Shown here piece after piece: positions 1 through 64,000 of a stretch of DNA of 64,000 nt. The translations under genes were made by a program, and so were the position numbers. Source of the DNA: Enterobacter sp. RHBSTW-00175 (GTDB taxonomy: Bacteria > Pseudomonadota > Gammaproteobacteria > Enterobacterales > Enterobacteriaceae); the NCBI RefSeq assembly GCF_013927005.1, contig NZ_CP055930.1:3906001-3970000 (forward strand), in the 5' to 3' direction. The first letter of the stretch is position 1. Every line of letters starts with the position of its first letter. The notes under the pieces are model-generated. The model saw nothing but the letters and a program-made list of their open reading frames with translations, did not search any database and was not told the origin of the DNA.

Positions 1-434
1 TGGTGCCGGTCGTCGGCGGCCCGCTCCTTGAAGGCATCGAGGTCGGCTTCGTCGGTCTGTGGCCCATAGGCCCGCCCCGGTTCTCCATCACGGCCCGCGC
101 CGTCGCGCTCGATGTAGCGCAGGTGCTTGGCGAGCGACTGCGGGCTGGCGTTGCGTTGATTAACCAGCAGGGTCTTGATGGTCACGCGCCGCGACATGGG
201 CGTGAGCTTCGCCCCGGCGAAGCGCGCCGCCGTGTGGCCGCGCCCAAGCCGTGAGCCGGGCCGCTGGCCTGCCCGTGCGCCGCTACCGCCGGTGCCAGGA
301 CGGCGCACCGCCGACTTGCCGCTGCTGGCCTTGCCGGTCTGCTTGAGCACCTTGGAAACGAAGCCCTGGCCCTGGCCCCGGTTCTTCGGGGCGCTGGGGC
401 GCACGCGGAAATCGTCGTCGCGGCGGTCTGTCAT
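1..434 (-). CDS. Relaxase/mobilization nuclease (DUF3363 type), N-terminal 144 residues, cut by window edge
   Basis: Read on the minus strand from ATG at 434, the frame stays open to the edge of the window. Residues 1-80 are basic and low-complexity, rich in R, G, K and S. Residues 83-125 carry the R-V-T-I-K-T and N-Q-R-N-A-S...H-L-R-Y-I-E-R-D-G stretches typical of the DUF3363 relaxases of Tn4371-like ICEs. In that family the protein nicks oriT and pilots the strand during conjugation. The catalytic domain proper lies beyond position 1. It is the last backbone gene visible, 448 bp downstream of the TraF-like peptidase gene. Family assignment comes from these motifs and the context; the nicking role is inferred. 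Confidence 0.8.
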   Translation of the reverse strand, partial: MTDRRDDDFRVRPSAPKNRGQGQGFVSKVLKQTGKASSGKSAVRRPGTGGSGARAGQRPGSRLGRGHTAARFAGAKLTPMSRRVTIKTLLVNQRNASPQSLAKHLRYIERDGAGRDGEPGRAYGPQTDEADLDAFKERAADDRH

Positions 435-882
435 GGCCGCGCTCCCTGCAAGCTATGGCGTGTCCGGGCGTGCGAAGCACGCGGACATGCCTGCATTGGC
501 GCGGCCCTCGCGCCCCACGCGGCACGGCGGCGAAGCCGCGAGGTGCCGCGCCACCCCCACGTGCAGACACGCTTTCGACGCGGCCCGGTGCCGCGTCCTT
601 TTGTCTTGCCTTCCGCCTTTGCCCTTCGCTTCCGCTCCGGGCGTCGGCGGCCCGGCGGCGCTGTGCTGCTTGCAGCCAGCGCGCCGGTGAACCCGCCAAT
701 GGCCGCAGGCCGGGCGTGTTCAAGGCAAGACGCCTGCACGTTGGATGGCTGCGCCGGATGTTGCGCGAAGTGCAGCGCGGATGCGCTCGCACTGCACGCG
801 CGATGACACGGCGACGAACAGCAGAACGACACGCCCGATGGCACGATGAGATGCACGGCAGCGTGCAGCGAATCGGCGGCCG
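435..882. other. Intergenic region between relaxase and signal peptidase genes
   Basis: No convincing gene in 448 bp. Open frames exist on both strands, as expected at this GC content, but none has family-like sequence or a good ribosome site. The stretch is full of short GC palindromes, for example the arms around 527-553 (GGCGGCGAAGCCGCG). oriT of the element could lie here, since relaxase genes are commonly adjacent to it, but I cannot identify a nick site. Confidence 0.4.
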
Positions 883-1470
883 TCATGGGCGTGCCTCCAG
901 CCAAACGGGATGCGCAACGCCGATCACGGCGGATGCGCTGACCGGGCCGAAGTAGCGGCTATCGAACGACGCCGGATTGGTCACGCTCAACAGGAACAGT
1001 TCGCCAGGCGCTAGGCGGCGGCATTGCGGCCAGGATGGCAGCGGCCGGCCCAGCCGGTCGGCAGGCAGCACGGCGGCCGAAGGCACGCCGTCGATGCGTA
1101 TCTGACCAGCGACGATGCAAACGTGTTGCGGTGCGACTGCGCCCACACGTTTGAGCAGCGGAACGCGCGTCGGCAGGTAGCCGCGCTGCGCGGCCAATGC
1201 GGCGGCCTCGGCCGGCAGCGGCACCAGCACGATGCTGTCCACGGACAATGGACGTGGCAGCGAGGCGGTGCGCGGCTCGAACGGTTCGATGCGATACCAG
1301 CCGACCGCCACGCTGTCGGATGGGTTGTACGTCAGGCGCGGCAGCGGCGACACGAAAGCCGCCCAGGCCAGCGCAGCGAGGCCGCAGGCGGTCAGGCCCG
1401 CCAGCACGAGGCGAGCGCGCAGGCGCGAGCGAGGACGCGGCGAGGCGGACGAAGTGGAAACGGTCGTCAT
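883..1470 (-). CDS. traF: TraF-like signal peptidase, S26 family
   Basis: A 195-residue protein with one N-terminal membrane segment at about residues 21-42. It is followed by the S26-type box N-P-S-D-S-V-A-V-G-W-Y-R (49-60), giving Ser53 as the likely nucleophile and Lys107 in L-L-K-R-V-G as the general base. A late F-D-S-R-Y-F-G-P box lies at 169-176. Proteins of this kind process or cyclise the conjugative pilin (TraF of RP4 is the model) at the inner membrane. The start codon overlaps the stop of the DUF2840 gene by 4 bp (ATGA), so it is translationally coupled and belongs to the parA operon. A TraF-like peptidase at this place is typical of Tn4371-type elements. Confidence 0.85.
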   Translation of the reverse strand: MTTVSTSSASPRPRSRLRARLVLAGLTACGLAALAWAAFVSPLPRLTYNPSDSVAVGWYRIEPFEPRTASLPRPLSVDSIVLVPLPAEAAALAAQRGYLPTRVPLLKRVGAVAPQHVCIVAGQIRIDGVPSAAVLPADRLGRPLPSWPQCRRLAPGELFLLSVTNPASFDSRYFGPVSASAVIGVAHPVWLEARP

Positions 1471-2024
1471 GGCAGCACCTTCCCGGCGAGCCAGGCGGCA
1501 TGCCGCTCGGCGGTGTATTCGGGCAGCGGCAGGCGCGCCGCGAGACGGTTGCCCAGCGTGCGCCAGTACGCGGGCGAGACGGCAGACGGGGCGATGCCCA
1601 GCGCCTCGATGGCGTCGATGCGTTCCAGAACGGCGCGCACGCTGGCATCGCCTTCGGCGTGCAGCAGCAGGCGCGCGCCGGGCCGCACGCCGGGGATGCG
1701 CTGCAGGGCATCCAGCGGCGTGCCAGCCTGCATCACCATGAGCTGCCAGCGGATCGTGCCGTAGTCGTTGGCCTGCCAGCGCACACGGCAGAACATCGCA
1801 CGCGGCAGGAACACCGCGCAGCGCCGCCAGCGGTCGAGCTGGAGCGTGCGCGCCGGTTCGCCGAAGCGCAGGTAGAGTTTGAAGCGCGGTTCGATGTAGG
1901 CCAGCGATACGCGCGTCAGTGGCACGTTGCCGGCCTGGCCGGCGAGTACCGCGAGCGACGGCGCAGCCGGGGGCGATGCGGCGACCGTGGCCGTGTTCGC
2001 GGCGGGTGCAGCGGATGCGTTCAT
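1467..2024 (-). CDS. DUF2840 family protein
   Basis: This 185-residue protein has an Ala/Pro-rich N-terminus (1-35), then a conserved body with a Y-I-E-P-R-F-K-L-Y-L-R-F-G-E-P block and the sequence C-A-V-F-L-P-R. Arg-rich and Ala-rich stretches follow. It matches the DUF2840 family found next to traF and parA in Tn4371-like ICEs. Its biochemical role is unknown. ATG at 2024 is preferred over the upstream in-frame starts because it overlaps the preceding ribbon-helix-helix gene by 4 bp, the same coupling seen at every junction of this operon. Confidence 0.75.
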   Translation of the reverse strand: MNASAAPAANTATVAASPPAAPSLAVLAGQAGNVPLTRVSLAYIEPRFKLYLRFGEPARTLQLDRWRRCAVFLPRAMFCRVRWQANDYGTIRWQLMVMQAGTPLDALQRIPGVRPGARLLLHAEGDASVRAVLERIDAIEALGIAPSAVSPAYWRTLGNRLAARLPLPEYTAERHAAWLAGKVLP

Positions 2025-2290
2025 GGCGTGTTCTCCGTGCGGTGCTCGGGAAACTCCTGCTCCAGCAAAGCGCGCAGCAGTTCGGCCACGGTCACGCCCC
2101 GCGTGAAGGCCGACACCTTGATGCGCGCCCGCATGGCGGGCGTAATGTCGAGGGTCAGGCGGGCCGTGTAGAGGTCGCCCTTGTTGAGCGCATCGGCGTC
2201 GCCCTGGCGAATCCACGCCTCGGCGTGTGGATTCGCGGGCGGACGCGCTCCGATGCCGACGCGCTTGCTGCGGGGTGGCTTCGTGGTCAT
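2021..2290 (-). CDS. Small ribbon-helix-helix-like protein beside ParA
   Basis: An 89-residue protein with a basic N-terminus (K-P-P-R-S-K-R). The second half fits a ribbon-helix-helix fold: a short strand Y-T-A-R-L-T-L-D-I (about 41-49), then two helices through V-T-V-A-E-L-L-R-A-L-L-E-Q-E-F. Proteins like this act as the centromere- or operator-binding partner of a ParA ATPase. It starts 4 bp inside the end of parA, which supports a partition pair. Fold assignment is by pattern, so the DNA-binding role is inferred. Confidence 0.65.
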   Translation of the reverse strand: MTTKPPRSKRVGIGARPPANPHAEAWIRQGDADALNKGDLYTARLTLDITPAMRARIKVSAFTRGVTVAELLRALLEQEFPEHRTENTP

Positions 2291-2925
2291 GTCGGCCACC
2301 GCAGCAGTTCGTCCACCAGCGCGGCGATCTCGCGTGCGGCTGCGCTGTCGGGCGCCGTCTCGCGTGCGAGCCGACCGGCGGCCACGCTGTCGGCGAAGAC
2401 GATGCGCTGGCGAACCTCGGCGCGCAGCGCCGGCAGCGGTTGTTCGGCCAGCGACTGCCGCGCCTCCCGGCCGATCACCGTGGTGCTGACGCGCCGGTTG
2501 ATGACGAAGGCCGCGCGCAGCGCAGGCCGGAACACCTGGGCCTCGCGGATCAGTGCCACCATCTCGGCGCTGGCCCACAGGTCGTAGGGGCTGGGCTGCA
2601 CCGGGATCAACACGCGCTCGGCCGCCAGCAGCGCGGAGCGCGCCAAGGCGGCGATGCGCGGCGGCCCGTCGATGATGACGTGATCTGCACGACGGGCGAG
2701 TTCTGGCGCTTCCTGGTGCAGCGTTTCGCGGGCTAGGCCCACGGCGCTGAACAGCCGGGGCAAGCCTTGCTGGCTTCTGCGCTGCGTCCAGTCCAGCGAT
2801 GAACCTTGCGGGTCGGCATCCAGCAGGATGACCGACTGCCCACGCATCGCCAGTTCGCCGGCGATGTGGGTGGCGAGCGTGGTCTTGCCGACGCCGCCTT
2901 TCTGGTTGAGCAAGGCGACGATCAT
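2287..2925 (-). CDS. parA: ParA-family partition ATPase
   Basis: A 212-residue Walker-type ATPase. The deviant Walker A motif K-G-G-V-G-K-T-T lies at residues 9-16, switch I L-L-D-A-D-P-Q-G at 34-41, and the Walker B-like segment V-I-I-D-G-P-P at 83-89. It has no N-terminal DNA-binding extension, as in short type-Ib ParA proteins. ATG at 2925 is chosen because the motif begins immediately after it; a longer upstream frame adds only low-complexity sequence. It heads the tightly overlapping unit parA, RHH, DUF2840, traF. It probably helps keep the excised, replicating ICE in daughter cells. Confidence 0.88.
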   Translation of the reverse strand: MIVALLNQKGGVGKTTLATHIAGELAMRGQSVILLDADPQGSSLDWTQRRSQQGLPRLFSAVGLARETLHQEAPELARRADHVIIDGPPRIAALARSALLAAERVLIPVQPSPYDLWASAEMVALIREAQVFRPALRAAFVINRRVSTTVIGREARQSLAEQPLPALRAEVRQRIVFADSVAAGRLARETAPDSAAAREIAALVDELLRWPT

Positions 2926-3060
2926 GGCGTGGCCCTCCGAACTGGAAAGCCAGAGTGGGTTTGCCTTGCCGAACGGGGTTGGTTTTGGGGCTGTTTTTGC
3001 CTTTGGGACGGCGGCGCTTTTTGCCTTTCGGCAGTTGTCCACCGAAACGGCGCTTCTCTA

Positions 3061-3204
3061 CTAAAAGTTAGAGAATTTAAGTTAGTAATGTTAGAGGGCG
3101 CGCAAACCCAATGCCGGCGCGGGTTTGCGGCCGATTGGCACGCCTGATAGCACGATAGTCCCACGCCCGATAGCACGATACCCCGCACGCCTGATAGCAC
3201 GACA
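3061..3204. repeat. Iteron array with adjacent AT-rich tract, probable ICE replication origin
   Basis: Three 19-bp direct repeats CACGCCTGATAGCACGATA occur at 3139-3157, 3162-3180 (one change) and 3186-3204 (one change). Their starts are 23 and 24 bp apart, so about two helical turns. Beside them, 3061-3096 is the only AT-rich stretch nearby and holds three GTTAG units (3067, 3081, 3090). The array lies just downstream of repA and upstream of parA, the layout of iteron-controlled plasmid origins. The GTTAG tract could instead belong to the parA promoter. Confidence 0.75.
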
Positions 3205-3226
3205 CTATTCACAGCTTGTCCCGGCG

Positions 3227-4084
3227 TTATCCCCGTGCCGTATACGGCACGGGCCGGAACGTCAGCAGTTCCGTTCCGTCGTCCGGCATCCGCTCGATGC
3301 CCAGGACGTAGCCGGGCAGCGACTGCCGCGCGACCAAAGCGCGCAGGTCGCAGGCGAAGTCGTAGGGCTTGGCGCTGCTGCCGGACTTCTGGTGCAGGTA
3401 GCGGAAATCGAACTGCCAGCCGTATTCCTGCCTGCCGCCGTGCTTGCGCACCAGGCGGTACAGCCAGCGTTCGATGCCGCCGGTGAGCCGGAAATACGCC
3501 GGGTCGATGGTCAGCACCAGAGCGGCATCGAGCACGCCCGCGTAGAACCAGTCCGGCAGGATCAGTTCGATGCCCAGCGGTGTGCCGCTGGCGTCGGCCA
3601 GTTCCTTCCACTCGTTGATCCACGAGAAGCGATGCAGCCGCCTTCTCGTGGTCTCGCGGATGGAAGTCGCCACCGTGGTCGATTGCAGGCGATCCAGCGC
3701 GGCCTTGAGGCGCTGGTAGTCGCGTGAGCCGGTCCCGCGCCCGATGAATCGCAGGATCTCGTAAAGCGTGGCGTGCATCAGCCGCGACGGCCGCAGGCCC
3801 GCGTCCTTCGCCTCCACAATCTGCGAAGCCGCCCAGATCAGCACGTCTGCATCCCAAATCGTGGCGATGCCATGCTCCTGCGTGCCCTCCACGCGGATCG
3901 TCACGTTGCCGGCGCGGAAGTCGATAGGCTTGACCCGTTTGGATTTCGCCAACGAGAAGAACGGATAGGCCATCAAATCCTGGCTGTCGCGCGGCGCCAT
4001 GTCGCCGGGCAAGGCGCGGAACAGGTCGAGCTGTTCGCGTTCCTGCATCGGCCGCTGCCGGGACGGCAGCGCGGGACTGGACAT
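3227..4084 (-). CDS. repA: Replication initiator protein A (RPA family)
   Basis: A 285-residue protein whose core F-F-S-L-A-K-S-K-R-V-K-P-I-D-F and L-I-W-A-A-S-Q-I...L-R-F-I-G-R-G-T-G segments match the RPA/RepA initiator family. This family is used by broad-host plasmids and Tn4371-like ICEs. It is expected to bind the iterons found 22 bp beyond its stop codon and open the adjacent AT-rich tract. ATG at 4084 is used; a GTG at 4096 would add four residues and neither has a strong ribosome site. The gene follows the HTH gene by about 26 bp. Autonomous replication of the excised ICE is inferred from repA, parA and iterons together. Confidence 0.85.
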   Translation of the reverse strand: MSSPALPSRQRPMQEREQLDLFRALPGDMAPRDSQDLMAYPFFSLAKSKRVKPIDFRAGNVTIRVEGTQEHGIATIWDADVLIWAASQIVEAKDAGLRPSRLMHATLYEILRFIGRGTGSRDYQRLKAALDRLQSTTVATSIRETTRRRLHRFSWINEWKELADASGTPLGIELILPDWFYAGVLDAALVLTIDPAYFRLTGGIERWLYRLVRKHGGRQEYGWQFDFRYLHQKSGSSAKPYDFACDLRALVARQSLPGYVLGIERMPDDGTELLTFRPVPYTARG

Positions 4085-4110
4085 GACGGCGGACACCCGT
4101 GAACCGAAGG

Positions 4111-4395
4111 TCAGCGGCGATCACGGTAATCACCCGCATGGCGCTCGGCGTATTCCGGGTCGGAGGTGGCATCGAAGCTGCGCGCATCGGCCCAGGCGTC
4201 GAGGTCGGCCACGGCGTACATGACGCGCCGCCCGAACTTGCGGAACTTCGGCCCGCCGCCGATCACGCGCTGCTTCTCCAGCGTGCGGGGCGACAGGCGC
4301 AGGTAGTCGGCGGCCTCATCGTTGGTCAGGTAGCGTTGGGGCTGCGCAGGCGCAGCGACAGCAGCGGCGGCAGGCCGCAAGGGAGCAGGTCGCAT
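4111..4395 (-). CDS. Helix-turn-helix DNA-binding protein (AlpA/excisionase-like)
   Basis: A 94-residue protein. After an Ala/Pro-rich N-terminus, residues 22-45 form a MerR/AlpA-type helix-turn-helix with the pattern Y-L-T-N-D-E-A-A-D-Y-L-R-L-S-P-R-T-L-E, followed by a wing with F-R-K-F-G-R-R-V-M-Y and the usual D-L-D-A-W. Such proteins regulate or assist integrases in mobile elements. ATG at 4395 is favoured because GGAGG lies about 9 bp upstream, whereas an in-frame ATG at 4410 has no such site. It precedes repA in the same direction. Its targets are unknown; excisionase or repressor are both possible. Confidence 0.75.
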   Translation of the reverse strand: MRPAPLRPAAAAVAAPAQPQRYLTNDEAADYLRLSPRTLEKQRVIGGGPKFRKFGRRVMYAVADLDAWADARSFDATSDPEYAERHAGDYRDRR

Positions 4396-4507
4396 GGGAT
4401 GGTCCTCCATCAAGCCCGGCCACACCACGCAGCCGGATAGAGGCACTTTCAAGAAAGTGAGGCTTCCTGCTAAGGGACGAATTGCAGGGGGCGCAGAACG
4501 TCCCCCC

Positions 4508-5278
4508 CTAATGCGGTGCAACTGGCGGAAGCTGCGCCAGACTGCGATAGCCGCCGCGCATCAGCACCTCGCCACGACGCACCAGCCGCCGCATGCGGGC
4601 ACGCAAGGCGCTGTCCTTGTGCCAGTCGGCGGCGACGGCATTCGCCCCGAACAACCCTTCGGCGACCTCGCGCAAGGACGCGCCCGCCAGGGTCGCGTCG
4701 AGCGCCTGCAAGGTGTGCAGTTCCAACAGCGCAGCGGGCGTGGGCCGGGAACGGGCCGCTGCCGCAGGCGCAGCTACGGTCGCCACGGTCAAGGCATCCA
4801 GCCCGGCCGCGAGCACGCGATAGCGTGCGCAGGGTGTAGCGCAAGCGCGGGTGGCGTAGAGGTAGGCCATGCCGTCTTCCAGGCCCGGCGCCAGCGCGAG
4901 TCGCATGCAGCAGCCGGGCCAGTACGACACCAGCACCAGGCGCTTGCCGTCGTGGATCAAGTGCTTGCGACCGGGGAGGCGCCAGAACTCGAAGGCATAG
5001 GCATCGGGCGGCGGATCGGCATCAGGGTATAGCTGCACCACGGCGTCATGATCGGGGAACCAAGCCGGATCCGCGTCGCGTGCATCCAGGGCCGGGTCTT
5101 CCAACAGGCGCAGGCCCCAGCGTTGTGCTGCGTCCGGCCGGCGGCGACGGCGCAGCCAGTCGCGGCGGTAGTCGGGGTGGCGGCGCAGGTATTCCCAGGC
5201 CAGCGCGGGGCCATCAAGGTGCAGCGCGTAGAGATACGCGGCGGTCGGATACCAGTGTTCGGCGCTCGGGCCAGCCAT
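4508..5278 (-). CDS. DUF2285 domain protein with N-terminal DUF6499-like domain
   Basis: A 256-residue protein. The first 65 residues (W-Y-P...L-A-W-E-Y-L-R-R-H-P-D-Y-R-R-D-W) resemble the short region found at the start of many ICE-borne DUF2285 proteins. Residues about 165-250 contain the DUF2285 part, with L-E-L-H-T-L-Q-A-L-D and a terminal R-A-R-M-R-R-L-V-R-R-G-E...M-R-G-G-Y-R-S-L-A stretch that looks DNA-binding. Members are annotated as probable regulators in this ICE family; no biochemical function is established to my knowledge. The gene is on the backbone strand, upstream of the HTH gene. Confidence 0.75.
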   Translation of the reverse strand: MAGPSAEHWYPTAAYLYALHLDGPALAWEYLRRHPDYRRDWLRRRRRPDAAQRWGLRLLEDPALDARDADPAWFPDHDAVVQLYPDADPPPDAYAFEFWRLPGRKHLIHDGKRLVLVSYWPGCCMRLALAPGLEDGMAYLYATRACATPCARYRVLAAGLDALTVATVAAPAAAARSRPTPAALLELHTLQALDATLAGASLREVAEGLFGANAVAADWHKDSALRARMRRLVRRGEVLMRGGYRSLAQLPPVAPH

Positions 5279-5624
5279 GACGCAACCTCCTGTCAGTCAG
5301 CAGGAACGTCGCCACGGTTTTCGATGTGCGGGAGCTATCGGTTCAACATCAAAGCGTCATCGTTATCGGGTTAAGTTGCGTCTTCTGGTGTCAAGACCCA
5401 TTGGCTCCGGTGCATTGCGATAATCGTCTTAATGCGACGGCCGCGCCGCCAGGAATTGACGGTCAGCATCGGACACCGTGCCGCAGTCCGCGTCGAAAAC
5501 CATGACTGTTTACAGCAGGGTCGCACCGCTTCGGTGCAAGAATGCGGATTGAGACCTGCACGGTCTTGAGTAAGACGGAAATAATCACAATGCGCCCCGG
5601 CCGGACGGGCTACGCACGGCTCGG
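5279..5624. other. Intergenic region upstream of the DUF2285 gene
   Basis: No supported gene. A hairpin with GCACCG...CGGTGC arms and a CTT loop lies at 5526-5540, and the stretch is less GC-rich than its surroundings, so it probably holds the promoter of the minus-strand DUF2285 gene. Nothing else stands out. Confidence 0.4.
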
Positions 5625-5975
5625 TCAGTCCGTGATCGAGCCGTTTTCTTCGGCCAGCCGCAGGTACTCCGACAGCCGCCGCACCGGCTGGAAGTAGCGA
5701 TCACGCATCACGGGTTGCTTGCGTGGCCCGACGATGAACGCCAGATCGGACAGCTTGACCGTGCCCAGCGCCGGCATCCCGATGCCTAGGTCGATCAGGC
5801 CATAGGCCGTGTCGCCATCCGTAGGATCGAGCGACGCCAGCAGCCAGGTCGCGTGCGCGTCCGGGGTGAACAGCCGCACCACGGGCAGCGGGTCGAGGTG
5901 CTGGCCGGCATCGCGTGCCGTGCCGTGGGCCAGCAGCCGGGCGCGTTCCTCGGTGGTGACAAGCGGCAAGGTCAT
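5625..5975 (-). CDS. DUF2958 family protein
   Basis: A 116-residue acidic protein. The family signature is visible in the opening L-P-L-V-T-T-E-E-R-A-R-L-L-A, then P-V-V-R-L-F-T-P-D-A...T-W-L-L-A-S-L-D-P...D-G-D-T-A-Y-G-L-I-D-L-G-I-G-M-P-A-L-G. DUF2958 proteins are small, widespread passengers of plasmids and ICEs with no assigned role. ATG at 5975 is used; a longer upstream frame encodes unrelated low-quality sequence. It stands alone, divergent from the XRE regulator gene that begins about 280 bp to the right. Confidence 0.8.
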   Translation of the reverse strand: MTLPLVTTEERARLLAHGTARDAGQHLDPLPVVRLFTPDAHATWLLASLDPTDGDTAYGLIDLGIGMPALGTVKLSDLAFIVGPRKQPVMRDRYFQPVRRLSEYLRLAEENGSITD

Positions 5976-6255
5976 GGTCGGAATCCCCACGAAACCGAGG
6001 ATGCGCGGATGCGCTTTTGTGCCAAAGCGCAGAACCGCCGAACCGTATCCGTACATCCGTGCGCAAGCACCGATACGCAATCCATCGCATCCGTAGAAGA
6101 ACGGAAGCGCACAAGCGGAATTGTAGAAAGCCGGAAAGACACGGATGCGATTCCCCGGTTCTGTCGGAATCCGCATCTGCGGATTTCCGTAAAAGTACGA
6201 AAGCAGGCCTTTCAGCCACGAATGAACACTTTAGATTGTAGCGCTATAGGGCGCA
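5976..6255. promoter_or_regulatory. Divergent control region between DUF2958 and XRE genes
   Basis: The 280 bp between the divergent starts hold several copies of a GGATGCG/CGCATCC motif (about 5999, 6008, 6084, 6142). A partly symmetric stretch TTGTAGCGCTATAGGGCGCA lies at 6235-6254, immediately before the XRE start codon. The latter could be the operator of the XRE regulator. Both readings are pattern-based only. Confidence 0.35.
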
Positions 6256-6588
6256 ATGGGCTGTCATCTTGGTTTTTACGGGGAAACCAAGTTGGTGGCA
6301 GCGAAACACTCATTGGCGACGGCCATACGGACGGTCAGGAAAGCGCGCGGCTTGAGCCAGGAAGCGTTCTCCGACGTGTCCAGCCGTACCTATATGAGTT
6401 CTCTGGAACGCGACTTGAAAAGCCCGACCATGCACAAGCTGGTGGAGTTGTGCGAGGTCATGGAAGTGCATCCGCTCACGCTGCTGACGCTGGCCTATGC
6501 CGGCGACAGCACGCGCAAGACCGATCAGCTTCTGGCGCAGGTGCGTCAGGAGCTTGAGGCCCTGTTGAAGGAACGCGACGCGACGTAG
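6256..6588 (+). CDS. XRE-family helix-turn-helix regulator
   Basis: A 110-residue protein on the plus strand. From residue 19 the sequence A-T-A-I-R-T-V-R-K-A-R-G-L-S-Q-E-A-F-S...R-T-Y-M-S-S-L-E-R...S-P-T-M-H-K-L is a classic phage-repressor-type helix-turn-helix. The tail (80-110) is likely helical and may dimerise. ATG at 6256 is used, but GTG at 6295 behind GGGGA is a credible alternative that would remove 13 residues. It is one of the few plus-strand genes in the ICE backbone and may be its maintenance repressor. That role is inferred from family and position. Confidence 0.8.
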   Translation: MGCHLGFYGETKLVAAKHSLATAIRTVRKARGLSQEAFSDVSSRTYMSSLERDLKSPTMHKLVELCEVMEVHPLTLLTLAYAGDSTRKTDQLLAQVRQELEALLKERDAT

Positions 6589-6596
6589 GCGCGTGC

Positions 6597-6624
6597 GTGA
6601 TGTGCTGCGCCAGCAGCACATCAC
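6597..6624. terminator. Perfect 12-bp hairpin between convergent genes
   Basis: GTGATGTGCTGC at 6597-6608 and its exact complement at 6613-6624 enclose a 4-nt loop. It sits between the XRE gene (plus) and the DUF736 gene (minus), so it may end transcription from both. There is no T-run on either side, so intrinsic termination is uncertain. Confidence 0.5.
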
Positions 6625-6657
6625 CCCGCCGCAATGGACGGGGCGCGGTGGCGGCAG

Positions 6658-6975
6658 TTAGTCCGCCTGCTGCGGCTTGCTGCGCGACCAGATCAAGTCG
6701 TGCGTGCCGCTCTCGTTCTCGATCAAGCGGGCATACACCGTTGCCGGGAACGAAGGATCGTCGAGGGTCACGGACACGTAGGGCCGTTCGGCCTTACTGA
6801 CTTTCTTCCACGCTGCGCCGATGTCGTGGCCCGCCGCCTGCACGCGGAAGTCGGGGGCGTTCTCGCTGTCGCCCTTGTCGTTGGGAACCAGCTTGACCTT
6901 GACGTTGAGCGTCAGGGTGCGGAGCGTGCCGGTGAAGCCGTCTTTGTCTGAGCTGAAGGTGCCGATGTTAGCCAT
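6658..6975 (-). CDS. DUF736 family protein
   Basis: A 105-residue protein that begins A-N-I-G-T-F and carries F-T-G-T-L-R-T-L-T-L-N-V-K near the start. It continues with A-P-D-F-R-V, the central G-A-A-W-K-K-V-S and the end segment Y-V-S-V-T-L-D-D-P-S-F-P-A-T-V-Y-A-R-L. This is the complete DUF736 pattern; the family is almost confined to conjugative elements and has no known activity. A ribosome site AAGGAG lies upstream of ATG 6975. It is transcribed in the backbone direction, preceded by a 759-bp gene-free, hairpin-rich region. Confidence 0.85.
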   Translation of the reverse strand: MANIGTFSSDKDGFTGTLRTLTLNVKVKLVPNDKGDSENAPDFRVQAAGHDIGAAWKKVSKAERPYVSVTLDDPSFPATVYARLIENESGTHDLIWSRSKPQQAD

Positions 6976-7734
6976 GATGTTTCTCCTTTCGGGTTGAACA
7001 AGGTCGCGCCAGTGCGTCCTTGTTGTGAACCGGCCGGCGGGGGATGGGCTGGCCGCACCGCTTGCGGTCGAAACGCAGTGGAGAACCTGGACGCGAAAAG
7101 AATTTGTCCCGCGAGGAAGCCGCGCAGCGGCGGGGAAATTGTTTTCGCTGAAAGGTTGCGGCCATGAAGCCCAAGGCGCAGCCGCGCCCCTGCCAGGATT
7201 CACGACAAGCCAAGGACGCACAGGCCGCCCGCTCCCGGATGGAGACGTGGCCGACTCGGCATCCCCGCGTAACGGCTTCACCGGCTTGCGCCCTGACGCG
7301 GGCAAGGCCAACACCCCAACGAAAGACGTGAACGCTCCCTGCCGCAACTCGCGGCGACGGGCTTGAGGCGTGGCGCGGAAGCTCCATAGCGAGGCTGAGC
7401 GGTGTGTCGGTGAGCCGTCCTTCGTGACAGACAGGCGGTGGAACCATCAGCGTCGAGGACGGCGCGCTTTCGCACAACCTGCCGCAGCAAGCCGAGGCGT
7501 CGCCCCACAAGCGCCGCCCGTTGCGGCGGGGCGCCATCGTAATCTTGCCCGCGCCAGCGGGCACCGATCTGCTGTGCCGCGCGCAAGGCCATTGCGCGCA
7601 CGCCCCGTCGCCGCCTGACCGAAGGCGGCGACGGGGCGATTTTCGCTGTGGACGATGAAACCGGGCGCGGCAGACCTGCCGCGCCCGGTTCAGGTGAAAA
7701 CCCCGGCCCACAGCGCCGGGGTGATGTGGCTACC
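6976..7734. other. Gene-free, hairpin-rich region upstream of DUF736
   Basis: No supported gene in 759 bp. The right part (7602-7722) holds three perfect hairpins described separately; they follow the ParB-like gene. The rest, about 6976-7600, is GC-rich with many short inverted repeats and no family-like open frame. A promoter for DUF736 and perhaps untranslated RNA could lie here. Confidence 0.45.
7602..7722. terminator. Three tandem perfect hairpins after the ParB-like gene
   Basis: Hairpin A, 7602-7637, has a 15-bp stem (GCCCCGTCGCCGCCT) and a 6-nt loop. Hairpin B, 7659-7690, has a 14-bp stem (AACCGGGCGCGGCA) and a 4-nt loop. Hairpin C, 7700-7722, has an 8-bp stem (ACCCCGGC). All stems are perfect. 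Read on the minus strand they come directly after the ParB-like stop codon at 7735. They probably act as terminators or RNA-stabilising structures; only short T-runs are present. Confidence 0.6.
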
Positions 7735-9786
7735 TCACGCGGCCAGCGCGTGCCCTTCCGCCTCGTCGGCGGCATCTTCTGGCGCGTCCGTTTCGTCCGC
7801 CGCCTCGGGCACGCTTTTCGGTTCCGTGTCGTGGCCGGTCTGGAACACGGCGGGCATCCAGCCGGTGCCGTCCGCCAGCCGTTCGGCTTCACTGGCAATG
7901 TCGCCTTTCTTCAATTTCGTCAGCCGGGTGACGTGCGACGGGGCGAACTGCCCCACGGCTTCCAGAATTGCGACCTTCGGCACATGCCGGAAATAACCCT
8001 CGGCGGTCGGCTTCCACCATGCCGCCATATCCAGCCCCACGGCCTGCGCCAGTTCAGCGCCCGGTTGCTGCGTCGTGGCGCGAAGCGTGACCACGTCAAC
8101 CGTAGAAGCCACGCACACGGCCAGCAGCCGCACCAGTTCATCTTGCGACTTCGCCAGCAACACGGCAAACAGTTCGGCGCTGTCCTCCAGCAACGCTTCG
8201 CCCGCGACTTCCTGCAACGTGCGCAGCGCCACGGCAGCGGGCGATTCCGACACATCTGGGGCCATGCCTTCCAGCCGGTCTTGCACTTTCAGGCTCACGC
8301 CCAGCGGCTGGTCGTGGCCGTAACGGTGTTCCTGCAAAACGCTCTGCACCATGCTATGCACCACGGCAGCCAGCGCGGCTTGTGGATGCCGGGCGACTTC
8401 GATTTGCAGCGCGGCGGTGCGGTGGGCGCTCAGGCGCTGCGCCAGCCGGTCGGACATGGCGGCGGTCTCGTGCGCATCGTCGGCTTCCTCGCCTTCGTCG
8501 TCGTTCCCGGCTTCGCCTTCGCTGCCGAAACCCTGCCGCAGCCGTTCCAGCGTGCGCAGCGCCTTGGCTTCGGCTTCGCGCATCAGGCCGCGATGCACCA
8601 CGGCTTCGCCGCTGCGGTCGATGGTGACGATGGCACCGGCTGCCGCCTTCACGTTCGCGCCGTAGTCCTGCAAGCCATCTTCCAGCGCCTGCAACTGCTC
8701 GCCCAGGCGTTCGCCTTCATCCTGCAAGGCATCGGCCTTTTCCTCGTCGTCGGCGTCCAGCGCGGCATCCACGGCCTCGGCCAGTTCGTGCAGCTGGGCT
8801 TGCAGCTTTTCGATGCGTGCGGCTTCGCGCTTGTTCGGTTCGCGGCGTTCCCTCGGGGCGCGTTGGAAGGCGTGCAGGTCGGCATGGGTCGTGCCGGGCG
8901 TGGCATCCACCCATGCCCATCCCTCGGCCTTCACCTCGGCGGCGATGCCGGCCAGCTTGTCTTGCGCCAGCCGCTCCAGCAGCGCGGCATCGGTCAGATA
9001 CACGCCCGCATCGCCTTCGGCGAACAGGTCACGGCGGATGCCGCCGCCTGCGGCGTCGTAGGTGTCCAGCCCGACGAAGCGCACCAGCGGATGCCGGTAG
9101 GCGTCGATTTCGCGTTCGGTCAGACGGTCGCGCAGCGCGGACGGCTGGCGCTGCCACGTTGGCGCATCGTAGAAGGCGCTTTCCTGCGCGGCGTGGTCGT
9201 CGGTGATGGCAAGGGCCATCAGCTGATCGAGCGCGACGGCATCGGCGCGGTAGTCGGCCAGCAGGCGCGGCGACACGTTGGCGAGTTTCAGGCGGCGTTG
9301 CACCACCAGCGGCGTGACGCTGAAATCCGCTGCTATGTCCTCGATGCTGCGGCCCTCCATCACCAGCGCGGCGAATGCCTCGAACTGGTCGGCGGGGTGC
9401 ATGGCTTCGCGCTGCACGTTCTCGGTCAGGCTGGCGGTGCGAGCGGTGCCATCGGCCACCAGCAGGCAAGGCACTTCCCATTCCTTGCTGATGCGGTGTT
9501 TCTTCGCCAACAACTTCAACGCAGCGAGGCGACGGCCACCTGCCACGACTTCGTAATGCTCGCCATCGGCGGCGACAATCACGATGAGGTTTTGTAGCAG
9601 GCCGACACGCTGGATGCTGGCGGCGAGTTCGTGGATGGACATGCGGGGGGTCTTGCGCACGTTGCGGCCAGTGGGGCGCGACACCAGCCGCGACAGCGGA
9701 ACCAGAATCAGGTTCTTGGTCGGGTCGGCGGCTTCCAGCGCGGGGGCTTGGATGGTGCGGGCTTCGGTTTGGGTAATGGCATTCAT
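7735..9786 (-). CDS. parB: Large ParB/RepB/Spo0J-family protein
   Basis: A 683-residue protein. The N-terminal third is a ParB/sulfiredoxin-fold nuclease-like domain (about 27-150) with N-V-R-K-T...I-H-E-L-A-A-S-I...G-L-L-Q-N-L-I-V and V-A-G-G-R-R-L-A-A-L, then T-E-N-V-Q-R-E. A helix-turn-helix follows in S-I-E-D-I-A-A-D-F-S-V-T-P-L-V-V-Q-R-R-L. The middle (about 325-400) is a long charged coiled coil and the C-terminal tail is acidic and low-complexity. It is much longer than partition ParB proteins (about 300 residues) but this long form is standard in Tn4371-like ICEs. ATG at 9786 has AAGGAG upstream. It probably acts as a DNA-binding regulator or stability factor rather than the direct partner of ParA. 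Confidence 0.85.
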   Translation of the reverse strand: MNAITQTEARTIQAPALEAADPTKNLILVPLSRLVSRPTGRNVRKTPRMSIHELAASIQRVGLLQNLIVIVAADGEHYEVVAGGRRLAALKLLAKKHRISKEWEVPCLLVADGTARTASLTENVQREAMHPADQFEAFAALVMEGRSIEDIAADFSVTPLVVQRRLKLANVSPRLLADYRADAVALDQLMALAITDDHAAQESAFYDAPTWQRQPSALRDRLTEREIDAYRHPLVRFVGLDTYDAAGGGIRRDLFAEGDAGVYLTDAALLERLAQDKLAGIAAEVKAEGWAWVDATPGTTHADLHAFQRAPRERREPNKREAARIEKLQAQLHELAEAVDAALDADDEEKADALQDEGERLGEQLQALEDGLQDYGANVKAAAGAIVTIDRSGEAVVHRGLMREAEAKALRTLERLRQGFGSEGEAGNDDEGEEADDAHETAAMSDRLAQRLSAHRTAALQIEVARHPQAALAAVVHSMVQSVLQEHRYGHDQPLGVSLKVQDRLEGMAPDVSESPAAVALRTLQEVAGEALLEDSAELFAVLLAKSQDELVRLLAVCVASTVDVVTLRATTQQPGAELAQAVGLDMAAWWKPTAEGYFRHVPKVAILEAVGQFAPSHVTRLTKLKKGDIASEAERLADGTGWMPAVFQTGHDTEPKSVPEAADETDAPEDAADEAEGHALAA

Positions 9787-9865
9787 GGTGATAACTCCTT
9801 GCGGTTTGGGATGCAGCAGCGAAGAAAGCGGCAAGGGCTGCTGCCTGCCCCTGCCGCGTGGGGAT

Positions 9866-10693
9866 TCAGGCTTTCAACTGGCGCATGCCATCGGCCAGCA
9901 GCCAGAGCGCGCGATTCAGTCGGATGTTTTGGTCGATGCCCTGCACCGGGCGGGTTTGCTGGCGGCGTCCATTGGCGCTGCGTCCATGCAGGCCGCCTTG
10001 GGTCAGGTTTTCTTGCGTGCGGTTGAACACGCTCCACAAGTCCGGGCGGCGGTCATCGAACCGGCGCGGCATCAGGATTTGCGATTCGGTGATGGGCGCG
10101 GGCTTGTCCGGGTCGTCGTACTTGAGGGACAGCGCGGCGCGGGCGAACACTTCGGATTCGCCATCGTTCAAAGTGACGGAGCGCATGGCATCGCGGGATT
10201 CCTTCACCCGGTCGAAGCCGCGCAACACCTCATAAGCGCCCTCGATGACGAAACCGGCCACGTCGCCTTTGTGGGGCACGCGCACATCGGCCACGGTGTC
10301 GCCGCAGACAAGGCCATTGCTGCACACGAACCGGAACATTCCGGCCAGCATCTGATAGCTGCTCGTGCCGTCATGGGAATTGAGCAGCACGATTTCATTG
10401 GCTTCCGCGCCGTTGATCTGGCTCGCGTGCCGCAGGCGCAGCATGTGTTTGGTGTGCTCGCGCTTGCCTTCATCACGCACGCGGGTTTGGCAAGCCATGA
10501 AGGGTTGAAATCCCTCCTTGCGAAGCTCGGCCAGCACGGCGGACGTGGGGATGTAGGCGTACCGCTGCGAACGGCTTTCATGCGGGGCGTCCGCGAAGAT
10601 GGACGGGGCCACGCGGTGAATCTGGTCATCGGACAGCGGGTAATCGCTGCGCAGCGACGGCGAACGGGAAGCGAATCGGGATGCGAGTTGCAT
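9866..10693 (-). CDS. DUF932 family protein
   Basis: A 276-residue protein with the DUF932 pattern: an N-terminal L-S-D-D-Q-I...P-S-I-F-A-D...S-R-Y-A-Y-I-P-T, a central E-I-V-L-L-N-S-H-D-G-T-S-S-Y-Q-M and F-R-F-V-C-S-N-G-L-V-C-G. The family resembles phage/plasmid gp-like proteins of unknown role. ATG 10693 is used; the longer frame to 10735 adds residues unlike the family. It lies 79 bp upstream of the ParB-like gene on the same strand and may be co-transcribed with it. The tail after residue 240 is Gln/Arg-rich. Confidence 0.8.
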   Translation of the reverse strand: MQLASRFASRSPSLRSDYPLSDDQIHRVAPSIFADAPHESRSQRYAYIPTSAVLAELRKEGFQPFMACQTRVRDEGKREHTKHMLRLRHASQINGAEANEIVLLNSHDGTSSYQMLAGMFRFVCSNGLVCGDTVADVRVPHKGDVAGFVIEGAYEVLRGFDRVKESRDAMRSVTLNDGESEVFARAALSLKYDDPDKPAPITESQILMPRRFDDRRPDLWSVFNRTQENLTQGGLHGRSANGRRQQTRPVQGIDQNIRLNRALWLLADGMRQLKA

Positions 10694-11390
10694 TGCATTT
10701 CTCCTGACAAAAAGGGTTTGCTGTTCAAACCGCACACCGGATTCCTAGATTCGGAGCCCAGCCTTTCGGCTGTCCGGTGCGGTCGGCACGAAGAACCCGG
10801 TTGGCCTCGTTGCCGCCGTCTTTCCTGAGTTCATCGCCCGCGGCCAAAGGAGCGCGCGGACGGGGGCCGTCAAGGAGACAAGCGCAGGGTTGGTGCGGCC
10901 CGCAGGCGCAGCCGAGGACACGGCCCTGCGCGCCTTGACGGCACACGACTGCGGGCTACGGTCGCGGACAAGGTGATGAAGTCAGGGGAGACGGCTGGAC
11001 AGGCAACGGCCGTCCCTTTGTGCCGACCGCACGCAAGCGAAGCGCGCAGGCCCGGATCGAGGAATCCGGGCCGTAGGCGTCAGCCGAGCGGAGCGAGGGA
11101 ACGATGGAAGCCCGCCAGGGGCGAGACTCGCGTAGCGAGGCTCGATGCCACGCACGACAGCGCGACCGGCCATGTCTCTTGGCCGGGGACGCCCATGCAG
11201 TCGTGAAGATGCAGCGTGGATCTTCTGTGGTGGACAAGCAGCCTTTGCGGCTTCGACATTGCCACGCCGGCGCAGCCGGGGCGGCAGGCTTGCAGGGGCG
11301 CCAAGCAAAGCGCGGCGGGGATAGCCCGCAGGGCTTTCCCTGAGTGCAAGCGCCAGCGCGCAGCGCCCCGTCGGGGCGCGAAGGCGTCAA
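10694..11390. other. Gene-free structured region upstream of DUF932
   Basis: No supported gene in 697 bp. It holds a 77-nt extended stem-loop at 10866-10942, a perfect 7-bp hairpin (CCGGCCA arms, 11168-11188), and two copies of a dispersed hairpin repeat (11033-11083 and 11346-11390). The promoter of DUF932 should be at the left end. Confidence 0.45.
10866..10942. ncRNA. Candidate structured RNA, extended stem-loop
   Basis: The outer arms GCCGTCAAGG (10866-10875) and CCTTGACGGC (10933-10942) are perfectly complementary. Inside them GCGCAGGG (10882-10889) pairs with CCCTGCGC (10924-10931). The two stems give a rod-like fold with a GC-rich apical region. The CCTTGACGGC arm recurs in both copies of the leader repeat near 11790 and 12617. 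Whether it is transcribed is unknown; the strand cannot be told. Confidence 0.35.
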
Positions 11391-11669
11391 TCAGACCGAG
11401 TCATCTGGGCGCAGGCAGGATTCCGAAACCGGCATCCAAGGCGATGACGAGTTCAGCAGATAACGCGCACCGAGCGCGTACAGTCCCGAAGGCCCGGCAG
11501 GCCGGTAGAAGCCGGTGACGCGGTGCCGGAACTGCAAGCCGGCCTCGTTCGTGTAGATCACCGCGTCGCCGATGTTGAAGCGCAAAGGCAGGCCGTTCTC
11601 CGGCGCGAATGGCTTGAGCGCATCGTGCTGCGCCGTGATTTCGATGATCCAATCGTGATGGCTGCTCAT
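11391..11669 (-). CDS. Hypothetical ICE protein, 92 residues
   Basis: I do not recognise the family. The protein is compact with D-W-I-I-E-I-T-A-Q-H-D near the N-terminus, a mid-section F-N-I-G-D-A-V-I-Y-T-N-E-A-G-L and F-R-H-R-V-T-G-F-Y, suggesting a small beta-rich fold. ATG 11669 has a plausible ribosome site (CTGGAGATCA). It is on the backbone strand between RadC and DUF932, and its leader is nearly the same as that of radC, which argues that it is a real and co-regulated gene. Confidence 0.6.
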   Translation of the reverse strand: MSSHHDWIIEITAQHDALKPFAPENGLPLRFNIGDAVIYTNEAGLQFRHRVTGFYRPAGPSGLYALGARYLLNSSSPWMPVSESCLRPDDSV

Positions 11670-11989
11670 GGCATTGATCTCCAGAAAGGTTGCCGGGCGG
11701 AATTGCCCGACCCTTCCGGGGCACGGCGCAGCGCAAGCAGTCAGGGGTCAACGACGGCCGCCAGGCCGCAAGCGCCATCGGCGCTTGGCCCTTGACGGCG
11801 AGAACGCCGTGGCACGATGAAGGGAACAGCAAGACCGCCCATACTCTCCACGAATCTTGGACGGACTGAATTTCCCAAACACTGTCTGGGATTTCCTGCC
11901 AGCGTTTCGCCGGGCAAGCGAAGCGCGCAGGCCCACAAGGGCCGAAGGCTTTCACCAGACGCAGCAAAAAGGGGCCGAAGCCCCTTCGC
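11670..11989. other. Region between radC and the 92-residue gene
   Basis: These 320 bp hold leader repeat copy 1, a short less GC-rich spacer (11840-11905) and one copy of the dispersed hairpin repeat (11914-11955). No gene is apparent. Confidence 0.5.
11695..11839 (-). repeat. Leader repeat, copy 1 (upstream of the 92-residue gene)
   Basis: This 145-bp stretch lies immediately upstream of the start at 11669 and is closely similar to 12519-12667, which lies in the same position before radC. Shared blocks include GAACAGCAAGACCGCC, CCTTGACGGCGAGAACGCCG, ACGGCGCAGCGCAAGCAGTC and GGGCGGAATTGCCCG. Two small hairpins are preserved: ACGGCG/CGCCGT and CGGGC/GCCCG, the latter close to the start codon. 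It looks like a duplicated promoter or 5' leader. Confidence 0.7.
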
Positions 11990-12499
11990 TCAAAGCAGGC
12001 CGCGTTCGGCAAACGATGTGGTGTCACTGCCAGCGACGATGATGTGATCGAGCACGCGCACGTCCACCAGGCCCAGCGCCTGCTTGAGTCGCGCGGTTAA
12101 CGCCCGGTCGGCCGCGCTCGGTTCCGGGTTCCCGCTCGGATGGTTGTGACTGACGATCACCGCTGCCGCATTGCACCGCAGGGCTTCCTTGACCACCTCG
12201 CGCGGATACACCGATGCGCCGTCGATCGTGCCGCGGAACATCTCCCGGTACTCGATCAGCCGATGGCGCGTGTCCATGAACAGCACCGCGAAAACTTCAT
12301 GCTCGAAGCCCGCCAGCTTGGTGCGCAGGTAGTCCTTGACCGCTGCCGGTGAAGTGAACTCGGCACCGCGCTGCATCTTCTGGTCGATGACCTGGCGCGC
12401 GGCTTCCAGAATGTCGTCGGCCGACGCCGGCAGATAGCGCCCCTGGGCATCGCGCACCATGAGGAAGGAATCGAACGAGGAAAAGGATAGTTGCGACAT
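11990..12499 (-). CDS. radC: RadC-like JAB-domain protein
   Basis: A 169-residue protein made of the RadC/MPN (JAMM) domain alone. The metal-binding set is intact: Glu68 in F-E-H-E-V-F, His118 and His120 in S-H-N-H-P-S-G-N-P, and Asp131 in S-A-A-D. It lacks the helix-hairpin-helix region of chromosomal RadC (about 220 residues), as usual for mobile-element copies. The family was once linked to DNA repair, but its actual role is not settled. ATG at 12499 follows the duplicated leader (12519-12667). It is the first backbone gene after the cargo operon, which is transcribed away from it. Confidence 0.85.
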   Translation of the reverse strand: MSQLSFSSFDSFLMVRDAQGRYLPASADDILEAARQVIDQKMQRGAEFTSPAAVKDYLRTKLAGFEHEVFAVLFMDTRHRLIEYREMFRGTIDGASVYPREVVKEALRCNAAAVIVSHNHPSGNPEPSAADRALTARLKQALGLVDVRVLDHIIVAGSDTTSFAERGLL

Positions 12500-12518
12500 G
12501 ATCGTGCTCCGGTTGCTC

Positions 12519-12667
12519 GGGCGGAATTGCCCGGAACCGGCGCCAGCACGGCGCAGCGCAAGCAGTCAAGGGTCGCAGACGGCCATCAGGACGCCAGCGC
12601 GCAACAGCGCGCGCCGCCCTTGACGGCGAGAACGCCGTGATACGGTGAAGGGAACAGCAAGACCGCC
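12519..12667 (-). repeat. Leader repeat, copy 2 (upstream of radC)
   Basis: This 149-bp stretch is the counterpart of 11695-11839, with the same block order and the same distance (about 20-26 bp) to the downstream start codon. Differences cluster in the central variable arm (12590-12615), which still forms GC-rich inverted repeats. The preserved order and spacing suggest a common regulatory leader. Confidence 0.7.
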
Positions 12668-12841
12668 TACACCCCGCCCACTGCACACACCCGCTTTGGG
12701 CAAGCGCAGCGCGCAGGCCCATAAGGGCCGAAGGCGTCAGGGATCAAAGCCGAATGGCCGCGACTCGCACGAGGCGCGGGCGCAGCCCGCGAACCCGACG
12801 GCGGAACGCCGGGACGCCATTTCTCCTGGAAGCAGCTTCTT

Positions 12842-12869
12842 TTCTTTGATTCCATAATTGTTGTATCAT
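12842..12869 (+). promoter_or_regulatory. Possible ars operon promoter
   Basis: TTCTTT (12842-12847) and TATCAT (12864-12869) are 16 bp apart and end 6 bp before the GTG of arsR. ATTGTTGTATCATCGAATTG around them is AT-rich and partly symmetric, as expected for an ArsR operator. If this is the promoter, the message would be nearly leaderless. The match to promoter consensus is weak. Confidence 0.35.
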
Positions 12870-12875
12870 CGAATT

Positions 12876-13199
12876 GTGAACGAAGATCAAGCCGTTTCCG
12901 CCCTGAGCGCCTTGGCGCATACCCAGCGCCTGCGCGTGTTCCGCGCCCTGGTCGTCGCCGGCCCGGAAGGACTCACGCCCAGCGTGCTGGCCGACCAGCT
13001 CGACGTGGCCCGCAACACCTTATCTTTCCACCTGAAGGAACTGGCCCACGCCAGTCTCGTCACCATCGAACAGCAGGGCCGCAACCTGATCTACCGCGCC
13101 GAATACGCCCACATGAACGGCCTGATCGGCTACCTGACCGAGCACTGCTGCCAGGGCGGCGTCTGCGAAGTTTCCGAATCCCCCCGCTGCGACTGCTGA
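12876..13199 (+). CDS. arsR: ArsR-family arsenic-responsive repressor
   Basis: A 107-residue winged-helix repressor. The recognition region P-S-V-L-A-D-Q-L-D-V-A-R-N-T-L-S-F-H-L-K-E-L lies at about 35-56. It lacks the E-L-C-V-C-D-L-C motif of plasmid R773 ArsR. Instead it has a cysteine cluster near the C-terminus (Cys91, 92, 97, 105, 107), as in ArsR proteins that sense As(III)/Sb(III) with C-terminal thiols. GTG at 12876 is the likely start; the frame can extend to a TTG at 12858, but that would swallow the AT-rich putative operator. It is the first gene of the cargo operon and should repress it until arsenite binds. Confidence 0.88.
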   Translation: MNEDQAVSALSALAHTQRLRVFRALVVAGPEGLTPSVLADQLDVARNTLSFHLKELAHASLVTIEQQGRNLIYRAEYAHMNGLIGYLTEHCCQGGVCEVSESPRCDC

Positions 13200-13203
13200 C
13201 GCC

Positions 13204-13698
13204 ATGACCGACACCACCTACAACGCACTGTTCATCTGCACGGGCAACTCGGCTCGCTCGATCCTTGCCGAAGGCATCCTCAACGAATTGGGCCAGGGCC
13301 GCTTCCACGCCCATTCGGCCGGCAGCCACCCGAAAGGCGAAGTGCATCCGCTGGCACTCGCCACGCTGGAGCGCCTGCGCCTGCCGACGACCGGCTACCG
13401 CAGCAAGAGCTGGGACGAGTTCGTAGCGCCCGGTGCGCCGGTATTCGACTTCATCTTCACCGTCTGCGACAACGCCGCCGGCGAGGCCTGTCCGCTGTGG
13501 CCGGGCAAGCCCGTCTCGGCGCATTGGGGCGTGCCTGACCCGGCCGCAGTGGAAGGCACCGAGGAACAGCAGCGCAAGGCGTTCCTGGACGCGGCGATCA
13601 CGCTGCGTCGGCGCATCGAACTGTTCCTGTCCTTGCCGCTCCAGCGCCTCGATGCCATGTCCTTGCAGCGCGAGCTGCGCGACATTGGCCGCCGGTGA
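13204..13698 (+). CDS. arsC: Arsenate reductase, low-molecular-weight phosphatase type
   Basis: A 164-residue protein with the phosphatase loop C-T-G-N-S-A-R-S starting at Cys12. Cys88 (T-V-C-D) and Cys96 (E-A-C-P) complete the triad that relays disulfide electrons to thioredoxin in the S. aureus ArsC class. G-V-P-D-P carries the general acid Asp112. It reduces arsenate to arsenite in the cytoplasm for export by the Acr3 pump. The gene lies 4 bp after arsR and its stop is 11 bp before the acr3 start. This operon has a second, unrelated arsenate reductase as well. The C-terminal 20 residues extend beyond the minimal fold. Confidence 0.9.
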   Translation: MTDTTYNALFICTGNSARSILAEGILNELGQGRFHAHSAGSHPKGEVHPLALATLERLRLPTTGYRSKSWDEFVAPGAPVFDFIFTVCDNAAGEACPLWPGKPVSAHWGVPDPAAVEGTEEQQRKAFLDAAITLRRRIELFLSLPLQRLDAMSLQRELRDIGRR

Positions 13699-13709
13699 GG
13701 TCAGTTCCG

Positions 13710-14786
13710 ATGGCCGCGACCGATACCACCGGCAGCCTGCCGGCGACTTCCGCCATGAGCGGCTTCGAGCGTTACCTGACCGTGTGGGTGCTGCTGTGCA
13801 TCGTCGCCGGCATTGCGCTGGGCCAGTTCGCGCCCGGCGTGTTCCAAGCTATTGGCCGCATGGAAGTGGCCCAGGTCAACCTGCCCGTGGGCCTGCTGAT
13901 CTGGGTCATGGTGATCCCAATGCTGCTCAAGGTGGATTTCGGCGCACTCGGCCAGGTCAAGCAGCACTGGCGCGGCATCGGTGTGACGCTGTTCGTCAAC
14001 TGGGCGGTCAAACCATTCTCTATGGCGCTGCTGGCGTGGATCTTCATTCGCCAGGTCTTTGCCGACTGGTTGCCGGCCGACCAGCTCGACAGTTATGTCG
14101 CCGGGTTGATCCTGCTGGCCGCTGCACCCTGCACGGCAATGGTGTTCGTCTGGAGCCGCCTGACCGGCGGCGATCCGGTGTTCACGCTGTCGCAGGTGGC
14201 GCTCAACGACACCATCATGGTGTTCGCCTTCGCGCCCATCGTCGGCCTGCTGCTGGGCCTGTCGGCGATCACGGTGCCGTGGGACACGCTGCTGACCTCG
14301 GTGGTGCTCTACATCGTCATCCCGGTCATCCTCGCTCAGCTCTGGCGGCGGGCGCTACTGCGCCGGGGCCAGGCCGCGTTCGACCGGGCTTTGGAGCGCA
14401 TCGGCCCGCTGTCCATCGCCGCACTGCTGCTGACACTGGTGCTGCTGTTCGCCTTCCAAGGTCAGGCCATCATCCGCCAGCCGCTGGTGATCGCCATGCT
14501 GGCCGTGCCCATTCTGATCCAGGTGTTCTTCAATTCCGGGCTGGCCTACTGGCTCAACCGCAAGGTAGGCGAAAAGCACAGCATCGCCGGGCCGTCGGCG
14601 CTGATCGGCGCATCCAACTTCTTCGAGCTGGCCGTGGCCGCCGCCATCAGCCTGTTCGGCTTCCACTCGGGCGCGGCGCTGGCCACCGTGGTCGGCGTGT
14701 TGATCGAAGTGCCGGTGATGCTGCTGGTGGTGCGCGTGGTCAACCGCTCGCGTGGCTGGTACGAACGCCGCGCGACCACTCCGTAA
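13710..14786 (+). CDS. acr3: Arsenite efflux permease, ACR3 family
   Basis: A 358-residue membrane protein with about ten hydrophobic segments starting near residue 22. The A-A-A-P-C-T-A-M-V-F-V-W segment holds the conserved Cys141 needed in Acr3 transporters, and the late S-N-F-F-E-L-A-V-A-A segment holds the conserved Glu. L-N-D-T in the middle is also typical. It exports arsenite across the inner membrane using the proton gradient. ATG at 13710 is preferred (GAGG upstream); GTG at 13695 would overlap arsC. It is often labelled arsB although it is unrelated to ArsB. It lies between the two arsC genes. Confidence 0.92.
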   Translation: MAATDTTGSLPATSAMSGFERYLTVWVLLCIVAGIALGQFAPGVFQAIGRMEVAQVNLPVGLLIWVMVIPMLLKVDFGALGQVKQHWRGIGVTLFVNWAVKPFSMALLAWIFIRQVFADWLPADQLDSYVAGLILLAAAPCTAMVFVWSRLTGGDPVFTLSQVALNDTIMVFAFAPIVGLLLGLSAITVPWDTLLTSVVLYIVIPVILAQLWRRALLRRGQAAFDRALERIGPLSIAALLLTLVLLFAFQGQAIIRQPLVIAMLAVPILIQVFFNSGLAYWLNRKVGEKHSIAGPSALIGASNFFELAVAAAISLFGFHSGAALATVVGVLIEVPVMLLVVRVVNRSRGWYERRATTP

Positions 14787-14802
14787 TCTTCAAGGGCATC
14801 CC

Positions 14803-15225
14803 ATGAGCACCATCACGATCTACCACAACCCGGCCTGCGGCACCTCGCGCAATGTGCTGGGCCTGATCCGCAACAGCGGCGAGGAACCGACCATCATCGA
14901 GTACCTGAAAACGCCGCCCGACCGCGACACGCTCAAGGCGCTGATTGCCGCGATGGGCGTGCCGGTGCGAGCGGTGCTGCGCGAGAAGGGCACGCCCTAT
15001 GCCGAACTCGGCCTGGACGATCCGAAGTGGAATGACGAGCAATTGATCGACTTCATGCTCCAGCATCCCATTCTCATCAACCGGCCGATCGTGGTCACAC
15101 CGCTGGGCACGCGCCTGTGCCGGCCCTCGGAAACCGTGCTCGACCTGTTGCCACAGCCGCAGCGCGGCGCGTTCAACAAGGAAGACGGCGAGCCGGTCGT
15201 GAACACGGAGGGGCGTCGTGTCTGA
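14803..15225 (+). CDS. arsC: Arsenate reductase, glutaredoxin-dependent type
   Basis: A 140-residue protein of the ArsC/Spx fold. The N-terminal [11 protein letters not shown] places the catalytic Cys12 as in plasmid R773 ArsC, and the conserved loop I-N-R-P-I-V-V-T follows at about 90-97. It reduces arsenate with glutathione and glutaredoxin, so the operon can draw on both thioredoxin and glutaredoxin electrons. The start is 16 bp after acr3 with a GGGC-type weak ribosome site. Its end overlaps the start of arsH by 8 bp, so the two are coupled. Confidence 0.92.
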
Positions 15226-15940
15226 GTCCCGTCTCGACCTGCCTAACATCGACACCGCGCTGTTCCAGCAGCCGGACATGGAATGTCTGAAAACGCCCGA
15301 ACGCGCCACGCACGCGCCGCGCTTCCTGCTGCTCTACGGCTCGCTGCGCGAACGCTCGTTTAGCCGGCTGGCTGCCGAGGAAGCCGCCCGCATCCTGCGG
15401 GCGCTGGGCGGCGAGACGCGGCTGTTCAACCCGTCGGGCCTGCCGCTGGTGGACGACGCCAGCGAGGATCACCCCAAGGTCAAGGAACTGCGCGAACTGG
15501 CGCAATGGGCCGAAGGCATGGTGTGGAGTTCCCCGGAACGCCACGGCGCGATGACCGGCCTGATGAAGACGCAAATCGACTGGATTCCGCTGTCGGTCGG
15601 CGCGGTGCGCCCGACCCAGGGAAAGACGCTGGCGGTGATGCAGATATCGGGCGGCTCGCAGTCGTTCAACGCGGTGAACCAGATGCGCGTGCTGGGCCGC
15701 TGGATGCGGATGCTGACCATCCCGAACCAATCCTCGGTCGCCAAGGCATACCAGGAGTTCGACGAGGCCGGGCGCATGAAGCCCTCGGCCTACTACGACC
15801 GCGTGGTGGACGTGATGGAAGAACTGATGAAGTTCACGATGCTGACGCGCGACGTGGCACCGTACTTGGTCGATCGGTACAGCGAACGCAAGGAGAGCGC
15901 CGAGGCGTTGTCCAGACGCATGCGACAGGAGGCCATTTGA
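15218..15940 (+). CDS. arsH: ArsH, NADPH-dependent FMN organoarsenical oxidase
   Basis: A 240-residue flavodoxin-fold protein. The FMN phosphate loop G-S-L-R-E-R-S-F-S is at about 42-50 and the later W-S-S-P-E-R-H-G and [10 protein letters not shown] motifs are ArsH hallmarks. In known members it oxidises trivalent methylated or aromatic arsenicals to less toxic pentavalent forms. It starts with GTG at 15218 inside the end of arsC and ends overlapping the chrA start. A mis-call as a general NADPH:FMN reductase is possible but unlikely given the full-length match and operon. Confidence 0.92.
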
Positions 15941-17142
15941 CGCTGGCCCGAGACTCCGACAACCGCGACAGCGCCGGGCGCGTCTTTCTGGTCTTCCTGC
16001 GTCTGGGTCTGACCTCGTTCGGTGGGCCGATCGCGCACCTGGGCTATTTCCGCACGGAGTTCGTCGAGCGCCGCCGTTGGCTGGATGACCGCAGCTACTC
16101 CGATCTGGTCGCGCTGTGCCAGTTCCTGCCGGGGCCGGCCAGCAGCCAGGTCGGCATGGCGCTGGGGCTGGCGCGCGCGGGCTGGTCGGGGCTGCTGGCT
16201 GCGTGGGCGGGCTTCACCTTGCCGTCGGCCATCGCGCTGATCCTGTTCGCTTTTGGCATCGCCCAGTACCAGGACTTGGCTGAATCGGGCTGGGTACATG
16301 GGCTCAAGGTCGTGGCCGTGGCCATCGTGGCGCAGGCCGTGTGGGGCATGGCCCGGTCGCTCTGCCCGGATCGTCCACGCGCCGCGTTGGCGCTCCTGGC
16401 AGCACTGATGACCTTGTTCCTGCCATCGGCCGCAGGCCAAGTCGCCGCCATCGTTGTCACCGGCTTGGTGGGTCGATGGGGATTGAAGATCAGGCAACCC
16501 GCTGGCGGCCAGGCCCATGCCTACCCCGTCTCGCGCAAGCTCGGCATCGCGGCCTTGCTGCTGTTCGCGGCGCCGCTCATCGCACTGCCCTTGTGGGCGG
16601 CGGCCAGCGGCTCGTCCACGCTGGCTCTGCTGGAAGGCGTCTACCGTTCCGGCGCTCTCGTCTTTGGTGGGGGGCACGTTGTGCTGCCGTTGTTGCAAGC
16701 AACCGTCGTGCCCAGCGGCGCCGTGAGCAATGCCGATTTCCTTGCGGGCTACGGTGCTGCTCAGGCTGTGCCGGGGCCGCTGTTCACGTTCGCGGCCTAT
16801 CTCGGCGCCATCGCAGAAGGACCGCTGAGCGGCTGGAGCGGCGGATTGGTGTTGCTCGGCGTCATCTTCCTGCCGGCATTCCTTGTGCTCGTCGGTGCGC
16901 TGCCGTTCTGGGAGAGTCTTCGCCACCGCGAGGGCATCCAAACCACGATGGCGGGCATCAACGCCGGCGTGGTCGGCATCCTGCTCTCGGCCCTGTACGA
17001 CCCAGTGTGGACCAGTGCCATTCATGGCCGGGCGGATTTCGGGCTGGCGCTCGCCGCCTTCGGGCTGTTGGTCTATGGGCATGTCTCTCCAGTCCTCGTT
17101 GTGCTGCTGGCCGGATTGGCGGGTTGGGTAATGGCGATGTAG
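15937..17142 (+). CDS. chrA: Chromate efflux transporter, long-chain ChrA
   Basis: A 401-residue membrane protein made of two homologous CHR halves. The first has [13 protein letters not shown] and the second [12 protein letters not shown], with G-P-A-S-S-Q and V-P-G-P-L-F-T in the matching positions. The length and duplicated signature identify long-chain ChrA, which expels chromate. The start is TTG at 15937 within the arsH stop codon; AGGAGG lies 4 bp before it, which makes this start convincing. It is the last gene of the tightly packed ars unit; nhaA follows behind its own leader. Confidence 0.9.
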
Positions 17143-17171
17143 AAGCGTAGGAGCCGCCGTCGCTCTCCCGA

Positions 17172-17267
17172 CTGTCATCAGGTAAAATGAAAGCTGGGTG
17201 TTAGCTGCGCGTTGCAGCGAGACAGGTTCATGCGCTGGTCGGGCCGCCACGCGGAGTTTGCACGACC
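17172..17267 (+). promoter_or_regulatory. Structured nhaA leader, candidate alkali-ion riboswitch
   Basis: CTGTC (17172-17176) pairs with GACAG (17221-17225) and encloses two adjacent hairpins, GCT-GGGTGTT-AGC and CTGC-GCGTT-GCAG, plus an A-rich strand GGTAAAATGAAA. Downstream, CCGC pairs with GCGG of the GCGGAG ribosome site. The arrangement and the gene behind it recall the nhaA-I motif RNAs, reported as lithium-responsive riboswitches. I assign it from memory of the motif and visible pairing, not from a covariance search. Confidence 0.5.
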
Positions 17268-18662
17268 ATGAATCAACACCCCTCACGGCAGGATTTGCCG
17301 CGGGCGCAGCGTTTGACCGAACGCGCTTTCGCCACGCTCGAACGTTTCCTCCACATCGAAGCCGTCAGCGGCATCGTGCTGCTGGTCGCTGCCGCCATCG
17401 CATTGATCTGGGCCAATTCCTCGTTGGCCGACAGCTACCATCACCTCTGGCACACACCGCTGTCGTTCGGGCTCGGTGGATTCGTGTTTTCCCAGTCGCT
17501 GCATTTCTGGATCAACGATGCGCTGATGACCGTGTTCTTTCTGGTTGTCGGCATGGAGATCCGGCGAGAGATGCACGAAGGCGCGCTGAGCAACCTGCGG
17601 CAAGCCAGCCTGCCCATCGCGGCGGCCCTCGGCGGCGTCGTGGTACCGGCGTTGATTTATCTGGCGCTGAACGGCGACGCCGTGCGCCGGCATGGCTGGG
17701 CTGTGCCGACGGCCACCGACATCGCCTTCGCAGTGGGCGTGCTGGCACTGTTGGGGCGCTCGATCCCTGGCAATGTGCGGGTCTTCCTACTCGCGCTGGC
17801 CATCATCGACGACATCATCGCGGTGCTCATCATCGCGCTGTTCTACTCGGGCGGGCTTGACTACTCCGGGTTCGCGGTGGCTGGCGCGGGGCTCGTGCTG
17901 GTGCTCGGGTTGCAGCAGATGGGAATCGGCTCGGCCTTCGCCTATGTGGTTCCGGGGGCGATCGTCTGGATCGGCCTGCTGATGACCGGTGCCCATCCCA
18001 CCTTGGCCGGCGTGGTGCTTGGCCTAATGACGCCTGTGGTGCCCGTGCGCATGCGCGAGCGGCCGTTGGACGTGCTTTCTCGCATTGCCGCAGAACTGAC
18101 CGGAACGGACGCCAACGCCAGACCGGACCCGAACCATTTGGCGCAGCCGCTACGACAACTTCGTCTGGCTCAGCGTGAGCTGCTGCCACCGGTGGTCCGC
18201 GTGCAGTCCGCGCTGCATCCATGGGTGGCCTATGGCGTGATGCCTCTATTCGCGCTGGCGAATGCAGGCGTCAGCCTCGGTGGCATGGACTTGTCCGCCG
18301 GCGGGGCGCAGTGGGTCGTGGCGGGCGTGATGCTGGCTCTGGTGCTCGGCAAGCCGCTGGGCGTGGTCACTGTGAGTTGGCTGATGGTGCGATTGGGGTG
18401 GTGCCGCCTGCCGCCCGGCGTGTCCTGGGGTGGCATCTGGCTCATCGGCCTGCTGGCAGGCATCGGCTTCACCATGTCGATCTTCATCGCCATGCTGGCC
18501 TTCACAGACGACACCCTCTTGGGCGCGGCCAAGCTGGGGGTGCTGATGGGTTCACTTGTAGCTGCGCTGCTTGGCATGGCCTGGGGCGTGGTCTATGTCA
18601 GACGTCAGGGCCGGAAGAATCCAGCGGTTGCGCAAGGGCATCCCATCACGCATGCGAACTGA
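17268..18662 (+). CDS. nhaA: Na+(Li+)/H+ antiporter NhaA
   Basis: A 464-residue transporter, longer than E. coli NhaA (388), mainly through an insert near 285-310 and a C-terminal tail. The ion-binding pair is Asp181-Asp182 in A-I-I-D-D-I-I-A-V, and Asp151 lies in T-A-T-D-I-A-F-A. About twelve membrane segments follow the N-terminal helix. It swaps cytoplasmic Na+ or Li+ for protons and helps in salty or alkaline conditions. It is downstream of chrA, with 125 bp of structured leader between them. Its stop is only 4 bp from the stop of the opposing nuclease gene, leaving no room for a terminator. Confidence 0.9.
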
Positions 18663-18666
18663 TCGG

Positions 18667-19743
18667 CTAGGACTCGCTCTCCTTGGAGTCTGAGCGGCGC
18701 TGCTCGATCCGCAACTGCGCCCTCTGCGTCGCCTGGTGCAGCCGCTGCGCCAAGACGGCGCGCGGCGGCAAGGTAGTCAGGTACTCGGCGACGTGAATAC
18801 CGGACTTGTCCAACTCCAGCAACTCGATCTGCTCGGACTTCTTGCCAGTGCAGAGGATGATCCCCAGAGGCGAGGCTTCTTCCGGCTCCCGTTCATGCTT
18901 GTCGAGCCAGCGAAGGTAAAGCTCCATCTGCCCCTTGTAGGCCGCCTTGAACTCGCCGATCTTCAACTCCACCGCCACCAGCCGCCGCAGCTTGCGGTTG
19001 TAGAACAGCAGATCAAGGTGGAAATCCTCGTCGTCGATCTGGATGCGCTTTTGCCGGGCCAGGAAGGAAAAGCCCGCGCCCAGTTCCAGTAGGAAGGATT
19101 CCATTTCGCGGATGATCGCCGCCTCCAGGTCGCCTTCCTGCCAGGTATCCCGTAGCCCCAGGAAGTCGAGGATGTACGGGTCGCGCATGACCAGCGCCGG
19201 TGTCATGCGCTGCGCATCGCGCAGGGTCGCCAACTCCTGCGCAATCGTTTCGTCCGGCTTCTTGGATAGTGCCGTGCGCTCGTACAACATCGAGTCGATG
19301 CGCTCGCGCAGCGTGCGCACGCTCCAGCGTTCGGCACCGGCCATCTGCGCGTAGTAGTCCCGCTGGAGCGGTTCCTTGAGTGCCAGCAGCAGGACGAAAT
19401 GCGACCAGCTCAATTGTCGCGACAGTGTCGCGACAATTGGTTCGTCAGGGAACGTGGCGGCGAACTTGACCATCCGGCGCAAATTCTTTTCCCCGAAGCC
19501 GCGCCCATAGTCGCGCGCAAGCTGCTTGGCCAGGGTCGGCAGGATTTCTTCGCCGTACCCGGCCCGCTGTCCGGCCAGCACCTCCGTATGGATGCGTTGG
19601 CCGATGCGCCAGAACAGCATGGTCAACTCCGCATTGACCGTCGAGGCGACGTGCTGGCGCGATGCTTCGATCAGTGCCCGAATATCCCCCAGCAGCGCCG
19701 TTGGCGCTGCGGTTGATGTGATGGATGCCTTGCGCTTGCTCAT
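18667..19743 (-). CDS. DUF1016/YhcG-like PDDEXK nuclease
   Basis: A 358-residue protein. The N-terminal part (about 20-160) is the DUF1016 winged-helix region with L-F-W-R-I-G-Q-R-I and the Y-G-R-G-F-G-E-K-N-L-R-R-M motif. The C-terminal part is a PDDEXK nuclease with Asp244 in F-H-L-D-L-L-F-Y and Glu259-x-Lys261 in V-A-V-E-L-K-I-G. YhcG-family proteins are found near mobile elements and restriction or defence genes; the substrate is not settled. ATG 19743 overlaps the integrase stop by 4 bp (ATGA), so the nuclease is translated from the integrase message. Confidence 0.85.
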   Translation of the reverse strand: MSKRKASITSTAAPTALLGDIRALIEASRQHVASTVNAELTMLFWRIGQRIHTEVLAGQRAGYGEEILPTLAKQLARDYGRGFGEKNLRRMVKFAATFPDEPIVATLSRQLSWSHFVLLLALKEPLQRDYYAQMAGAERWSVRTLRERIDSMLYERTALSKKPDETIAQELATLRDAQRMTPALVMRDPYILDFLGLRDTWQEGDLEAAIIREMESFLLELGAGFSFLARQKRIQIDDEDFHLDLLFYNRKLRRLVAVELKIGEFKAAYKGQMELYLRWLDKHEREPEEASPLGIILCTGKKSEQIELLELDKSGIHVAEYLTTLPPRAVLAQRLHQATQRAQLRIEQRRSDSKESES

Positions 19744-20939
19744 GCCAGGGCCTCCGTTGGTTGCCGCACGCCCGTGATGGCCTGTCGCCGGCTCGCCACC
19801 AGTTCGGCCGCTTCCCGCACTGGTTTGTCCTCGGTGTGGACGTAGTGCATGAACATCGCCACGGTCTTGTGGCCCGTCAGCTTCATGCCTACCTTGGTCG
19901 GGACGCCCGAATTGGCAATGTCGGTTGTCGAGCGATGGCGGATGCCATGCGTACCGACGTGCGGCACACCGGCCGCCTTGAGCGCGCGCTTCCAACCGCC
20001 ATAGTGTTCGCCGTGGGTCATGTGTTTGGCCGGGTCGTTGGGCGACGGCAGGACGTAGGGGCAACCCTCCAGGCGCGGTGCCGTGGAAAGCAGGCGGTAG
20101 GCTTCCTCGCTCATGGGCTTGGAAATGCCGCCGGTCTTGCTGTCGGGCCAGACAACCCGGCGCTTCTCCAGATCAACCCAATCCCATTCCAGCGGGCAGA
20201 TTTCAGAGCGCCGGGCCGCGAACTCGAATTGCAACCGGATCGCCAACGGAATGACGTAGTTCTCCAGTCCTTCCGCCTCCAGATGCTCCAGGTGGCGAAA
20301 GATCCGCACCAGTTCATCATCCACGATGAGGCGGGTCTCCTTGCCCGGCGGGTACATCGGGACGTGGCGGCACGGGTTCGTGCCGTCAGGACGCAGTCCC
20401 CACACCTCGGCCATGTTGAACATCTTGCGCAGCACACCGAATGTGCGATTGGCCTCGGCTGGCTTGTAGGCCAGCTTCTTCATCAGCGCGGCCACGTCAG
20501 GACGCCTAACGTCTTGTACCTTCATGCGCCCCATGATGGGGACTATGCAGCGGTCAATAACGCCCTGGTAGCCACGCTGGGTGCTGGGCTTGTTGCGCTG
20601 CTTGGAATAGTCCTCCATGAAGGTAGAGCAATACTCCTTCATGGTCGGCGCCTTGCGGGCGGCGGCCTTGGCCGCGCTCGGGTCGCCGCCCTTGCGCACT
20701 TCGGCCAGCCACTCCTGCGCCATGAAGCGGGCCTGTTCGACGGTCAGTTCGCCAAACTGGCCCAAGGCAGGCTTGCGGCGCTCGCCAGCGTTCGTGCGGT
20801 ACTGAAGCATAAACACCCGGCGGCCTGCTGGGGTAATCTTGCATAGGAAGCCAGGCACCACGGTATCCCGCAGTTCGACTGCCTGCGCTTGGGGTTGCGC
20901 CGACTCCACGGCGGTCTTGGTGAGCTTGATTCTTGCCAT
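19740..20939 (-). CDS. int: Tyrosine site-specific integrase of the ICE
   Basis: A 399-residue phage-type integrase. It has an N-terminal DUF4102-like arm domain (1-90), a core-binding domain (100-185) and the catalytic domain. The catalytic residues are visible: Arg244 in A-A-R-R-S-E-I, His331 and Arg334 in T-H-G-I-R-H, His357 in T-G-H-K and Tyr366 in F-M-H-Y. It should integrate and excise the ICE by recombination at att sites. It is transcribed into the element from its end, the usual place, and its start is about 170 bp from the phage junction. The gene is translationally coupled to the DUF1016 nuclease. Confidence 0.92.
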   Translation of the reverse strand: MARIKLTKTAVESAQPQAQAVELRDTVVPGFLCKITPAGRRVFMLQYRTNAGERRKPALGQFGELTVEQARFMAQEWLAEVRKGGDPSAAKAAARKAPTMKEYCSTFMEDYSKQRNKPSTQRGYQGVIDRCIVPIMGRMKVQDVRRPDVAALMKKLAYKPAEANRTFGVLRKMFNMAEVWGLRPDGTNPCRHVPMYPPGKETRLIVDDELVRIFRHLEHLEAEGLENYVIPLAIRLQFEFAARRSEICPLEWDWVDLEKRRVVWPDSKTGGISKPMSEEAYRLLSTAPRLEGCPYVLPSPNDPAKHMTHGEHYGGWKRALKAAGVPHVGTHGIRHRSTTDIANSGVPTKVGMKLTGHKTVAMFMHYVHTEDKPVREAAELVASRRQAITGVRQPTEALA

Positions 20940-21110
20940 GATGACTCCTCTGAAACCTCGGTTTCCAAGAGCCGCATGGGGGCCAAGCGGATGGAAACCG
21001 GGTCAAGTTTCGGAAAGCACCGGCATATGATGGACGCGCCTAAGTTATTGATAAACCTGCTGTATCGTGCTTTGGCATAGTCCAGCGAAGTACCGGGCTG
21101 GAGTCATCGT
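20940..21110. other. ICE end and junction with the prophage
   Basis: Upstream of int, the sequence changes from GC-rich to mixed composition near 21040 and reaches in-frame tape-measure codons by about 21111. The att core must lie here. I looked for the TTTTTCAT repeat reported for Tn4371-type elements and did not find it, though an A-run (21115-21123) sits at the junction. The int promoter should also be here. Confidence 0.6.
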
Positions 21111-22376
21111 CAAACAAAAAAAACCTCTACCGCCGCCTCGAAAGCACAGAGTAAAGCCGAGCGTGAAGCGGCCAGCACCGCCGAACAGTATTCCCGGAAA
21201 ATGGCCGATCTGAGTGTGGCTATCGATGTGCAACGCGTCAGGGCGACGGAAGGCGAAAAAGCATCCGAGCTTTACGCGGCATCGCACCAGGCAGGCACTA
21301 AATGGACCGACGAGCAGCGCAGGGCGATCCAGGCATCATCAGCAGAGTTGGCAAAATGGACGCAAAAAGCAGACGAGAACGTGCGCAAGCAGCGCGAACA
21401 GGCTGATGCACTGAAGGATTTAACTGAAGCGGCCAGAAAATTCAGGGATGAGGCGACGCTGACAACCGAAACCGCAGGCATGAGCGATCGCCAGCGCAGC
21501 CGGTTCGACGAGACGCAACAGATCGACCGTGTTTTTGCTAAAACGGACGGCGGTACCGAGGCCATCGCGCAGCGCGCCGCAGCCCTCGATGCTCTGGATA
21601 AGAAATACAAGGCTATTGCAGCAGCTGAAGCGGATTGGATGTCCGGAGTATCACGCGGCTATGCAAACTGGTTTGATGAAATAAGTGACGTATCCGGCAC
21701 GGTCTCTGACGGGGTGAAAACCACACTCGACAGCGCGTTTGGTAACGTCACCTCAATGCTTGAAGGCAATAAAGTTAGCTGGAAATCGTGGGGGATTTCT
21801 GTCCTGCAGATCATCGAAAAAGTGGCTCTGCAGATGGCGGTGGTTAGCGCGATGGGTGGGGCCTCTTCCGGTTCTGGCATCTTTGGCTCACTCATCGGCA
21901 GTGTAGGCAGCTTCTTCGGGGGCGGGGCGGGAGCATCAGCCAGCACCGGTACGGCGGTTTCCAGTTACGGATCGAACTTCCAGTTTAACGCCAAAGGCGG
22001 CGTTTATGACTCCCCCTCTCTGAGCGCTTTCAGTAATGGGATCGTCAGAAACCCCACCATGTTCGCTTTCGCAAAAGGCGGGGCCGGAATCATGGGCGAG
22101 GCTGGGCCGGAGGCGATCATGCCGCTTACCCGCGCGCCGGATGGTTCTCTCGGCGTTCGTGCTGTCGGAGGTGGCGGCGGTCAGGCTGTATCTTCTGCGC
22201 CACAGGTTTACATCACGATTGATGGCAACGGAAACACTCAAACGCAGGCGACAACTGGCTATGAGCAATTTGCGCGGGAAGTTGGTGCTTTTACAGATAA
22301 GCGTTACAGGGAACTGATAATGAGAGATTTAGCGCCAGGAGGCGCTATCTGGAATATGGCAAAAGGGGGGCGCTGA
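21111..22376 (+). pseudogene. Phage tail tape measure protein (lambda gpH-like), 5' end missing
   Basis: The open frame runs from a stop at 21078 with phage-like sequence beginning about Q-T-K-K-T-S-T-A-A-S-K. The first ATG is at 21201, giving 391 residues. The N-terminal half is charged coiled coil (A-K-W-T-Q-K-A-D-E-N-V-R-K-Q-R-E), then a D-W-M-S-G-V-S-R-G segment and the C-terminal region with G-G-V-Y-D-S-P-S-L-S-A-F and G-E-A-G-P-E-A-I-M-P-L typical of gpH. A whole lambda gpH has 853 residues, so more than half is missing. The break coincides with the ICE end, so the ICE probably split the gene. A functional tail is unlikely from this copy. Confidence 0.85.
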
Positions 22377-22714
22377 TGACTATCGAAACTTTCACCTGGT
22401 GCCCACGGATTAACGCGGAGGCTGATACAAGTTTTCGCGTCAGAAAAGCCCAGTTTGGCGATGGATATGAGCAGGTTTCAGGGGATGGATTGAACACCAG
22501 AACCCAGCAATGGACGCTCAACTTCACTGGCAACGAAACCTACATTTCTGCCATTAAATCTTTTCTCGACAGGCATGAAGGAACGAAAGCCTTTCAATGG
22601 AAGCCACCGCTCGAACCTTTGGGTTTGTATCGTTGCGAAACGTATAAACCCACCGGGCTTGGCGCGGGGAAATTCAACCTTGAAGCAACATTCATCCAGG
22701 CATTTAAACCATGA
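22376..22714 (+). CDS. Phage minor tail protein, lambda gpM family
   Basis: A 112-residue protein close in size to lambda gpM (109). It has the family opening T-F-T-W-C-P, the segment F-R-V-R-K-A-Q-F-G-D-G-Y-E-Q-V and the later F-L-D-R-H-E-G-T-K-A-F-Q-W. gpM acts late in assembly of the tail tip. Its ATG overlaps the stop of the tape measure frame (TGATG) and its own end overlaps gpL by 4 bp, as expected in the tail operon. Intact. Confidence 0.92.
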   Translation: MTIETFTWCPRINAEADTSFRVRKAQFGDGYEQVSGDGLNTRTQQWTLNFTGNETYISAIKSFLDRHEGTKAFQWKPPLEPLGLYRCETYKPTGLGAGKFNLEATFIQAFKP

Positions 22715-23469
22715 GCTTAAACGCAGATTATCAGAAGCTGGAATCCGGAAACGATGTTCGTCTGATTGAGGTGGACGGTTCTTCCTTTGGGCTAACGGAC
22801 GTTCTCCGCTTTCACAATTACAGCATTCCCCACACAGAAGCGGAAATCATCGCCGCTGGTGGGGATGAGTCCAAGCTTCCGGCGAAACCAATCTGGTGGC
22901 AGGGAAATGAATATGCCGCCTGGCCATATCAACTGGAAGGTCTGGAGAAATCAACCAGTGGGAGCAATGCAACGCCATCCCTGACGGTTGCGAACATCGA
23001 AAGCTCCATTTCAGCCCTGTGTCTTGCGTATGACGATCTGCTGCAGGCGAAAGTCACTATTCACGACACAAAAGAGAAATATCTCGATGCCAGAAATTTC
23101 GCAGACGGCAACCCCACAGCAGACCCGACTCAGGAAAAGCTGCAGGTATGGTATATCGACGGGAAAACGGGCGAGCTTGCCGGTGAAACCGTTGAATTTG
23201 TTCTGTCCAGCCCGATGGATCTGCAGGGGCAAATGATCCCGACGCGACAGCTTCATTCCCTGTGTACCTGGTGCATCCGGAATAAATATCGTACCGGCGA
23301 CGGCTGCGACTATGCCGGCACCCGCTATTTCGACAAAAACAACAACCCGGTAAGCGATCCGTCGCTGGATGAATGCAACGGCACGCTGACGGCCTGCAAA
23401 CTCCGATTCGGCGAAAATAACGAACTCTCGTTTGGTGGCTTCCCGGGCACGTCTTTGATCAGGAGTTGA
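22711..23469 (+). CDS. Phage minor tail protein, lambda gpL family
   Basis: A 252-residue protein. The C-terminal part has cysteines at 185, 188, 199, 222 and 229 (L-C-T-W-C, G-D-G-C, E-C-N, A-C-K), with spacing like the iron-sulfur ligands of lambda gpL. The protein forms part of the tail tip complex with gpM, gpK, gpI and gpJ. Starts ATGAG overlapping the gpM stop and ends 1 bp before gpK begins. Intact and close to the usual length. Confidence 0.92.
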   Translation: MSLNADYQKLESGNDVRLIEVDGSSFGLTDVLRFHNYSIPHTEAEIIAAGGDESKLPAKPIWWQGNEYAAWPYQLEGLEKSTSGSNATPSLTVANIESSISALCLAYDDLLQAKVTIHDTKEKYLDARNFADGNPTADPTQEKLQVWYIDGKTGELAGETVEFVLSSPMDLQGQMIPTRQLHSLCTWCIRNKYRTGDGCDYAGTRYFDKNNNPVSDPSLDECNGTLTACKLRFGENNELSFGGFPGTSLIRS

Positions 23470-23470
23470 T

Positions 23471-24181
23471 ATGCGTCAGAAAACCATCGATGCGATTATG
23501 GCGCATGCTGCAGCTGAATATCCTCATGAGTGTTGCGGCGTGGTGGCGCAGAAAAGCCGCGTTGAACGTTATTTCCCGTGCCGGAATCTTGCCGCGGCGC
23601 CGGAGGACAATTTTGTCCTTTGCCCCGAAGACTACGCAGCTGCTGAGGACTGGGGAACGGTGATCGCCATCGTTCACAGTCACCCTGACGCCACAACGCA
23701 ACCGAGCGAACTGGATAAAGCGCAATGCGACGCAACGCTTTTACCCTGGCATATTGTGAGCTGGCCGGAGGGGGATTTACGCACCATCCAGCCGCGCGGA
23801 GAACTGCCGCTGCTGGAGCGTCCGTTTGTGCTTGGACACTTCGACTGCTGGGGATTGGTAATGAGCTATTTCCGGCAAACGCATGGTATCGAGCTCCACG
23901 ATTACCGTGTGGATTATCCATGGTGGGAAAACGAATATCCGGACAACTTCTATCAGGATTGCTGGTATGAGTGCGGATTCCGTGAATTCGACGGGCCACC
24001 GAAACCCGGCGATATGGTGATCATGCAGGTCCAGGCCGATAAGTGGAATCACGCGGGAATTCTGCTGGAGGGAAATATGCTGCTGCACCACCTGTACGGA
24101 CATCTGAGCCAGCGCGTGCCGTATGGTGGCTACTGGCAGGAAAGGACGATGAAGGTTCTACGATATAAGGACCTGTGCTAA
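23471..24181 (+). CDS. Phage tail tip peptidase, lambda gpK family (JAB + NlpC/P60)
   Basis: A 236-residue protein with two hydrolase domains. The N-terminal JAB domain carries Glu20, His69-x-His71 (V-H-S-H-P) and Asp82. The C-terminal NlpC/P60 domain carries Cys126 in F-D-C-W-G-L and the later W-N-H-A-G-I histidine. In lambda-like tails this protein is thought to open peptidoglycan or trim tail proteins. Usually gpI follows directly, but here a lipoprotein gene intervenes. Intact. Confidence 0.92.
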   Translation: MRQKTIDAIMAHAAAEYPHECCGVVAQKSRVERYFPCRNLAAAPEDNFVLCPEDYAAAEDWGTVIAIVHSHPDATTQPSELDKAQCDATLLPWHIVSWPEGDLRTIQPRGELPLLERPFVLGHFDCWGLVMSYFRQTHGIELHDYRVDYPWWENEYPDNFYQDCWYECGFREFDGPPKPGDMVIMQVQADKWNHAGILLEGNMLLHHLYGHLSQRVPYGGYWQERTMKVLRYKDLC

Positions 24182-24213
24182 CCTCTTGTTAATTTAAACA
24201 AGGGGATGATGTA

Positions 24214-24735
24214 ATGAGGAATATTTTAATTTTAGCGTTTGTCACATTTTTGTTTGGCTGCACTGAAAGAGCGCGACCAGCAGATGAAATTGATCATGAA
24301 AGTGGACTGGTTAAAATATTCAGCACTAAAAATTTAAATGCTGCGCAAAATAGGGCTGATATTCTTTGCAGTAAAAGATCATATTATGTGAAAGCACTTC
24401 ATGAAAGTAATTTGATGCTTTTAAGAAACAACCCTTCCGACGTATATTTGTTTGATTACATACCTTTCCAGTGTGATCTCAAGGCCGCCGCTAACGGGGG
24501 AAACTCTGAAGCTAAAGCGCTCTACGACAAAAATCTTACTGATGCATATCGTAAGCTTGAAGAGTCTAAAAGAAATCAATATGAAGCTCATAAAGCTTAT
24601 GCCAAAAAGCATGGGTTTGATTCATATAGTATAGTTAACCCTGATGGCAGCATAGAGGCTCACACAATAGATTCTAACGGTGATGCTTGTCATAGCACTG
24701 TCAGTATATATGGAGGGGATACAGTCTGTGACTAA
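24214..24735 (+). CDS. Small lipoprotein, probable prophage moron
   Basis: A 173-residue protein I cannot assign to a family. It starts with a lipoprotein signal peptide: M-R-N-I-L-I-L-A-F-V-T-F and lipobox L-F-G-C16. The body is charged, with a tetratricopeptide-like A-A-A-N-G-G-N-S-E-A-K-A-L-Y stretch at about 91-104 and a Lys/Glu-rich helix (105-130), and it ends C-D. AGGGGATGATGT precedes the ATG. The gene is far more AT-rich than its tail-gene neighbours and sits between K and I, which normally touch. That suggests a late insertion expressed for the host's or prophage's benefit, such as superinfection exclusion or surface change; the function is unknown. Confidence 0.75.
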   Translation: MRNILILAFVTFLFGCTERARPADEIDHESGLVKIFSTKNLNAAQNRADILCSKRSYYVKALHESNLMLLRNNPSDVYLFDYIPFQCDLKAAANGGNSEAKALYDKNLTDAYRKLEESKRNQYEAHKAYAKKHGFDSYSIVNPDGSIEAHTIDSNGDACHSTVSIYGGDTVCD

Positions 24736-24772
24736 TTTATTTTGCTCTAATTAGTCAATTTTCGAGGTTCAT

Positions 24773-25381
24773 ATGACAGAAAATATGACTCAAATTGAAC
24801 TCGGAGGCATTCTGGGTAAAACATTTGGGAAAATGCACTATCGGCTTATAAGTAAGACCAGCGAGGCTACTCGCAGTTTGGCAGCAACACTTGACGGTTT
24901 TGAGAAGTTCATGATCTCCAGCCAGCGGAGGGGATTAACATATGCTGTTTTTAAGGGTAAGAAAAATATAGGTCTGGATGATTTAGGCTTTCCCGTTTCT
25001 GGTGAAGTGATCCGGATTGTCCCTGTAGTAATTGGAAGTAAAAAAGCTGGTCTTTTGCAGACGATCTTGGGGGCCGTGCTTATTACTGCTGCTGTGTTGA
25101 CTGGCCCCGGCGGTATTGGCGCTGCTTTCGCTGCTGGTGGATTGACGGGGTTTGCTGCTGCCACTGGTGCCTCGTTGGTCCTCGGTGGGGTTATTCAGCT
25201 GCTTTCACCGCAGCCATCAGGCATAGCCAGTAAACAAAGCGCAGATAATCGTGCATCGTATGCGTTTGGCGGGGTGACAAATACCGCCGCACAGGGTTAC
25301 CCGGTTCCGCTCCTTTACGGCCGCCGGCGAATCGGCGGAGCGATTATTTCCGCCGGGATTTATGTCGAAGATCAGCAGTAG
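24773..25381 (+). CDS. Phage tail assembly protein, lambda gpI family
   Basis: A 202-residue protein, near the 223 of lambda gpI. It shows an N-terminal beta-grasp part (L-G-G-I-L-G-K-T-F-G...H-Y-R-L), a central Gly/Ala-rich hydrophobic stretch (about 95-140) and the C-terminal Y-P-V-P-L-L-Y-G-R-R-R-I-G-G-A-I-I-S-A-G-I-Y segment typical of gpI. An internal ATG four codons in is an alternative start. It needs gpJ to form the tail tip, and an IS3-family element now sits between I and J. Confidence 0.88.
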   Translation: MTENMTQIELGGILGKTFGKMHYRLISKTSEATRSLAATLDGFEKFMISSQRRGLTYAVFKGKKNIGLDDLGFPVSGEVIRIVPVVIGSKKAGLLQTILGAVLITAAVLTGPGGIGAAFAAGGLTGFAAATGASLVLGGVIQLLSPQPSGIASKQSADNRASYAFGGVTNTAAQGYPVPLLYGRRRIGGAIISAGIYVEDQQ

Positions 25382-25440
25382 ATAACAAACCTTTTTACAA
25401 GCCACCTTCGTGAAGTGAACCCCATATATTGGACACGTTC

Positions 25441-26274
25441 TTAACTGGCGGCTGACATGGCCTGGGTTCGGTATTGTACCGGACTCAGGCCGTTTAGTTT
25501 TAGCTTGATTCGTTCGTTGTTGTAGTAGTGGATATACTCTTCCACCGTTTTTCGTAGATGGTCTGTATTTTCAAACTCTTCGTGGTACCAACATTCTGTT
25601 TTCAGCAGACCAAAAAAATTTTCTATCACTGCATTGTCCAGACAGTTCCCTTTGCGCGACATGCTTTGTTCTATGCCTTTAGCTTTAAGTTTCTCCTGAT
25701 ACCGTGCCATCTGATACTGCCAACCCTGATCAGAGTGCAGTACCGGTCTGTCACCCGGTTTCAGCCTCTTGACGGCTTTGCTGAGCATGTTTTCGACCAG
25801 ATTCATTCCCGGATGCGTCGTCATATTCCAGGCTATTATCTCGCTGTTATACAGATCAAGCACTGGTGACAGATACAGCTTTGTCCCTTTTACGTTGAAC
25901 TCTGTCACATCCGTGACCCATTTCTGGTTTGGACTGCTGGCCTTAAAATCACGTGCAAGGGTATTTGGCGCTACTTTACCGTAGGTGCCTTTGTATGACT
26001 GATACTTTTTGCTTCTCAGGCATGAGGCCAGCCCCATCTTGCGCATCAGTTTCCGTACTGTTTTATGATTAATGCCATAGCCTTCATTACGCAACGCCAG
26101 GGTAATGCGCCGGTAACCATATCGTCCTTTATGATAGTGGAACAGTGCGGCTATTCTTTGCTGTTCGCCCTCATAGCGCTCTCCACGGCTATCTGCTTTG
26201 ACATGCCAGTAGTACGTGCTGCGAGGTAATCCTGCTATATGAAGCAGCATTCTCAGGTTATGGTTTCGCCTCAA
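25441..26274 (-). CDS. IS3-family transposase OrfB (DDE catalytic subunit)
   Basis: A 277-residue protein with the HTH_21 and integrase core domains. The DDE residues lie in V-T-D-V-T-E-F (first D), L-H-S-D-Q-G-W-Q-Y (second D) and A-V-I-E-N-F-F-G-L-L-K-T-E (E). The length and K-S-K-K-Y-Q-S-Y-K-G-type segment match the IS150 group. It is normally made as a frameshifted OrfAB fusion with the upstream OrfA. The element is reported as intact; stop 26283 of OrfA and start at 26274 are 9 bp apart. Confidence 0.92.
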   Translation of the reverse strand: MRRNHNLRMLLHIAGLPRSTYYWHVKADSRGERYEGEQQRIAALFHYHKGRYGYRRITLALRNEGYGINHKTVRKLMRKMGLASCLRSKKYQSYKGTYGKVAPNTLARDFKASSPNQKWVTDVTEFNVKGTKLYLSPVLDLYNSEIIAWNMTTHPGMNLVENMLSKAVKRLKPGDRPVLHSDQGWQYQMARYQEKLKAKGIEQSMSRKGNCLDNAVIENFFGLLKTECWYHEEFENTDHLRKTVEEYIHYYNNERIKLKLNGLSPVQYRTQAMSAAS

Positions 26275-26282
26275 TTCGGTAA

Positions 26283-26798
26283 TTATTTTTGCTTTGTCTT
26301 CTGCTTTTCCCGAATCAAGGCCTGAAGCTTTTTTAGGTAGGCATTCTCAACACGCAGGTATTCAAGTTCTTCCTCAGCGTTCTGGAACGCTGGACGGGGA
26401 TTATTAAGTTCTTTATCTGAAGTTTCGTTCTTCCCTGACTTCATCTGGCGTCCTCTGGGTTTATCCTGTAGGGCAATGATACCGCCAGTACGGTAAAGAC
26501 GCTCCCATTTGCTGACAGTACAAGCGGCTGCAATACGAAACTCCGCCGCAGCTTTCCGGGATGATTTGTTGTGTTGCTGCATCCAGAGCACGACAGACTC
26601 TTTAAACTCGGCAGAGTAAGCCCTGGTAGGAATGGTAAAACTGTCCATCCCATTCACTTTCCAGTGCTCAGTCCAGCGTCTGACCGCTCCGTGATCAACG
26701 CCGAACAACCGCGCTGTTTTCTTTGCACCATCACTGCTGAACAGATAGTGGAGTACGACTTGCTGCTTGAATTCAGGTGAGTATTTTTTTCTGCCCAT
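26283..26798 (-). CDS. IS3-family OrfA (DNA-binding subunit)
   Basis: A 171-residue protein with two helix-turn-helix regions, K-Y-S-P-E-F-K-Q-Q-V-V-L-H-Y-L (6-20) and a second one near Y-S-A-E-F-K-E-S-V-V-L-W-M, each followed by a G-A-V-R-R-W or A-C-T-V-S-K-W recognition helix. A leucine-zipper-like E-E-E-L-E-Y-L-R-V-E-N-A-Y-L-K-K-L lies near the end. It binds the IS ends and, by a -1 frameshift near its A-rich tail, extends into OrfB. Confidence 0.9.
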   Translation of the reverse strand: MGRKKYSPEFKQQVVLHYLFSSDGAKKTARLFGVDHGAVRRWTEHWKVNGMDSFTIPTRAYSAEFKESVVLWMQQHNKSSRKAAAEFRIAAACTVSKWERLYRTGGIIALQDKPRGRQMKSGKNETSDKELNNPRPAFQNAEEELEYLRVENAYLKKLQALIREKQKTKQK

Positions 26799-26878
26799 TG
26801 AAACGCAAAACCCCTAATCGTTGGATGTCCAACTTTCGGGGTTCACTTCATTCGGGTGGCTTTTTTTATGGGCGCGAT

Positions 26879-29800
26879 ATGGCTACAGATAAAGTGTTGA
26901 AGGGCCGCAAGGGCGGCAGCTCAAGTTCCCGAACCCCTACCGAACAGCCTGATGATCTGCAATCTGTAGCGAAGGCAAAAATCCTCGTTGCGCTTGGGGA
27001 AGGGGAGTTTGCAGGGCAGCTAACCGGCAAAGATATCTACCTGGACGGAACGGCGCTGGAGAATGCCGACGGTTCCCAAAACTTCAGCGGGGTAACGTGG
27101 GAGTTTCGCGCGGGAACGCAGGCGCAAAAATATATTCAGGGTATTCCCGGTACCGAAAACGAAATCAGCGTGGGAACTGAGGTATCAAGCGCTACAGCCT
27201 GGACGCGCACGTTTACCAATACGCAGCTTTCAGCAGTTCGCCTGCGTCTGAAATGGCCCTCGCTTTTCAAACAGGAAGACGACGGCGATCTGGTGGGTTA
27301 CTCGGTCAATTATGCGATTGACCTGCAGACGGACGGCGGCACATGGCAGACGGTACTCAATACCAGCGTGACCGGCAAAACGACGTCTGGTTATGAGCGC
27401 AGCCACCGTATCGATTTACCGCAAGCTGGCAGCACCTGGACAATCCGCCTGCGTAAGATTACCTCTGACGCCAACAGCGCGAAGATCGGCGACACGATGA
27501 CGCTGCAGAGCTTCACTGAGGTTATTGACGCCAAGTTACGATATCCAAACACAGCGTTACTCTACATCGAATTCGATTCAAGCCAGTTTAACGGCTCTAT
27601 CCCGCAGATCTCCTGCGAGCCCCGCGGCCGTGTTATCCGCGTTCCTGATACCTACGACCCTGAAACCCGCACTTATAGCGGTACATGGACCGGTGCGTTT
27701 AAGTGGGCATGGACGGATAACCCTGCGTGGATTTTTTACGATCTGGTTGTTTCTGACCGGTTCGGCCTCGGGCACCGTTTGACCGCTGCGAATATTGATA
27801 AATGGGCGCTTTATCAGGTTGCCCAGTATTGTGATCAGATGGTACCAGACGGCAAAGGGGGCAACGGTACCGAACCACGTTATACCTGCAATGTATACAT
27901 CCAGGACCGAAACGACGCTTATACAGTCCTGCGTGATTTTGCGGCCATATTCCGTGGCATGACGTACTGGGGAGGCGATCAGATCGTTGCTCTGGCCGAT
28001 ATGCCCCGTGATGTGGATTACAGCTATACGCGCGCTAACGTTGTTGGCGGTCGCTTCACCTATTCAAGCAGCACCACGAAAACCCGCTACACTACAGCGC
28101 TGGTTTCATGGTCCGATCCCGGTAACGCCTACGCTGACGCGATGGAACCCGTATTCGAGCAGGCGCTGGTGGCGCGGTACGGCTTCAATCAGCTAGAAAT
28201 GACAGCCATCGGCTGCACCAGGCAGTCAGAAGCGAACCGAAAGGGGCGCTGGGGTATTCTCACCAACAACAAGGATCGCGTTGTTTCGTTTGATGTCGGG
28301 CTGGACGGAAACATTCCGCAGCCAGGCTACATCATCGCCGTGGCAGACGAGCTGCTTTCCGGAAAGGTTATGGGCGGACGTATCAGCGCTGTTAACGGTC
28401 GCGTTATCAAACTTGACCGCGTGGCAGATGCAGCAGCAGGTGATCGCCTTATTCTCAACCTGCCTTCCGGAGCGTCGCAGAGCAGGACCATTCAGGCCGT
28501 GAACGGGGAATCAGTCACAGTCACCACGGCATACAGTGAGACGCCACAGGCCGAAGCTGTTTGGGTGGTTGAATCTGACGAGCTCTACGCACAGCAGTAT
28601 CGAGTTGTCAGCGTTTCCGATAACGATGATGGTACTTTCTCGATTACCGGCGCATGGCACGACCCGGATAAATATGCCCGTATCGATACCGGAGCCATCA
28701 TTGACCAGCGGCCGGTGAGCGTGATCCCGCCGGGCAACCAGTCGCCGCCTGCGAACATCGTGATCAGCTCGTTTTCCGTGGTTCAGCAAAATATCAGCGT
28801 CGAAACGATGCGCGTGAGCTGGGACCAGGCGCAGAACGCTATCGCCTATGAAGCGCAATGGCGCCGCAACGACGGGAACTGGGTTAACGTGCCGCGCAGC
28901 TCCACCACGTCATTCGACGTTCCGGGGATTTATGCCGGGCGCTACCTGGTGCGCGTCCGCGCCATTAACGCCTCTGAGATTTCCTCAGGGTGGGGCTATT
29001 CAGAAGAGAAAACGCTGACAGGTAAAGTGGGTAATCCACCAAAACCGGTTGGCTTTACTGCATCAGAAAACGTTGTGTTTGGTATCGAGCTGAACTGGGG
29101 ATTCCCGGCTAACACCGGCGATACCCTGAAAACGGAAATTCAGTACAGCCTGACCGGGATCGATGATGATGCAATCCTGCTTGCTGATGTCCCTTACCCG
29201 CAGCGCAAATATCAGCAGATGGGACTTAAGACGGGGCAGGTTTTCTGGTTCCGCGCGCAGCTGGTGGACCGAACCGGCAACGAATCCGGGTATACCGAAT
29301 TTGTTCGTGGCCAGGCCAGCGTCGATGTATCGGATATCACTGATGCAATTCTGGAGAACATCAAAGGTTCTGAAAGCTTTAAGGACCTGATCGAGGATGC
29401 CGTGGCCAACAGCGACAAAGTGGCAGAACTGACTGATGCGATTAAGGAGAACGCTGATGGTCTGGCAGCTGCGGTAGGCTCGAACAAGCAGACTGCGGAA
29501 GCCATTATCGGCAACGCGCTGGCCATTGCTGATGTCGTCGTCCGTCAGTCGGCGCAGCAGGGGGCCAACACGGCGACCTTTGAGCAACTCCGGGAAGTGA
29601 TTGCCACGGAAACTGAAGCGCGCGTTACTGACGTCACCCGGCTGGAAGCGGAAACGGCAGACAATGCGGCAGGCATTACGGAGGTCAGGCAGGCGCTGTC
29701 GGACGAAACGCAGGCCAGAGCCACAGCAGTTGACCAGCTCACCGCCGCCACCCAGGTGATTTCTGACAAAGCGGATGCTGCGGGGCAGGCCAGCTCGCAG

Positions 29801-31030
29801 AACAGCGCTGATATCACCAGTTTGCAGCAGGTTGTAACGGACACCACTTCGTCTATGGCATCCCGCCTGGATGAGCTGGGAGCCAGAACCGATACGGCAA
29901 ATGGTGGCATCCAGAACAACGCGATAGCGCTTATCACCAGTACGCTTGCTCAGGTGAATCAGCGAATGACCCTCAGCGTGCAGTACGGTGATAATAAGGC
30001 TGGTATTCAGCGGGTTGATAATGTCATGGCTGATGCCAGTAAGGCCGTTGCCGAATCGCTGAAAACGCTGGACTCAAGTGCTGGCGGGAACACTGCGAAC
30101 GTGACGGATTTCGCCAAAACCATGGCGGACTTCTCTCAGGCATCAGCCACACAGATCAACTCGCTTAAGGTCACGGTAAACGGCCAGACTGCCGCTATTG
30201 TCCAGAACGCGCAGGTGTCGGCAGATATCAATAACAACCTGAATGCGATGTACAGCATCAAGGTCGCTGTTGATTCTAATGGTAACCAGTACGCGGCAGG
30301 GATGGGGATTGGTGTTCAGAACACGCCATCGGGAATGCAGACGCAGGTGCTCTTCCTGGCTGACCGCTTCGCGGTGATGACCCAGGCGGGCGGAACCGTG
30401 ACTCTGCCGTTTGTTATCCAGAATGGACAGGCTTTCTTTAACGATGCATTTTTCCGCGATGCCAGTATTCAGTTCGGGAAAATCACCGATTCACTTAAAT
30501 CGGATAACTTCGTTACTGGTTCGAATGGGGCTGGATGGAATCTGCCGAAAAGCGGTAATGCCGAGCTGAATAACGTCACGATCCGGGGCGCGGTATACGC
30601 CAGCGGTGGCAGCTTTAAAGGCACGGTAGAGGCGACCACTTTTGTCGGTGATATTGCCAACGTGGGGATTGGCAGTGACGCTAATATTTCCGGCGGCGGG
30701 GTTGCGACACGAACAATCACGTTTACTGATTCCTCATCATCAGCACTCAGTAAATCAGCACTTCTTGAGTCGCTGATTTTTGTTTCTTCTTTGTCTGGCA
30801 CTACAACGGTCTCCATCACTCTCAGCATCAACGGCAACACGCGCGATTTGGGCACAATCAATGTGCCTGCCGGGACAGGCGGGCTCTGGATGACCGTAAG
30901 ACATGCAGTGAGGGGGATTACCTCAGCCACTGTAACCGGGACCATAACGGTTACCGGAACAGGAACGGCAAGTAAGACCATATCATCCCCGACTTTAACT
31001 ATTACTCGCGGTACCGGCTCATTTGCCTGA
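26879..31030 (+). CDS. Phage host specificity protein, lambda gpJ family
   Basis: A 1383-residue central tail tip/receptor-binding protein, longer than lambda gpJ (1132). The N-terminal L-K-G-R-K-G-G-S...Q-S-V-A-K-A-K-I-L-V-A-L-G-E-G-E-F is typical of the family. The region from about 640 has fibronectin type III-like repeats, and 850-1150 is an Ala/Asn/Thr-rich heptad-like coil. The C-terminal 200 residues are probably the variable receptor-binding part. ATG at 26879 is used because the frame upstream runs into the IS. A strong terminator follows (31057-31078). Confidence 0.92.
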   Translation: MATDKVLKGRKGGSSSSRTPTEQPDDLQSVAKAKILVALGEGEFAGQLTGKDIYLDGTALENADGSQNFSGVTWEFRAGTQAQKYIQGIPGTENEISVGTEVSSATAWTRTFTNTQLSAVRLRLKWPSLFKQEDDGDLVGYSVNYAIDLQTDGGTWQTVLNTSVTGKTTSGYERSHRIDLPQAGSTWTIRLRKITSDANSAKIGDTMTLQSFTEVIDAKLRYPNTALLYIEFDSSQFNGSIPQISCEPRGRVIRVPDTYDPETRTYSGTWTGAFKWAWTDNPAWIFYDLVVSDRFGLGHRLTAANIDKWALYQVAQYCDQMVPDGKGGNGTEPRYTCNVYIQDRNDAYTVLRDFAAIFRGMTYWGGDQIVALADMPRDVDYSYTRANVVGGRFTYSSSTTKTRYTTALVSWSDPGNAYADAMEPVFEQALVARYGFNQLEMTAIGCTRQSEANRKGRWGILTNNKDRVVSFDVGLDGNIPQPGYIIAVADELLSGKVMGGRISAVNGRVIKLDRVADAAAGDRLILNLPSGASQSRTIQAVNGESVTVTTAYSETPQAEAVWVVESDELYAQQYRVVSVSDNDDGTFSITGAWHDPDKYARIDTGAIIDQRPVSVIPPGNQSPPANIVISSFSVVQQNISVETMRVSWDQAQNAIAYEAQWRRNDGNWVNVPRSSTTSFDVPGIYAGRYLVRVRAINASEISSGWGYSEEKTLTGKVGNPPKPVGFTASENVVFGIELNWGFPANTGDTLKTEIQYSLTGIDDDAILLADVPYPQRKYQQMGLKTGQVFWFRAQLVDRTGNESGYTEFVRGQASVDVSDITDAILENIKGSESFKDLIEDAVANSDKVAELTDAIKENADGLAAAVGSNKQTAEAIIGNALAIADVVVRQSAQQGANTATFEQLREVIATETEARVTDVTRLEAETADNAAGITEVRQALSDETQARATAVDQLTAATQVISDKADAAGQASSQNSADITSLQQVVTDTTSSMASRLDELGARTDTANGGIQNNAIALITSTLAQVNQRMTLSVQYGDNKAGIQRVDNVMADASKAVAESLKTLDSSAGGNTANVTDFAKTMADFSQASATQINSLKVTVNGQTAAIVQNAQVSADINNNLNAMYSIKVAVDSNGNQYAAGMGIGVQNTPSGMQTQVLFLADRFAVMTQAGGTVTLPFVIQNGQAFFNDAFFRDASIQFGKITDSLKSDNFVTGSNGAGWNLPKSGNAELNNVTIRGAVYASGGSFKGTVEATTFVGDIANVGIGSDANISGGGVATRTITFTDSSSSALSKSALLESLIFVSSLSGTTTVSITLSINGNTRDLGTINVPAGTGGLWMTVRHAVRGITSATVTGTITVTGTGTASKTISSPTLTITRGTGSFA

Positions 31031-31056
31031 CCTTCCTGATATTCAACCTGACTTAT

Positions 31057-31078
31057 AACCCGCTTCGGCGGGTTTTTT
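31057..31078 (+). terminator. Intrinsic terminator after gpJ
   Basis: The arms ACCCGC and GCGGGT with a TTCG loop are followed by a T6 run. It sits directly after the J stop codon and before the fibre gene. Confidence 0.85.
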
Positions 31079-31094
31079 ATTGCGTGGAGAAAAT

Positions 31095-32411
31095 ATGATT
31101 TACACAACAGGCACGATTGCAGTCAGCGGCAATACGCTTACCGGAACGGGTACAGCCTTTAATGCTGCGGGCTCACTTATCCGCAATGGATGCACAGTCA
31201 TCGCGCTGACCAGTCCCGCTCAGGTATTCCAGATTACTGCTATAGGCGGGGCAACCAGTCTCACCGTGACACCTGCGGCAAGTCCTGCCATCCCTGCGGG
31301 AACGAAGTATTCAATCTTGCTGAGCGACAGTCTGAGTGTGGATGGCCTGGCGCAGGACATTGCTGAAACGTTCACGATGTACCAGCGTTACATGAGCGGC
31401 TTCGCTGATGTGATGAACGGTACTACAGACGTCACCATCACGATTAACGGCGTGTCCGTCACGGTACCGGGTCAGAAATCACTGGCGAAGAAAGGGGCAA
31501 ACAGCGACATCACCAGCCTTTCCGGGCTGACTACCGCGCTCAGCGTTGGCCAGGGTGGTACTGGTGCGAAAACCGCCGCAGATGCTCGCACAAACCTTGG
31601 TTTAGGAAGTGCTGCAACTGCTGATGTCCAGACAAGTGCATCAGACAGCACGACCGGAAGGGCTATGTTGAATGGTGCATTCGGGTTGGGAGGTGATAGC
31701 CTTGCTTATCCCATTGATGACACAGCAAGTCATTCAAGACCAAGTGGACTCTATAACATTGTTAGTGGCTACATGCCGCAGATCGGCCTCACCGCAGATT
31801 TTACCTATCTCATTATTCAGCGAGGGCTTCGGGCAACAAGGATATTGCAGTCTTATATCAACCGAAGAACGTTCTTCAGTTACAGCAACGGAGCATCCTG
31901 GACCTACCATGAAGCGTATACAACGGGTAATACCACAAAGGCCAGTGACGGCACGCTCAAGGCCGCATCACCGGTAGCCCGTATCGTGAAGTCACAGGAA
32001 GAAAATCAGCGTACTGATATTGCCGAAGACGGCTTCTCCTGGTGTGGTTGCGCCACGGCGAACGAGGAGGCTGAGGGTATTCACGTAAGCCGCATCGATG
32101 TCGGTGTTTATACGCTGACTGGCTCTGCCGGTCTGGCATCTTCTGGCTGGCAGCTCTTGCCGCCTATGGACCCGGGCGGAATGGGTGAACTCGGTATTGT
32201 AGAGGCTGAGCAAGGCGATAGCGGGGAGCTGATAATCCGCCTGTTTAAACGTAAATATATCTTAAGTGACGATGGGGAAATGGTGAAAACGAAGGGGGCT
32301 CCAATCGACGTTCCGCTGAACAGCTGGATCGATGTGCGCCTTGATATGCCTGAAGACAGCATCTGGAAAATGAAAGTGAATGCTGCCGTACAGGATGCAT
32401 CGGGGGATTAA
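31095..32411 (+). CDS. Phage tail fibre, currently expressed version of an invertible 3' end
   Basis: A 438-residue fibre. Residues 1-160 are a conserved shaft with T-G-T-I-A-V-S-G-N-T-L-T-G-T-G-T and repeats such as V-G-Q-G-G-T-G-A-K-T-A-A-D-A-R-T-N. At N167-L-G-L-G-S-A173 the coding sequence crosses a hix-like recombination site (31585-31610). Everything after it (residues about 170-438) lies inside the invertible segment. The last 115 residues form a Trp-containing head that may bind the receptor, ending M-K-V-N-A-A-V-Q-D-A-S-G-D. After inversion the same shaft would be fused to the silent S74-type end at 33110-32454. Confidence 0.85.
   Translation: MIYTTGTIAVSGNTLTGTGTAFNAAGSLIRNGCTVIALTSPAQVFQITAIGGATSLTVTPAASPAIPAGTKYSILLSDSLSVDGLAQDIAETFTMYQRYMSGFADVMNGTTDVTITINGVSVTVPGQKSLAKKGANSDITSLSGLTTALSVGQGGTGAKTAADARTNLGLGSAATADVQTSASDSTTGRAMLNGAFGLGGDSLAYPIDDTASHSRPSGLYNIVSGYMPQIGLTADFTYLIIQRGLRATRILQSYINRRTFFSYSNGASWTYHEAYTTGNTTKASDGTLKAASPVARIVKSQEENQRTDIAEDGFSWCGCATANEEAEGIHVSRIDVGVYTLTGSAGLASSGWQLLPPMDPGGMGELGIVEAEQGDSGELIIRLFKRKYILSDDGEMVKTKGAPIDVPLNSWIDVRLDMPEDSIWKMKVNAAVQDASGD
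31585..31610 (-). repeat. hix/gix-like inversion site, left
   Basis: Read on the minus strand the sequence begins ACTTCCTAAACC, then central AA, then GGTTTGTGCGAG. It lies inside the tail fibre gene at codons for N-L-G-L-G-S. The first 14 bases plus GTTT are shared with the site at 33099-33124, which is in the opposite orientation. Confidence 0.75.
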
Positions 32412-33117
32412 TGTCTCAAACACCAGGCAGAGCGATCTGCCTGGTGAGCACTTTTATGGTTTTTGTGTATTAAGCAGCTGTTTCAACGCTACCAGTTCCC
32501 CCTGCATATGCTGGATAGTCAGTGTCAGTTTTGCGATAGCAGCCATTGGGTCAAGATAGTACATGCCTGAGAGATCATCGCTTTCGAGGTCAACCCCGGC
32601 AGGCAGGCCAGTACCTTTCACAACCTCTGGGGAGACCTCCTTCATGTCGTTAGCGATGAAGCCGAGCTGCCCCAGTTTCTTATCGAGAACGCCCCTGGCT
32701 TTCATATCGAAGAGAGCAACCTGCCATCTGCTCACTTCATCTGCTGCCTTTTCCCGGTCGGTCTGATAGACGATATTCTCTTTCAGCTCCCGGTCCGATG
32801 AAGTAACGGTGATCGCACCAACGTCACTGGTGTCGACATAAAGACGCATAGCCCCACTGGTCCAGAGCATGTTAAACGCGCTCGCGCTGTAACTGCCTTT
32901 TGTCCCGGAACGACACTGATAACCGCCTTCAACCTGAAGTATGCCCGTTCCACCACCTGTACCACCTTTCAGTTCCAGGCTTGTGGCTCCTGAGGCCCAT
33001 AGTCGCGCAGAATAATCGTTACTGGTAGAGCCGTAATGAAAATCGAGGTATGGCGATGCGGCCGATAATTCGATGGAGGAAAAGGTCGGTGAATCAGCAC
33101 TTCCTAAACCAACGTTT
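31592..33117. mobile_element. Invertible segment of about 1.5 kb carrying two fibre 3' ends
   Basis: Inverted hix-like sites bound two coding regions that converge at a central terminator: the expressed fibre end (plus strand) and the silent fibre end (minus strand). A Gin/Hin-type invertase gene lies immediately outside. This is the organisation of the Mu G-segment and the P1 C-segment. Coordinates mark the crossover regions to within a few bases. Confidence 0.8.
32421..32446. terminator. Bidirectional hairpin between convergent fibre ends
   Basis: An 11-bp perfect stem CACCAGGCAGA/TCTGCCTGGTG with a GCGA loop lies between the fibre stops at 32411 and 32454. It should end whichever fibre version is in the expressed orientation. 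Confidence 0.7.
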
Positions 33118-33194
33118 TTGATAATGCCTTTTGAATTTGCTTCCGATAACGTCACCGGGATTGTTTGAATAAAAAGGTTACTGGAAACATGCAA
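32454..33194 (-). CDS. Silent alternative tail fibre end with peptidase S74 chaperone domain
   Basis: A 246-residue open frame. Its only useful part starts at the right hix-like site, where N27-V-G-L-G-S-A33 corresponds to N-L-G-L-G-S-A of the expressed fibre. Residues 34-125 look like a beta-rich fibre head. From 130 the S74 intramolecular chaperone domain has T-S-S-D-R-E-L-K-E-N-I (catalytic Ser132/133 and Lys138), then M-A-A-I-A-K-L and a terminal coiled coil. The part upstream of the site (1-28) overlaps the invertase start and is probably a remnant. The frame has no evident promoter here and becomes the 3' end of the fibre gene after inversion. Confidence 0.75.
   Translation of the reverse strand: MHVSSNLFIQTIPVTLSEANSKGIIKNVGLGSADSPTFSSIELSAASPYLDFHYGSTSNDYSARLWASGATSLELKGGTGGGTGILQVEGGYQCRSGTKGSYSASAFNMLWTSGAMRLYVDTSDVGAITVTSSDRELKENIVYQTDREKAADEVSRWQVALFDMKARGVLDKKLGQLGFIANDMKEVSPEVVKGTGLPAGVDLESDDLSGMYYLDPMAAIAKLTLTIQHMQGELVALKQLLNTQKP
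33099..33124 (+). repeat. hix/gix-like inversion site, right
   Basis: ACTTCCTAAACC, central AA, CGTTTTTGATAA. It differs from the Salmonella hixL site mainly in the left half; the right half is nearly the same as GGTTTTTGATAA. It is inverted relative to 31585-31610 and lies 65 bp before the invertase start. Confidence 0.8.
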
Positions 33195-33743
33195 ATAGGA
33201 TATGTCAGGGTGTCAACAAATGACCAGAACACGGATCTTCAGCGGCAGGCACTTGAACGCGCAGGATGTGAACAGATTTTCAAAGAAAAAATGAGCGGCA
33301 CAGTGGCGAACAGACCAGCACTGAGAAAGCTCCTCAAAGCTCTTAATGAGGGGGACACGCTGGTGGTCTGGAAACTCGACCGTCTCGGCCGCAGTATGCG
33401 CAATCTGGTATTGCTGGTGGATGAACTGCGCCTGCGTGGGATCCACTTCAAGAGCCTCACTGACAGCATTGATACTTCAAGCCCAATGGGGCGTTTCATA
33501 TTTCATATCATGTCAGCCCTAGCTGAAATGGAAAGAGAACTGATCGTGGAGCGTACCCGTGCAGGTCTGGCAGTTGCGAGGGCGCAGGGAAGGATAGGGG
33601 GAAGGCGTTCTAAGCTATCATCGGAACAGTGGGCTCAGGCTGGAAGGCTCATAGCAAATGGTATAGACAGGAAGCAGGTTGCGATCATCTATGATGTTGC
33701 AGTTTGCACTCTGTACAAGAAATTTCCGGCAGGTGGAAAATAA
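33189..33743 (+). CDS. pin: Serine recombinase, Gin/Hin/Pin-type DNA invertase
   Basis: A 184-residue invertase. The catalytic Ser9 is in Y-V-R-V-S-T-N-D-Q, with L-D-R-L-G-R-S at about 64-70, a central E-M-E-R-E-L-I-V-E-R-T helix and a C-terminal helix-turn-helix (R-I-G-G-R-R-S-K-L...A-I-I-Y-D-V-A). The size and motifs match DNA invertases that use hix/gix sites. ATG at 33189 is used rather than the upstream in-frame start, which belongs to the S74 end. It should flip the fibre segment beside it, with help from Fis at an enhancer usually located inside the invertase gene. It is read away from the segment. Confidence 0.9.
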   Translation: MQIGYVRVSTNDQNTDLQRQALERAGCEQIFKEKMSGTVANRPALRKLLKALNEGDTLVVWKLDRLGRSMRNLVLLVDELRLRGIHFKSLTDSIDTSSPMGRFIFHIMSALAEMERELIVERTRAGLAVARAQGRIGGRRSKLSSEQWAQAGRLIANGIDRKQVAIIYDVAVCTLYKKFPAGGK

Positions 33744-33750
33744 AAGTTAA

Positions 33751-33783
33751 CAGGCAGGCATATCATCAGATGACTGCCTGCTG
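33751..33783. terminator. Hairpin between invertase and dinI
   Basis: CAGGCAG and CTGCCTG arms enclose a long loop of about 17 nt, between two convergent genes. It may end both transcripts. Confidence 0.45.
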
Positions 33784-33807
33784 GTATTGAAGACCATTGA
33801 GTGAAGA

Positions 33808-34053
33808 CTAAGCTTCAAGCCACATATCAGCTTCTTCAAACATCTCCTGCACAACCCTGCTTATCTGTTCCTTCTCATGCTTGCTGGCGTCAGTATTGAT
33901 AGCCGGCAGAGTCATCATCGGTTTAACCCGAACATCAGCATCTGGAAAAATACGGTGCACTCTTTTGCTTAATTCGCCAAGAATGATGTCTCTGGCGCTA
34001 GGCAAACCATCAAAATTTCTTTTGTCATAAACGAGTTCAACGAACATAAACAC
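33808..34053 (-). CDS. dinI: DinI-like SOS protein
   Basis: An 81-residue acidic protein, the same length as E. coli DinI. It has E-L-V-Y-D-K-R-N-F-D-G-L near the start and V-R-V-K-P-M in the middle. The C-terminal helix is rich in Asp/Glu (V-V-Q-E-M-F-E-E-A-D-M-W-L) and resembles the DinI segment that mimics DNA and binds RecA. The family stabilises or restrains RecA filaments. A perfect LexA box lies 10 bp upstream. Prophages often carry such genes at their ends. Confidence 0.9.
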   Translation of the reverse strand: MFMFVELVYDKRNFDGLPSARDIILGELSKRVHRIFPDADVRVKPMMTLPAINTDASKHEKEQISRVVQEMFEEADMWLEA

Positions 34054-34063
34054 CTCTCACAAA

Positions 34064-34083
34064 TACTGTTTGAATATACAGTA
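34064..34083 (-). promoter_or_regulatory. LexA (SOS) box of the prophage dinI
   Basis: TACTGTTTGAATATACAGTA fits CTGT-N8-ACAG perfectly and is placed just before the dinI start codon. It differs by one base from the LexA box before sulA (58829-58848). Confidence 0.92.
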
Positions 34084-34471
34084 TTTAAAGCGCAGTAGGT
34101 TTGTCTGTCAAGGTATCGGCTGTAAGTAGTTATGCTTTTGGGGCGTTCTTTGAAGTGAAGTTTGAATTAATTAGCCTGCAACGCTGATTGCGCCTGATGT
34201 TGGCTAAACTTCTCTGTGGGGCATGGGTGGGGCAAAAGTGCCTTATGAATTTCGTTAAAGTTCGTAAATATCGCTTTGTCTCGATCTCGCTCATCCCTTG
34301 TTTAATGCGCTCCTGGACGATCTTTATCGATTTTAAAAATTATGAGTTCATATTATAAAAATGTAGCAAAAAAGGGCTTTGCACCTGAAAAGATAAACAT
34401 TCTGCATAGCGCGTTTTACACAACAGGAATATATTGAATCGTTACTCGACAAACGATGCATAAGGTTTTCT
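34084..34471. other. Prophage right end and pepN upstream region
   Basis: These 388 bp hold no gene. Composition is AT-rich. The stretch must hold the phage att site, which I cannot fix without the other end, and the pepN promoter. TAACAACAGG-like sequence and an AT-rich run (34315-34360) lie before the pepN start. Confidence 0.45.
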
Positions 34472-37084
34472 ATGACACAACAGCCACAAGCCAAATACCG
34501 CCACGACTATCGTGCGCCGGATTACCTGATTAGCGATATCGATCTGACTTTTGACCTGGATGCCAATAAAACCGTGGTAACGGCGGTAAGCCAGGTCACG
34601 CGCCAAAGCGCGACCGCAGTACCGCTGCGTCTTGATGGTGAAGACCTGACGCTGGTATCCCTGCATATTAATGACGAAGCCTGGACTGACTATAAAGAAG
34701 AAGGCAACCAGTTGGTCATTAACAACCTGCCGGAACATTTTACGCTGCGCATCGTGAATGAGATCAGCCCTGCGGCCAATACCGCGCTGGAAGGGCTTTA
34801 CCAGTCGGGCGTGGCGCTGTGTACGCAGTGCGAAGCGGAAGGTTTCCGTCACATCACCTGGTATCTGGACCGCCCGGACGTGCTGGCGCGCTTTACGACC
34901 AAAATTATCGCCGATAAAACCCTTTATCCGTTCCTGCTCTCTAACGGTAATCGCGTGGGTGAAGGCGAGCTGGAAAACGGCCGTCACTGGGTGCAGTGGC
35001 AGGATCCATTCCCGAAACCATGCTACCTGTTTGCGCTGGTCGCGGGGGATTTCGACGTCCTGCGCGATACCTTCAAAACCCGTTCTGGCCGCGATGTAGC
35101 GCTGGAGCTGTTTGTTGACCGTGGCAACCTTGACCGCGCGCCGTGGGCGATGACTTCGCTTATCAACTCGATGAAGTGGGACGAAGAGCGCTTTGGCCTC
35201 GAATACGATCTCGACATCTATATGATCGTTGCCGTCGACTTCTTTAATATGGGCGCGATGGAGAATAAAGGTCTGAATATCTTTAACTCCAAATACGTGC
35301 TGGCGCGTACCGATACCGCTACCGATAAAGATTATCTCGATATCGAACGCGTGATTGGTCATGAGTATTTCCACAACTGGACCGGTAACCGTGTCACCTG
35401 CCGCGACTGGTTCCAGTTGAGCCTGAAAGAGGGTTTAACTGTCTTCCGCGACCAGGAGTTTAGCTCTGACCTGGGTTCACGCGCGGTTAACCGCATCAAC
35501 AACGTGCGCACCATGCGCGGCCTGCAATTTGCAGAAGATGCCAGCCCGATGGCACACCCGATCCGCCCGGATAAAGTGATTGAAATGAACAACTTCTACA
35601 CCCTGACGGTGTATGAAAAAGGTTCTGAAATTATCCGTATGATCCACACCCTGCTGGGTGAAGATAACTTCCAGAAAGGGATGCAGCTCTACTTCGAGCG
35701 CCACGATGGCAGTGCCGCCACCTGTGATGATTTTGTCCAGGCGATGGAAGATGCCTCTAACGTTGATCTGTCCCATTTCCGCCGCTGGTACAGCCAGGCC
35801 GGTACCCCGATTGTGACCGTCAAAGACGATTACAACCCGGAAACCGAGCAGTACACGCTGACCATCAGCCAGCGCACGCCGCCAACGGCTGAGCAGGAAG
35901 AGAAACATCCGCTGCATATCCCGTTCAGCATTGAGCTGTATGATAACGAAGGCAAAGTGATCCCATTGCAGAAGGGCGGGCACCCGGTGCATTCCGTACT
36001 GAATGTGACGCAGCCTGAGCAGACCTTTATCTTCGATAACGTCTACTTCCAGCCTGTTCCGGCGCTGCTGTGTGAATTCTCCGCGCCAGTGAAGCTGGAG
36101 TATAAATGGAGCGATCAGCAGCTGACGTTCCTGATGCGTCATGCACGCAACGACTTCTCCCGCTGGGATGCGGCGCAAAGCCTGCTGGCAACCTACATCA
36201 AGCTGAACGTGAACCGCCATCAGCAGGGCCAGCCGTTGTCGCTGCCGGTGCATGTGGCCGACGCCTTCCGCGCGGTTCTGCTGGATGAGAAAATTGACCC
36301 GGCGCTGGCTGCGGAAATTCTGACCTTACCGTCGGCAGGTGAAATCGCTGAGCTGTTCGAGATTATCGATCCGATTGCGATCGTGGCCGTTCGTGAGGCG
36401 CTGACCCGCACCCTGGCCGCTGAGCTGGCAGACGAATTCCTGGCGGTCTATAACGCGAATAAACTGGCTGAATACCGTGTGGAACATGCCGACATTGGCA
36501 AGCGTTCGCTGCGTAATACCTGCCTGCGTTACCTGGCCTTCGGTGAAGTCGAACTGGCGAACACCCTGGTGAGCAAACAGTATCATGAAGCTGACAACAT
36601 GACTGATGCCCTGGCTGCCCTGGCGGCAAGCGTTGCCGCAGAACTGCCGTGCCGTGATGCGCTGATGCAGGAATACGACGACAAGTGGCATCAGGATGGT
36701 CTGGTGATGGATAAATGGTTCATCCTTCAGTCCACAAGCCCGGCGTCTGATGCACTGAACACCGTTCGCAGCCTGCTGAAACACCGCTCTTTCACCATGA
36801 GCAACCCGAACCGCGTCCGTTCGCTGATTGGTGCGTTCGCCAGCAGCAACCCGGCTGCCTTCCACGCCGAAGACGGCAGCGGTTATCAGTTCATGGTAGA
36901 GATGTTGACCGAGCTGAACAGCCGTAACCCGCAGGTGGCGTCACGTCTGATTGAGCCGCTGATCCGCCTGAAACGCTACGATGCGAAGCGCCAGGCGAAA
37001 ATGCGCGCCGCGCTTGAGCAGCTGAAAGGGCTGGAAAATCTGTCTGGCGATCTGTACGAGAAGATTGCTAAGGCCTTGGCTTGA
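34472..37084 (+). CDS. pepN: Aminopeptidase N
   Basis: An 870-residue M1-family zinc peptidase, the exact length of E. coli PepN. The exopeptidase motif G-A-M-E-N and the zinc site H-E-Y-F-H...(about 18 residues)...E (in S-L-K-E-G) are intact. It removes N-terminal residues from peptides in the cytoplasm. It is the first core gene to the right of the prophage and is transcribed away from it. A REP-like palindrome, split by an IS481-family element, follows the gene. Confidence 0.97.
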   Translation: MTQQPQAKYRHDYRAPDYLISDIDLTFDLDANKTVVTAVSQVTRQSATAVPLRLDGEDLTLVSLHINDEAWTDYKEEGNQLVINNLPEHFTLRIVNEISPAANTALEGLYQSGVALCTQCEAEGFRHITWYLDRPDVLARFTTKIIADKTLYPFLLSNGNRVGEGELENGRHWVQWQDPFPKPCYLFALVAGDFDVLRDTFKTRSGRDVALELFVDRGNLDRAPWAMTSLINSMKWDEERFGLEYDLDIYMIVAVDFFNMGAMENKGLNIFNSKYVLARTDTATDKDYLDIERVIGHEYFHNWTGNRVTCRDWFQLSLKEGLTVFRDQEFSSDLGSRAVNRINNVRTMRGLQFAEDASPMAHPIRPDKVIEMNNFYTLTVYEKGSEIIRMIHTLLGEDNFQKGMQLYFERHDGSAATCDDFVQAMEDASNVDLSHFRRWYSQAGTPIVTVKDDYNPETEQYTLTISQRTPPTAEQEEKHPLHIPFSIELYDNEGKVIPLQKGGHPVHSVLNVTQPEQTFIFDNVYFQPVPALLCEFSAPVKLEYKWSDQQLTFLMRHARNDFSRWDAAQSLLATYIKLNVNRHQQGQPLSLPVHVADAFRAVLLDEKIDPALAAEILTLPSAGEIAELFEIIDPIAIVAVREALTRTLAAELADEFLAVYNANKLAEYRVEHADIGKRSLRNTCLRYLAFGEVELANTLVSKQYHEADNMTDALAALAASVAAELPCRDALMQEYDDKWHQDGLVMDKWFILQSTSPASDALNTVRSLLKHRSFTMSNPNRVRSLIGAFASSNPAAFHAEDGSGYQFMVEMLTELNSRNPQVASRLIEPLIRLKRYDAKRQAKMRAALEQLKGLENLSGDLYEKIAKALA

Positions 37085-37114
37085 TATAAAAGTTAACCCT
37101 CCCTCTCCCTGTGG

Positions 37115-38400
37115 GTGTACGGTCCGGGGACATGGTAGACAGGTGTTCGGGGACATGGTGAACACTTTTTAACATCCTTTACCCATGGTGATCGACTTTT
37201 TCTTCAGGTCGATCACCCCCACTTTCGTGCTGTACCACCACACCTCGTAGCTGCCGTCTTCCTGCATCTCCTTCAGCCCGACCCGTTCTCCCCTGAACGC
37301 CTTGCCTGCGCTCAGACTTACCCCTTTCACGCTCAGCTTTCCGCTGATATCCACTTTCCTGACCATCACGCCCTCGTCGTATTCCGGGGGCGTGGTGTTG
37401 CCGCTGTACTGCCGCTCTGACGGCTTATACCGCGACCCCGGTACCGCCATATCCAGCGCCTCATGCGGGCGTTCAAGGTTATAGACTGTCCGCCAGTGGT
37501 CGAAGGCGCGCTGCAGTTCGCCCCCGCTCGCGAACCACTTCCCCTGCAGCACTTCTGCCTTCAGGCTCCGGTGAAAACGCTCCAGCTTACCCTGCGTCTG
37601 CGGATGATACGGCCGGGAGTGCCCCACCCGGATACCCAGACGCATCAGCCACAGCTCCAGCGCCGTCCAGGTGCCGGTGGTGTCTCCCCACGGAGAACCG
37701 TTGTCCATCGTCATCCGGTCCGGCAGGCCGTAGCGCTCAAACACGCTGACCAGCTGCTGCTGCACGGTCTCGCGCCGTTCATCGGTACAGTGCGCCAGGC
37801 ACAGGGAAAATCGGGAGTGGTCGTCCAGCAGGGTGAGCGGATGGCAGCGGCCGCCTCCAAAGGGAAAGTGGCCCTTAAAATCCATCTGCCAGAGGCGGTT
37901 CGGCGCGTCATGTTCGAACCGTCCCGTGGCGGGAATGCCCGGTGAAGTGCCCGGCAGCAGACCGTGACGGGCCATGAGGTTATGGACGGTGCTGAAGGCG
38001 GGCATGGTGTGCCCCTGGTCTTCCAGCCAGCGCTTTATCTTGCGTGCGCCCCAGCGTTCATGGCGGTCATGCGCCATACGCAGCAGGGCAGTGATGTCGT
38101 CAGATGAGCGGTTCGGGGAATGGTGCGGTATGCGCGGGCGGTCCTGAAGGCCGGAGGCCCCTTCCTCCGCCCAGCGGCGAAGCCACTTATAGCCAGTGGC
38201 AGGTGAAATGCCGAAGCGACGGCAGAGGGAACGGATGTTCGCCCCGTCCTGCGAGGCGAACAAAACAAACTCGGTACGTAATGACATGGTATCTCTCGCA
38301 TCCCAGGACATAAGCGACTCCATAAACGGGTTCTTATGCCTTAGTTGTAAGTGTCTACCATGTCCCCGAACAAGTGTTCACTATGTCCCCGGACCGTACA
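37115..38400 (-). mobile_element. IS481-family insertion sequence, 1286 bp
   Basis: The tips are inverted TGTACGGTCCGGGGACAT. Each end also holds a second GGGGACAT unit farther in, so four GGGGACATxGT-type units are likely transposase sites. The target duplication is GTGGG (37110-37114 and 38401-38405). One intact transposase gene fills the element. Confidence 0.92.
37169..38311 (-). CDS. IS481-family transposase
   Basis: A 380-residue transposase. The N-terminal helix-turn-helix includes I-R-S-L-C-R-R-F-G-I-S-P-A-T-G-Y-K-W-L. The DDE core has W-Q-M-D-F-K-G (first D), M-D-N-G-S-P-W-G (second D) and G-K-L-E-R-F-H-R-S-L (E). It ends with the beta-barrel-like tail usual in this family. ATG at 38311 has GGAG upstream; starts at 38323 and 38287 are possible. 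It appears intact. Confidence 0.92.
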   Translation of the reverse strand: MSWDARDTMSLRTEFVLFASQDGANIRSLCRRFGISPATGYKWLRRWAEEGASGLQDRPRIPHHSPNRSSDDITALLRMAHDRHERWGARKIKRWLEDQGHTMPAFSTVHNLMARHGLLPGTSPGIPATGRFEHDAPNRLWQMDFKGHFPFGGGRCHPLTLLDDHSRFSLCLAHCTDERRETVQQQLVSVFERYGLPDRMTMDNGSPWGDTTGTWTALELWLMRLGIRVGHSRPYHPQTQGKLERFHRSLKAEVLQGKWFASGGELQRAFDHWRTVYNLERPHEALDMAVPGSRYKPSERQYSGNTTPPEYDEGVMVRKVDISGKLSVKGVSLSAGKAFRGERVGLKEMQEDGSYEVWWYSTKVGVIDLKKKSITMGKGC

Positions 38401-38425
38401 GTGGGAGAGGGCCGGGGTGAGGGCA

Positions 38426-39196
38426 TCAGGCATTAGCCTTTCTTCGCGCTAACTCAGTTCCCCCACGCTTCATCACCCGTTCCAGTACTTCTGCTTCCAG
38501 CTCCGCCAGTCTTGCTGACCCCACGCGACGCGGTCGCGGAATATCCACCGTCAGATCCAGCCCAATTTTTCCCTCTTCTATCAGCAGCACACGGTCAGCC
38601 ATTGCCACGGCTTCGCTGACGTCATGCGTCACCAGCAAGACCGTAAACCCGTGCTCCTGCCATAAAGAGACAATCAAATCCTGCATTTCGATACGGGTCA
38701 GGGCATCCAGTGCACCGAGCGGTTCATCAAGCAGCAGCAGGCCGGGGCGGTGAATCAGTGCTCTGGCCAGCGCCACGCGCTGTTTCTGCCCACCTGACAA
38801 AGCCGCCGGCCACTCACCCGCGCGATTTTCCAGCCCAACGGCGGCCAGCGCCTGTCTTGCTTCATCCCGCCAGCTACCTTTCAGACCCAGCCCGACGTTG
38901 TCGATAACCGTTTTCCACGGCAACAGACGCGCATCCTGGAACATCATGCGGGTATCATCCTGAATATCGGCAAGCGGGGTATTTCCGGCCAACAGCTTGC
39001 CGCCGTTGGGCGCTTCCAGCCCGGCTAACAGCCGCAGCAGCGTACTTTTCCCTCCGCCGCTGCGCCCCACAACCGCCACAAATTGCCCGGCGGGGATATG
39101 CAGATCCAGTGCGTTAAGAATCGTGTTTTCGCCGTAGCGTTTCGTCACACCGCTGAGCAACAGCGGTGTTCCCTGGTTCAGTCGGGCAGTATTCAT
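38426..39196 (-). CDS. ssuB: Aliphatic sulfonate ABC transporter, ATP-binding protein
   Basis: A 256-residue ABC ATPase. Walker [10 protein letters not shown] (44-52), signature L-S-G-G-Q-K-Q-R, Walker B L-L-L-L-D-E-P and the H-loop T-H-D are intact. It energises uptake of alkanesulfonates as a sulfur source. Its start overlaps the ssuC stop by 4 bp. It is the last gene of the ssuEADCB operon, read from the right. Confidence 0.95.
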
Positions 39197-39984
39197 GCGT
39201 TTGCCTCCTGAGTGTTATAGGCCGGATTCCAGCGTAACCAGATACGTTCAAGCCACTGGGCGCTGACGTCGGCAAGCTTGCCGAGCAGGGCATAAAGAAT
39301 GATGGCAACCACCACCACGTCTGTTTGCAGAAATTCACGGGCGTTCATCGCCAGATAACCGATACCAGAGTTGGCCGAGATGGTCTCCGCCACAATTAGC
39401 GTCAGCCACATCAGCCCGAGCGCAAAGCGCACGCCCACCATAATGGAGGGCAGGGCACCTGGAAGGATCACATGGATAAACAGGGCAAAACCGGATAAAC
39501 CATAGCTGCGTGCCATCTCCACCAGCCCACGATCGATATTGCGGATACCGTGCCAGGTATTAATGTAAATCGGGAATAGCGTCCCCAGCGCGACAAGAAA
39601 AATCTTGGCGCTTTCATCAATGCCAAACCACAAAATAACCAGTGGGATCAAGGCCAGATGCGGCACGTTACGCAGCATCTGGATTGAGGTATCCAGCAAA
39701 CGCTCGCCCCAGCGAGACAGCCCGCTGATCAGCCCGAGCGTCAGGCCGATGCTCCCGCCAATCGAAAAGCCAATCACCGCACGCCAGGAGCTGATAGCCA
39801 GGTGTTGCCATAGTTCGCCACTCACGCTGAGTGACCAGAACGCTTCTACGACGCCCTCCGGGGAGGGCAAAATGCGGCTCGATAACCAGCCGGTTGTAGA
39901 GGCCAGTTGCCAGAGCGCCACAATGCCGACGGGCAAAAACCAGGGAGCGGCACGCAGCAGCCATTTTTGTGCAGTAACAGACAT
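39193..39984 (-). CDS. ssuC: Aliphatic sulfonate ABC transporter, permease
   Basis: A 263-residue inner-membrane permease with five to six hydrophobic segments and the cytoplasmic EAA-like loop near [24 protein letters not shown]. It forms the channel of the SsuABC importer. The gap to ssuD is 9 bp. Confidence 0.95.
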
Positions 39985-39993
39985 CGGCGCTCC

Positions 39994-41139
39994 TTAGCTT
40001 TGCGCAGCTTTTCGCGGAATAAACTCATTGGCGACCGCTTCGCCCTGAAGCTGGAGCGGGCGAGGCTGCGGAATTTCCGGGATGGCGACATCCAGATGCG
40101 GGAATAACAACTCTCCCACTTTGTATGCCTCCTCCAGATGCGGATAACCGGAGAGAATAAAGCTGTCGATACCCAGTTCAGCATACTCATTGATGCGTGC
40201 CGCGACGGTCGGGCCATCGCCTACCAGCGCGGTGCCTGCGCCGCCGCGAACCAGGCCCACTCCCGCCCACAGATTGGGGCTAATCTCCAGATTTTCGCGC
40301 TTGCCGTTATGCAAAGATGCCATCCGGTGCTGGCCCACGGAATCCGTTTTGGCGAAGGCAGCCTGCGCTCTGGCGATGGTGTCCTCATCCAGATGCGAGA
40401 TCAGCCGGTTGGCCGCCTGCCAGGCTTCCGCATTCGTTTCGCGCACAATCACGTGCAGGCGAATACCAAAACGTACTTTGCGACCATGCGCCGCCGCTTT
40501 GGCGCGCACCTGAGCTATTTTTTCTTTAACCAGCTCTGGTGGCTCGCCCCAGGTCAGATAGAGATCGACCTGTTCTGCGGCCAGATCCTGCGCGACATCG
40601 GAAGAACCGCCAAAATAGAGCGGTGGGCGCGGCTGCTGCACCGGCGGGAAATAGAGTTTCGCATCCCGAACGTGAACATGTTTGCCGTCATAGGTGACGG
40701 TATCCCCTTCCAGCAGGCGTCGCCATACGTGGGTAAATTCCGCCGAAGCTTCATAACGTTCAGTGTGATCCAGAAAAACGCCATCACCCGCCAGCTCCTG
40801 CGGATCGCTTCCGGTCACCAGGTTAAACAGGGCGCGCCCATTGGAAAGTCTGTCCAGCGTGGCGGCCTGACGTGCTGCCACGGTAGGGGAGACCACGCTC
40901 GGGCGCAGCGCGACCAGGAATTTCAAACGCTGAGTCACCGGGATCATCGACGCGGCCACCAGCCAGGCATCTTCACAGGAACGCCCGGTAGGGATCAGCA
41001 CACCGGTAAAACCGATGCGGTCTGCTGCCTGGGCTATCTGCTGCAAATAGCCGTGATCGACCGGGCGGGAACCCTCTTCTGTACCAAGATAGTGTCCATC
41101 ACCATGGGTGGGTAAAAACCAGAAAAGATTCAGACTCAT
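39994..41139 (-). CDS. ssuD: FMNH2-dependent alkanesulfonate monooxygenase
   Basis: A 381-residue luciferase-family enzyme, the E. coli length. The N-terminal [20 protein letters not shown] and the C-terminal [13 protein letters not shown] are typical. It cleaves C-S bonds of alkanesulfonates with O2 and reduced FMN from SsuE, releasing sulfite. The start overlaps the ssuA stop by 4 bp. Confidence 0.96.
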
Positions 41140-42098
41140 GATTTCGTTCCTTGTGTCGCAGTGGGTTGCCAGATGCGATCGCGTATATTCACCTGTTTTG
41201 GAACAAGGTGGTTTTGATAAAAGAGATCGGCGGTTTGTTGCTGAAGCGCTGCCACGTGTGCGTCGACAGGCTTAATGGTGGTGGGTGGACGGTGATCCAG
41301 GTAGCTGGCAATAACCGGTTCAGGCAATCCCATGGTTTTGGCCAGCAACGTGATACTTTCCTGGCGCTGGCTTTGCGTCAGTGCATCCGCCTGGGTAAAG
41401 GTGTCGAGAACACCCTGAACAAAAGCACCGTTCTTTTCCGCATATGGACGCGCGGCAAGATAGAATGATCCGGTCTGTTTCAGCGTGCTGCCGTCTTTAA
41501 GCACCCGCACGCCACCCTGAAGTAACGCCGCCGAGTAATACGGATCCCAGATTGCCCATGCATCAACGTTGCCCTGCTGGAACGCCGCACGGGCATCGGC
41601 AGGAGTCAGATAAACCGGTTGAATATCGGTGAATTTAAGCCCGGCCTCCTGCAATGCGCGCAGCAGCAGGTTATGCGAGCTGGAACCTTTCTGGAACGCC
41701 ACTTTATGACCTTTAAGTTCAGCAACGTTCTTAATGGCGCTATTTTCTGGTACCAGAATCACTTCCGCTTTCGGCTTGGGCGGCTCTACACCGACATACA
41801 CCAGGTCCGCACCGGCAGCCTGCGCGAAAATAGGCGGAATATCGCCGGTACTGCCCAGATCGATACTGCCCACGTTAAGGGCTTCCAGCATCTGTGGCCC
41901 GGCCGGGAATTCCACCCAGGAGAAGGTTGTGTTCGGGAAGCGTTTTTCCAGCAACTGATGACTTTTCGCCAACACCATACTGACGCTGCCTTTCTGATAA
42001 CCAATGCGCAGACTCTCCGGCGCAGTTTCCGCCGAGTGAGCCAGTGCAGAGAGGGTCAGCAACCCAGCCAGTCCTATGCGGGTTAAGTGTTTAAACAT
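41136..42098 (-). CDS. ssuA: Aliphatic sulfonate-binding periplasmic protein
   Basis: A 320-residue solute-binding protein with a signal peptide of about 24 residues ([19 protein letters not shown]). The body begins L-R-I-G-Y-Q-K-G, usual for the SsuA/TauA family. It delivers sulfonates to SsuBC. ATG at 42098 follows AAGGAG, and the gene starts 8 bp inside the end of ssuE. A longer upstream frame is not used. Confidence 0.93.
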
Positions 42099-42666
42099 GA
42101 GCAACTCCTTGCGGCTGGCTAAATGCAGGTACCTGTACATCGCGGCGGTGCAGGGCCTGCCAGAAGGTTTCCAGCGCGCTGTCCAGGCGGGTTTGCAGAT
42201 TCGGCGTGAAGTGCGGTTTGTGCTGATAGTCGATAACCTGAGAATCATCAGCAAAGACGCCGTGCAGGATCTCCTGTGCTTTTAACGCACTCAGTACCGG
42301 TTTCAGGGCGTAATCAACCGCCAGCAAATGTGCAACCGTACCGCCTGTCGCCAGTGGTAGCACCACTTTGCCGTCCAGCGCGCGTTCTGGCAGCAGGTCG
42401 AGTAACGTTTTCAGGGCGCCAGAAAAAGAGGCTTTATATATTGGCGTTGCCACAATTAAACCGTCTGCGCCTTTGAGCTGTTCGATCAGAGTTTTGAGCG
42501 CCGGGCTGTCAAAGCGGGCATAAAGCAGGTCTTCCGGGGCGAAGTTGTGCAGATTCCAGTGGCACACTTCGATATCCAGGCTATTCAACTTTTCGCGGGC
42601 ATATTCCAGTAGCGCACTGGAGCGCGAAGGGAAACGTGGACTTCCTGCCAGGGTAATGACACGCAT
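42091..42666 (-). CDS. ssuE: NADPH-dependent FMN reductase of the ssu operon
   Basis: A 191-residue flavodoxin-fold reductase with L-A-G-S-P-R-F-P-S-R-S near the start and V-A-T-P-I-Y-K-A-S-F-S-G in the middle. It supplies FMNH2 to SsuD. It heads the ssuEADCB operon, on the minus strand. In E. coli a fimbrial operon and others lie between ssuE and pyrD; here ssuE is next to pyrD with only 248 bp between. The CysB/Cbl sites that govern this operon in E. coli are not evident to me. Confidence 0.94.
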   Translation of the reverse strand: MRVITLAGSPRFPSRSSALLEYAREKLNSLDIEVCHWNLHNFAPEDLLYARFDSPALKTLIEQLKGADGLIVATPIYKASFSGALKTLLDLLPERALDGKVVLPLATGGTVAHLLAVDYALKPVLSALKAQEILHGVFADDSQVIDYQHKPHFTPNLQTRLDSALETFWQALHRRDVQVPAFSQPQGVAHV

Positions 42667-42803
42667 GTTTGCTCCTTATAACTAATTGTTTGCTTTTATC
42701 TAACATTCATAACAATTTTCAGGAGTGTGACACCGAGGGGTTATTCCACTAAATGATTTATCCGCAATTTAAATGCCATAAACTGCATAAGAAGTGTGCT
42801 GCG

Positions 42804-42819
42804 AGGGAAACGATTGCGT
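42804..42819 (+). promoter_or_regulatory. PurR-like operator upstream of pyrD
   Basis: AGGGAAACGATTGCGT matches 13 of 16 positions of ACGCAAACGTTTGCGT. PurR represses pyrD modestly in E. coli. The site lies about 60 bp before the predicted start of transcription. Confidence 0.6.
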
Positions 42820-42870
42820 TTTGCGCGTTTTTTTTGCCGCAGGTCAATTCCCTTTCCGGGCAGGATCGCA

Positions 42871-42909
42871 CATAATCCCCTCCCGGTTTGCACACCGGGA
42901 ATCCAGGAG
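42871..42909 (+). promoter_or_regulatory. pyrD promoter and pyrimidine-responsive leader hairpin
   Basis: CATAAT (42871-42876) is a good -10 box followed by a C-run (42877-42880). A 7-bp hairpin, TCCCGGT/ACCGGGA (42881-42900), lies directly before AGGAG (42905-42909). In E. coli pyrD, choice of start site within the C-run depends on CTP and GTP and decides whether a leader hairpin blocks translation. The same layout is seen here. Confidence 0.7.
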
Positions 42910-42914
42910 AGTTC

Positions 42915-43925
42915 ATGTACTACCCCTTCGTTCGTAAAGCCCTTTTCCAGCTCGATCCTGAGCGCGCTCATGAATTTACATTCCAGCAATTACGCCGTAT
43001 TACCGGTACGCCACTGGAAGCACTGGTGCGTCAGAACGTGCCGGAAAAACCTGTGCAGTGCATGGGACTGACCTTCAAGAACCCACTGGGCCTGGCGGCC
43101 GGGCTGGACAAAAATGGCGAGTGTATTGATGCCCTCGGTGCGATGGGGTTTGGCTCCATTGAAATCGGGACGGTGACGCCGCGCCCACAGCCGGGTAACG
43201 ATAAACCGCGCCTGTTCCGCCTGGTCGCTGCCGAGGGGCTGATCAACCGTATGGGCTTTAATAACCTTGGTGTTGATCATCTGGTCGAGAACGTCAAAAA
43301 ATCGCATTTTGACGGTGTATTAGGCATCAATATTGGCAAAAATAAAGATACGCCAGTTGAGCAAGGTAAAGATGACTATCTGATTTGTATGGAAAAAGTC
43401 TATGCCTACGCCGGTTATATCGCGGTGAACATTTCTTCACCAAATACCCCGGGGCTGCGTTCTTTACAATATGGCGAAGCGCTTGACGACCTGCTTAGTG
43501 CCATTAAAAATAAGCAAAATGAGTTGCAGGCGATCCACCATAAATATGTGCCAGTCGCGGTTAAGATCGCCCCGGATCTTTCTCCCGAAGAATTGATCCA
43601 GGTTGCTGACAGTTTAGTTCGCCATAATATTGATGGTGTGATTGCAACCAATACTACGCTCGATCGTTCTCTGGTTCAGGGAATGAAAAACTGTGACGAG
43701 GCCGGTGGCTTAAGTGGCCGTCCGGTACAATTAAAAAGCACCGAAATTATTCGTGCCTTGTCAGCCGAATTAAACGGACGTCTGCCAATTATTGGTGTGG
43801 GTGGTATCGACTCTGTCATCGCAGCGCGCGAGAAGATAGCGGCAGGTGCGACTATCGTGCAAATTTATTCCGGCTTTATTTTTAAAGGCCCACAGTTGAT
43901 TAAAGAAATCGTTACTCACATCTAA
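42915..43925 (+). CDS. pyrD: Dihydroorotate dehydrogenase (quinone)
   Basis: A 336-residue class 2 enzyme, the E. coli length. The N-terminal amphipathic helix ([10 protein letters not shown]) associates with the membrane. The catalytic serine is in [11 protein letters not shown], and [11 protein letters not shown] and G-V-G-G-I-D bind FMN. It oxidises dihydroorotate to orotate in pyrimidine synthesis. ATG 42915 follows AGGAG; a frame reaching 42888 is not used. Confidence 0.96.
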
Positions 43926-43944
43926 TCTTTTCTCCCTTATCAGA

Positions 43945-43979
43945 CAACCAGGGCTTTATTTCCAGCCCTGGTTGTTTTA
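43945..43979 (+). terminator. Terminator after pyrD
   Basis: An 11-bp stem CAACCAGGGCT/AGCCCTGGTTG is followed by TTTTAT. It lies 20 bp after the pyrD stop. Confidence 0.8.
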
Positions 43980-44091
43980 TATTCCGTCATTGTTGCTTAT
44001 TTAAACATTATGGTCTTTTATTATTGATGTTATAAACGAAGCTACAATCAGGACATTTTTAGAACAGGGCGTTTGGGGACGGGAGAGAAAA

Positions 44092-44634
44092 ATGCGAATT
44101 AAACCTGACGATAACTGGCGCTGGTATTTTTGCGATGAGCATGACCGCATGATGCTCGATTTAGCCAATGGTATGTTGTTTCGTTCTCGTTTTGCCCGCC
44201 GAATGCTGACCCCTGATGCTTTCGCGCCGTCAGGTTTTTGCGTTGACGATGCCGCACTCTATTTCTCGTTTGAAGAGAAATGCCGCGACCTGGAACTCTC
44301 TAAAGAGCAGCGCGCTGAGCTGGTATTAAACGCGCTGGTCGCAATCCGTTTTCTGAAACCGCAGATGCCAAAAAGCTGGCATTTTCAGGCGCATGGCATG
44401 AGCTGGGAGCCAGTCACCGGGGACGCCGCCAGCGTCAATCTTAGCGATACCGCCGAAGAGGTGAGTTTGCTGGTGGTAGAGCCTGGCGAAAATGCCGCGC
44501 TCTGTTTACTGGCGCAACCCGGCGTGACAATCGCCGGGCGGATGATGCAACTAGGTGACGCAATCAAAGTGATGAACGACAGGCTGAAACCCCAACTGCG
44601 TGTTGATACCTTCAGCCTCGAGCAGGCCGTTTAA
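44092..44634 (+). CDS. zapC: Cell division protein ZapC
   Basis: A 180-residue protein, the E. coli length. It starts [13 protein letters not shown] and matches the FtsZ-bundling protein ZapC, which joins the Z-ring at midcell. Its stop codon overlaps the stop of the convergent ycbX gene by 4 bp. No motif beyond family similarity. Confidence 0.92.
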
Positions 44635-45740
44635 GCTTCCAGCTGTATCGACGTTTTCGGAATACAGCTGCAACACAAAATGGTGCCGTCATCCCCGATG
44701 GCCGATTTTTTCAGCGCACTCACTTCACCTTCTACCAGCCTGATGCGACAGCACCCGCAAATCCCGGCGCGGCACGAGTAGGGAACGCGTATTCCCGCTT
44801 GTTCCAGCTGTTCAAGTAAAACCTGCTGGTTGTTGCCCCGGATGACTTGCCCTTGCCACTGAATATCCACCACTGAAGTGGGTTCCATTTCGACATCAAC
44901 AAACTCTTCTTCCTGGCCTGAGCCATACACTTTGGCCGGCCCGCGCGCGAGAATTTCTATCTCATCGCCCACGCGGATCACGCCGCTGGAGCGAGGGATT
45001 AAGTTCTGCCCGAAATCAACATCGCCATTATCCTGCGCGGTGCGGAACGACTGAAGGGTTTTCAGCGGCTCGCCGGAAGGGTGTTTTTGTCCTTTTTCCG
45101 GGCTAACGGTGGTAAAGATGCAGCGGCTACAGGGTTTCACTACATCAAAAATCACGCTCCCGATGCGGATCACTTTCCAGGTGTCTTCCTCCCAGGCCTC
45201 TGTACCAGTAACAACCAGATTCGGGCGGAACTGCTCCATCTGGACACTGGCTTTACAGCGGCTCTGCAAATCCCGAAGCGATGCTTCGTTGGTAAGCAAA
45301 AACGGGAAACCATCAGCGAAGGAAAGCGGGACGGCGTCATGGCGCTTGACCCTGCGCGTCAGCTCAGGCCCTACCCAACGCAGCTGCACATCACGTGCGA
45401 AGAAACCACTGAGCCAGCGGTTTATTTCATCCGGGGCGATACGCGCGGTAAAATGATTCCCCCACACTTCCGTTGGGGCATCAACAGGCGCAAAATCACT
45501 GAACCGGATGACGACGCTTGAGCCGTCTGGTGCGGTCAGGTGTAAACCGTCATGCAGAGGTGAAGGGGTAAAACGAACCATTTGCGGGAACTGGCGTGCA
45601 GTAATAAATGTACCGTCAGGCTCGGTGACCATAAAAATACGATCGAAGGCAAATCCGCTCATGTCGGCCAGCGCGTGAGAAACGCCGATGCCGCGCATCG
45701 ATTTTACCGGATGAATAAAAAGCCTGGATAAAGTCGCCAC
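44631..45740 (-). CDS. ycbX: MOSC-domain molybdoenzyme YcbX with 2Fe-2S domain
   Basis: A 369-residue protein. The N-terminal beta-barrel and MOSC domain hold the K-P-C-S-R-C motif with the molybdenum-binding Cys. The C-terminal ferredoxin domain carries C-R-A-G-I-C-G-C-C and a later C-C-S-C. YcbX reduces N-hydroxylated bases such as 6-hydroxylaminopurine together with a reductase. A GTG start at 45740 with GGAG upstream matches the E. coli length; a longer frame to 45788 is not used. Confidence 0.92.
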
Positions 45741-45838
45741 TGCACACTCCCTGAAATGAAAATAAGCCTTCAACTTTAGGACATACACGCCATATTAGCT
45801 ATAATGCGCGACAATTTTCTATGAGTAAAAGTGACGAT

Positions 45839-47947
45839 ATGAATTCTCTGTTTGCCAGTACGGCCCGTGGGCTGGAAGAGCTGTTAAAAACTGAACTGGA
45901 ATCCCTCGGCGCACAGGAGTGCCAGGTCGTTCAGGGTGGTGTCCATTTTGAGGGCGACACGCGGCTTATTTACCAGAGCCTGATGTGGAGCCGTCTGGCG
46001 TCGCGCATCATGCTGCCGATGAAAGAGTGCAAGGTCTACAGCGATCTTGACCTCTATACCGGTGTACAGATGATCGACTGGACAGAGATCTTCACCCCTG
46101 ATGCGACCTTTGCGGTGCACTTCAATGGTGTGAACGATGAGATCCGCAACAGCCAGTACGGCGCGCTGCGCGTAAAAGACGCCATAGTGGACTGCTTTAC
46201 GCGCAAAAATAAGGAACGCCCGAACGTCGATCGTGAAAATCCCGACCTGCGTATCAACGTGTGGCTCAATGGCGATACCGCCAGCATTTCCCTTGATCTG
46301 AGCGGTGCAGGTCTGCACCTGCGTGGCTATCGCGACCGCACCGGTATGGCACCGATCAAAGAAACTCTGGCCGCTGCTATTGTGATGCGTTCCGGCTGGC
46401 AGCCAGGCACACCGCTGCTCGACCCGATGTGTGGTTCCGGTACGCTGCTGATTGAAGCCGCGATGCTGGCAACTGACCGCGCGCCGGGGCTGCACCGCGG
46501 CTATTGGGGATTCAAAGGTTGGGCGCAGCACGATGAAGAAATCTGGAAAGAGGTGAAGGCCGAAGCCCAGACGCGTGCGCGTAAAGGCCTGGCTGACTAC
46601 ACTTCCCATTTCTACGGCTCGGACAGCGACTCTCGCGTAATTGAGCGTGCGCGCAGCAACGCCCGTCGCGCGGGTATCGGTGATCTGGTGACCTTTGAAG
46701 TGAAAGACGTTGCTAACCTGACCAATCCGCTGCCGAAAGGCCCATACGGTACGGTTATCAGCAACCCGCCATACGGTGAGCGTCTTGACAGCGAACCCGC
46801 ACTGATTGCGCTGCACAGCCTGCTGGGTCGCAATATGAAAGACTATTTCGGTGGCTGGAACCTGTCGCTGTTCAGCGCCTCACCGGAATTGCTAAGCTGC
46901 CTGCAATTGCGTGCCGACCGCCAGTTTAAAGCGAAAAACGGCCCGCTGGACTGCGTGCAGAAAAACTACCATCTTGCAGAGAAATCCGCCGACAGCAAGC
47001 CTTCTGGTGTGGCGGAAGATTACGCCAACCGTCTGCGCAAGAACCTGAAGAAATATGAAAAATGGGCGAAACAGGAAGGTATCGAATGCTATCGCCTGTA
47101 TGACGCTGATCTGCCGGAATATAACGTGGCCGTCGACCGCTATGCGGACTGGGTCGTGATTCAGGAATATGCACCACCGAAAACCATCGATGCGCAAAAA
47201 GCGCGTCAGCGTATGCTGGATGTGATCGCGGCAACCATCGCCGTGCTGGGTATCACGCCGAACAAACTGGTGCTGAAAACCCGTGAACGTCAGAAAGGTA
47301 AAAACCAGTACCAGAAGATGAATGAGAAGGGCGACTTTATTGAAGTGGGCGAATATAACGCTCGCCTGTGGGTTAACCTGACCGATTACCTCGATACCGG
47401 CCTGTTCCTTGATCACCGTATTGCCCGTCGCATGTTAGGGCAAATGAGCAAGGGCAAAGACTTCCTGAATCTGTTCTCCTACACCGGCAGCGCCAGCGTC
47501 CACGCGGGGCTCGGCGGTGCGCGTAGCACCACCACAGTAGATATGTCCCGTACTTATCTGGAGTGGGCGGAACGTAACCTGCGCCTTAACGGGCTGACCG
47601 GACGCCAGCATCGCCTGATGCAGGCCGACGTGCTGGGCTGGCTGCGTGATACGGATGAACAGTTCGACCTGATCTTTATCGATCCACCGACCTTCTCCAA
47701 CTCCAAGCGCATGGAGGATAGCTTTGATGTTCAACGCGATCACCTGCGTCTGATGACCGACCTGAAACGCCTGTTGCGTAAAGGCGGTACCATTATGTTC
47801 TCGAACAACAAACGCGGATTCCGCATGGATCACGACGGCCTGACCGCTCTGGGACTGAAAGCACAAGAAATCAGCCAAAAAACGCTGTCTCAGGACTTTG
47901 CCCGTAACCGTCAAATTCATAACTGCTGGCTTATCTCCGCGGTCTAA
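45839..47947 (+). CDS. rlmL: Bifunctional 23S rRNA methyltransferase RlmKL
   Basis: A 702-residue fused enzyme, the E. coli length. The N-terminal THUMP domain precedes the RlmL domain ([11 protein letters not shown] and the catalytic N-P-P-Y), which methylates G2445 at N2. The C-terminal RlmK domain (S-Y-T-G-S-A and D-P-P-T-F-S-N-S) methylates G2069 at N7. ATG 45839 matches the known N-terminus; a start at 45821 would add six residues. uup follows 11 bp later. Confidence 0.95.
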
Positions 47948-47958
47948 AGGAAAAATAA

Positions 47959-49866
47959 ATGTCACTTATTAGCATGCACGGCGCCTGGCTGTCCTTCAGC
48001 GATGCGCCACTTCTCGATGATACTGAACTGCATATTGAAGACAACGAACGCGTCTGTCTGGTAGGTCGCAACGGCGCGGGTAAATCGACGCTGATGAAGA
48101 TCCTCAACCGTGAACAGGGTCTGGACGATGGGCGTATTGTTTACGAACAGGATCTGATTGTTTCTCGTTTACAGCAGGATCCCCCACGTAACGTGGCGGG
48201 TACTGTTTATGATTTCGTTGCGGAAGGGATTTCTGAGCAGGCTGAATACCTGAAGGGTTATCACGAAATTTCACATCTGGTGATGACCGACCCAAGTGAA
48301 AAAAACCTCAATGAGATGGCTCGCTTACAGGAACTGCTGGATCATCACGGCCTGTGGCAGCTTGAAAGCCGTATCACTGAAGTGCTGGATCAATTAGGTC
48401 TGGATGCAGATATGGAGCTGGCGTCACTTTCCGGCGGCTGGCTGCGTAAAGCGGCGCTCGGACGTGCGCTGGTCAGTGGTCCAAAAGTACTGCTGCTGGA
48501 CGAACCGACCAACCACCTGGATATCGAAGCTATTGACTGGCTGGAAGGGTTCCTGAAAACCTTTAACGGCACCATTATTTTCATCTCGCACGACCGTTCG
48601 TTTATTCGCAATATGGCAACCCGTATTGTCGATCTTGATCGCGGCAAGCTGGTGACTTACCCTGGCGATTACGATACCTATCTGCTGGAAAAAGAAGAAA
48701 ACCTGCGCGTCGAAGAGCTGCAAAATGCCGAGTTCGATCGCAAACTTGCGCAGGAAGAGGTCTGGATCCGTCAGGGCATCAAGGCGCGTCGTACCCGTAA
48801 CGAAGGCCGCGTGCGTGCCCTGAAAGCGATGCGTAATGAGCGCAGCGCTCGACGTGAAGTGATGGGCAGCGCGAAAATGCAGGTCGAAGAAGCTTCTCGC
48901 TCGGGTAAAATCGTCTTTGAAATGGAAGACGTTAATTACCAGGTTGACGGCAAAGTGCTGGTGAAAGACTTTTCTGCCCAGGTACAACGTGGCGACAAAA
49001 TTGCCCTTATCGGCCCGAACGGCTGTGGTAAAACCACACTGCTTAAGCTGATGCTGGGTCAGTTGCAGGCCGACAGTGGTCGCGTTCACTGCGGGACGAA
49101 GCTCGAAGTGGCTTACTTCGACCAGCACCGTGCGGAGCTGGACCCGGACAGAACGGTGATGGATAACCTGGCGGAAGGCAAGCAAGAGGTGATGGTTAAC
49201 GGCAAACCGCGCCACGTCCTGGGGTATTTGCAGGACTTCCTGTTCCACCCTAAACGCGCGATGACACCAGTGCGCGCGCTGTCCGGCGGTGAGCGAAATC
49301 GCCTGCTGTTGGCGCGTCTGTTCCTGAAGCCAAGTAACCTGTTGATTCTCGATGAACCGACCAACGATCTGGATGTCGAAACGCTGGAATTACTGGAAGA
49401 GCTGATTGATGGTTATCAGGGCACGGTGATGCTGGTGAGCCACGATCGTCAGTTCGTCGATAATACCGTGACTGAGTGCTGGATCTTCGAAGGTGAAGGC
49501 CGTATTGGGCAGTATGTGGGCGGTTATCACGACGCGCGCGGGCAGCAAACACAATCGCTGGCGCAAAAACAATCAAAGTCCAAAAATGGCCCGGAACCTA
49601 CTGTAACAAAAGCAGAAACAGCTAAGAAAACATCAGCTAAACTAAGTTATAACCTGCAACGCGAACTGGAAGGCCTGCCTAAACGTCTTGAAGAGCTTGA
49701 AGGCGCTCTTGAGGCTCTGCAAATTCAGGTTGCTGATGCTTCATTCTTTACGCAGTCGCACGACTATACTCAGAAAATATTGGCTGACCTCTCCAGTGCT
49801 GAACAGGAACTGGAAGAAGCATTTGAGCGCTGGGAGTACCTTGAGTCTCTGAAAAACGGCGCATAA
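47959..49866 (+). CDS. uup: ABC-F ATPase Uup
   Basis: A 635-residue ABC-F protein with two nucleotide-binding domains. Walker A motifs are G-R-N-G-A-G-K-S-T (about 36) and G-P-N-G-C-G-K-T-T (about 351); signatures L-S-G-G-W and L-S-G-G-E; Walker B L-L-L-D-E-P-T-N-H-L-D and L-I-L-D-E-P-T-N-D-L-D. The interdomain arm and the C-terminal coiled coil (about 565-635) bind DNA or ribosomes in known Uup. Loss raises precise excision of transposons. Confidence 0.95.
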   Translation: MSLISMHGAWLSFSDAPLLDDTELHIEDNERVCLVGRNGAGKSTLMKILNREQGLDDGRIVYEQDLIVSRLQQDPPRNVAGTVYDFVAEGISEQAEYLKGYHEISHLVMTDPSEKNLNEMARLQELLDHHGLWQLESRITEVLDQLGLDADMELASLSGGWLRKAALGRALVSGPKVLLLDEPTNHLDIEAIDWLEGFLKTFNGTIIFISHDRSFIRNMATRIVDLDRGKLVTYPGDYDTYLLEKEENLRVEELQNAEFDRKLAQEEVWIRQGIKARRTRNEGRVRALKAMRNERSARREVMGSAKMQVEEASRSGKIVFEMEDVNYQVDGKVLVKDFSAQVQRGDKIALIGPNGCGKTTLLKLMLGQLQADSGRVHCGTKLEVAYFDQHRAELDPDRTVMDNLAEGKQEVMVNGKPRHVLGYLQDFLFHPKRAMTPVRALSGGERNRLLLARLFLKPSNLLILDEPTNDLDVETLELLEELIDGYQGTVMLVSHDRQFVDNTVTECWIFEGEGRIGQYVGGYHDARGQQTQSLAQKQSKSKNGPEPTVTKAETAKKTSAKLSYNLQRELEGLPKRLEELEGALEALQIQVADASFFTQSHDYTQKILADLSSAEQELEEAFERWEYLESLKNGA

Positions 49867-49879
49867 ACAGGGATAAAAT

Positions 49880-51133
49880 ATGTGTGACCAGCACCATGCC
49901 GACAGGCATATATTATGCTCACAATGCGATATGCTCGTTGCGCTGCCTGTGCTGGGTCACGGACATAAGGCAACCTGTCCGCGTTGCGGTGCAACGTTAA
50001 CGACAGAGTGGGACGCACCCAGGCAGCGTCCTACTGCCTATGCCATAGCTGCTCTGTTTATGCTCCTGCTGTCTAATCTCTTCCCCTTCATTTATATGAA
50101 GGTGGGAGGGATAACCAGCCAGGTTGACCTTCTTGAAATTCCTGGTGTGATGTTCTCGGAAGATTACGCCAGCCTCGGAACCTTTTTTCTTCTGTTTGTG
50201 CAAATTGTCCCGGCCTCTTGTCTGGTCGTGATTCTGTTGCTGGTCAACCGTGTCCGGATGCCCACGCCTCTTAAAATCAAACTTGCCCGTTTCCTTTTTC
50301 AGCTAAAAAGCTGGGGAATGGCCGAGATTTTTCTGGCCGGTATTCTGGTGAGTTTCGTGAAGCTGATGGCCTATGGTGATGTGGGCATCGGCAGCAGCTT
50401 TATTCCCTGGTGTCTTTATTGTGTGCTGCAATTGCGTGCGTTTCAGTGCGTAGATCGGCGTTGGGCATGGGACGACATCGCCCCTGCACCCACGCTTGCG
50501 CAGACGGTAAAAGTGGGTGTGCCGGGTATCCGTCAGGGACTGCGTTCCTGCTCATGCTGTACCGCAGTGTTGCCTGCCGACCTGGACACGTGTCCGCGTT
50601 GCGAAACAAAAGGTTATGTACGGCGTAAAAACAGTCTTCAGTGGACGATGGCGCTGCTGGTTACGTCGATCATGCTTTATCTGCCTGCCAATATTTTGCC
50701 CATCATGATCACCGATTTGCTCGGCGATAAAATGCCTTCCACGATTATGGCGGGGGTTATATTGCTTTGGGGTGAGGGGTCTTACCCTGTGGCTCTGGTT
50801 ATTTTTATCGCCAGTATTATGGTGCCGACGTTAAAAATGATTGCGATTGCCTGGCTCTGTTGGGATGCAAAAGGGCACGGCAGGCGCGACAGTGAGCGAA
50901 TGCACTTGATTTATGAAGTTGTCGAGTTTGTCGGACGCTGGTCAATGATTGACGTGTTTGTCATCGCCGTTCTTTCCGCGTTGGTGCGGATGGGGGGGCT
51001 TATGAATATTTATCCCGCTATGGGAGCGCTGATGTTTGCGTTGGTCGTTATTATGACAATGTTTGCGGCCATGACCTTCGACCCTCGTTTATCGTGGGAT
51101 CGTGAGCCCGAGTCAAGCCATGAGGAAGAGTAA
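49880..51133 (+). CDS. pqiA: Intermembrane transport protein PqiA
   Basis: A 417-residue inner-membrane protein with eight hydrophobic segments in two PqiA halves. Two zinc-finger-like pairs, C-S-Q-C (about 14) with C-P-R-C and C-S-C-C with C-P-R-C, open each half. It works with PqiB and PqiC to move lipids between membranes and is induced by redox-cycling stress. The gap to uup is 13 bp, and pqiB begins 4 bp later. Confidence 0.94.
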   Translation: MCDQHHADRHILCSQCDMLVALPVLGHGHKATCPRCGATLTTEWDAPRQRPTAYAIAALFMLLLSNLFPFIYMKVGGITSQVDLLEIPGVMFSEDYASLGTFFLLFVQIVPASCLVVILLLVNRVRMPTPLKIKLARFLFQLKSWGMAEIFLAGILVSFVKLMAYGDVGIGSSFIPWCLYCVLQLRAFQCVDRRWAWDDIAPAPTLAQTVKVGVPGIRQGLRSCSCCTAVLPADLDTCPRCETKGYVRRKNSLQWTMALLVTSIMLYLPANILPIMITDLLGDKMPSTIMAGVILLWGEGSYPVALVIFIASIMVPTLKMIAIAWLCWDAKGHGRRDSERMHLIYEVVEFVGRWSMIDVFVIAVLSALVRMGGLMNIYPAMGALMFALVVIMTMFAAMTFDPRLSWDREPESSHEEE

Positions 51134-51137
51134 GAGC

Positions 51138-52778
51138 ATGGAAAATAAGAGTGGAGAGGCTAAAGTGCAGAAGGTCAAAAACTGGTCGCCGGTGTGGATT
51201 TTCCCCATCGTGACTGCGCTGATCGGTGCATGGATACTGTTTTACCATTATAGCCATCAGGGGCCAGAAGTGACGCTCATCACCACCAATGCTGAGGGTA
51301 TTGAGGGGGGGAAGACCACCATCAAGAGCCGTAGCGTGGATGTGGGTGTCGTTGAAAGTGCGACCCTGACCGATGATCTGACCCATGTGGAGATCAAAGC
51401 GCGCCTGAATTCCGGTATGGAAAAGCTGATGCACAGTGATTCCGTCTTCTGGGTCGTTAAGCCGCAGGTAGGACGTGAAGGGATCAGCGGTTTAGGCACA
51501 CTGTTATCGGGCGCCTATATTGAGTTGCAGCCAGGCACGAAAGGGAACCCGCCTGGCCAGTATCAACTGCTGGATTCACCTCCACTCGCGCCACCTGATG
51601 CAAAAGGGATCCGCGTCATCCTCGACAGCAAAAAAGCGGGCCAGTTAACGGCGGGCGATCCGGTGCTATTCCGTGGCTATCGTGTCGGTTCCGTTGAGAC
51701 GAGCACCTTCGATCCACAAAAAAGGTCTATCAGCTATCAGCTGTTTATCAATGCGCCAAATGACCGGCTGGTCACCAGCAACGTCCGTTTCTGGAAAGAC
51801 AGTGGGATCGCAGTTGATCTTACCTCGGCGGGGATGCGTGTTGAAATGGGTTCGTTGACCACCTTGTTTGGCGGGGGCGTGAGCTTTGATGTGCCGGAAG
51901 GGCTGGATCTGGGTCAGCCGGTTGCGGAGAAAACAGCTTTCCGACTCTTTGACGACCAGAAGAGCATTCAGGATGCACTCTATACCGACCATATCGACTT
52001 CCTGATGTTCTTTAAAGATTCAGTACGTGGCCTCCAGCCTGGCGCGCCTGTTGAGTTCCGCGGCATTCGCATGGGAACCGTGGGTCAGGTGCCATTCTTT
52101 GTTCCAGGACTGCGTCAGGTTCTGGATGACGACTACCGCATTCCGGTGCTGATCCGTATTGAACCTGAGCGTCTGCTTAATCAGATAGGTGAGAATCAGG
52201 ATATTGGGGCACATATTAACGCGTTGATGGAGCGTGGTCTGCGTGGCTCGCTGAAAACAGGTAACCTGGTGACGGGTGCACTGTATGTTGATATGGACTT
52301 CTATCCTAAAGCACCTGCGATAACCGGTATCCGTGAATTTGGTGGTTATAAGATCATTCCAACGGTGAGTAGCGGCCTGGCTCAGATCCAGCAACGTCTG
52401 ATGGATACACTGGATAAGATTAATAATCTGCCGCTGAATCCAATGATCGAGGCTGCAACAAACTCGCTCAGCGAAAGTCAGGCGACGATGCGCCGACTGC
52501 AAACCACGCTGGATAACATCAACAAAATCACCGCAAGCCAGTCCATGCAGCAACTGCCTCAGGATATGCAGAAAACGCTGCGCGAACTTAACCGCAGTAT
52601 GCAGGGCTTCCAGCCGGGTTCTGCGGCTTACAACAAGATGGTGGCAAACATGCAACGTCTTGATCAGGTATTGCGTGAACTCCAGCCGGTTCTGAAAACG
52701 CTCAACGAGAAGAGCAACGCGCTGGTGTTTGAAGCAAAAGATAAAAAGGATCCTGAGCCGAAGAGGGCAAAAGAATGA
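51138..52778 (+). CDS. pqiB: MCE-domain lipid transport protein PqiB
   Basis: A 546-residue protein, the E. coli length. One N-terminal membrane helix (V-W-I-F-P-I-V-T-A-L-I-G-A-W-I-L-F) anchors three MCE domains (about 45-140, 160-260, 280-390). A long C-terminal helix forms the needle spanning the periplasm. ATG 51138 gives the standard N-terminus; the frame extends to 51102 within pqiA but is not used. Confidence 0.95.
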   Translation: MENKSGEAKVQKVKNWSPVWIFPIVTALIGAWILFYHYSHQGPEVTLITTNAEGIEGGKTTIKSRSVDVGVVESATLTDDLTHVEIKARLNSGMEKLMHSDSVFWVVKPQVGREGISGLGTLLSGAYIELQPGTKGNPPGQYQLLDSPPLAPPDAKGIRVILDSKKAGQLTAGDPVLFRGYRVGSVETSTFDPQKRSISYQLFINAPNDRLVTSNVRFWKDSGIAVDLTSAGMRVEMGSLTTLFGGGVSFDVPEGLDLGQPVAEKTAFRLFDDQKSIQDALYTDHIDFLMFFKDSVRGLQPGAPVEFRGIRMGTVGQVPFFVPGLRQVLDDDYRIPVLIRIEPERLLNQIGENQDIGAHINALMERGLRGSLKTGNLVTGALYVDMDFYPKAPAITGIREFGGYKIIPTVSSGLAQIQQRLMDTLDKINNLPLNPMIEAATNSLSESQATMRRLQTTLDNINKITASQSMQQLPQDMQKTLRELNRSMQGFQPGSAAYNKMVANMQRLDQVLRELQPVLKTLNEKSNALVFEAKDKKDPEPKRAKE

Positions 52779-53341
52779 ATAAGTGGCTATTGATGGTTGG
52801 CGCTCTGCTTTTAACGGCGTGCAGTTCCGGTGTAGAGAACAAGAGTTACTATCAGCTACCTGTTGCAGCTCAGGCCGGCGGACAAAGCCTGGCAAGCCAG
52901 GGAAACCGCCTGTTGTGGGTTGAACAGGTAAACGTGCCTGATTATCTTGCGGGTAACGGCGTGGTCTATCAGACTAGCGATGTTAAGTATGTCATCGCGA
53001 CAAACAATCTGTGGGCCAGCCCGCTGGATCAGCAGCTGCGAAACACGCTGGTGGCTAACCTCGGAAGCCAGCTTCCTGGTTGGGTTGTCGCCTCGCAACC
53101 TCTCGGTACTGACCAGGATACCCTAAACGTCACTGTAACGGGCTTCCACGGCCGTTACGACGGTATGGTAGTGATCAGTGGCGAATGGTTGCTAAACCAT
53201 CAGGGGCAGCTGATTAAGCGTCCTTTCCATCTTGAAATGAAGCAGCAAAAAGATGGATACGATGAAATGGTGAAAGTCCTGGGACAAGGTTGGGCGCAGG
53301 AATCGGCCAGCATCGCCAGAGAGATTTCCCGGCTACCATAA
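52775..53341 (+). CDS. pqiC: Outer-membrane lipoprotein PqiC
   Basis: A 188-residue DUF330 lipoprotein. The signal peptide ends with the lipobox L-T-A-C at Cys16. It docks PqiB to the outer membrane. It overlaps the pqiB stop by 4 bp and is followed by a terminator. Formerly ymbA. Confidence 0.94.
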   Translation: MNKWLLMVGALLLTACSSGVENKSYYQLPVAAQAGGQSLASQGNRLLWVEQVNVPDYLAGNGVVYQTSDVKYVIATNNLWASPLDQQLRNTLVANLGSQLPGWVVASQPLGTDQDTLNVTVTGFHGRYDGMVVISGEWLLNHQGQLIKRPFHLEMKQQKDGYDEMVKVLGQGWAQESASIAREISRLP

Positions 53342-53356
53342 GTAAAATTCATAGTA

Positions 53357-53398
53357 AAAAGCCGCCGTCAGTCTGGTTCTGATTGCGGCTTTTTTTTC
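53357..53398 (+). terminator. Terminator after pqiC
   Basis: AAAAGCCGC and GCGGCTTTTTTTT arms enclose a loop of about 20 nt; the run of eight T supports an intrinsic terminator for the pqi operon. Confidence 0.85.
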
Positions 53399-53595
53399 GT
53401 TTTGACATCAGGTTGTTACTTGTGCCGGGTCACATTTTTTGTACAAATGATCTTCCGTATAGCTCACAAATATGACACCCGTATGAATTTCGAACATTGA
53501 CGCTGAGGCATATTCGGGGTATTCGTTATCTGTGCTTGCACACTTTGCAATCACTGTTTTCTTTCCACCAGACAAAAGAATGAGGGAAACGAGGC

Positions 53596-53763
53596 ATGAA
53601 GAGACAGAAACGAGATCGCCTGGAACGGGCTCATCAACGTGGTTATCAGGCTGGAATCGCTGGACGCTCAAAAGAAATGTGTCCTTATCAGACGATAAAT
53701 CAAAGGTCACAATGGCTGGGAGGCTGGCGAGAAGCCATCGGCGACAGGGTACTTATAGCTTGA
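53596..53763 (+). CDS. rmf: Ribosome modulation factor
   Basis: A 55-residue basic protein, the E. coli length, that begins M-K-R-Q-K-R-D-R-L-E-R-A-H and carries C-P-Y-Q-T-I-N-Q-R-S-Q-W-L-G-G-W-R. It dimerises 70S ribosomes into inactive 100S particles in stationary phase. GAGG precedes ATG 53596. It converges on fabA. Its last residues differ slightly from E. coli (A-I-G-D-R-V-L-I-A). Confidence 0.95.
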   Translation: MKRQKRDRLERAHQRGYQAGIAGRSKEMCPYQTINQRSQWLGGWREAIGDRVLIA

Positions 53764-53782
53764 TAACGTCTCTTTAAATAAA

Positions 53783-53807
53783 GAAACCTCCGCAATGCGG
53801 AGGTTTC
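53783..53807. terminator. Bidirectional terminator between rmf and fabA
   Basis: GAAACCTCCGC and GCGGAGGTTTC arms with an AAT loop lie between the two convergent genes. T-runs are short on both sides. Confidence 0.7.
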
Positions 53808-53835
53808 GCCTTTCCGGGGTTGCTTAAATCAGCAA

Positions 53836-54354
53836 TCAGAACGCAGAAGTGTCCTGGAACAGACCCACTTTCAGATCGTTTGCGGTATAGATCAGACGAC
53901 CATCTACCAGCACTTCGCCATCCGCCAGGCCCATAATCAGACGACGGTTAACAATGCGCTTGAAGTGAATGCGATAGGTGACTTTCTTCGCAGAAGGCAG
54001 AACCTGACCGGTGAATTTCACTTCGCCAACGCCCAGTGCGCGGCCTTTGCCTTCGCCGCCGAGCCAGCCCAGGTAGAAACCAACCAACTGCCACATAGCA
54101 TCAAGGCCCAGGCAGCCAGGCATTACCGGATCGCCAATAAAGTGGCAACCGAAGAACCACAGATCTGGGTTAATATCGAGTTCTGCTTCTACGTAACCCT
54201 TATCGAAGTTGCCGCCGGTTTCGGTCATTTTTACGACACGGTCCATCATCAGCATGTTCGGGGCCGGTAACTGTGGGCCTTTAGCGCCAAACAGTTCACC
54301 GCGACCAGAGGCAAGAAGGTCTTCTTTTGTATAGGATTCGCGTTTATCTACCAT
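53836..54354 (-). CDS. fabA: 3-hydroxydecanoyl-ACP dehydratase/isomerase
   Basis: A 172-residue enzyme, nearly the same as in E. coli. The catalytic His is in [12 protein letters not shown] and the Asp in L-G-L-D-A-M-W. It dehydrates 3-hydroxydecanoyl-ACP and isomerises the trans-2 to the cis-3 product, beginning unsaturated fatty acid synthesis. FadR and FabR sites lie upstream of it. Confidence 0.97.
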
Positions 54355-54392
54355 GTTCTCAATAAGCCTTATTTTAGTGAAGCACGCAGGAT

Positions 54393-54410
54393 AGCTAACA
54401 CGTGTACGCT
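54393..54410 (-). promoter_or_regulatory. FabR-type operator of fabA
   Basis: On the minus strand AGCGTACACGTGTTAGCT is a near palindrome matching the FabR operator in E. coli fabA. FabR represses unsaturated fatty acid synthesis. Confidence 0.75.
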
Positions 54411-54411
54411 G

Positions 54412-54428
54412 AACAAGTCCGATCAGTT
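54412..54428 (-). promoter_or_regulatory. FadR activator site of fabA
   Basis: On the minus strand AACTGATCGGACTTGTT resembles the FadR site reported for E. coli fabA. It overlaps the ycbZ stop codon at 54423. FadR without acyl-CoA activates fabA. Confidence 0.75.
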
Positions 54429-56183
54429 CGGACTAAACCAACTCAACCAGCGTAACGGCCACGGGTAACGATGACGAGCGTCCTGCTGTGTCGCCTGAGC
54501 AATACGTTCCTGGATAGTTTGCATCAGGGTTGTTTGACCTTCGCCATCCCATACCAGATTTGTCAGTAAGGGTAGCGCATCCTCAATTCCTTCGATGGCC
54601 CAGAGCGTAAATTGTTCCTGTTCCACCGCGTCCAGAAGCGCCTGACTCAGGCTCAGATGGCGTGCGTTAGGCGCCGGGATAATAACACCCTGTTTGCCAT
54701 TCAAACCGCGCTGCTGGCAAATGGCAAAGAAGCCTTCGATTTTCTCGTTCAGCCCGCCAACCGGCTGAGCGCGCCCAAACTGATCAACGGAACCGGTAAT
54801 GGCGATGTTCTGATTAATCGGAACTTCTGCCAGGGCGCTGATGAGGGCACACAGCTCTGCCATCGAGGCGCTATCGCCATCGACTTCGCTGTAGGATTGC
54901 TCAAACGTGAGCGAGGCGGAGAAGGGGATTTGCTGCTCCAGCTGCAACTCAGACATCAAAAATGCCTGCATGATCATCATGCCTTTGGCATGGATGTTCC
55001 CGCCGAGTTCAGCTTTACGTTCAATGTCGGTAAATTCCCCGTCGCCAATGTGCACGACGCAGCTGATACGCGAAGGTTCGCCAAATGCACGTGGATGCCC
55101 CGGGAACTCGATAACGGACAAGGCGTTGATTTGCCCAATACGCTCGCCCTCGGTTTCCACCAGAATTTGATCCAGCAGAATTTCATCCTGCATCCGGTCG
55201 GCGAGATAGCCTTCACGCCATTCGCGTTGCACAAGCATCTGGGTGAGCTGTTCACCGGTAAACGCGCCGTCACCGCTAATAACGCCCACTTCACGCAGCT
55301 GTTTGCTGATCCAGAGTGGACAGAGCGGTAAGGTTTCCTGATCGCCGGTATAGCGTACTGCTTCGCGAAGTAGACCAGGCCAGGCGTCAGCAGCCGGAAC
55401 AGGTAATTCATAGCGTGCAGCAATGGCTATTACCCATTGACACCACTGTGCCATATCATCGGCATCGGCAATCTGAATATTGTCTTCGTACTCGCTGTAA
55501 ACGGCCAGGCTCGCCAGTTCTGGCTCCATCTCCTGGAAGTCTGCCAGCGATTCCCGATCGCCGGTCAGCACCACGGTCAACGACAATGGCATTGATGGCA
55601 CTGCGACAGGGAGAGGGCGGGATTCGTCGTAACCCACCCAGTCAAAGCGTTGCTGGCTCACAATCGTTTTCAGGCGCATCCAAAGCAGCGGCTGGGAGAG
55701 TAAGGTTCTCAGGGCGATGATCAGAACACCACCGTTAGCGCGATGGACAAGCCCCGGTTGAAGCGACAGTTCGCCATTAAACTGACGAAGGCAGCCAAAA
55801 AGCTGCTCCGCTTCGACCCAGTTGGCGGTGATCACTTCGCCTTTTGCGGCAAAACGATCGTCAGCCTGCTGCGCCGGTTCAAAAGTAATGTTATGACCCG
55901 CGATACGATACTGGCCGCCAAAAACAGCATCTGTTTCTGGCTGTAACTGGCGCATGGCATCACCCAGAAGCGTCAAATACTCGGCTTCTTCCGGGGCTTT
56001 GAGCAGCATGAAGGGAGATGTCGCCCACGGGCTTAACACCTGCTCCAGCGCATAATGCAAACGCGGTTGTGTATCGCTAAGTATGAATTCGTGTTCTTTT
56101 GCGAGTTTTGGCTGTGCAAAGAGCTCCTGATAACTTTCTGTATCGGGAACAAGGTCACGCCATGCAAGTTTCGTAATGGTCAA
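54423..56183 (-). CDS. ycbZ: Lon-related ATP-independent protease-like YcbZ
   Basis: A 586-residue protein, the E. coli length. The C-terminal Lon protease domain keeps the catalytic Ser in G-D-S-A-S-M-A-E and Lys in [11 protein letters not shown]. The N-terminal ATPase-like region lacks a clear Walker A. Its physiological role is poorly known. The 3' end contains the fabA FadR site. Confidence 0.92.
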
Positions 56184-56369
56184 AGTTGATGTTTTTTAGT
56201 CAGATGTAAAACCGTGGAGTATACCGTAAGCGGAAGGCTCTGCCCAAGCAGGATTGGGGATTTCCGCGGGTGAATCTCCTGTAATGATGCACAGGATATG
56301 ATTTCTTTTCAGCAGATTGCCAAAAAACTGATATTCTGAACAGAGTTACGTGGTAACACTGAGATCGCA

Positions 56370-56822
56370 ATGAAATATCAACAACTGGAAAATCTCGAAA
56401 GCGGCTGGAAATGGAAGTACCTGGTCAAAAAACATCGTGAAGGCGAGTTGATCACCTGCTACATCGAAGCCAGCGCGGCGCAAGAAGCCGTAGATATGTT
56501 GCTGACCCTCGAAAACGAACCGGTACAGGTCAATAACTGGATAGCGAAACATATCAATCCAGAACTGTTGAACCGGATGAAGCAAACTATTCGTGCGCGT
56601 CGCAAGCGGCATTTTAATGCCGAGCATCAGCATACCCGCAAGAAATCTATCGATCTGGAATTTATTGTCTGGCAACGCCTGGCAGGCCTTGCACAACGGC
56701 GTGGAAAGACGTTATCAGAAACGGTAGTGCAGCTGATTGAAGATGCTGAGCATAAAGAGAAGTACGCGAACCAGATGTCGACGCTGAAAAACGATCTACA
56801 GGCGCTTCTGGGTAAAAAATAA
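56370..56822 (+). CDS. matP: Macrodomain Ter protein MatP
   Basis: A 150-residue protein, the E. coli length, with an N-terminal four-helix bundle and the ribbon-helix-helix ([11 protein letters not shown] and the following helices) that binds matS sites. A C-terminal coiled coil ([10 protein letters not shown]) mediates tetramers. It organises the Ter macrodomain and links it to the divisome. Confidence 0.95.
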
Positions 56823-56845
56823 GATTCTGTATTTCTTCAGACAAT

Positions 56846-56873
56846 AAAAAAACCCCGCTATGCGGGGTTTTTT
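56846..56873. terminator. Bidirectional terminator between matP and ompA
   Basis: AAAAAACCCCGC-TAT-GCGGGGTTTTTT is a symmetric hairpin with T-runs on both strands, ending both convergent genes. Confidence 0.92.
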
Positions 56874-56887
56874 CTTAAGACGATAAC

Positions 56888-57943
56888 TTATGCCGCTGGC
56901 TGAGTTACAACGTCTTTGATGCCTTTAACTTCGATCTCAACACGACGATCTGGAGCCAGGCAGTCGATCAGTGCAGCGCGAGCTTTCACGTTGTTACAGG
57001 TAGAACCGGTAACTGGGTTAGATTCGCCCATACCACGTGGGGAGATCTTGTTAGCCGGGATACCTTTAGATACCAGGTAATCAACAACAGACTGAGCACG
57101 TTTTTCAGACAGCTGCTGGTTGTAAGCGTCAGAACCGATACGGTCGGTGAAGCCCAGAACCACTACTGAACCGTCTTTAGGATCCAGGTTGCTCAGCTGA
57201 GAGTACAGCTGATCCAGTGCCTGCTGACCTTCTGGTTTCAGGGTAGCTTTGTTGAAGTTGAACAGAACGTCAGACTTCAGAGTGAAGTGCTTGGTCTGTA
57301 CTTCTGGCGCTGGAGCCGGAGCTGGAGCTACGATTGGTGCAGCTTCTTCCTGCTGGCCGAAACGGTAGGAAACACCTACGCTCAGCATGCCGTTGTCAGG
57401 ACGAACACCTACGGTGTTGCCGTCGCCGATGTTGTTAACCCACTGGTATTCCAGACGGGTAGCGATGTCACGGGTCATAGCCCACTCAACACCACCTGCG
57501 AATACTGGAGAAACGCCAGTGTCGTGATCGCTGCCAATCTGGTTGTTGCTGGAATCAGCACGCCATACCATGCCGCCCAGACGGGTGTACACGTCCAGAT
57601 CGTCAGTTACTGGGTAACCCAGTTTAGCAGTCAGCTGTACGCCCTGAGCTTTGAAAGCGCCATTTACGGTGTCGCCTTTGTATGGCATACGACCTAACCA
57701 GTCGTAACCCATTTCAAAACCAACATACGGGTTAACCTGATAGCCACCGAACGCACCTGCACCAAGCTGGCTCTCATGAGTAGGGCCATCGTTGTTCAGT
57801 TTGCTGTTGTACCAGCCGGTGTCATGGAACTGAGACCAGCCCAGTTTACCACCTGCATACCAGGTATTATCTTTCGGAGCGGCCTGCGCTACGGTAGCGA
57901 AGCCAGCCAGTGCCACTGCAATCGCGATAGCTGTCTTTTTCAT
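56888..57943 (-). CDS. ompA: Outer membrane protein A
   Basis: A 351-residue porin-like protein. A 21-residue signal peptide ([13 protein letters not shown]) precedes the eight-stranded barrel ([15 protein letters not shown]...). A proline-rich linker (A-P-A-P-A-P-A-P) leads to the periplasmic OmpA domain with N-F-N-K-A-T-L and the peptidoglycan-binding Asp/Arg (G-F-T-D-R-I and R-R-V-E-I). ATG 57943 gives the known signal peptide. The surface loops differ from E. coli. Confidence 0.97.
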
Positions 57944-58076
57944 TTTTTGCGCCTCGTTATCATCCAAAATTTGCCATGAAGATCTCCGACGAGAAATCAC
58001 GGTTAAATCCTTCACCGGGGGGCGTGGTCAAATATAAATCTACCGATATCTTCGGCTTAGGCCGAGCACCCCTGGC
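57944..58076 (-). promoter_or_regulatory. ompA 5' untranslated leader
   Basis: The 133 nt before the start begin with GCCAGGGGTGCTCGGC and the arms CTCGGC/GCCGAAG form the first stem, as in the E. coli ompA leader of the same length. There the leader stabilises the mRNA and its 3' part is the MicA small-RNA target. GAGG lies before ATG. The rest to 58298 is promoter and spacer with no gene. Confidence 0.8.
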
Positions 58077-58298
58077 GATGTAAAGTCTACAACGTAGCTA
58101 GAAACTTACAAGTGTGAACTCCGTCAGGCATATGAAAAAAAAAGTTCCGTATACCTAATATTTAACATTTTTTGTATGGAAATTGTGCAGTAAAATTAAC
58201 GGGAACCGCACCAGACAAGCCTTTCCGCAGATTTAACGCATGGAACTATTTCCACATCTTGTGGTCGAAAAAAATTCCAGGAAAACTCCTAAATTTAC

Positions 58299-58808
58299 TC
58301 AATGATACAAATTCGAGTGAATTTTTAGCCCAGAAAGTTGTCCTCTGCGGTAAGAATCTGGATGAACCGGACGCATAATAAAACCGATGGCGTTACCTTC
58401 CTCGGCTGCTTCAGTCAGTCGAAAATGTTCTTCTTCCGTCAGTTCGTCTGGTAACCACCCGATCACGACACTGTAATTTCCGGTACGTAATGCACGGATC
58501 ATCGACTCGACCGTATCACAAGGTGAGAGTTGGTTAATCTGCATGACCTTTGTCAGCGGCAATCCTGCGGACTGAACCCATTCACGGCTCAGTTTTTGTT
58601 GTGGCGTCAGCCAGAGCTGCCAGCGCGACTGCTGGCCAAGCTGTTGTAATAAAGGAAGTAATAAAAGTTGGGTTAATAGGGGCTGGTCTTCTCGATAAAT
58701 CACTTCACTGATAAGACCTGTCGACACGCTCCCGACGGATTTCTTAGCGACATTGCTTGCGGTAGAAGAGAAAGATGTTGAGCGATTTGCGTAGCCTGAA
58801 GTGTACAT
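58299..58808 (-). CDS. sulA: SOS cell division inhibitor SulA
   Basis: A 169-residue protein with the E. coli length. Conserved blocks are [21 protein letters not shown] and [14 protein letters not shown]. It binds FtsZ to halt division during DNA damage and is degraded by Lon (C-terminal N-L-Y-H). Its LexA box lies 21 bp upstream. Confidence 0.95.
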
Positions 58809-58828
58809 ATTCATTCCAGCCCTGTAGT

Positions 58829-58848
58829 TACTGTATGAATATACAGTA
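58829..58848 (-). promoter_or_regulatory. LexA (SOS) box of sulA
   Basis: TACTGTATGAATATACAGTA is a perfect CTGT-N8-ACAG palindrome-like box before sulA. It differs by one base from the prophage dinI box. Confidence 0.95.
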
Positions 58849-59025
58849 ACCCCTGTATGCATAAAGATCAACCTCATTTTCGGAAAGCGACTCGCAAATT
58901 TTGCTCATGATCGGCCCCTAAAGAAAATTCATCTTGCTCACTGGCGATAAGTTGCCTATTTTCCTGCTAACGGATCCGTTAGTAAGAATTAGCCTCTTTA
59001 CAGTATGATTTTTAAGGGAAATATC

Positions 59026-59652
59026 ATGAAAAAGATATCTTATGAACGGATTTATAAATCCCAGGAATACCTTTCAGAACTGGGTGATATTCATCACCGC
59101 GCACTCTTTGGTGGCTATACCCTGGCGGTCGATAACGCCGTATTTGCCATGGTGTCTGATGGGGAACTCTATCTGCGCGCCTGTGAGCAAAGCGCTACCT
59201 ACTATGTGAAACACGCCTCCTCTTTTTTGACCCTTCTGAAACGGGGTCGGCCAGTGCTGCTTAACTACTTCCGGGTTGATGACGGGTTGTGGCAGGACAG
59301 GGGGACACTACTCCAGCTTTCCTCTTTTGCGCTTGAGGCGGCCAGGCGGGAGCGATATCAGCGCTATCAGCGCAACCGGCTTAAAGACCTGCCCAATCTC
59401 ACTTTCCAGATTGAGGTTCTGCTTTTTGAAGTCGGGATCACCAACGAAGAAATGTTACGGGAACTGGGGGCAAAAGCGAGTTGGCTGAAAATCAGAGTTC
59501 AAAATAAACAACTTGGGATTAAAGTGCTTTTTGCGCTTGAAGGTGCAATAGAAGGGCTGCATGAAGCGGCGCTCCCGGCAGAGATTCGCCGGGAACTCAC
59601 GGAATGGTTTAACGCGTTGCCAGAGCCTGCGGAGAATCGTTCCGCCATGTAG
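59026..59652 (+). CDS. sxy: Competence regulator Sxy (TfoX)
   Basis: A 208-residue protein of the TfoX family. The N-terminal domain has R-I-Y-K-S-Q-E-Y-L...L-F-G-G-Y-T-L-A-V and the C-terminal helix-hairpin-helix-like domain R-E-L-G-A-K-A-S-W-L. It helps CRP act at CRP-S promoters of competence genes. ATG 59026 matches E. coli; the frame from 59005 is not used. Its 3' end overlaps the yccS 3' end by 44 bp. Confidence 0.9.
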   Translation: MKKISYERIYKSQEYLSELGDIHHRALFGGYTLAVDNAVFAMVSDGELYLRACEQSATYYVKHASSFLTLLKRGRPVLLNYFRVDDGLWQDRGTLLQLSSFALEAARRERYQRYQRNRLKDLPNLTFQIEVLLFEVGITNEEMLRELGAKASWLKIRVQNKQLGIKVLFALEGAIEGLHEAALPAEIRRELTEWFNALPEPAENRSAM

Positions 59653-61771
59653 CAATCAGTTGTTGTAGGCGACAAATTTCCGGCAGCAGAGCAATAAGCA
59701 GGCCAACTTGCTGAAGAACCAGCGGGGCTTTGCTGTCGGTACCAGGATCAAGATGGGCGATACGCTGGGCGAGTTCATCCAGGGCCTGCCGAACACGGGG
59801 TTCATCGGCTGGACGGTGGTGAAGTGCATCGTCGACATAGCAAACGGCATCATCCAGCAATCCCAGAATACCCGGATTACTTAACCTTTCTCGGTGAGCG
59901 CCCAGCGTAGAAATATAGCTGGTAAAGGTATGGTTCAGGCACAGCAGACGAAAGGCGGTTTCACGGATTTCTGCCGTAGCGCCAGGTTCCGTTGACATGT
60001 TCGATACCACCGATGCAAGCTCCGCATCGCGGTTATGCGCATCACGGCGGGCGATGCGATAGGCCAGACGGTTATCACGACCCTGGTGATATTGCTCAAG
60101 AATGGCATCCAGGTATCGGCAGTTAGCATTCATAGCCCTGTCCAGCACGCGCGGCAGATTACGAAAACGCCAGTCCGGCCAGATAAAACTGACTGCAGCC
60201 CAGGCAATGGCACAGCCGATCAGCGTATCAATAACGCGGGGAAGGGCGACTTCAAACCCTTCGCCAAGCAGGTTAAAGCACAGCAATACCAGTAAGGTGA
60301 TAAACATCGTGGCGTGCGCGTATTGCACATTGCGAAATGCAAAGAACAACACGCCGGTTATCACGATAAGGACAAGCTGCCCTTCAATGGACGGGACAAA
60401 GTAAAGTACCGGAAGGCCGATTGCGACACCCACCAGGGTACCAATAATACGCAACGCGAGCCGGTGGCGGGTGGCGTTATAGTTTGGCTGGCAAACAAAC
60501 AGGCTGGTCAGCAATATCCAGTAGCCATGATGCAAGCCGGTTATCTGGATAAACGCGTAACCGACGCACAGCACCAGCGACATTCTTACGGCGTGGCGGA
60601 AGAGAGCCGATTCTGGGGTAAAGTTACGGCTCAGCCGTAACCACATATCGCTAAAGCCGTGAAGGCTGTCATCGGCAAGCTGGTTATCAGCGTCATTGTT
60701 CGGCATCGCCAAGGCTTGTTCAGACTCAATGGTGGCCAGTTGCGCGTCTATCGCCCGCAGGTTATTGAGTAAGAAACCCAGCGCTTTTATCTGCTCCGGG
60801 GATGTCCCGCTGGCCTGCACGCGATCAAGCGCTGCATCAAGGTGGCTAAACGCGCGTTCAAAGCGTGGATCATGCTGATACGGCGTGCGCAGTAAAATGG
60901 AGCGGGACAGCTGCTGACACGCCTGGGATTGCATTGAAAGTAGCCGCTGAAAACGGAACATAACATCGCTGTAGCGAAACTTTTCCCGCAGGGCTGCATA
61001 TTGCACATGCGATGAACTGGCACGCTCGTGGATATCCTGGGCGGCAAAATAGTAATGCAAAGTCCGGCGCGTTCCTCGCTGACCGCGATCGCCGCGTAAC
61101 CGCGTAAGAAGGCTGGCTTTGGTCTGGTTTAAGGTTGCGACCAGTTGGCCGTTTGCCAGCGCCAGATCGTAAAGTGGCGCCTGGCTTTCTTCTTCAATAT
61201 CCGGGTCAAATAAACGGGATTTCAGCTCCAGATAATGCGCCAGCTGTTCATAGCTGCGGGCGAGGTTATCCTGTAAAGCGCGAACCGGAAAAATGAGATG
61301 TCCGGTAAGCGTCAGCAGGTTATACCAGATAGCGCCAAGCAGCAGCAGAACGGGCTGCTGATACCATTGATCGTAAAGCGATACGCCCAGCATGGTGTAG
61401 ATAGCAATCAGCAATGCGCCAAACGCAATGGTGGCATAGCGCTGACCAAGCCCGCCCAGAAGAATAAATCCACTGGTTGAAAGCGTCAGACCTAACGCAA
61501 ATAGCCATGGCCATGGGAACAGCAGTTCAACGGATGCTGAGGCAATGAAAAAACAGATAAGAGTGATAACCAGATTACGCAGTCGCCCAGCCAGGCGATC
61601 GTCGAGGTCTGCCAGCGCTCCGGCAACAACGCCCAGGGTCAGCGGGATAGTGAGCTTAACGTCGTTTAACCACCACGGCAGGGCGACCGTACCGCAAAGT
61701 GCGATAAAAATCCTGACGTTATACAGCCAGGTGCTGTTCCATGTGTAGCGGCGAATCAATGGGCTTAGCAT
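59609..61771 (-). CDS. yccS: Inner membrane protein YccS
   Basis: A 720-residue protein. Two blocks of hydrophobic segments (about 15-170 and 390-530) flank a large soluble part, as in the FUSC/YccS family. It resembles efflux subunits and may export aromatic or other toxic molecules; substrate unknown. In E. coli it is linked with yccF. It follows yccF by 19 bp. Confidence 0.92.
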   Translation of the reverse strand: MLSPLIRRYTWNSTWLYNVRIFIALCGTVALPWWLNDVKLTIPLTLGVVAGALADLDDRLAGRLRNLVITLICFFIASASVELLFPWPWLFALGLTLSTSGFILLGGLGQRYATIAFGALLIAIYTMLGVSLYDQWYQQPVLLLLGAIWYNLLTLTGHLIFPVRALQDNLARSYEQLAHYLELKSRLFDPDIEEESQAPLYDLALANGQLVATLNQTKASLLTRLRGDRGQRGTRRTLHYYFAAQDIHERASSSHVQYAALREKFRYSDVMFRFQRLLSMQSQACQQLSRSILLRTPYQHDPRFERAFSHLDAALDRVQASGTSPEQIKALGFLLNNLRAIDAQLATIESEQALAMPNNDADNQLADDSLHGFSDMWLRLSRNFTPESALFRHAVRMSLVLCVGYAFIQITGLHHGYWILLTSLFVCQPNYNATRHRLALRIIGTLVGVAIGLPVLYFVPSIEGQLVLIVITGVLFFAFRNVQYAHATMFITLLVLLCFNLLGEGFEVALPRVIDTLIGCAIAWAAVSFIWPDWRFRNLPRVLDRAMNANCRYLDAILEQYHQGRDNRLAYRIARRDAHNRDAELASVVSNMSTEPGATAEIRETAFRLLCLNHTFTSYISTLGAHRERLSNPGILGLLDDAVCYVDDALHHRPADEPRVRQALDELAQRIAHLDPGTDSKAPLVLQQVGLLIALLPEICRLQQLIATWRNDSPQALATR

Positions 61772-61790
61772 GAGCGCGGCCTGTCCTTAA

Positions 61791-62237
61791 TTACTGAAAA
61801 CGACGGCGGGCGTTTGCTTCGCGCGCGGCTTGCGCCACTTCAACCGGAACAACCCTGCGCCCGACTGGCCACAAGGCGATGGCAGCGATTTTGAAATTGG
61901 CGATCCCGACAGGAATGCCAATAATTGTGATGCACTGAGCAATACCTGCGAAGATGTGCATCAGACACAGCCACCAGCCAAAGAAAATCAGCCACAGGAT
62001 GTTAAGCACAGTACCGCCTGTATTCATCAGGACGTTTTTGCTTTCCGGGTTCAGTTCGTCGACGTGTACAGCCTCGTTACCATAAGGAAAAAGCGACAGC
62101 CGGGTGATTTCCCAGCAGGAGCGCGTCAGCGGAAGGGTAAAAATGAGCACGATGCTCACCAGCGTGGCAATAAGCCAGGAAAGAGTGGTGGCAAAACCGC
62201 CAAGGACAAAATTAAGAATATTCAGAACGGTACGCAT
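61791..62237 (-). CDS. yccF: YccF inner membrane protein
   Basis: A 148-residue YccF-family protein with two pairs of hydrophobic segments (about 3-38 and 70-115). It starts M-R-T-V-L-N-I-L-N-F and includes F-G-W-W-L-C-L-M-H. Function is unknown; it and YccS are neighbours in E. coli too. A plus-strand ORF over the same bases is a shadow. Confidence 0.92.
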   Translation of the reverse strand: MRTVLNILNFVLGGFATTLSWLIATLVSIVLIFTLPLTRSCWEITRLSLFPYGNEAVHVDELNPESKNVLMNTGGTVLNILWLIFFGWWLCLMHIFAGIAQCITIIGIPVGIANFKIAAIALWPVGRRVVPVEVAQAAREANARRRFQ

Positions 62238-62360
62238 AAACCCTCAGTTCCTTTCGATATGATTAACGCTTAGTGATTGTAACGTTTTTTTAGGCTGGAG
62301 CACCTTAAAACTGGCAGTTAAACTGTCAGGTAAATTATCTCTTCGTGGATCAGGCAGGAC

Positions 62361-64000
62361 ATGGAACTGAAAGCAACTTCACTGGGCAAGCGCCTGGCTC
62401 AACATCCTTACGATAAGGTTGTCCTTCTGAATGCAGGGGTAAAAGTCTCTGGCGAACGCCACGAATATCTCATTCCGTTTAATCAGCTTTTAGCTATCCA
62501 CTGCAAGCGCGGGCTGGTCTGGGGCGAGCTTGAGTTTGTGTTGCCTGCCGAAAAGGTGGTTCGCCTCCACGGCACTGAATGGGCGGAAACGCAACGCTTC
62601 CATCATCATCTGAATAGCCTCTGGCGCCAGTGGAGCGACGAGATGAGCACCGTTGCTGCGCAGGTGTTGCAGCAGGTTCTTGATGATATTGCACAAAGCA
62701 GTGCACAACAAAAGTGGCTGACGCGCCAGCAAACCGCCGGTTTGCAGCAAAAGATTAAAGTGGCGCTTTCGGCACTGCCGTTGCCGGTTTCCCGTCTGGA
62801 TGAGTTTGATAATTGCCGCGATGCCTGGCGGCAGTGTCAGGCATGGCTTACCGATATTGATAAAAGTCGGCTTGCCCATAACCAGGCATGGACGGACACC
62901 ATGCTCACGAAGTACGCCGATTTCTTCAGCAACATTGAATCCTCACCACTGAATCCGGCCCAGGCGCGCGCGGTGGTAAATGGTGAACACTCCCTGCTGG
63001 TGCTTGCCGGGGCAGGGAGCGGTAAAACGTCGGTGCTGGTGGCGCGGGCGGGCTGGCTCCTGACCACAGGCGAAGCGGTGGCCGACCAGATTTTGCTGCT
63101 GGCGTTTGGTCGTAAAGCCGCGCAGGAGATGGACGAGCGCATTCAGGAACGCCTGCGCACACAGGATATTACCGCCAGAACCTTCCATGCCCTTGCGTTA
63201 CACATTATCCAGCAGGGGAGCAAAAAGGTTCCTTCGATCAGCAAGCTTGAGAACGACACGCAGGCCCGCCAGTCGCTATTTATTAAGACCTGGCAGCAGC
63301 AATGCAGCGAGAAAAAAGCCCAGGCAAAAGGCTGGCGCCAGTGGCTGGAAGAAGAACTTAACTGGGACGTGCCGGAAGGCAGTTTCTGGCAGGATGAAAA
63401 ACTGGCGTGTCGCCTGGGCTCTCGCCTCGACCGCTGGGTAAGCCTTTTGCGGATGCACGGCGGGTCTCAGGCAGAAATGATTGAAAGTGCCCCGGAAGAG
63501 ATCCGCGCGCTCTTTACGAAACGGGTCAAACTGATGGCCCCGCTGCTGAAAGCCTGGAAAACGGCGCTGAAAGACGAAAATGCGGTCGATTTTTCAGGGC
63601 TTATCCATCAGGCCATTATCATTCTGGAAAAAGGCCGCTTTGTGAGTCCGTGGAAACATATCCTTGTGGATGAGTTCCAGGACATCTCACCCCAGCGTGC
63701 CGCGCTTCTTTCAGCGCTTCGGGCGCAAAATAAACACACGTCACTGTTTGCCGTTGGCGATGACTGGCAGGCAATCTATCGCTTCAGCGGTGCACAGTTG
63801 TCACTGACCACCGCGTTCCATCACTATTTTGGTGAGGGAGATCGCAGCGATCTGGACACCACCTATCGTTTCAACTCGCGAATCGGCGAAATCGCCAATC
63901 GATTCATCCAGCAAAACCCACATCAACTGGCCAAACCGCTTAACAGCCTGACACCGGGGGATAAAAAAGCCGTCACCTTGCTGGCGGAAGAACAGCTGGA
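62361..64000 (+). CDS. helD: DNA helicase IV, N-terminal part, cut by window edge
   Basis: The open frame of 546 codons runs off the right edge; E. coli HelD has 684. Walker A A-G-A-G-S-G-K-T-S begins at about residue 217 and the DE-box is V-D-E-F-Q-D at about 436. Later UvrD-type motifs follow (G-D-D-W-Q-A-I-Y and T-Y-R-F-N-S). It unwinds DNA 3' to 5' and is divergent from yccF. The start ATG follows GGCAGGAC. Confidence 0.95.
   Translation, partial: MELKATSLGKRLAQHPYDKVVLLNAGVKVSGERHEYLIPFNQLLAIHCKRGLVWGELEFVLPAEKVVRLHGTEWAETQRFHHHLNSLWRQWSDEMSTVAAQVLQQVLDDIAQSSAQQKWLTRQQTAGLQQKIKVALSALPLPVSRLDEFDNCRDAWRQCQAWLTDIDKSRLAHNQAWTDTMLTKYADFFSNIESSPLNPAQARAVVNGEHSLLVLAGAGSGKTSVLVARAGWLLTTGEAVADQILLLAFGRKAAQEMDERIQERLRTQDITARTFHALALHIIQQGSKKVPSISKLENDTQARQSLFIKTWQQQCSEKKAQAKGWRQWLEEELNWDVPEGSFWQDEKLACRLGSRLDRWVSLLRMHGGSQAEMIESAPEEIRALFTKRVKLMAPLLKAWKTALKDENAVDFSGLIHQAIIILEKGRFVSPWKHILVDEFQDISPQRAALLSALRAQNKHTSLFAVGDDWQAIYRFSGAQLSLTTAFHHYFGEGDRSDLDTTYRFNSRIGEIANRFIQQNPHQLAKPLNSLTPGDKKAVTLLAEEQL

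Follow-up and report, generated by a model that had tools for sequence, protein, structure and literature searches.

A 64,000-nucleotide stretch of Enterobacter sp. RHBSTW-00175 DNA (hereafter the window) carries, in a lambda-like prophage, a tail-fibre locus that is best explained as a two-state site-specific inversion switch, a reading to which we assign a probability of about 0.92. The switch is of a well-known kind, and its close relatives FRphi and LLS are already characterised or annotated. The anatomy of the locus (Table 1), the occurrence of both orientations in relatives, inversion breakpoints that fall at the sites and an intact catalytic motif in the invertase all speak for this reading. 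In the proposed mechanism, the serine invertase, aided by Fis bound to an enhancer within the invertase's own gene, would pair the two 26-bp sites, cut at their AA cores, rotate and rejoin, and so flip a segment of about 1.5 kb (31598-33111). One state would join the constant base of the fibre to arm A, with its PF25670 end, and the other would join the same base to arm B, with its S74 end, the fusion being in frame in both. The window's own invertase is the probable catalyst of the flip and Fis its probable helper; a change of receptor specificity or host range and an altered maturation of the fibre are possible consequences, and the present strain may be switching today.

Table 1. Features of the fibre switch, in positions of the window
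Feature	Position	Strand	Evidence and remarks
Constant N-terminal part of tail-fibre gene, to crossover core	31095..31598	+	ORF; phrog_1591 tail fibre protein; 97-99% copies at five other genome places
Left crossover site	31585..31610	-	26 bp, core AA on minus strand; inversion breakpoint in L076 and L040
Arm A, fibre 3' end in expressed position	31599..32411	+	Ends in PF25670 Phage_tail_C_2, E 3.5e-30; inverted in L076, partly in L040
Symmetric stem-loop between convergent fibre ends	32421..32446	.	11-bp stem, z -4.1
Arm B, the other fibre 3' end, not expressed in present orientation	32454..33110	-	ORF; L040 and L076 have it fused in frame to the constant part
Peptidase_S74 domain of arm B	32616..32798	-	E 4.9e-8, residues 105-165; Ser-Asp-x-x-x-Lys at start
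Right crossover site	33099..33124	+	26 bp, core AA; inversion breakpoint
Serine DNA invertase, Gin/Cin/Pin family	33189..33743	+	PF00239 and PF02796; phrog_125 DNA invertase; Ser9; LDRLGRS motif
Fis-like site 1	33211..33225	+	Inside invertase gene at +23; one mismatch to consensus
Fis-like site 2	33259..33273	+	Inside invertase gene at +71; no mismatch to consensus

An earlier note on this DNA had claimed an invertible segment, and close relatives indeed carry it in both orientations with breakpoints in the sites. In L076, a metagenomic viral contig, a 1529-bp match to the window's segment (92.0% identity) runs in the opposite direction between flanks that are collinear with those of the window at 91.2% and 83.4%, and the strand changes inside the 26-bp sites. 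The genome of the strain itself contains two further switch loci, with invertases 98% and 94% identical to that of the window. One of these loci, L041, has the window's orientation; in the other, L040, which lies in a second prophage, arm B continues the constant part and arm A stands beside the invertase, which is the opposite state. Protein identity between L040 and the window is 94% for arm B and 77% for arm A, 1219 of the 1527 segment bases align inverted, and the L040 segment carries a 6.5-kb insert between its arms. The DNA between the sites was thus found both ways round in relatives, not in the strain's own copy of the locus. Further afield, two loci of genome G007 with a more distant invertase (66%), L065 and L066, are 99.7-99.8% identical yet inverted, and the second of these copies, on a 16.5-kb contig, may represent the prophage of the first in an alternative form. 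Across the 85 loci with both outer sites, strict inversion between collinear flanks was seen in 17 of 3570 locus pairs, in 8 groups, and the same flank criteria returned 24 pairs in the same orientation; L041, L072 and L152 are one sequence, so that some pairs repeat. Altogether the constant part occurs six times in the genome: at the three switch loci, and at three further places where it is fused to arm B; near the latter three, one of which lies on a 40-kb contig, an invertase search gave no match. The opposite-state L040 and the window's locus belong to different prophages.

The switch could be genuine in the family and the window's prophage a remnant whose fibre state is frozen or unused, a reading that is compatible with the inversion switch and that we regard as a real possibility, if on balance doubtful. 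Elsewhere in the genome, at four places, tape-measure frames span 851-1163 codons, whereas that of this prophage measures 431, and a transposase pair (25441-26798) separates some of its tail genes; the prophage may therefore make no virions, and its fibre may never reach one. A search of the 17 kb to the left returned no N-terminal tape-measure sequence, a weak point given a query that is 37% identical where it matches. Against this, the fibre, both arms, both sites, the invertase and the pair of Fis-like sites all look intact. The short tape-measure frame adjoins a high-GC island.

The invertase itself conforms to what had been predicted of it, namely an enzyme of the Gin/Hin/Pin type 65 bp past the right site: family matches, the catalytic Ser9 and an ATG at 33189 agree, and the protein combines a resolvase N-terminal domain with a C-terminal HTH, as do Hin, Gin and Cin. 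It shares 93% identity with the Fin protein of phage LLS, 75% with P1 Cin and 74% with Mu Gin. Near the 5' end of its gene, two sites that fit the Fis consensus with one mismatch in all are spaced by 48 bp; they occupy positions +23 and +71, which are also those of the pairs in P1 cin and in Mu gin. The P1 record annotates an enhancer at +19 to +90 of cin, and consensus and position together make the pair a putative recombinational enhancer. About 100 bp separate the right site from the nearer Fis-like site, a distance similar to that described for Hin (~100 bp; PMC3798978). Among 100 distinct invertase genes, codons 7-30 have a normalised synonymous diversity of 0.50, compared with 0.79 for codons 31-181; this 24-codon stretch ranks second of 146, and we take the dip as supporting evidence only, because it lies within a general 5'-to-3' gradient along the gene. 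The flips in relatives might be due not to the invertase but to the host's homologous recombination acting on short inverted repeats, as these flips were seen between genomes or copies and their agent was unobserved. We consider this very unlikely: the repeat is merely about 26 bp long, the pair of Fis-like sites is kept, an invertase gene adjoins every analysed locus (although the loci were chosen for an invertase gene beside the sites, so that adjacency was the selection criterion), and FRphi without gin fails to switch (PMC13418256).

The two inverted 26-bp sites put forward by the earlier note agree with our analysis in position, orientation, common core and codon phase. The left site, read as the reverse complement of 31585-31610, is ACTTCCTAAACCAAGGTTTGTGCGAG, and the right site, 33099-33124, is ACTTCCTAAACCAACGTTTTTGATAA; read in the same sense they become ACTTCCTAAACC-AA-GGTTTGTGCGAG and ACTTCCTAAACC-AA-CGTTTTTGATAA, with identical inner halves and cores and different outer halves. 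Aligned by their cores, they share 21 of 26 bases, including all of the first 14, and the codon offset of the core is equal in both reading frames. Inverted 26-bp sites with one core dinucleotide are characteristic of Hin/Gin/Cin systems, in which the sites have a 12-2-12 geometry. We take the right half of the right site to be close to the Salmonella hix half-site, and the best matches of the two sites to annotated P1 cix and Mu gix sites reach 15-19 of 26 bp. The longest inverted repeat of the region, 31589-31614 with 33095-33120, overlaps the sites 4 bp further in and pairs 24 of 26 bases, whereas the best 26-bp inverted match in each of 40 dinucleotide-preserving shuffles was 18 to 22.

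In Hin, a mismatch of the core nucleotides blocks ligation in the inverted state (PMC4817059). Here, a single core is common to all the sites found in each of 85 out of 85 loci (49 GA, 36 AA), a count not to be read as a probability, the site pattern admitting mainly AA or GA and the loci being related. Among the analysed loci with an invertase at least 85% identical to that of the window, AA is confined to six records, the window's own group; from these sequences, the cores of both sites therefore seem to have changed together in that group. The idea that the repeat is a GLGS fibre motif shared under coding constraint by two homologous fibre ends, with no flip, would suit the likeness of the arm profiles over the first 19 columns past the site and the site-like sequence in the three fixed fibre copies that have no invertase match nearby, but it is scarcely credible in view of L076 and L040, where the segment lies the other way round with its flanks collinear and its breakpoints inside the sites, and of the core common to the sites of each locus. 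Together with the shuffles, the same observations lead us to reject a chance origin of the repeat.

Returning to the inversion switch, the fibre (31095-32411, plus strand) has a PHROGs match to tail fibre and meets the opposing fibre 3' end (32454-33194, minus strand) at the stem-loop, the arms being 42 bp apart. Convergence on a symmetric terminator had been claimed; the convergence and the symmetric 11-bp stem-loop hold, but the terminator scan does not list the stem-loop and no T-run follows directly after the stem, which leaves it a candidate terminator. A promoter scan of 31000-33300 gave zero sites.

The swap anticipated by the earlier note, of one C-terminal head for another ending in an S74 domain, corresponds to the PF25670 end of arm A and the S74 end of arm B, the latter recognised by domain, profile and fold matches and by a Ser-Lys pair. 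Ser105, Asp106 and Lys110 are invariant in the 11 aligned S74 arms (11 of the 20 of that class); outside these 11, the S74-class arm of L043 has Cys in place of the catalytic Ser. The spacing of Ser105 and Lys110 is that of the catalytic pairs of MYRF (S578/K583, five residues apart; PMC3742443) and of T5 pb1 (Ser1264/Lys1269, likewise five; PMC4690869), and on its sequence arm B is predicted to cleave itself. A profile of the 11 S74 arms matches the self-cleaving domain (ICA) of MYRF, 7dc3, the phage tail-fibre entries 8hqz, 6f45 and 8jov, and 3gud; a search with the single arm B sequence returned none of the solved structures at E 0.01. The predicted structures had low confidence scores (pLDDT 49.6 and 55.3), and the fold search, run with the first of these models (49.6), matched arm B to 7dc3, 3gw6 and 3gud.

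A profile of 19 PF25670 arms matches the solved tail fibre 7z47. We considered PF25670 as a hidden relative of S74, an unlikely though still conceivable reading that the comparison does not support: past the crossover, the arm profiles align solely over those first 19 columns, and their C-terminal parts alone give a probability of 0.2% (E 0.25). The best stretch between the C-terminal parts is the Ser-Lys motif, which scores 13.1 versus 8.6-12.7 in 10 column-shuffled controls. In 28 of 31 clusters the PF25670 domain opens with a Ser that precedes a Lys by five residues; Ala, Ala and Thr replace this Ser in the remaining three, and Val does so in 7z47. With the spacing kept in 28 of the 31 clusters, the difference in maturation between the arms is less sure.

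Loci with an invertase at least 85% identical to that of the window number 55, namely 40 two-site and 15 three-site loci; in the latter the middle site bears a third outer half, CCTTT. The base in front of the arms varies among loci: some bases show no match to the constant part of the window's fibre, and the others match it at 46-99%. By Pfam, 20 of 51 arm clusters are S74 and 31 are PF25670, and the arm classes, assigned by motif reading, give the same totals. Where both arms of a two-site locus were classed (n=32), 21 loci are mixed, 6 have PF25670 only and 5 have S74 only; we claim no pairing rule of S74 with PF25670, the 21 mixed loci comparing with about 16 expected at random among loci that are related or repeated. 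A near-identity DNA search of phage, plasmid and E. coli collections found no record covering 80% of the window's locus.

These loci extend the classical kind (Mu, P1, e14) by a family of two- or three-armed fibre switches in prophages, whose interchangeable ends often carry terminal domains of different kinds (S74 or PF25670); phase variation of fibre maturation, besides specificity, thus becomes testable. Speculatively, in an Enterobacter-centred family, the flip would alter the receptor-binding end along with maturation, S74 arms shedding a chaperone of ~114 residues by self-cleavage and PF25670 arms not, and the prophages of one lysogen could pool mixed fibres, even from a prophage with broken tail genes, because several of them share a near-identical fibre base and same-core sites. 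We think it improbable that this whole picture is right. A literature search of partial coverage found no paper joining S74 terms with an invertase.

Taken by itself, the window's locus gives a result near what is already published. FRphi, a temperate phage of Enterobacter, has a gin-driven three-ended fibre shufflon, in which long reads show mixed states, deletion of gin stops switching and locks the state, and only one fibre end infects the host used, via FhuA; like the window's prophage, it has a constant fibre base, alternative C-termini and gin downstream, but three arms instead of two (PMC13418256). The flagellin gene of FRphi follows downstream of the fibre locus (PMC13418256), and in 8 of 124 loci, some of which eight may be copies of one another, a flagellin gene lies 1.85 kb downstream of an invertase 92-93% identical to the window's; four of the eight (L050, L121, L157, L183) show at least two sites. 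This gene order fits FRphi, and the window's system therefore most likely belongs to the FRphi family, as judged from gene order.

Escherichia phage LLS (PQ299149.1) resembles the window in its Fin, 93% identical, in its two convergent tail fibres and in its depositor-annotated IR-L and IR-R, but has a GA core instead of AA, and other arms; a literature search found no paper naming this phage. In the G segment of Mu, fibre, convergent alternative end, segment boundary and then Gin (74% identity) outside the segment follow in the same order, whereas the assembly genes U and U' stand between the fibre ends in place of the window's 42 bp, and the segment is 3 kb long (PMC12529663). The C segment of P1 has cix sites, a Cin 75% identical and an annotated enhancer in the corresponding part of the gene, but spans about 4.2 kb with U and U'. 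The P segment of e14 in E. coli, served by PinE, is likewise a prophage fibre segment, of 1.8 kb, that inverts at repeats CCTTCTCCCAAACCAA; e14 differs in being cryptic and in having tfa genes inside the segment (PMC12529663). The e14 segment is reported to be inverted in 33% of 562 genomes, and when each enzyme is overproduced, PinQ, encoded by another prophage, is more effective in inverting it than PinE (88% versus 49%; PMC12529663).

In 28 of the 31 clusters of PF25670-class arms, which fall outside the S74 class, the first part of PF25670 has a Ser followed five residues later by a Lys; the remaining three clusters have Ala, Ala and Thr at the Ser position. The spacing is the same as that of the Ser-Lys dyad with which the S74 domain begins, and beyond it the profiles of the two arm classes gave no alignment. 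Among the S74-class arms, that of locus L043 (L043:8567-9643, minus strand) has a Cys at the catalytic serine position (CDITLK), and this arm may be a self-cleaving chaperone of a variant, Cys-Lys type.

Fifteen of the switch loci compared have three sites rather than two (L042, L045, L051, L070, L121, L157, L159, L162, L163, L165, L168, L171, L183, L191 and L194). The middle site has a distinct outer half, CCTTT, in all 15, and is oppositely oriented in the two copies found in a single other genome, G007 (L042 and L070).

The constant N-terminal part of the fibre occurs in three further copies in the window's genome, at C1:324438 (L256), C1:4269481 (L258) and C4:4807 (L257), each fused to arm B, the S74 end; the invertase search of this genome returned no match near any of them. 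One of the three lies on a separate contig of 40,364 bp, whose likeness to the 324-kb copy is limited to 3.7 kb at 94%. Another switch locus of the same genome, L040, holds an insert of about 6.5 kb separating its two arms (L040:3351-9894), the genes of which include a transposase (HTH_38 and rve domains), a TetR regulator and a flavin oxidoreductase (Oxidored_FMN) in addition to further open reading frames. Despite this insert, both arms of L040 are still open and both sites are still present.

Upstream of the window's fibre gene, a terminator scan placed a terminator-like hairpin with a T-run, a type of site no commoner here than in shuffled sequences; it may keep transcription of the fibre gene apart from that of the J gene. 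Transposase genes are found both in and beside the prophage (see table). The high-GC island extends leftward into L270, the sequence continuing from the window, and encodes a ParB-like protein, an SBF-type transporter, an FMN reductase and a Na+/H+ antiporter; the tape-measure frame beside its integrase looks truncated.

Features of the prophage and its surroundings, in window positions
Feature	Position	Strand	Remarks
High-GC island	1-21100		
Island tyrosine integrase	19740-20939	-	adjoins tape-measure frame
Transposase pair (rve and HTH_21; HTH_28)	25441-26798	-	flanked by tail assembly gene and central fibre J gene
Terminator-like hairpin and T-run	31057-31074		between J gene and fibre gene
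Ser-x4-Lys stretch of arm A (PF25670 class)	31944-31961		
Transposase with IS481-type leucine-zipper match	37169-38323	-	right of prophage
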